From Treponema sp. (GTDB taxonomy: Bacteria > Spirochaetota > Spirochaetia > Treponematales > Treponemataceae): 18,119 nt of DNA. Both the position numbers and the translations under genes were made by a program. This document shows, piece by piece, positions 1 through 18,119 of this stretch. The notes beneath the pieces are model-generated. The model made no database searches, was not told the DNA's origin, and saw nothing but the letters and a program-made list of their open reading frames with translations. Each line of letters begins with the position of its first letter. The stretch's first letter is position 1. The DNA is taken from assembly GCA_017617145.1 (NCBI GenBank), contig JAFZWX010000226.1, positions 1 to 18,119 on the forward strand, read 5' to 3'.

Positions 1-42
1 ATATAATAAGCATTAATATCTTAATTAAAGAGGTTTATAGAA

Positions 43-1887
43 ATGAAACGATTATTTGTTTTTTTAATGGCACTTACTTTTTTCTGTTCTTCTTTTACAG
101 CTTGTAAGCAGAATGCAGAGAAAAAGGAAAAAGAAAGGCCTTTACCGGAAGGAGTTGACGGAAGGTTCAAACTTCATGATTATTACAGTTATAATCTTGA
201 TGATTATCAGTTTATGATAATGACTGACGAAAAATTATCTTTTGTGTATGAAATTGAATTAAATAATCCTGGTGATACATATATCATCCTTAATACTGAT
301 ATGAATAATCAGATGAGATATGCGTGTGCCCAAAAAACAGGCTTACGATGTGACTGTGTATTTACATTGCGTGATTCAGAAGGAAATGCTGTAGAAGTTT
401 TAGACCAGCAAGGTTCTATAAAACTAGACGGAAAAACAGATGATCAGGCTTTTTCGTTTATCTGTCCGGAAGAAAAAGGAACATATTATCTTGAAATAAT
501 TCCATACAACATAGAAAATAGAGGAAATGTTGGTTTATATTTATATCATGGAAAACCAATTTCTGATTTTACATTAGATTTGACAAATGTAACTGTAGGA
601 GTCGGTAATTCAGTAAATGTTCCTTTTACCTATACAAGTGAAGATGCTACTGATTCTTATGGATTTTATTTTTTTGCAGTCCCATACGGTTCTAGTGATA
701 ATATGACTGATTATAGTATTTCATCAACTTGTGTGGTAAATAAGGACGGTACAGGTTACGTAACTGTTTATGGAATTATACCTGGAAATGGAAGTTTTAG
801 AATAAAAGAAGGTGTTTCTGGAATAGAAAGAAATTGTAATGTATCTGTATATATAGATACGACAGCGTCTTATGAGTCGATTCCCTGTGGAACATCTTTA
901 TCTCCGTCTGACAGTGATTTTACAGTTGTAAATTCGGAAGGTTATGTTCAATCTAAACTATATGAGTTAAATTTGACAAAAGATGTTAATTATATGATTG
1001 ATTATCTTTCTTCTTGGGAACAATCATATTGGTATGTATTATATGATTCTACTGGTTCAAAACTGGTTTCCGCTATAAATGATAAATTGTGTCTTAGACC
1101 GGAAACATCAGGAAAATATTATTTGTTAGTAAAAAATTATGATACATATAGTGATGGGGTAACGGGTGTTTATCTTCATTCAGTTACAGCCATATCATCG
1201 CTTCAGTTTGCAAACACTCAGGAGACCTTGAAAATAGGTGAATCTAAAACAATGAATGCTTCATATACAGGTTCTTCTGATTTTTCGCTGGCATTTGAAA
1301 TTGAAAACAATAATGAACAGGTATATATTGAACGAATTGATAATAACGGAGACGGTACAGTTTCTGTTAAGCTTGTTTCCTTAGGTCCTGTGGATTCTGA
1401 TATATATCTTGTAGAAAAGGTTTCATGTTTAAGAACACGCTGCAGAATAAAAGCAGAGTTTATTTCTTCAGATGCAATTCCAATCAATTCGTCTGCAATC
1501 GGAAATCAGTCAAGTGTAAATCAAAATGATTATACCAAGTCTTATCTTGATAGAAGAACTGCTGTATATTATAAGCTTGAACTTGAAGCAGATAAAGAAT
1601 ATCATCTGGAAGTTTTTGATAACTGTGCTTATAAGCGTTTCTTCAGTGAAATACCGGATGGTTTTTCACTTACAGACGGATTGTTTTATATGTATGATTC
1701 TCAAGGAAATATTGTGACTGTAAATGACAAGGGTAATATAAGAAAAAGGTTTGATGGTTCTGATAATGCTTATGATGGATATTATACACCGTCCGCTTCA
1801 GGAACATATTATTTATTATTAACACTTTATAATCCTGAAAGCAGTGGTGAAGGAGACGTATACTTTCATATCTACAAAGCGGATTAG
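43..1887 (+). CDS. Multi-domain lipoprotein with repeated beta-rich modules, function unknown
   Basis: A 614-residue predicted lipoprotein. The N-terminus has a basic start, a hydrophobic core and a lipobox SFTAC with the acylated Cys at residue 21, followed by a charged linker, so it should be anchored in a membrane and face the periplasm or cell surface. The mature part alternates two kinds of module. Three pre-peptidase-C-terminal-like (PPC) beta-sandwiches each end in a GTYYL/GKYYL motif near residues 146, 357 and 587. Two Ig-like modules start near residues 173 and 384. There are no catalytic motifs, so a binding or structural role is inferred. The start is supported by an AAAGAGGT ribosome site at 27-34. 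A TATAAT at 2-7 could be its -10, but the -35 would lie outside the window. A terminator follows at 2029-2065. The PPC assignment rests on motif pattern only. Confidence 0.8.
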   Translation: MKRLFVFLMALTFFCSSFTACKQNAEKKEKERPLPEGVDGRFKLHDYYSYNLDDYQFMIMTDEKLSFVYEIELNNPGDTYIILNTDMNNQMRYACAQKTGLRCDCVFTLRDSEGNAVEVLDQQGSIKLDGKTDDQAFSFICPEEKGTYYLEIIPYNIENRGNVGLYLYHGKPISDFTLDLTNVTVGVGNSVNVPFTYTSEDATDSYGFYFFAVPYGSSDNMTDYSISSTCVVNKDGTGYVTVYGIIPGNGSFRIKEGVSGIERNCNVSVYIDTTASYESIPCGTSLSPSDSDFTVVNSEGYVQSKLYELNLTKDVNYMIDYLSSWEQSYWYVLYDSTGSKLVSAINDKLCLRPETSGKYYLLVKNYDTYSDGVTGVYLHSVTAISSLQFANTQETLKIGESKTMNASYTGSSDFSLAFEIENNNEQVYIERIDNNGDGTVSVKLVSLGPVDSDIYLVEKVSCLRTRCRIKAEFISSDAIPINSSAIGNQSSVNQNDYTKSYLDRRTAVYYKLELEADKEYHLEVFDNCAYKRFFSEIPDGFSLTDGLFYMYDSQGNIVTVNDKGNIRKRFDGSDNAYDGYYTPSASGTYYLLLTLYNPESSGEGDVYFHIYKAD

Positions 1888-1943
1888 TCAGGATTATCAG
1901 GCAGATACTAGAATCTTTTTTTACTTTGTGATAATATACAATC

Positions 1944-1959
1944 TCAGTATGAATACTGA
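1944..1959. repeat. Short perfect inverted repeat in the 3' region of the lipoprotein gene
   Basis: TCAGTAT and ATACTGA are separated by 2 bases, giving a 7-bp perfect dyad in AT-rich sequence between the lipoprotein stop and its terminator. No T-run follows, so it is not itself a terminator. It could be an operator-like site or chance. Nothing else recognisable was seen between 1888 and 2028. Confidence 0.3.
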
Positions 1960-2028
1960 AGTTTGTTTAGAAATTTTTATTCTCAAGGTAAAAAAATCTG
2001 TTCATACTATTTTTATTTTGTGATTTCT

Positions 2029-2065
2029 AAGGCGAAATTCTTTTTTAAGGATTTCGCTTTTTTTT
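2029..2065 (+). terminator. Rho-independent terminator of the lipoprotein gene
   Basis: The stem is GCGAAATTC (2032-2040) against GGATTTCGC (2049-2057), nine pairs including one T-G wobble, with an 8-base loop and flanking A/T pairing. It is followed directly by a run of eight T residues (2058-2065). It separates the lipoprotein gene from the KilA-N gene. Confidence 0.85.
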
Positions 2066-2117
2066 ATAATTACTCTGAATTTGGAGTTAAAAACAAATGT
2101 GAGAGGAGGTAATCTTT

Positions 2118-2918
2118 ATGGCAAAGATAACAGTTAAAGATACTGATATTGCAATTGTTCAAGTGAACAATGAAGATTATTTTTGTCTCACCGACATGTT
2201 GAAAGCTAAAGACGGTGATTTTTTTGTTACGGATTGGCTTAGAAATCGAAACACGCTTGAATATATTGGTATTTGGGAACAAGTATACAATCCCGGTTTT
2301 AATTACGGCGAATTCGCCATAATTAAAAGTCAGGCAGGATTGAACAGCTTTAAAATAAGTGTAAAAGAATTTGTTGAACGGACAAATGCCATCAGTTTAC
2401 AGGCAAAAGCAGGTCGTTACGGCGGCACTTATGCACATAAAGATATAGCTCTTGAATTTGCTATGTGGATAAGTCCTGAATTCAAGATTTATATTGTCAA
2501 AGAATTTCAACGCTTAAAAGATGAAGAACAAAAGCAGCTCGGTTGGTCTGTAAAGAGAGAGCTTTCTAAGTTGAATTATCATATTCATACAGATGCGATA
2601 AAGCAGAATCTGATTCCACCGGAGCTTACGTCACAGCAAAAATCTTTTGTTTATGCAGAGAAGGCAGATGTTTTAAATGTTGCGCTTTTGGGTATTACTG
2701 CAAAAGAATGGAGAGAAGCAAATCCTGATTTGAAGGGAAATATCCGTGATTATGCAACGATAAATCAGTTGATTTGTCTGAGTAATATGGAAAATCTGAA
2801 TGCTGTGTTTATTCAGAAGGGAATTGAACAGCAGGAAAGACTTGTAGAACTGAATAAAATTGCAATTCAGCAGATGAAAGTTCTGGAAACTGTTGAAGAC
2901 AGACAATTGTTGAAGTGA
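2118..2918 (+). CDS. KilA-N domain protein
   Basis: A 266-residue protein with an N-terminal KilA-N domain. The hallmarks are YFCLTDMLKA near residue 20, and GRYGGTYAHKDIALEFA followed by MWISPEF near residues 98-121. KilA-N is a DNA-binding module of phage and viral antirepressors and regulators. The C-terminal half (about residues 130-266) is helical and charged and may multimerise; I recognise no enzyme motif in it. An AGGAGG site (2104-2109) sits 8 bases before the ATG and decides the start. A TATAAT at 2065-2070, overlapping the tail of the preceding terminator, could be its -10, with only a weak -35. No terminator separates it from carB 72 bases downstream, so some readthrough is possible. 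No phage structural genes are nearby. A DNA-binding regulatory or defence-related role is inferred, not shown. Confidence 0.85.
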   Translation: MAKITVKDTDIAIVQVNNEDYFCLTDMLKAKDGDFFVTDWLRNRNTLEYIGIWEQVYNPGFNYGEFAIIKSQAGLNSFKISVKEFVERTNAISLQAKAGRYGGTYAHKDIALEFAMWISPEFKIYIVKEFQRLKDEEQKQLGWSVKRELSKLNYHIHTDAIKQNLIPPELTSQQKSFVYAEKADVLNVALLGITAKEWREANPDLKGNIRDYATINQLICLSNMENLNAVFIQKGIEQQERLVELNKIAIQQMKVLETVEDRQLLK

Positions 2919-2990
2919 GAATGACACATGGTATGTCCGGTGTAAGTCCGAATATTATAAAACAGATTTTTAATAGGAGTGTAAAAATAT

Positions 2991-5900
2991 ATGAAAAGAA
3001 CAGACATCAACAAGGTTTTGATTATTGGTTCGGGGCCGATTGTTATTGGACAGGCTTGCGAGTTTGACTATTCGGGAACTCAGGCTTGTAAGGCTTTGCG
3101 CGAACAGGGATACAAGATTGTTTTGGTAAACTCAAACCCTGCTACTATTATGACTGACCCAGTTATGGCAGATGCTACTTATATTGAGCCGCTTAATGTT
3201 GAGCGTCTTTCGCAGATTATTGAAAAGGAACGTCCAGATGCGCTGCTTCCTAACCTTGGTGGACAGACTGGTTTGAATATGGCTTGTGAGCTTAATAAGG
3301 CCGGCGTTCTTGATAAATATGGTGTAAAGGTTATTGGTGTAAATCTTGATGCTATTGAGCGTGGTGAAGACCGTGAGATTTTTAAGGAGACAATGAAGAG
3401 TCTTGGAATTGAAACTCCACGTTCCGGCATTTGTCATACTGTAGAAGGTGCTGAAAAGATTGCTGAAGAAATCGGCTTCCCTCTGGTTGTTCGTCCTGCT
3501 TATACTATGGGCGGTCAGGGCGGTGGATTCTGCTACAATGTTGAAGAGCTTCGCACTATTGTTGCCAACGGTCTGGATCTTTCTATGACTCATCAGTGTT
3601 TGATTGAAGAGTCTATTCTTGGTTGGGAAGAGCTTGAAGTTGAAGTTGTTCGCGATTCCAAGAACCAGATGATTGCAATTTGTTTTATTGAAAACATTGA
3701 TGCTGTTGGTGTTCATACCGGTGACTCTTTCTGTTCTGCTCCGTTTATGACTATTGATAAGGAGCTTGAGGCAAGACTCCAGCGCGACGCATTTAAGATT
3801 GTAGAGTCGATTGGTGTTATTGGTGGTACTAACGTTCAGTTTGCACATAACCCAAAAACCGGTCGTGTTGTTATTATTGAAATTAACCCTCGTACTTCTC
3901 GTTCGTCGGCTTTGGCTTCTAAGGCTACAGGTTTCCCAATTGCGCTGATTTCTGCAAAATTGGCTTCTGGTATGACGCTTGATGAGATTCCTTACTGGCG
4001 CGATGGTACTTTGGAAAAATATACTCCGGGTGGAGCTCCGGACGGCGACTATGTTGTATTGAAGTTTGCACGCTGGGCATTTGAAAAGTTCCGTGGTGTT
4101 GAAGATTCTCTTGGTACTTCTATGAAGGCTGTTGGTGAAGTTATGTCTATCGGTAAGACTTTCAAAGAGACTTTCCAGAAGGCTATCCGTGGTTTGGAAA
4201 ATGGCCGCTCGGGACTTGGTTTTGCCAAGGACTTTAACCGCAAGAGCGCTGATGAACTTTGCGAAATGCTTAAGACTGCTTCAAGCGAGCGCTACTTCCA
4301 GTTGTACGAGGCAATCCGTAAGGGTGTTTCGCTTGATAAGCTTTATGAAATTACTTACGTTAAAAAATACTTCCTTGAGCAGATGAAAGAGCTTGTTGAC
4401 CTTGAAGAGGAAATGCTTAAGAACCCTGGACGCGTTCCTGAAGACAAGCTTTTGATTCAGGCTAAGAAGGACGGCTTCAGCGACAAGTACCTCTCAAAGA
4501 TTTTGAAGGTTGCAGAAAAAGATATCCGTAACCGCCGCAAGGAACTTGGAATTAAAGAAGCTTGGCTTTCTGTTCCTGTAAGCGGTGTTGAAAATGCTAA
4601 CTACTACTATTCTACATATAATGCTGAGGACAAATCGGTTGCAACCGACAACAAGAAAAAGATTATGATTCTTGGCGGTGGTCCAAACAGAATTGGTCAG
4701 GGTATTGAGTTTGACTACTGCTGCTGTCATGCGGCTATGCAGCTTAAGGAAATGGGCTACGAGACAATCATCGTAAACTGTAACCCTGAAACTGTTTCTA
4801 CTGACTATGATACTTCTGATAAGCTTTACTTTGAACCGGTTACAACAGAAGATGTTCTTCAGATTTACGAAAAGGAAAAGCCATTCGGAGTTATCGTTCA
4901 GTTTGGTGGACAGACTCCGCTTAATATTGCGCGCGAACTTCAGGAAAACGGAGTTAACATCTTGGGAACAAGCATCGACTCTATCGACATTGCCGAAGAC
5001 CGCGACCTCTTCCGCCACATGATGGAAAAACTTGAAATCCCAATGCCGGAAAGCGGAATGGCTATCAACTTTGAAGAAGCTAAGGCCTGCGCTGATAAGA
5101 TCGGCTACCCTATCATGATTCGTCCTTCTTTCGTTCTTGGTGGACGCGGAATGGAAGTAATTTATGATGAAGCTACTTTGAAAGAATACGTTGAAAAGGC
5201 TGTTGGTGTTACACCGGATCGCCCATTGCTCATCGACCGCTTCCTTAAGAATGCTCTTGAATGTGAAGCAGACGCTCTTGCAGACTCAACCCACGTTTAC
5301 ATTCCTGCTGTTATGGAGCACGTTGAGCTTGCAGGTATTCACTCGGGAGACTCTGCCTGTGTAATTCCTCCGGTTTCGATTCCGGCTGATAATCTTGCAA
5401 CAATTAAAGAATATACAAAGAAGATTGCAGAGTCTTTGCACGTTTGCGGTTTGATGAACATGCAGTACGCAATCGAAGACGGAAAGGTTTACGTAATTGA
5501 AGCAAACCCTCGTGCAAGCCGTACAGTTCCACTTGTATCAAAGGTTTGTGATACACAGATGGCTCGTCTGGCAACCCGCATGATGCTTGGTGAATCACTT
5601 GAATCACTCGGCCTCAAAGACAAGAAGATTCCTTACTACGGCGCAAAAGAGGCTGTATTGCCTTGGAGCCGCTTCCCTGGAGTTGACCCAATCCTTGGAC
5701 CAGAAATGCGTTCAACAGGTGAAGTTCTTGGTCTGGCAGATACCTTCCCTCTGGCCTTCTACAAAGCAGAGGAAGCCGCAGGTTCTGAATTGCCACACGC
5801 TCCGGCTGCCTGGGAAAACAAAAAGGTTCTCATCTCTCTGAGCAACAAAGAAAGCCAGAAAGAAGAAGTTCTCACAATCGGAAAAACTTTGAAGGACCTT

Positions 5901-6239
5901 GGCTTTACCCTGGTTGGAACTCAAGGCACCGCCGACTTCTACAACGCCAACGGAATCAAGTGCGAAGTTGTAAACAAAATCGGTGCCGGCCGCCCAGACG
6001 TTGTAGACTTGATTATGAACAAGGAAGTTTGCCTTGTAATCAACACACCAAAAGCAAAACGCAACTACGCCGAAGACCGCAAGACAATCCGCAAGGCTTG
6101 TTTGAAGTATAAGGTTTCTTATATTACAACACTCGCTGGAGCTCTGGCTGCTGTTAAGGGTATTGAAAGCGTTAAGAATGGTAACGGTGGTGAAGGTGGA
6201 GTTAAGAGCCTTCAGGAATATCACAGTTTGATTAAATAA
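2991..6239 (+). CDS. carB: Carbamoyl-phosphate synthase large subunit
   Basis: A 1082-residue protein, close to the 1073 of E. coli CarB. With the CarA glutaminase it makes carbamoyl phosphate from glutamine-derived ammonia, bicarbonate and two ATP, for pyrimidine and arginine synthesis. The domain order is complete: the carboxyphosphate ATP-grasp half opens with LIIGSGPIVIGQACEFDYSG, followed by an oligomerisation domain (about 400-550). The carbamoyl-phosphate ATP-grasp half begins near residue 555 with ILGGGPNRIGQGIEFDY, and an MGS-like allosteric domain runs from about 942. The metal ligands are present in both halves (Q283/E297/N299 and Q825/E837/N839). The MGS domain keeps the TQGT, VNK and INT phosphate-binding motifs, so control by nucleotides or ornithine is plausible. 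Near the C-terminus is a Gly-rich stretch (NGNGGEGG) that looks like an insertion. TAGGAG (2973-2978) precedes the ATG. carA is not in the window. Confidence 0.98.
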   Translation: MKRTDINKVLIIGSGPIVIGQACEFDYSGTQACKALREQGYKIVLVNSNPATIMTDPVMADATYIEPLNVERLSQIIEKERPDALLPNLGGQTGLNMACELNKAGVLDKYGVKVIGVNLDAIERGEDREIFKETMKSLGIETPRSGICHTVEGAEKIAEEIGFPLVVRPAYTMGGQGGGFCYNVEELRTIVANGLDLSMTHQCLIEESILGWEELEVEVVRDSKNQMIAICFIENIDAVGVHTGDSFCSAPFMTIDKELEARLQRDAFKIVESIGVIGGTNVQFAHNPKTGRVVIIEINPRTSRSSALASKATGFPIALISAKLASGMTLDEIPYWRDGTLEKYTPGGAPDGDYVVLKFARWAFEKFRGVEDSLGTSMKAVGEVMSIGKTFKETFQKAIRGLENGRSGLGFAKDFNRKSADELCEMLKTASSERYFQLYEAIRKGVSLDKLYEITYVKKYFLEQMKELVDLEEEMLKNPGRVPEDKLLIQAKKDGFSDKYLSKILKVAEKDIRNRRKELGIKEAWLSVPVSGVENANYYYSTYNAEDKSVATDNKKKIMILGGGPNRIGQGIEFDYCCCHAAMQLKEMGYETIIVNCNPETVSTDYDTSDKLYFEPVTTEDVLQIYEKEKPFGVIVQFGGQTPLNIARELQENGVNILGTSIDSIDIAEDRDLFRHMMEKLEIPMPESGMAINFEEAKACADKIGYPIMIRPSFVLGGRGMEVIYDEATLKEYVEKAVGVTPDRPLLIDRFLKNALECEADALADSTHVYIPAVMEHVELAGIHSGDSACVIPPVSIPADNLATIKEYTKKIAESLHVCGLMNMQYAIEDGKVYVIEANPRASRTVPLVSKVCDTQMARLATRMMLGESLESLGLKDKKIPYYGAKEAVLPWSRFPGVDPILGPEMRSTGEVLGLADTFPLAFYKAEEAAGSELPHAPAAWENKKVLISLSNKESQKEEVLTIGKTLKDLGFTLVGTQGTADFYNANGIKCEVVNKIGAGRPDVVDLIMNKEVCLVINTPKAKRNYAEDRKTIRKACLKYKVSYITTLAGALAAVKGIESVKNGNGGEGGVKSLQEYHSLIK

Positions 6240-6240
6240 A

Positions 6241-6269
6241 AGATTCCCCGGTCAAGCCGGGGAATGACA
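6241..6269 (+). repeat. Dispersed palindromic repeat, family A, copy 1
   Basis: It begins 2 bases after the carB stop codon. A perfect 9-bp stem, ATTCCCCGG (6243-6251) and CCGGGGAAT (6257-6265), closes a TCAAG loop and is flanked by AG and GACA. The second copy lies in inverse orientation at 6327-6355. Of 29 positions, 22 match, and the seven differences all lie in the stem, where they preserve base pairing. Confidence 0.8.
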
Positions 6270-6274
6270 CCGGG

Positions 6275-6317
6275 GTCCCTGAGGATTGCACTGCGGTACC
6301 TGAGCCTGTCGAAGGGC
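6275..6317 (-). repeat. Dispersed repeat, family B, degenerate copy plus partial tandem copy
   Basis: Positions 6295-6317 read on the minus strand match, at 21 of 23 positions, the repeat found intact at 7493-7515 and 11375-11397. A 10-base piece of the same repeat, GGTCCCTGAG, also occurs at 6275-6284. This suggests a tandem or truncated copy inserted between the two family-A palindromes. Confidence 0.7.
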
Positions 6318-6326
6318 CACACCACA

Positions 6327-6355
6327 TGTCATTGTCGAGCTTGACCCGACAATCT
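6327..6355 (-). repeat. Dispersed palindromic repeat, family A, copy 2 (inverted)
   Basis: On the minus strand it reads AGATTGTCGGG, then TCAAG, then the pairing arm. The stem is 9 bp with one G-T wobble and the loop is the same TCAAG as copy 1. Three pairs (6-22, 7-21 and 9-19 of the repeat) differ from copy 1 on both sides and still pair. Confidence 0.8.
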
Positions 6356-6363
6356 TTCTTATG

Positions 6364-6394
6364 AACGCCAGTTCCAATGGAGCTGGCGTTTTTT
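6364..6394 (+). terminator. Rho-independent terminator downstream of carB
   Basis: AACGCCAGTTCC (6364-6375) pairs with GGAGCTGGCGTT (6379-6390) over 12 bp, including one T-G wobble, with a 3-base loop. The TTTTTT run ends at 6394. It lies about 125 bp after the carB stop, beyond the repeat cluster, and is oriented for plus-strand transcripts. Confidence 0.85.
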
Positions 6395-6421
6395 CGTGAA
6401 GTCGCAAAATGCGACTTCACG
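6395..6421. repeat. Perfect 12-bp hairpin between carB terminator and ORF6N gene
   Basis: CGTGAAGTCGCA (6395-6406) and TGCGACTTCACG (6410-6421) pair perfectly around AAA. It starts immediately after the T-run of the carB terminator and lies 20 bp past the 3' end of the minus-strand ORF6N gene. It has no adjacent T-run on either strand, so it may be an mRNA 3'-end stabiliser, a back-up terminator or another dispersed palindrome. Confidence 0.65.
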
Positions 6422-6441
6422 GACTTCTTGTTATGTTTTTT

Positions 6442-7404
6442 TTACACCACTAAAATCGGATTCTTCTTCAAATCATCTACAATCTTATGATACACTTTTG
6501 TATCTTCAATTTTTGTTATGGTATTGATTTTATTGCCAGAGTCTTTTGACGAGGCTCCACAATGATAGATTTTTTCATCAGGCGTGTTGTAATCAAGTAC
6601 AATATAACGGTCGTGGTAAATGCCGTTGGTCTTTTGAAATGAAAGTTTAATACTAGGATACTCTTTTGTGAAATCCGAGAGTTCAGTTCTATTCAGTCCT
6701 TTGTGAATGTTGTCGGAAAAAACAATAATTTGTACAGCCGTTTTTGCGTATGAAAGCAAGGTGAGAGTTTTTAAGTTTATATAATTATCAATTACATAAA
6801 TCGTTTGTTTTGCTTGCTGATAAATTTTTATATAAGCGGTATCTGCCTCAACTGCTTTGCCGTTTAGAACAAGAACTTCGCGTATAGCCGACAATTCTGA
6901 AAAATCGTTGATTATACTCATAAGGTAATCTTTAGAGACCATCGTTTCTTTTATTTGGGCTATGTCGTCCGTGTTTCTTACAGTCTGAATCGAAAGATTT
7001 GCAAGTTCTGTACCATCAAGGAGTGCACGATTATCAAGAATAAAATCTTTCATTTTTTTGAAGATTCGTATGAGAGCTTTGCTTTGCTGGGTAGCAAGTT
7101 CTCCTTTTAGAACAGTCATAAGCATATAGATTCCCTGTTCAGTAAAGGCATAGGGAAGGTATTTGGAGTATTTTCCTTGTTCTAAGGTCAAAAAATTTGA
7201 CCTTAGAAATTCATTAACTTCATCTTTGGTAAGTTGGAATCTAAAATCCTCATCAAATTTTTCGATATTATTACGAACCTGCTGGTTAAATGCTTTTGTC
7301 GTATATCCGTAGATTTGTGCTAAATCCATATCCAGCATGACTTTAACACCACGGATGGTGTAGATTTTGTTTTCGATTTGTAAGGTTGAAATTTCTTTTT
7401 CCAT
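6442..7404 (-). CDS. ORF6N domain protein with C-terminal PLD-like region (paralog 1)
   Basis: A 320-residue protein. Residues 1-95 form an ORF6N domain, a phage-antirepressor-type DNA-binding module. Its signature is MLDMDLAQIYGYTTKAFNQQ, followed by AFTEQGIYMLMTVLKG, a region shared with RhuM-like proteins. The C-terminal half (about 175-320) looks like a degenerate phospholipase-D fold: VIDNYI near 205, then HDRYIVLD at 264-271, which is HxKx4D with Lys replaced by Arg, then a YHCGASSKDSG loop. A DNA-binding protein with a nucleic-acid or lipid-hydrolase-like tail is inferred. GGAGG sits just before the ATG. It is the paralog of the gene at 13137-14042, and both have the same promoter and leader. 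Its coding region contains the palindrome at 7180-7208. Confidence 0.85.
   Translation of the reverse strand: MEKEISTLQIENKIYTIRGVKVMLDMDLAQIYGYTTKAFNQQVRNNIEKFDEDFRFQLTKDEVNEFLRSNFLTLEQGKYSKYLPYAFTEQGIYMLMTVLKGELATQQSKALIRIFKKMKDFILDNRALLDGTELANLSIQTVRNTDDIAQIKETMVSKDYLMSIINDFSELSAIREVLVLNGKAVEADTAYIKIYQQAKQTIYVIDNYINLKTLTLLSYAKTAVQIIVFSDNIHKGLNRTELSDFTKEYPSIKLSFQKTNGIYHDRYIVLDYNTPDEKIYHCGASSKDSGNKINTITKIEDTKVYHKIVDDLKKNPILVV
7180..7208. repeat. Long palindrome inside ORF6N paralog 1
   Basis: TTCTAAGGTCAAA (7180-7192) and TTTGACCTTAGAA (7196-7208) form a perfect 13-bp stem around AAA. It encodes FLRSNFLTLE in the minus-strand gene. A homologous palindrome lies at the same codons of the second ORF6N gene. 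Confidence 0.8.
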
Positions 7405-7588
7405 ACCATAGCCTCCAGGAGTTTTTGAGATTCAGCGCTTGTCCAACCCCGGGCCTGAATTATGGTAAAGAAAATAAAAGAGATGTTATTAAGCCCTTCG
7501 ACAAGCTCAGGGACCCCGAGAATTATAACCACACATACTAACAAACGCTAATAATTGTTGGATATGACCTTCTGTGCGGTGGCTTTAC
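7405..7588 (-). ncRNA. Conserved 5' leader of ORF6N paralog 1 (candidate structured RNA)
   Basis: The untranslated leader runs about 184 nt from the predicted start of transcription to the ORF6N ATG. Three blocks match the leader of the second ORF6N gene: 7440-7474 (35/35), 7514-7545 (32/32) and 7557-7588 (30/32). Visible pairing in both copies includes an 8-bp helix of TGTGCGGT (7573-7580) with ACCACACA (7528-7535), an inner AACAA/TTGTT helix, and near the ribosome site ATTCAG/CTGAAT. A dispersed repeat (7493-7515) occupies the variable middle. No conserved short peptide is encoded. Confidence 0.55.
7493..7515 (+). repeat. Dispersed repeat, family B, intact copy in ORF6N leader
   Basis: A 23-bp sequence (GCCCTTCGACAAGCTCAGGG then ACC) identical to 11375-11397. 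It lies in the part of the leader where the second ORF6N leader instead has a short GGGC-TGT-GCCC hairpin (14131-14141), so it appears to be an insertion or replacement. Confidence 0.85.
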
Positions 7589-7594
7589 GATTTA

Positions 7595-7623
7595 AATATA
7601 ATGGGTTTTTGGGATAAAGACAA
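7595..7623 (-). promoter_or_regulatory. Promoter of ORF6N paralog 1
   Basis: On the minus strand, TTGTCT (7623-7618), a 17-base spacer and TATATT (7600-7595). The same -35, spacing and -10 precede the second ORF6N gene although the spacer sequence differs, which supports it as a real sigma-70-type promoter. It lies just downstream of the XRE gene stop. Confidence 0.65.
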
Positions 7624-7632
7624 TGGAGAAGA

Positions 7633-7980
7633 TTAAATACTCTCTTTTTTTATTTTATCCAGCATCTTATTTACTCCGTTGCGGATTTCTTCAACAATTT
7701 CGTCAGTCATCTGTGCACGGATTTTTTCATTTTCTGGGGTTTCTTCTATTACGACAGGAGTTTTATCTTGAGGGATGAAAAGCTGATAAACTTCGACATT
7801 TAAGGCATTGGCGATTTTGACAAGGGTATCAGGGCTGGGAAAACGCCTCTTTCCTTCAAAAGCATTTATTGCTTGATAAGAAATTCCAATCTTTTCTGCA
7901 AGAGTTTCTTGTGTGAATTTTCCTGCTCTATAGCGTTTTATATTAGATGCAAACGCTTCATGTAGTTCCTTTTCAGTCAT
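7633..7980 (-). CDS. XRE-family HTH regulator, probable controller of the adjacent R-M genes
   Basis: A 115-residue protein with a Cro/C1-type helix-turn-helix at about residues 12-68 (FTQETLAEKIGISYQAINAF, then FPSPDTLVKIANALNV). A charged, probably coiled-coil tail (about 82-115) may dimerise it. It is divergent from the methylase operon, separated by about 60 bp that hold overlapping promoters and operator-like repeats, so autoregulation and control of the R-M genes is the natural reading. It is slightly longer than typical restriction controller (C) proteins. The ATG at 7980 has no Shine-Dalgarno sequence. The predicted transcript start is about 15 bases upstream, so it would have a very short leader that is itself one of the operator repeats. 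Function is inferred from family and position. Confidence 0.85.
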   Translation of the reverse strand: MTEKELHEAFASNIKRYRAGKFTQETLAEKIGISYQAINAFEGKRRFPSPDTLVKIANALNVEVYQLFIPQDKTPVVIEETPENEKIRAQMTDEIVEEIRNGVNKMLDKIKKESI

Positions 7981-8001
7981 ACTTACATTTTGTAGGTTTT
8001 T

Positions 8002-8030
8002 TATTTACATTAACACTTACAATATGTAAA
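8002..8030 (-). promoter_or_regulatory. Promoter of the XRE gene
   Basis: On the minus strand, TTTACA (8030-8025), 17 bases, TAAATA (8007-8002). The predicted start of transcription is near 7995. It overlaps the divergent methylase promoter almost completely, so the two should compete for RNA polymerase. Confidence 0.45.
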
Positions 8031-8032
8031 AT
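8004..8032 (+). promoter_or_regulatory. Promoter of the methylase-helicase operon
   Basis: TTTACA (8004-8009), 17 bases, TAAAAT (8027-8032). The predicted transcript start falls at about 8039-8040, on the ATG of the first methylase gene, which also lacks any Shine-Dalgarno sequence. A leaderless mRNA fits both facts. Confidence 0.5.
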
Positions 8033-8039
8033 ATGATTA

Positions 8040-8747
8040 ATGCCTACAAATAGTAAGTGTAAAGTAAGAGAATCACAATCTGTAAAGAAATCTTCTCAAA
8101 TCAAATCACGCAAACGAGTTGCAGAAAGAGGCGAAGTTTTTACTGCCGAACGTGAAGTAAAAGCCATGTGCGATCTGGTAAAAGATGAAACAGAACGTAT
8201 AGACAGCCGTTTCTTAGAGCCGGCGTGCGGAGATGGGAACTTTCTGGCAGAAATTCTTGAACGAAAGCTTGCTGTTGTTTCGCGTACTTATGCAAAAAAT
8301 CCAAACGATTGGGAAAAATATTCTGTTGTTGCAGTTAGTTCTGTTTATGGCGTTGACATAATGGCAGACAATGCCGCTATCTGTCGAAACAGGCTATTTG
8401 AAATTTGGCAGAAACAGTATGAACAATATTGCAAAAAATTAACCACAGAGCAAAAGGAAGAAACTAAAAAGTCTGTTCGCTTTATTTTAGAAAGAAACAT
8501 TCTTTTAGGTAATGCTTTAAGTCTAAAAGAAGTAGATGAAAATCAAAATGATAAAACAACTCCAATAATTTTTAGTGAATGGTCGCTCATAGGTACAAAG
8601 CTAAAACGCCGCGACTTTATCTTTAATGATCTTGTAAATAAAAACTACAAAACAAAGCTAGTCTCAGATTCAGGAAATCAAGCAGAAATCTTTTCACCCG
8701 TTCAGGATTACCCGCTCGTCCATTATAGAAAAGTAGGAGAAAGCTAA
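8040..8747 (+). CDS. DNA methylase-like subunit with motif I but no NPPY
   Basis: A 235-residue protein with a basic N-terminus (KSRKRVAERGEVFT) and an AdoMet-binding motif I, FLEPACGDGNFL, at residues 58-69. The DIMADNAAICRNRLFEI region downstream resembles the second strand and helix of N6-adenine methylase folds. The catalytic motif IV (N/D-PP-Y/F) is absent, and the C-terminal part (SEWSLIGTKLKRRDFIFNDL) matches a family often annotated as restriction endonuclease subunit M. I infer it works together with the NPPY-bearing subunit encoded next, overlapping by one base (TAATG). The ATG has no ribosome site but coincides with the predicted transcript start. No better start is visible downstream. 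An operator-like repeat covers codons 2-6. This could also be a regulatory or AdoMet-sensing subunit. Confidence 0.75.
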   Translation: MPTNSKCKVRESQSVKKSSQIKSRKRVAERGEVFTAEREVKAMCDLVKDETERIDSRFLEPACGDGNFLAEILERKLAVVSRTYAKNPNDWEKYSVVAVSSVYGVDIMADNAAICRNRLFEIWQKQYEQYCKKLTTEQKEETKKSVRFILERNILLGNALSLKEVDENQNDKTTPIIFSEWSLIGTKLKRRDFIFNDLVNKNYKTKLVSDSGNQAEIFSPVQDYPLVHYRKVGES

Positions 8748-10276
8748 TGATAGATTCCCTTTATGAAAAAGCCTACAACCCAGATGTTCTAACATGTATT
8801 GCAAATCTTAGCAATGATGAAGTTTTTACTCCACCAAGTGTTGCAAATGCAATGCTCGATTTATTGCCACAAGAAATCTTTAGTAATCCAGATGCAAAGT
8901 TTTTGGACCCGGCCTGTAAGAGTGGAGTTTTTCTTCGTGAAATTGCCAAGCGTCTTTTAAAAGGTTTAAAAGACAAAATTCCTGATTTACAGGAACGTAT
9001 AGACCATATTTTCAAAACCCAGCTTTACGGAATTGCCATAACAGAACTTACAAGTCTTTTGAGTCGTCGTAGTGTTTATTGTTCTAAATATCCTAACTGT
9101 AAATATTCAGTAACTCAATTTGATAATCCCCAGGGAAATATTTTCTTTAACAATACAAAAACAAAACATCTGTGGATAGGTGGGAAATGTCTTCACTGTG
9201 GTGCAAGCGAAAAAGAATATGGTGATGAAGTCAGAGAAGGACTTGAACGCCACGCATACCAGTTTATTCACAACGCAATACCAGGAGAATTAGAAAATAT
9301 GAAGTTTGATGTAATTATTGGGAATCCGCCGTATCAGTTAGAAACAGGGGGAGCTGGAAGGCAAGCAAAGCCTATATATCATCATTTTATTGAACAAGCA
9401 AAAAAACTAAATCCAAGATTTCTTATAATGATTATTCCTTCAAGATGGTTTTCTGGAGGATTTGGATTAGATTCTTTTAGGAATAAAATGTTGAATGATC
9501 GACATTTGATTAAACTTGTAGATTATCCTAATTCTGCAGATGTTTTTTCAGGGGTTGATATTGCTGGTGGAGTTTGTTATTTCAAATGGGATAGAGATCA
9601 CGAATCAGATTGTGAAATCATAAATGTAATAGAAAATAATAAAGACTGTGAAATACGAAAATTAAATGAATACAAAACTTTTGTTCGATTTAATAAATCA
9701 ATTTCGATAATACGAAAAATCTTTTCGATACAAAGTAGAGATATGACTTTAGAATCGGTTGTTTCGCCACAAAGACCTTTTGGATTACCAACTAATTATG
9801 TTCCTCGAGAGAAAGGAATACCATGTTGGTTTATCCAAAAAATTGGAAAGAAATTTGCAGATGAAAAAGATGTTGATGATTCAAATAAATTATTAGATAA
9901 ATGGAAATTTATAGCACCCAAAGCTCCTATTGCAGGGCAAACAGATTTTACTAAGCCAATTGGATTCTATTATGAGGGAAATACAAAAATTGCAAAGCCA
10001 GGCGAATGTTGTACAGAATCTTTTATTGTTCTAGGAGCATTTGATACAGAAAAAGAAGTTTTATCTTATAAATCGTATATATTTACAAAGATAGCTAGAT
10101 TTCTTTTATTGCAAACAGTTATATCACAAGATGTTCTAAGAAATAAATTTTGCTTTGTTCCTAATCTTGAAAAATATGATCATATTTATACTGATGAAGA
10201 ACTCTGTAAAAAATGGGGTATTTCAAAAGCGGAATGGGATTATATTGATTCAAGGATATGCAACATTGAAAGATAA
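8747..10276 (+). CDS. Eco57I-type adenine-specific DNA methylase subunit
   Basis: A 509-residue protein. An FTPPSVANAMLDLL segment precedes a motif-I-like FLDPACKSGVFL at 52-63, in which the usual first Gly is Lys. Catalytic motif IV follows as NPPY at 193-196 (VIIGNPPYQ), as in N6-adenine methylases of the Eco57I group. Between them is a Cys cluster, C112-x5-C118 and C148-x2-C151, that looks like a zinc-ribbon insert. The C-terminal half, from FSGVDIAGGVCYFKW onward, should hold the target-recognition domain. It probably methylates adenine in a specific DNA site to protect the host from the downstream helicase-nuclease. AGGAG (8735-8739) and the TAATG overlap indicate translational coupling to the previous gene. 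Confidence 0.88.
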   Translation: MIDSLYEKAYNPDVLTCIANLSNDEVFTPPSVANAMLDLLPQEIFSNPDAKFLDPACKSGVFLREIAKRLLKGLKDKIPDLQERIDHIFKTQLYGIAITELTSLLSRRSVYCSKYPNCKYSVTQFDNPQGNIFFNNTKTKHLWIGGKCLHCGASEKEYGDEVREGLERHAYQFIHNAIPGELENMKFDVIIGNPPYQLETGGAGRQAKPIYHHFIEQAKKLNPRFLIMIIPSRWFSGGFGLDSFRNKMLNDRHLIKLVDYPNSADVFSGVDIAGGVCYFKWDRDHESDCEIINVIENNKDCEIRKLNEYKTFVRFNKSISIIRKIFSIQSRDMTLESVVSPQRPFGLPTNYVPREKGIPCWFIQKIGKKFADEKDVDDSNKLLDKWKFIAPKAPIAGQTDFTKPIGFYYEGNTKIAKPGECCTESFIVLGAFDTEKEVLSYKSYIFTKIARFLLLQTVISQDVLRNKFCFVPNLEKYDHIYTDEELCKKWGISKAEWDYIDSRICNIER

Positions 10277-10297
10277 CCTTGCTTTAAGGAGAATATA

Positions 10298-12934
10298 ATG
10301 GCATCAACAAAAGACTATATATCAGAAAAACCAAAAGGCAGACCAATCATTTATGCATACCGCGATAAAAATATGCCTGACATTCTTAAAGTAGGTTTTA
10401 CAACTCGAACAGCCGAAGAGCGTGTCGCAGAGCAATATCCAACTTTAAAACCAGGAGAAAAGCCATATCAAATTGTACTTGTAGAAAGTGCATTGGATGA
10501 AAACGGTGAGTCTTTTATGGATCATGATGTTTTTAAAGCACTTGAACGATGTGGTTTTCCTCGGCTTTCTACATCTGATGGTAAAGATATAGAATGGTTT
10601 AGATGTACTGTCGATGATATAAAAAATGCAATTATTTCTGTAAGAATTCATAGTGATGCATTAGAAAATCGTTCGCTTGATTTTAAGATGCGCAAGGAGC
10701 AGGAAGAGGCTGTAAATAAAACTGCTGATTATTATGAGCGCACAACAGAAGAAGGATATATAAAATCTCCAAAATTTTTGTGGAATGCAAAAATGCGTTT
10801 TGGTAAAACCTTTGCTGCTTATCAACTAGCAAAGAAAATGGAGTTCAAAAAAATCCTGATTTTAACTTTTAAACCCGCAGTTCAATCTGCATGGCGGGAT
10901 GATTTATTACGACATGTTGATTTTAGAGGCTGGCAGTTTATTGCGCGCCCTTTGGAAACGGGCGATGCGAGCATTGATGAACAATATCAAAAAGCAGATA
11001 AAGATAAGCCAATTGTTTGTTTTGGTAGCTTTCAGGATTTTCTTGGCCGAAATGAAAACGGTGGAATAAAAGAGAAGAATGAATGGGTTCATACAACAAA
11101 CTGGGATTTAGTCATTTTTGATGAATATCATTTTGGCGCATGGCGCGACAATGCAAAACATCTTTTTGAAAACGAAGATGAAGAAGATATAGATTCAAAA
11201 TCAGAACCAGACAACTTAGGAAATAACATTGACGAAACCTGGCTTCCTATAACTACAAGATATTATCTTTATCTTTCAGGAACTCCATTTAGAGCTTTGA
11301 ACAGCGGTGAATTTATTGAAGAACAGATTTTTTCATGGACATATAGTGATGAACAGCGTGCAAAGGAAGAGTGGGCCCTTCGACAAGCTCAGGGACCGCG
11401 CGTGGATAGTTCAGCAGCCGTGGAAAATCCGTATGCGGCGCTGCCAAAAATGATTATGTTCACTTACAAGATTCCGGATTCAATTCAGGAAATTGCAAAG
11501 GGGGGTGAATATGATGAGTTTGATTTAAATGAATTCTTCCGTGCAGAGTTAAAAGAAAACAATAAGGTAGAGTCGGCACAGTATGTTCATAAAGAATATG
11601 TTCAAAAATGGCTCAATTTGATTCGGGGTTCTTTTACCGAGACTGCAGTTGATGACCTGAAGCTTGGGGCAGAACGTCCACCTATGCCTTTTAGCGACAC
11701 ACTTTTAATGGGAGTTCTGAATCATACATTATGGTTTTTACCAAATGTTGCATCCTGTTATGCAATGAAAAATCTTTTGGAAGAAAAACAAAATCTGTTT
11801 TATCAGGAATATAAAATAATTGTTTGTGCGGGTACTAAAGCTGGAATTGGTCTTGGTGCACTCCCACCTGTTCTTAAAGGAATTGCAAATGGAACAAGTG
11901 GAACAGAATGTAATCCTCTTAAAACAAAATCTATAACTTTGTCTTGTGGAAAGCTTACAACAGGTGTAACGATAAGACCCTGGTCTGGAATTTTCATGTT
12001 GAGAAACCTTAATTCACCAGAAACATATTTTCAGTCGGCTTTTAGAGTTCAGTCTCCGTGGACAATTCTAAATGAAAAAGGCGAAACAGAAATCGTAAAA
12101 AAAGAATGCTTTGTTTTTGACTTTGCTCTGAATCGAGCGCTTAGACAGATTTCTGATTATGCAAGAAATCTCAGTGTAGATACGGGAGATACAAGTCAGG
12201 ATAACAGCCCGGAAGTAAAAGTTGCAAAATTCATTCAATTTTTACCGGTACTTGCTTATGACGGTTCTAGTATGACTCAGGTAAATGCTGCTGAGATTCT
12301 TGATATTGCAATGGCGGGAACAACAGCAACGCTTCTTGCTAAACGATGGGAAAGTGCTCTTCTTGTAAATGTTGATAATGAAACTTTACTGCGTCTTAAA
12401 GATAATCAGGAAGCAATGGATGCCCTGATGAAAATTGAAGGTTTCCGCAGTTTGAACAAAGAAATAGAGACAATTATTAATAAGAGTGAGAAAATCAAGA
12501 ATGCTAAAACTCAGGAAAAAGAACAGACTCAAGAAGAAAAGCGTGAAGTAAGTCAGGAAGAAAAAGAAATGAAGAGTCTTAGGAAACAGATACAGGAAAA
12601 GCTCATAAAATTTGCAACTCGCATTCCAGTTTTTATGTATCTAAGTGATTATCGGGAACACTCATTAAAGGATGTCATAACACAGCTTGAACCTCAGCTC
12701 TTTTATAAAGTAACTGGATTAACTGTAAAGGATTTTGAATTGTTAGTAAGCCTTAATGTGTTTAATGCAAACATAATGGATCAGGCAGTTTACAGCTTTA
12801 AACGATATGAAGATTCAAGTCTTTCTTATACTGGTATCGATCGACACGAAGGTGAGAGCGTAGGTCTCTTTAGTACAGTTCTTAGTGCACAGGATTACAA
12901 AGACTTAGCACAGGCACAAGGGTTGAGTGTTTAG
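10298..12934 (+). CDS. GIY-YIG/T5orf172 nuclease fused to SF2 helicase, restriction subunit
   Basis: An 878-residue protein and the probable restriction component of the cassette. Residues 15-105 match the T5orf172/Mug113 form of the GIY-YIG nuclease: IIYAY (17-21), LKVGFTTR (30-37), a basic residue at R42, H76, and EWF at 99-101. A superfamily 2 motor follows: Walker A MRFGKT (166-171), a DEYH box (275-278), SGTPF (327-331), and a motif-VI-like FRVQSPW (582-588). A charged coiled-coil stretch lies at about 725-775 and a C-terminal domain ends the protein. ATP-driven translocation with DNA cleavage is inferred from the family. AAGGAG (10286-10291) precedes the ATG, 21 bp after the methylase stop. 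Residues 360-366 (LRQAQGP) come from a dispersed DNA repeat inserted in frame. Confidence 0.85.
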   Translation: MASTKDYISEKPKGRPIIYAYRDKNMPDILKVGFTTRTAEERVAEQYPTLKPGEKPYQIVLVESALDENGESFMDHDVFKALERCGFPRLSTSDGKDIEWFRCTVDDIKNAIISVRIHSDALENRSLDFKMRKEQEEAVNKTADYYERTTEEGYIKSPKFLWNAKMRFGKTFAAYQLAKKMEFKKILILTFKPAVQSAWRDDLLRHVDFRGWQFIARPLETGDASIDEQYQKADKDKPIVCFGSFQDFLGRNENGGIKEKNEWVHTTNWDLVIFDEYHFGAWRDNAKHLFENEDEEDIDSKSEPDNLGNNIDETWLPITTRYYLYLSGTPFRALNSGEFIEEQIFSWTYSDEQRAKEEWALRQAQGPRVDSSAAVENPYAALPKMIMFTYKIPDSIQEIAKGGEYDEFDLNEFFRAELKENNKVESAQYVHKEYVQKWLNLIRGSFTETAVDDLKLGAERPPMPFSDTLLMGVLNHTLWFLPNVASCYAMKNLLEEKQNLFYQEYKIIVCAGTKAGIGLGALPPVLKGIANGTSGTECNPLKTKSITLSCGKLTTGVTIRPWSGIFMLRNLNSPETYFQSAFRVQSPWTILNEKGETEIVKKECFVFDFALNRALRQISDYARNLSVDTGDTSQDNSPEVKVAKFIQFLPVLAYDGSSMTQVNAAEILDIAMAGTTATLLAKRWESALLVNVDNETLLRLKDNQEAMDALMKIEGFRSLNKEIETIINKSEKIKNAKTQEKEQTQEEKREVSQEEKEMKSLRKQIQEKLIKFATRIPVFMYLSDYREHSLKDVITQLEPQLFYKVTGLTVKDFELLVSLNVFNANIMDQAVYSFKRYEDSSLSYTGIDRHEGESVGLFSTVLSAQDYKDLAQAQGLSV
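11375..11397 (+). repeat. Dispersed repeat, family B, in frame within helicase gene
   Basis: This 23-bp sequence is identical to 7493-7515. It lies between helicase motif III and the second RecA domain and is read as LRQAQGP without breaking the frame. The following VDSSAAVE stretch may belong to the same insertion. Confidence 0.9.
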
Positions 12935-12939
12935 TAAAC

Positions 12940-12964
12940 TTGAGGTCAAAATTTTTGACCTTGA
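12940..12964. repeat. Palindrome just after the helicase stop, related to the ORF6N palindromes
   Basis: The core AGGTCAAA (12943-12950) pairs with TTTGACCT (12954-12961), with wobble pairs extending it outward. It shares the AGGTC-AAA/TTT-GACCT core with the palindromes at 7180-7208 and 13810-13836. It has no T-run. Confidence 0.6.
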
Positions 12965-13060
12965 AAATTCCTCTCGGGTTTTAGGGCGGAGCCCTAGGAG
13001 AAAGGGGTGCGGTGAAGACCGTTCACGGGCTGAACCCAGGGGAAAGGTACGCTTCGCTAT
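12965..13060. other. GC-richer non-coding patch with small hairpins
   Basis: A patch between the helicase gene and its terminator, richer in G and C than its surroundings. It includes a 6-bp perfect hairpin TAGGGC-GGA-GCCCTA (12982-12996) and GTGAA/TTCAC pairing further on. No reading frame or known RNA is recognised. It may be remnants of dispersed intergenic repeats. Confidence 0.4.
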
Positions 13061-13108
13061 CGAGTTTTGTTTCCAATAGAAAATAATTGGATAACAAAAC
13101 TCGCTTTT
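13061..13108 (+). terminator. Terminator of the R-M operon
   Basis: CGAGTTTTGTT (13061-13071) pairs perfectly with AACAAAACTCG (13093-13103). After a one-base bulge the helix continues with TCCAAT/ATTGGA. CTTTT follows the stem. The long stem with a short T-run faces plus-strand transcripts from the methylase-helicase operon. Confidence 0.65.
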
Positions 13109-13136
13109 CCCCTTATCATATTATAATTGAATACTT

Positions 13137-14042
13137 TTATAGATTCCCCAAAATCATCGGAATGAAACTAGAATCCAGTATACTAAATCCAAAACACTTT
13201 TTACCCAAATCTTTTAACGAAGCTCCAATGTGATAAATCGTAGAGTTATCAATAATCAAAAATCTGTCGTGAGTTTTTGTTGTGTGATTTACAGTAAGGG
13301 TAGGGTATTGGGTGTTGAATGTGTGAATATCCTGCGCTGTTAGTTTTGTCTTGGGGTCGGTGTAAATTGTTACAGTAACACCTTTTTTCTTTCTTGCAAG
13401 GCGCTGAAGAATGGACAAGTCTACATAATTGTCTATTAGTATGATTTCCTTCTTTGCGGCAGCCAGAAAGCTTTCGAACTTTGCATAGGCATCGAAAATT
13501 TGTCCTTGAAAGAAGATGCCTTGAGATTCTTTTATATTGTATTTATCCATTAAAGAAAAGAGCTCTTGGACTTTTTTATCAGTTTCTTTGTGGTGTAAAT
13601 CTGACTCCAAAAGATGCTTTTTTATATCATCAAGTTCGACAAAAATATGAGAATTATTCTGAACAAAATGTTTCATTTCTTTGAATGTTCTTATCAGCAT
13701 TTTACTTTGGGCAACGGCTAGGTCACCTTTGAGGACGGTCATTAACATGTAGATTCCCTGCTCGGTAAAAGCCTTTGGTGCATATTTTATATTACTGCCA
13801 CGTCCACTCTTCAAGGTCGAAAATTTCGACCTTGAAAGTTCTTGTATCTCAGTTTCTGATAATTGGAACATAAAATCTTCATCAAAGCGTTCTATATTAT
13901 TTTTTACTTGTTCGTTAAATCGTTTCGTTTCATATCCATAAATCTGAGCTAAATCAAAATCCAGCATAACCTGCTGCCCGCGAATAACATGAATCTTTGA
14001 ACGAATGGAGTTTTCTTCTAGAATTGAAATTTCATTTTCCAT
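13137..14042 (-). CDS. ORF6N domain protein with C-terminal PLD-like region (paralog 2)
   Basis: A 301-residue paralog of the gene at 6442-7404, with the same layout. The N-terminal ORF6N domain (VMLDFDLAQIYGYETKRFNE, then KAFTEQGIYMLMTVLKGDLA) is joined by a helical linker (about 110-175) to a C-terminal PLD-like part: ILIDNYVD near 200, HDRFLIID starting at H258 (HxRx4D), and IYHIGASLKDLG. The two proteins are clearly homologous but much diverged, the linkers most of all. It is on the minus strand and convergent with the R-M operon, whose terminator lies at 13061-13108. A GAGGA ribosome site precedes the ATG, and the promoter and leader are the same type as those of paralog 1. The coding region contains a 27-bp palindrome (13810-13836). 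Confidence 0.85.
   Translation of the reverse strand: MENEISILEENSIRSKIHVIRGQQVMLDFDLAQIYGYETKRFNEQVKNNIERFDEDFMFQLSETEIQELSRSKFSTLKSGRGSNIKYAPKAFTEQGIYMLMTVLKGDLAVAQSKMLIRTFKEMKHFVQNNSHIFVELDDIKKHLLESDLHHKETDKKVQELFSLMDKYNIKESQGIFFQGQIFDAYAKFESFLAAAKKEIILIDNYVDLSILQRLARKKKGVTVTIYTDPKTKLTAQDIHTFNTQYPTLTVNHTTKTHDRFLIIDNSTIYHIGASLKDLGKKCFGFSILDSSFIPMILGNL
13810..13836. repeat. Long palindrome inside ORF6N paralog 2
   Basis: A perfect 13-bp dyad around one central base: TTCAAGGTCGAAA and TTTCGACCTTGAA. In the minus-strand gene it encodes the SRSKFSTL region, the same codons as the palindrome at 7180-7208. Relative to that copy, A-T to G-C and other arm changes are matched on both sides. Confidence 0.85.
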
Positions 14043-14215
14043 ACCACATCCTCAAGAGTTTTTTAGGTTTTCAGCGCCTGTCCAACCCCGGGCCTGAATT
14101 ATGGTAAAGAAAAATAAAAGATATTAGAAAGGGCTGTGCCCCCGAGAATTATAACCACACATACTAACAAATGGGGATAAGTTGTTGGAAATGACCTTCT
14201 GTGCGGTAGCTTTAC
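14043..14215 (-). ncRNA. Conserved 5' leader of ORF6N paralog 2 (candidate structured RNA)
   Basis: A leader of about 173 nt matching that of paralog 1 in three blocks: 14079-14113, 14140-14171 and 14184-14215. The helix TGTGCGGT (14200-14207) with ACCACACA (14154-14161) is conserved, as are an AACAA/TTGTT inner helix with a different loop and a TTCAG/CTGAA helix near the ribosome site. The variable middle carries a small hairpin GGGC-TGT-GCCC (14131-14141) where copy 1 has a dispersed repeat. Confidence 0.55.
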
Positions 14216-14221
14216 ATATTT

Positions 14222-14250
14222 AATATAATAATTATTTAAAATAAAGACAA
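14222..14250 (-). promoter_or_regulatory. Promoter of ORF6N paralog 2
   Basis: On the minus strand, TTGTCT (14250-14245), a 17-base spacer, TATATT (14227-14222). Elements and spacing are identical to the promoter at 7595-7623, while the spacer sequences differ. It lies back to back with the GNAT promoter. Confidence 0.65.
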
Positions 14251-14260
14251 TTATAATCCA

Positions 14261-14288
14261 TTGTAAATCTCCAAAATCATGTTATGAT
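14261..14288 (+). promoter_or_regulatory. Promoter of the GNAT / AmmeMemoRadiSam operon
   Basis: TTGTAA (14261-14266), 16 bases, TATGAT (14283-14288) with an upstream TG giving an extended -10. The -35 is only 10 bp from the -35 of the divergent ORF6N promoter. Confidence 0.5.
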
Positions 14289-14330
14289 AGAAAAGACGTT
14301 GCGAAGATTTTTTGGAGGAGGCGGCGACGA

Positions 14331-14756
14331 ATGGAATACGAAGTTACTGATTATATTACGCCGGAAGAATATATGGAGATGCGCAGGCTTGTGGAGTGGT
14401 CGGAGTTTCCGATGGAGCAGGCGGTGGAAGGGATAAAGCATTCGGCGTATCTTTGTGTTTTTAGGAAAGAGGGGAAGGTGATTGCGCTGGCTCGAGTGAT
14501 TACTGATTTTGGGTATGTTGTTTATATTGCTGATGTTATTGTTCGGCCGGATTATCAGGGGCAGGGGCTTGGACGTCAACTTATGAATAATATTATGGAT
14601 TATATAAAAGGGCAGCTCAAGCCCGGCTACAAAAAAATGGTTAGTCTGATGGCAGCGCAGGGCAAGGAAGAGTTTTATAAAAAGTTTGGATTTGTTACTC
14701 GCCCGAATGATATGTATGGCTGCGGAATGTGTCAGTGGATTATGGCTGAAGAATAA
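14331..14756 (+). CDS. GNAT-family N-acetyltransferase
   Basis: A 141-residue GNAT-fold protein. The acetyl-CoA-binding motif A is VRPDYQGQGLGRQLM at about residues 72-86, preceded by the beta-strand YIADVIV and followed by EEFYKKFGFV, the usual beta-alpha region near the C-terminus. It should transfer an acetyl group from acetyl-CoA to an amine; the substrate cannot be told from sequence. It is first in a tight plus-strand gene group, 12 bp before the AmmeMemoRadiSam B-A gene, so a functional tie to that system is possible. A strong GGAGGAGG site (14314-14321) fixes the start. Confidence 0.88.
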   Translation: MEYEVTDYITPEEYMEMRRLVEWSEFPMEQAVEGIKHSAYLCVFRKEGKVIALARVITDFGYVVYIADVIVRPDYQGQGLGRQLMNNIMDYIKGQLKPGYKKMVSLMAAQGKEEFYKKFGFVTRPNDMYGCGMCQWIMAEE

Positions 14757-14768
14757 TGTGGAGTGCTT

Positions 14769-16154
14769 ATGCCGATTATAGCTTCTTTTATGGTGCCGCA
14801 TCCGCCGATGATTGTGCCGGATGTTGGTCGGGGTAGTGAAAAACAGGTTGCAAAAACGATTGCCTCTTATGAAAAGGTTGCCGATGAAATTGCTGCCCTT
14901 AAGCCCGAGACTATAATTATCTCCAGTCCTCATAGCATAATGTATTCTAATTATTTTCATATTTCACCGGGGGAAGGGGCGCGTGGTTCCTTTGCTGATT
15001 TTGGTGCGCCTCAGGTTAAGTTTGATATTGAATATGACCAGGCGCTTGTGAATCTTCTGGCTGAAAAGGCGGAAGCCTCTGACTTTCCTGCAGGCACGCT
15101 CGGTGAAAAACGACCTGAGCTTGATCACGGTACAATGGTGCCGCTTTGGTTTATCACAAAAAAATACAAGGATTTTAAACTTGTGCGAATAGGTCTTTCG
15201 GGCTATGACCTTTTGAAGCATTATGAATTGGGCGTGATGATTAAGGATGTGGTTGAAGAGCTTGGTCGCAGAGTTGTCTATGTTGCCAGCGGTGACCTTT
15301 CACACAAGCTTCAAACTTACGGACCATACGGTTTTGCAGAAGAAGGCCCGGAATATGACAAGCGAATTATGGATGTCTGCTCCGGCGCTCGTTTTGGAGA
15401 ACTGTTTGATTTTGATGAAACCTTCTGCGAAAAAGCTGCAGAGTGCGGACACAAATCCTTTGTAATGATGGCAGGTGCACTCGACGGGCAGGCCATAGAA
15501 GCCACCCAATATTCACACGAGGACGTAACAGGCGTTGGCTACGGAATCTGCTCTTTTATACCAAAGGGCCCGGATGCAGGAAGGCATTTTCTGGAACAAC
15601 GCCTCAAGCAGGTGCAGGACGAACTCGCCGTAAAAAGCCAGAACTCCGACGCATATGTAAAGCTTGCCAGAGCTTCTGCAGAATACTTTGTAACAAACAG
15701 AGATATCATGCCGCTGCCCGACTGGGTGCCTGACGAACTGCTCAACAGACAAGCCGGGGCTTTTGTTTCCATACATAAGTTTGGAGGCCTGCGTGGCTGC
15801 ATAGGCACAATTGCTGCTACTCAAAAAAATCTTGCTCAGGAAATAATAAACAATGCAGTAAGCGCAGTTTCAAAAGATCCTCGTTTTGACCCGGTCACAG
15901 AAGACGAATTAAAATATCTGGATATAAACGTAGACGTCTTAGGCGACGCAGAGCCAATAAAATCACCTGCAGAACTTGATGTAAAAAAATATGGCGTAAT
16001 CGTACAAAGCGGCTACAAGCGTGGGCTCTTGCTCCCGGACTTAGACGGCGTAGACACCGTAGAACAGCAGATTGACATTGCAAGACGAAAGGGTGGAATC
16101 GCTCCTGACGAAAAAGTTGATTTATTCCGCTTTGAAGTTGTGAGACATTATTAG
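14769..16154 (+). CDS. amrA: Fused AmmeMemoRadiSam system protein B-A (Memo/LigB-like plus AMMECR1)
   Basis: A 461-residue two-domain protein. The N-terminal part (1-270) is of the Memo/class III extradiol dioxygenase type, with VPHPP (H11), SSPHS (H55), DHGTMVPL (D119, H120) and SGDLSH (174-179). The C-terminal part (about 290-461) is an AMMECR1 domain with the diagnostic LRGCIG at 341-346. This pair, with a radical SAM enzyme, forms the AmmeMemoRadiSam system, whose reaction is not established to my knowledge. The frame is open from a GTG at 14763, but that codon overlaps the GGAG ribosome site (14760-14763). The ATG at 14769, 5 bases after that site, gives the family-typical N-terminus MPIIASFMVPHPP and is preferred. 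The radical SAM gene follows 21 bp later. Confidence 0.9.
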   Translation: MPIIASFMVPHPPMIVPDVGRGSEKQVAKTIASYEKVADEIAALKPETIIISSPHSIMYSNYFHISPGEGARGSFADFGAPQVKFDIEYDQALVNLLAEKAEASDFPAGTLGEKRPELDHGTMVPLWFITKKYKDFKLVRIGLSGYDLLKHYELGVMIKDVVEELGRRVVYVASGDLSHKLQTYGPYGFAEEGPEYDKRIMDVCSGARFGELFDFDETFCEKAAECGHKSFVMMAGALDGQAIEATQYSHEDVTGVGYGICSFIPKGPDAGRHFLEQRLKQVQDELAVKSQNSDAYVKLARASAEYFVTNRDIMPLPDWVPDELLNRQAGAFVSIHKFGGLRGCIGTIAATQKNLAQEIINNAVSAVSKDPRFDPVTEDELKYLDINVDVLGDAEPIKSPAELDVKKYGVIVQSGYKRGLLLPDLDGVDTVEQQIDIARRKGGIAPDEKVDLFRFEVVRHY

Positions 16155-16175
16155 ACGAGGTTGCATGGAGATTTT

Positions 16176-17030
16176 ATGCCAGTATGTGATGTATGCTTTC
16201 GTTACTGCAAAATAGAAGAAAACTCAACAGGTTTTTGTGGGGGTCGTACCTGCCGCGACGGACAAATAGTTGCCGCGAATTATGGCCGGCTCACATCTAT
16301 CACTCTCGACCCGATAGAAAAGAAACCTCTCAAAATGTTTCATCCGGGCAGTAATATTTTATCACTCGGTTCTTACGGCTGTAACCTGCGCTGCCCCTTC
16401 TGTCAGAACTCAAGCATTTCCTGGTCGCAAAAAGCCTTCGAGTATAAAGACCACGCCGACTACTACGCGCCAGAAGAAATCGTCAAAACCGCGCTGGACC
16501 TCCACAACAGCCCAAGCGGCAACCTCGGACTCGCCTTTACCTACAACGAGCCTCTTATCGATTACGAGTTTGTGCGCGACACAGCAAAGCTTTCAAAAGA
16601 AGCCGACCTTCACAACGTCCTCGTAACAAACGGCACTGCAACACAGAAAGTCCTGAACGAAATCTTGCCTTACATCGACGCCATGAACATCGACCTAAAA
16701 GCATTCACCCCGCGCTTCTATCACGACTTCCTCGACGGTGATTTTCAGATGGTAAAAGATTTCATCAAATCCGCCGCCACCTCCTGTCACGTTGAACTCA
16801 CAACTTTAATCATCCCCCAAGAAAACGACAGCGAAGAAGAAACGCGCGAACTTTCCGCCTGGGTTGCCGCCCTCGAAAAACGACTCAACAAAAAAATCCC
16901 GCTCCACATCACTCGCTTTTTCCCAGCCTTCAAACTCACCGACCGCGATGCCACACCAGTCGCCACAATTCTCAACCTCGTCGAAATCGCAAAAGAAAAT
17001 CTGGAATTTGTCTTCCCCGGAAATATCTAA
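16176..17030 (+). CDS. amrS: AmmeMemoRadiSam system radical SAM enzyme
   Basis: A 284-residue radical SAM protein related to pyruvate-formate-lyase-activating enzymes. The 4Fe-4S motif CNLRCPFC (CX3CX2C) is at residues 69-76. An extra N-terminal Cys group (CDVCFRYC, FCGGRTC) is typical of this family. FTYNEP near 120 and MNIDLKAFTP near 170 are characteristic SAM-barrel strands. It generates a 5'-deoxyadenosyl radical; the substrate is unknown. The frame extends to a TTG at 16161, but GGAG (16167-16170) placed 5 bases before the ATG at 16176 points to that start, giving MPVCDVCFRYC. The coding sequence becomes very C-rich at third positions toward its 3' end, unlike the AT-rich island upstream. 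No terminator is visible after the stop. Confidence 0.93.
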   Translation: MPVCDVCFRYCKIEENSTGFCGGRTCRDGQIVAANYGRLTSITLDPIEKKPLKMFHPGSNILSLGSYGCNLRCPFCQNSSISWSQKAFEYKDHADYYAPEEIVKTALDLHNSPSGNLGLAFTYNEPLIDYEFVRDTAKLSKEADLHNVLVTNGTATQKVLNEILPYIDAMNIDLKAFTPRFYHDFLDGDFQMVKDFIKSAATSCHVELTTLIIPQENDSEEETRELSAWVAALEKRLNKKIPLHITRFFPAFKLTDRDATPVATILNLVEIAKENLEFVFPGNI

Positions 17031-17057
17031 TCTCTCGACCGATAAATAATTATAAAT

Positions 17058-17086
17058 TTGGCTTTAAAGACTTTTCCTTTTATCAT
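17058..17086 (+). promoter_or_regulatory. Promoter of the SUMF1-domain gene
   Basis: TTGGCT (17058-17063), 17 bases, TATCAT (17081-17086), in an AT-rich gap after the radical SAM gene. AAGGAG (17095-17100) follows, 8 bases before the ATG at 17109. Confidence 0.45.
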
Positions 17087-17108
17087 ATAAACATAAGGAG
17101 TTATCAAC

Positions 17109-18119
17109 ATGAAGAGACGAATCTTTTTCATCTTATTTTTAATTTTCTTCTCCCTTGTTATTGCACGCGATACAAAGCCTCAATATTCTGACAGCGATCT
17201 TGTGATTTCTAAAACTCTTACCTCGGGCGTGAACTTTGTTTATGTTGAAGGCGGAACTTTTACTATGGGCAGCATTGATGACGAACCTCTGGATCCCTTC
17301 AATTATGATTATGAAAAACCGCTTCATGATGTTACATTGGATTCTTTTAAGATGCTCAGCACAGAAGTTACTCAAGGACTTTTTGAAGCTGTCATGGGAT
17401 ATAACGAATCATATTTCACAGGCGGATCAATGGGCTGGAAGACTCATCCTAAACCTGAATATGCAGTGAAGATTAAATACAACAACGCTTATTACAAAGG
17501 CCTGTCCAAACCTGTTGAATGTGTAACCTGGTTCGAAGCCGTAATATTTTGTAACAAATGGAGTATGATGGAAGGACGCACTCCCTGTTATTCCTTAAAC
17601 GGAAGCGTAAATCCTGATGACTGGGAAAGTCTTGAATATCATGATCCGGAAAAGGTCTGGTTAGGCACAAACTGGGATTGCATAGAGTGTAACTGGGAAG
17701 CAGATGGATTTCGTTTACCAACAGAGGCAGAATGGGAATATGCGGCCAGAGGTGGAAAGCATAAAAGTCCTTACAAGTATTCTGGAAGCGACAACATTTC
17801 TGAGGTTGCATGGTACTATATGAATATTTTTCGTCAAAACAGCTGGGATAAAACTCACAAAGTTGCTGCAAAAAAACCAAATGCACTTGGTATTTATGAT
17901 ATGTCTGGTAATGTCCGCGAATGGTGCTGGGATTGGTTTAATTTTAGGTTTCCATATCCTGAAACTCCTCAAACTAATCCGACTGGTCCTGAAGAAGGAA
18001 GACTTCGTGTGAACCGCGGAGGAGACTATGGTGAGTGGTTTTGTTGCAAGGTTAGTGCAAGATGGGAAGATCTTCCCTCTAATGGTTTTAATTGTTTAGG
18101 ATTTCGGGTTGTTTGTAAT
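17109..18119 (+). CDS. Secreted SUMF1/FGE-fold protein, frame open at window end
   Basis: The frame is uninterrupted for 337 codons to the window edge; the stop lies beyond. The N-terminus is a signal peptide (MKRRIFFILF then LIFFSLVIA), with a likely cleavage after the Ala near residue 19. The rest is a formylglycine-generating-enzyme/sulfatase-modifying domain: FVYVEGGTFTMGS, EVTQGLFEAVMG, PVECVTWFEAVIFCNKW, FRLPTEAEWEYAARGG, YDMSGNVREWCWDW, NRGGDYGEWFCC and LGFRVV. The last motif normally closes the domain, so little is missing. The Cys pair that makes formylglycine in true FGE (two Cys spaced by four residues after GGSY) is not reproduced. It has adjacent Cys instead, so it is probably a non-canonical family member, perhaps a binding or other secreted protein. 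Confidence 0.85.
   Translation, partial: MKRRIFFILFLIFFSLVIARDTKPQYSDSDLVISKTLTSGVNFVYVEGGTFTMGSIDDEPLDPFNYDYEKPLHDVTLDSFKMLSTEVTQGLFEAVMGYNESYFTGGSMGWKTHPKPEYAVKIKYNNAYYKGLSKPVECVTWFEAVIFCNKWSMMEGRTPCYSLNGSVNPDDWESLEYHDPEKVWLGTNWDCIECNWEADGFRLPTEAEWEYAARGGKHKSPYKYSGSDNISEVAWYYMNIFRQNSWDKTHKVAAKKPNALGIYDMSGNVREWCWDWFNFRFPYPETPQTNPTGPEEGRLRVNRGGDYGEWFCCKVSARWEDLPSNGFNCLGFRVVCN

Follow-up and report, generated by a model that had tools for sequence, protein, structure and literature searches.

Ahead of two ORF6N genes in an 18,119-nucleotide stretch of Treponema sp. DNA (the window) stands a leader that, judged by comparison with its relatives, is a real structured RNA family, unmatched in Rfam for the leaders tested, and ties together different phage-defence candidates. 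That the leader is both a structured and a cis-regulatory RNA is well supported by the comparative evidence. We think it probable that this element, about 130 to 200 nt from GUAAAG to P3, acts as a cis-regulatory 5′ leader RNA and as a translational switch with two folds for stand-alone phage-defence-candidate genes of rumen and gut Treponema. Comparison across units reveals three nested helices, a loop-loop pseudoknot, a constant position downstream of the promoter and upstream of the start codon, and an association with four Pfam/PADLOC families, and we infer from folding models that the RNA would switch between one fold with P1 and the pseudoknot (ON) and another with a helix over the start codon (OFF).

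Two copies of the leader in the window

The initial annotation of the window had described one promoter common to both ORF6N genes and a leader better conserved than the coding sequence below it, and both observations hold. The copies, at 7405-7623 and 14043-14250 on the minus strand, each carry TTGTCT-17-TATATT, and two of the conserved blocks are identical at 35/35 (7440-7474 versus 14079-14113) and 30/32 positions (7557-7588 versus 14184-14215); the middle block, placed by our analysis at 7515-7546, is 31/32 identical between the copies. Global alignments with gaps set aside give 152/169 identical positions for the leader versus 582/854 for the coding sequence, and the two proteins are 42% identical. 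Transcription of copy 1 probably starts near position 7588. The coordinates of both copies and their parts are collected in Table 1.

Table 1. Positions of the two leader-ORF6N units and of their parts in the window
Feature	Position	Strand	Evidence or detail
Copy 1 promoter	7595..7623	-	-35 TTGTCT (7623-7618), -10 TATATT (7600-7595); consensus scan
Copy 1 leader RNA	7428..7588	-	covariance model R1 match, 106.6 bits
Copy 1 P1 5′ strand GUAAAG	7583..7588	-	structure model; coordinates read off sequence
Copy 1 P1 3′ strand CUUUAC	7465..7470	-	structure model and covariation; coordinates read off sequence
Copy 1 P2 5′ strand ACCGCACA	7573..7580	-	structure model and covariation
Copy 1 P2 3′ strand UGUGUGGU	7528..7535	-	structure model and covariation
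Copy 1 pseudoknot 5′ strand UCCAAC, P2 loop	7557..7562	-	structure model and covariation
Copy 1 pseudoknot 3′ strand GUUGGA, P3 loop	7442..7447	-	structure model and covariation
Copy 1 P3 hairpin	7431..7459	-	5′ strand UUCAGGCC 7459-7452; 3′ strand 7439-7431, bulged G
Dispersed repeat in copy 1 P2/P1 spacer	7493..7518	-	insertion, outside the element proper
Copy 1 block UUUUCUUUACCAUA	7461..7474	-	predicted OFF strand, able to pair with start region
Copy 1 start region UAUGGUAUGGAAAA	7397..7410	-	predicted partner of 7461-7474
ORF6N gene, PADLOC PDC-S05	6442..7404	-	Pfam 1e-32, PADLOC 2.5e-104
Copy 2 promoter	14222..14250	-	-35 TTGTCT, -10 TATATT
Copy 2 leader RNA	14067..14215	-	covariance model R1 match, 122.5 bits
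ORF6N gene, PADLOC PDC-S05	13137..14042	-	Pfam 1e-32, PADLOC 1.3e-116

The repeat in the copy 1 spacer is unrelated to the leader element: repeats around CTTCGACAAGCTCAGG are dispersed in the window (6293-6318, 7493-7518 and 11374-11400) and through many genomes of the genus. By their PADLOC model, the PDC-S05 (ORF6N) proteins are phage-defence candidates. An HxRx4D PLD-like motif can be seen by eye in an alignment at the C terminus of the protein encoded at 13137..14042. Sequence search returned no relative of the ORF6N protein with a solved structure, and its AlphaFold model has a mean pLDDT of 72.6 and a pTM of 0.41.

Structure, covariation and position of the leader

The leader RNA is composed of helix P1 (GUAAAG/CUUUAC), helix P2 of 8 bp, helix P3 of 5 + 3 bp with a bulged G, and a pseudoknot that joins UCCAAC in the P2 loop to GUUGGA in the P3 loop. 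P2 is the 8-bp helix drawn in the initial annotation, and it is real and covaries, but the AACAA/TTGTT helix drawn inside it is possible in just 12 of the 58 relatives tested and hence not conserved, and its 5′ side runs into the pseudoknot strand, which is conserved. That annotation had not picked up P1, P3 or the pseudoknot, nor the possible pairing with the start codon.

Across 26 sequences, 98.4% of 728 cells are paired, compared with 92.6% in shuffled alignments and 33-46% with slid partners. Double changes occur in 11 of the 28 pairs, and the covariation score is 0.262 (0.140 shuffled, 0.021-0.107 slid). Weighing against the structure, the count of further pair types, 26, was matched by 40 of 500 shuffles. 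Parsimony on a tree of 61 distinct sequences (from 67 rows, after dropping L032 at a contig end, the decayed L098, L099 and L102, and two duplicates) yields 30 double changes, distributed as 1 in P1, 19 in P2, 7 in P3 and 3 in the pseudoknot, along with 38 single changes that keep the pair and 19 breaks; P1 is nearly invariant, five of its six pairs never changing. With a tree-based test that uses a home-made, R-scape-like null, the top two column pairs overall are one P2 pair and the A-U/G-C pair of the pseudoknot, at E values of 0.18 and 2.0 over all pairs and of 0.0005 and 0.0052 when the test is restricted to the 28 proposed pairs, and the third-ranked column pair (126-137, E 8.7) lies outside the proposed structure. 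The pseudoknot strands are fully matched in 59 of the 61 sequences, the exceptions being one mismatch and L139, which is without the 5′ strand. Wobbles are G-U on the mRNA strand, which is therefore the folding strand. When leader L037 is folded without the start region, its minimum free energy (MFE) structure has P1, P2 and P3, with a z score of -0.55 and 60 of 200 shuffles folding as well.

The leader fills the whole stretch from the probable transcription start to the ribosome binding site (RBS). All 58 units have a TAWNNT hexamer 4-9 nt ahead of GTAAA, and in 56 of 58 the end of GUUGGA is 35-40 nt upstream of the start codon; P3 ends some 11 nt past GUUGGA. Between promoter and gene, the mRNA (minus) strand of both window copies (14000-14320 and 6250-7680) contains no terminator-like site. 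With no terminator-like site in the window copies and with GUUGGA and P3 so near the start codon, the element is most naturally read as controlling translation. A leader peptide was considered and rejected: only 30/58 units keep the TTT-ACC frame open as far as the start codon, the phase is shifted in 10/58, and distances to the ATG occur in all three phases. Some out-of-frame ORF of 25 or more codons does occur in 43/58 units.

Distribution in Treponema and beyond

Covariance model R1, built from 26 sequences, gave 47 matches in 33 of 146 Treponema genomes, two of them partial or weak (G047:C32 with 53.5 bits and G143 with 37 bits). BLAST of the leader located a third copy in the window's own genome, where the gene behind it is DinD rather than ORF6N. 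It also gave leader-like matches in other Treponema genomes, many further rows being the dispersed repeat alone. Scans with R1 found no leader outside the genus among the genera sampled in its family, order and phylum. Across the phylum (392 genomes, with stricter filters and 8 candidates scored per genome), matches came from 13 genomes, all of the own genus, or 1 of 167 genera; laxer filters gave matches in 2/40 genomes and 1/20 genera for the family and in 2/38 genomes and 1/25 genera for the order, again in the own genus only. A degenerate pattern derived from known leaders matched 53 stretches of GTDB contigs, and every record concerned bears the name Treponema, Treponemataceae, Spirochaetaceae or Spirochaetales. 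By their titles many are MAGs from ruminant guts; T. bryantii and T. ruminis are included, and the leader is present in T. bryantii strains XBD1002 and NK4A124 and in T. ruminis RU1.

We searched four leaders (the two window copies, L018 and L037) against the 4227 families of Rfam 15. There were no matches at gathering in the window, both copies included; the matches of L018 and L037 at E up to 1 fall only outside the leader, and at E up to 10 the region 14030-14270 had one match, to CRISPR-DR17, of 16.6 bits against a cut-off of 42. This agrees with the initial annotation, which had recognised no known riboswitch or leader family. Its suggestion of a functional RNA is likewise supported by the recurrence in 33 of 146 genomes, the proportion of paired cells and the double changes in four helices. 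Gene conversion, which it had offered as another explanation, or a recent duplication between the two copies can be rejected because the leader is widespread, covaries and also stands before other genes, and the leader is not the ORF6N feature that it had been taken for, as 23 of 58 units precede other gene types (labels assigned in this analysis).

Several incomplete units were recovered. Decayed leader copies with internal deletions are found in L098 (1501-1616), L099 (1501-1595) and L102 (1501-1625), the last of which passes from AGTATGTG straight into the gene start, and L139 (1867-2014) is an ORF6N unit that retains the 3′ half of the leader only (block, P3 and GTTGGA), its 5′ half being unrelated. 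Reading by eye also showed an inverted repeat, GC-rich and of the type AACGCCAG...CTGGCGTT, at 6363-6423 and past the stop of L043, L124, L147, L108, L129, L110, L111 and L127; after ORF6N genes it is probably a terminator and possibly a shared unit end.

The distribution also bears on whether the element is a regulator at all, or instead a mobile-element end, an integron attC site or a gene conversion tract kept by recombination, which we regard as extremely improbable. TCCAAC...GTTGGAC does resemble attC core sites, the units are scattered and some have decayed, and the inverted repeat past the stop codon of the eight listed ORF6N units could be a shared end. However, the element lies 5′ of the gene, between promoter and RBS, its compensating changes, in which the mRNA strand shows G-U wobbles, are those expected of an RNA, and the GTT is not invariant, with GCT in 10 of 60. 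Inspection of 60 units by eye revealed no shared ends upstream of the promoter or past the stop besides that inverted repeat, the degenerate pattern had zero matches in viral contigs, and blastn of copy 2 had zero matches in phage and plasmid records. Integron cassettes would have a 3′ site per gene in a cassette array; the leader is 5′, with a promoter, and its matches are scattered.

One leader for several gene families

We collected 62 leaders, 60 of them with a readable gene start, and analysed 59 downstream proteins (alignment A3, comprising the 60 genes minus L141, of 35 aa, and L151, the same as L089, plus window copy 2). Pfam assigns 35 of these to ORF6N, 14 to Bro-N, 3 to DUF1016_N and 2 to KilA-N, and among the other five are a 157-aa protein of T. 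ruminis and frames that are truncated or remnants. Among the PADLOC matches listed (25 of 43 families), 35 proteins match PDC-S05, 15 PDC-S13 and 3 PDC-S02, and PDC-S22 is matched by L063, one leader-linked KilA-N gene that was tested singly. The leader precedes ORF6N, Bro-N/DinD, YhcG and KilA-N genes, which match PADLOC candidates PDC-S05, S13, S02 and S22, respectively, and belong to different Pfam families. YhcG is a PDDEXK nuclease family. ORF6N, Bro-N and KilA-N may be distantly related; in DinD, the Bro-N part is also hit by one PDC-S05 model.

Leaders that are 90-94% identical stand before KilA-N and Bro-N genes. The best leader tree requires at least 13 gene-family changes, versus a minimum of 5, and the 14 of its 55 inner branches that have good support by themselves call for 4 or more changes in the case of Bro-N. 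Of 120 ORF6N genes from 55 of 146 genomes, a count that includes genes cut by contig ends, 25 have a leader detected in the 150 nt upstream and the other 95 have none detected. Rescanning 24 of 30 leaderless ORF6N loci and the C7 copy of the own genome with a laxer filter gave a sole match of 14.3 bits (E 2, L182), and several leaderless ORF6N genes directly follow an upstream gene, as read by eye. The family changes on the leader tree and the mostly leaderless ORF6N genes together indicate a modular leader that has joined stand-alone genes of defence type on more than one occasion. Since the same folded leader is found before several kinds of gene, one shared RNA device probably controls them.

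Two leader-linked frames, L120 (1173-1532) and L126 (4002-4295), run from the leader and the first Bro-N codons into a short frame with an end that by eye is RelB/Phd-type antitoxin-like; the short-frame product of L120 has zero matches in Pfam, NCBIfam and PADLOC. In T. ruminis (L115, 6089-6723), the leader lies before the 157-aa protein, followed by mcsA/mcsB-like genes, and that protein has no Pfam or PADLOC match and an NCBIfam match far below cut-off.

The range of downstream products also informs two readings other than a switch. Under one of these, the pseudoknot would be bound by the gene product or by a host protein of RNA-binding or ribosomal type, which would repress or activate translation. 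A conserved structure with few conserved loop bases would suit such a leader, as protein sites require little sequence. Autoregulation by the product is unlikely because four different product families share the leader, an objection that is limited by the possible distant relationship of ORF6N, Bro-N and KilA-N, and a common host protein is possible as the binder; we judge a protein-binding leader unlikely overall. The other is a pair resembling type III toxin-antitoxin systems, where the pseudoknotted RNA would bind and neutralise the downstream protein. Here too, as with ToxI RNAs, a pseudoknotted RNA comes immediately ahead of a putative defence effector and shares one promoter with it, but among the repeats listed none forms an array within the leader, neither window copy shows a terminator-like site that would separate RNA from gene, and the same RNA stands before four different protein families; this reading strikes us as very unlikely.

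With respect to the genomic surroundings, the stretch between the two leader-ORF6N units of the window (8040-12934) contains an apparent restriction-modification system made up of an MmeI/Eco57I-type methylase pair and a protein of 878 aa in which T5orf172 (GIY-YIG-like) and ResIII helicase domains are recognised. A divergent HTH_3 gene is located at 7633-7980, and a KilA-N gene at 2118-2918 (PDC-S22, 1.3e-128) stands in the same window without such a leader. Genome G019 has two leaders at about the same 6.6 kb spacing as in the window. In a defence-island test on 117 neighbouring proteins from 38 loci, the best 25 of 126 matching PADLOC families have at most 5 members (GajB/UvrD 2, RTasHel 2, type IIG 2 and HTH_VI 5 among the matches listed), most of the 25 Pfam families listed, out of 107, are ordinary, and no recurring single defence system near the leaders appears among the matches listed for the 38 loci.

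Predicted pairing with the start codon

The block of the P1 3′ strand, UUUUCUUUACC, is complementary to GGUAUGGAAAA at the start codon with one U-U mismatch. We counted this start helix in 56 of the 58 units, leaving out L131 and L027. GGTATGG is present at the start of 48/56 leader genes versus 6/182 other mechanical ORFs, and the duplex between a unit's own block and start averages -12.6 kcal/mol, compared with -5.3 at the starts of those 182 ORFs and -6.2 at 560 shuffled starts. The core start helix (at least 8/9 pairs) is found in 50 of the 56 units, which are not independent evidence one by one because the start region is inherited with the leader, and it is absent in both KilA-N units, all three DinD units and T. 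ruminis. The core has undergone no double change; in the three outer pairs we count 1 double change, 6 single changes that preserve pairing and 16 breaks. Permutations that swap starts between units gave a mean at or below that of the own pairings only 2 times in 2000, and 43 times in 2000 among 32 ORF6N-type starts. Where the leader has ACCAUA, UAUGGU or UGUGGU tends to precede the start, and where it has ACCACA, UGUGGU is often found there.

Forcing P1 to form raises the accessibility of the RBS and AUG in 50/58 units and lowers it in 2, and the bases outside P1 with a partner only in the predicted start helix (UUUU and C) are 92-100% conserved. Single-sequence folding with the start region included gives P1 a mean probability of 0.00 and prefers the start-blocking helix; even with a crude pseudoknot bonus, the ON fold lies on average 3.3 kcal/mol higher than the MFE and wins in just 8/56 units.

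In the mechanism that we propose, the start codon would be free when P1 and the P2-P3 pseudoknot have formed (ON). Opening of P1 would let its 3′ strand UUUUCUUUACC pair with GGUAUGGAAAA over the start codon (OFF), predicted to be the thermodynamically cheaper fold, and a signal stabilising the pseudoknotted fold, whether a ligand, a protein, a partner RNA or co-transcriptional folding, would turn the gene on. Unpaired columns are poorly conserved, with 12/93 at 90% or more (spacer included), and a protein, an RNA or folding kinetics may therefore be as likely as a small ligand to shift the balance of folds; the few conserved unpaired columns argue weakly against a classical metabolite aptamer.

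Comparison with known regulatory RNAs

The leader shares with riboswitches a conserved, structured 5′ position with covariation. In addition, it resembles translational riboswitches whose aptamers have loop-loop contacts or pseudoknots in its closing P1, its two hairpins in loop-loop contact and a P1 strand predicted to be able to pair with the start region, but differs from them in having few conserved unpaired bases, an occurrence seen in one bacterial genus and targets that are not metabolic.

The C4 antisense RNA of phages P1 and P7 is an Rfam family, and in phage P1 it is cotranscribed and lies upstream of the antirepressor gene ant. Two published accounts describe C4 as targeting the ant mRNA in the region of the ribosome binding site, the complementary stretches probably being in loops (PMC12197685; PMC8201110). 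C4 of P1 is the closest functional analogue of the leader, yet it is a phage antisense RNA that acts around the RBS. Both C4 of P1/P7 and the sar RNA of P22 are small structured RNAs controlling the translation of antirepressor-type (KilA/Ant/Bro-like) genes, a role comparable to the one proposed for the leader; in contrast to them, the leader spans families, its pairing looks cis and pseudoknotted, and its genes are chromosomal phage-defence candidates that include a PDDEXK nuclease family.

We hold it improbable that the leader itself works in the manner of C4, its 5′ domain being cut off as a small RNA and UCCAAC pairing in trans with GUUGGA of the same or other units. The layout is similar, with an RNA ahead of Ant/KilA-type genes and a complementary loop upstream of the start, but the four leaders searched have no Rfam match above threshold to C4 or any other family, GUUGGA at its distance from the start codon is off the RBS, and no isolated 5′ domain that is intact was seen among the 47 R1 matches, such domains being partial. 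Furthermore, genomes G015, G050 and G354 hold both A-U and G-C versions of the pseudoknot and each unit keeps its own matching strands, so that the pairing is best read as cis.

The genes behind the leader match the protein models of PADLOC candidates PDC-S02, S05, S13 and S22 strongly, but most ORF6N genes in the sampled genomes are without a detected leader. A search of open-licence papers, at the level of listings and excerpts, showed no leader RNA that we recognised as belonging to these genes. Excerpts of a study of bovine rumen genomes place PDC-S05, S02 and S04 among the frequent candidates generally, with Treponema unmentioned in those excerpts (PMC13356809), and parts of a human-microbiome study name Treponema leader motifs for ribosomal proteins L7/L12 and L20 (PMC8040213).

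Possible meaning for phage defence in Treponema

In our judgement, the off/on control of single-gene phage-defence systems is largely open. We put forward, tentatively and as a doubtful idea, an RNA-run defence regulon in which a pseudoknotted switch, moved as a module between different phage-defence genes, would silence them by hiding the start codon and release them on sensing phage infection or DNA damage, DinD being among the targets. The defined pseudoknot, P1 and start helix offer precise mutants for testing such sensing. An RNA family of defined structure, found in named strains among others, links four defence-candidate families, and the leader provides a sequence mark for locating further defence-type genes in rumen Treponema.
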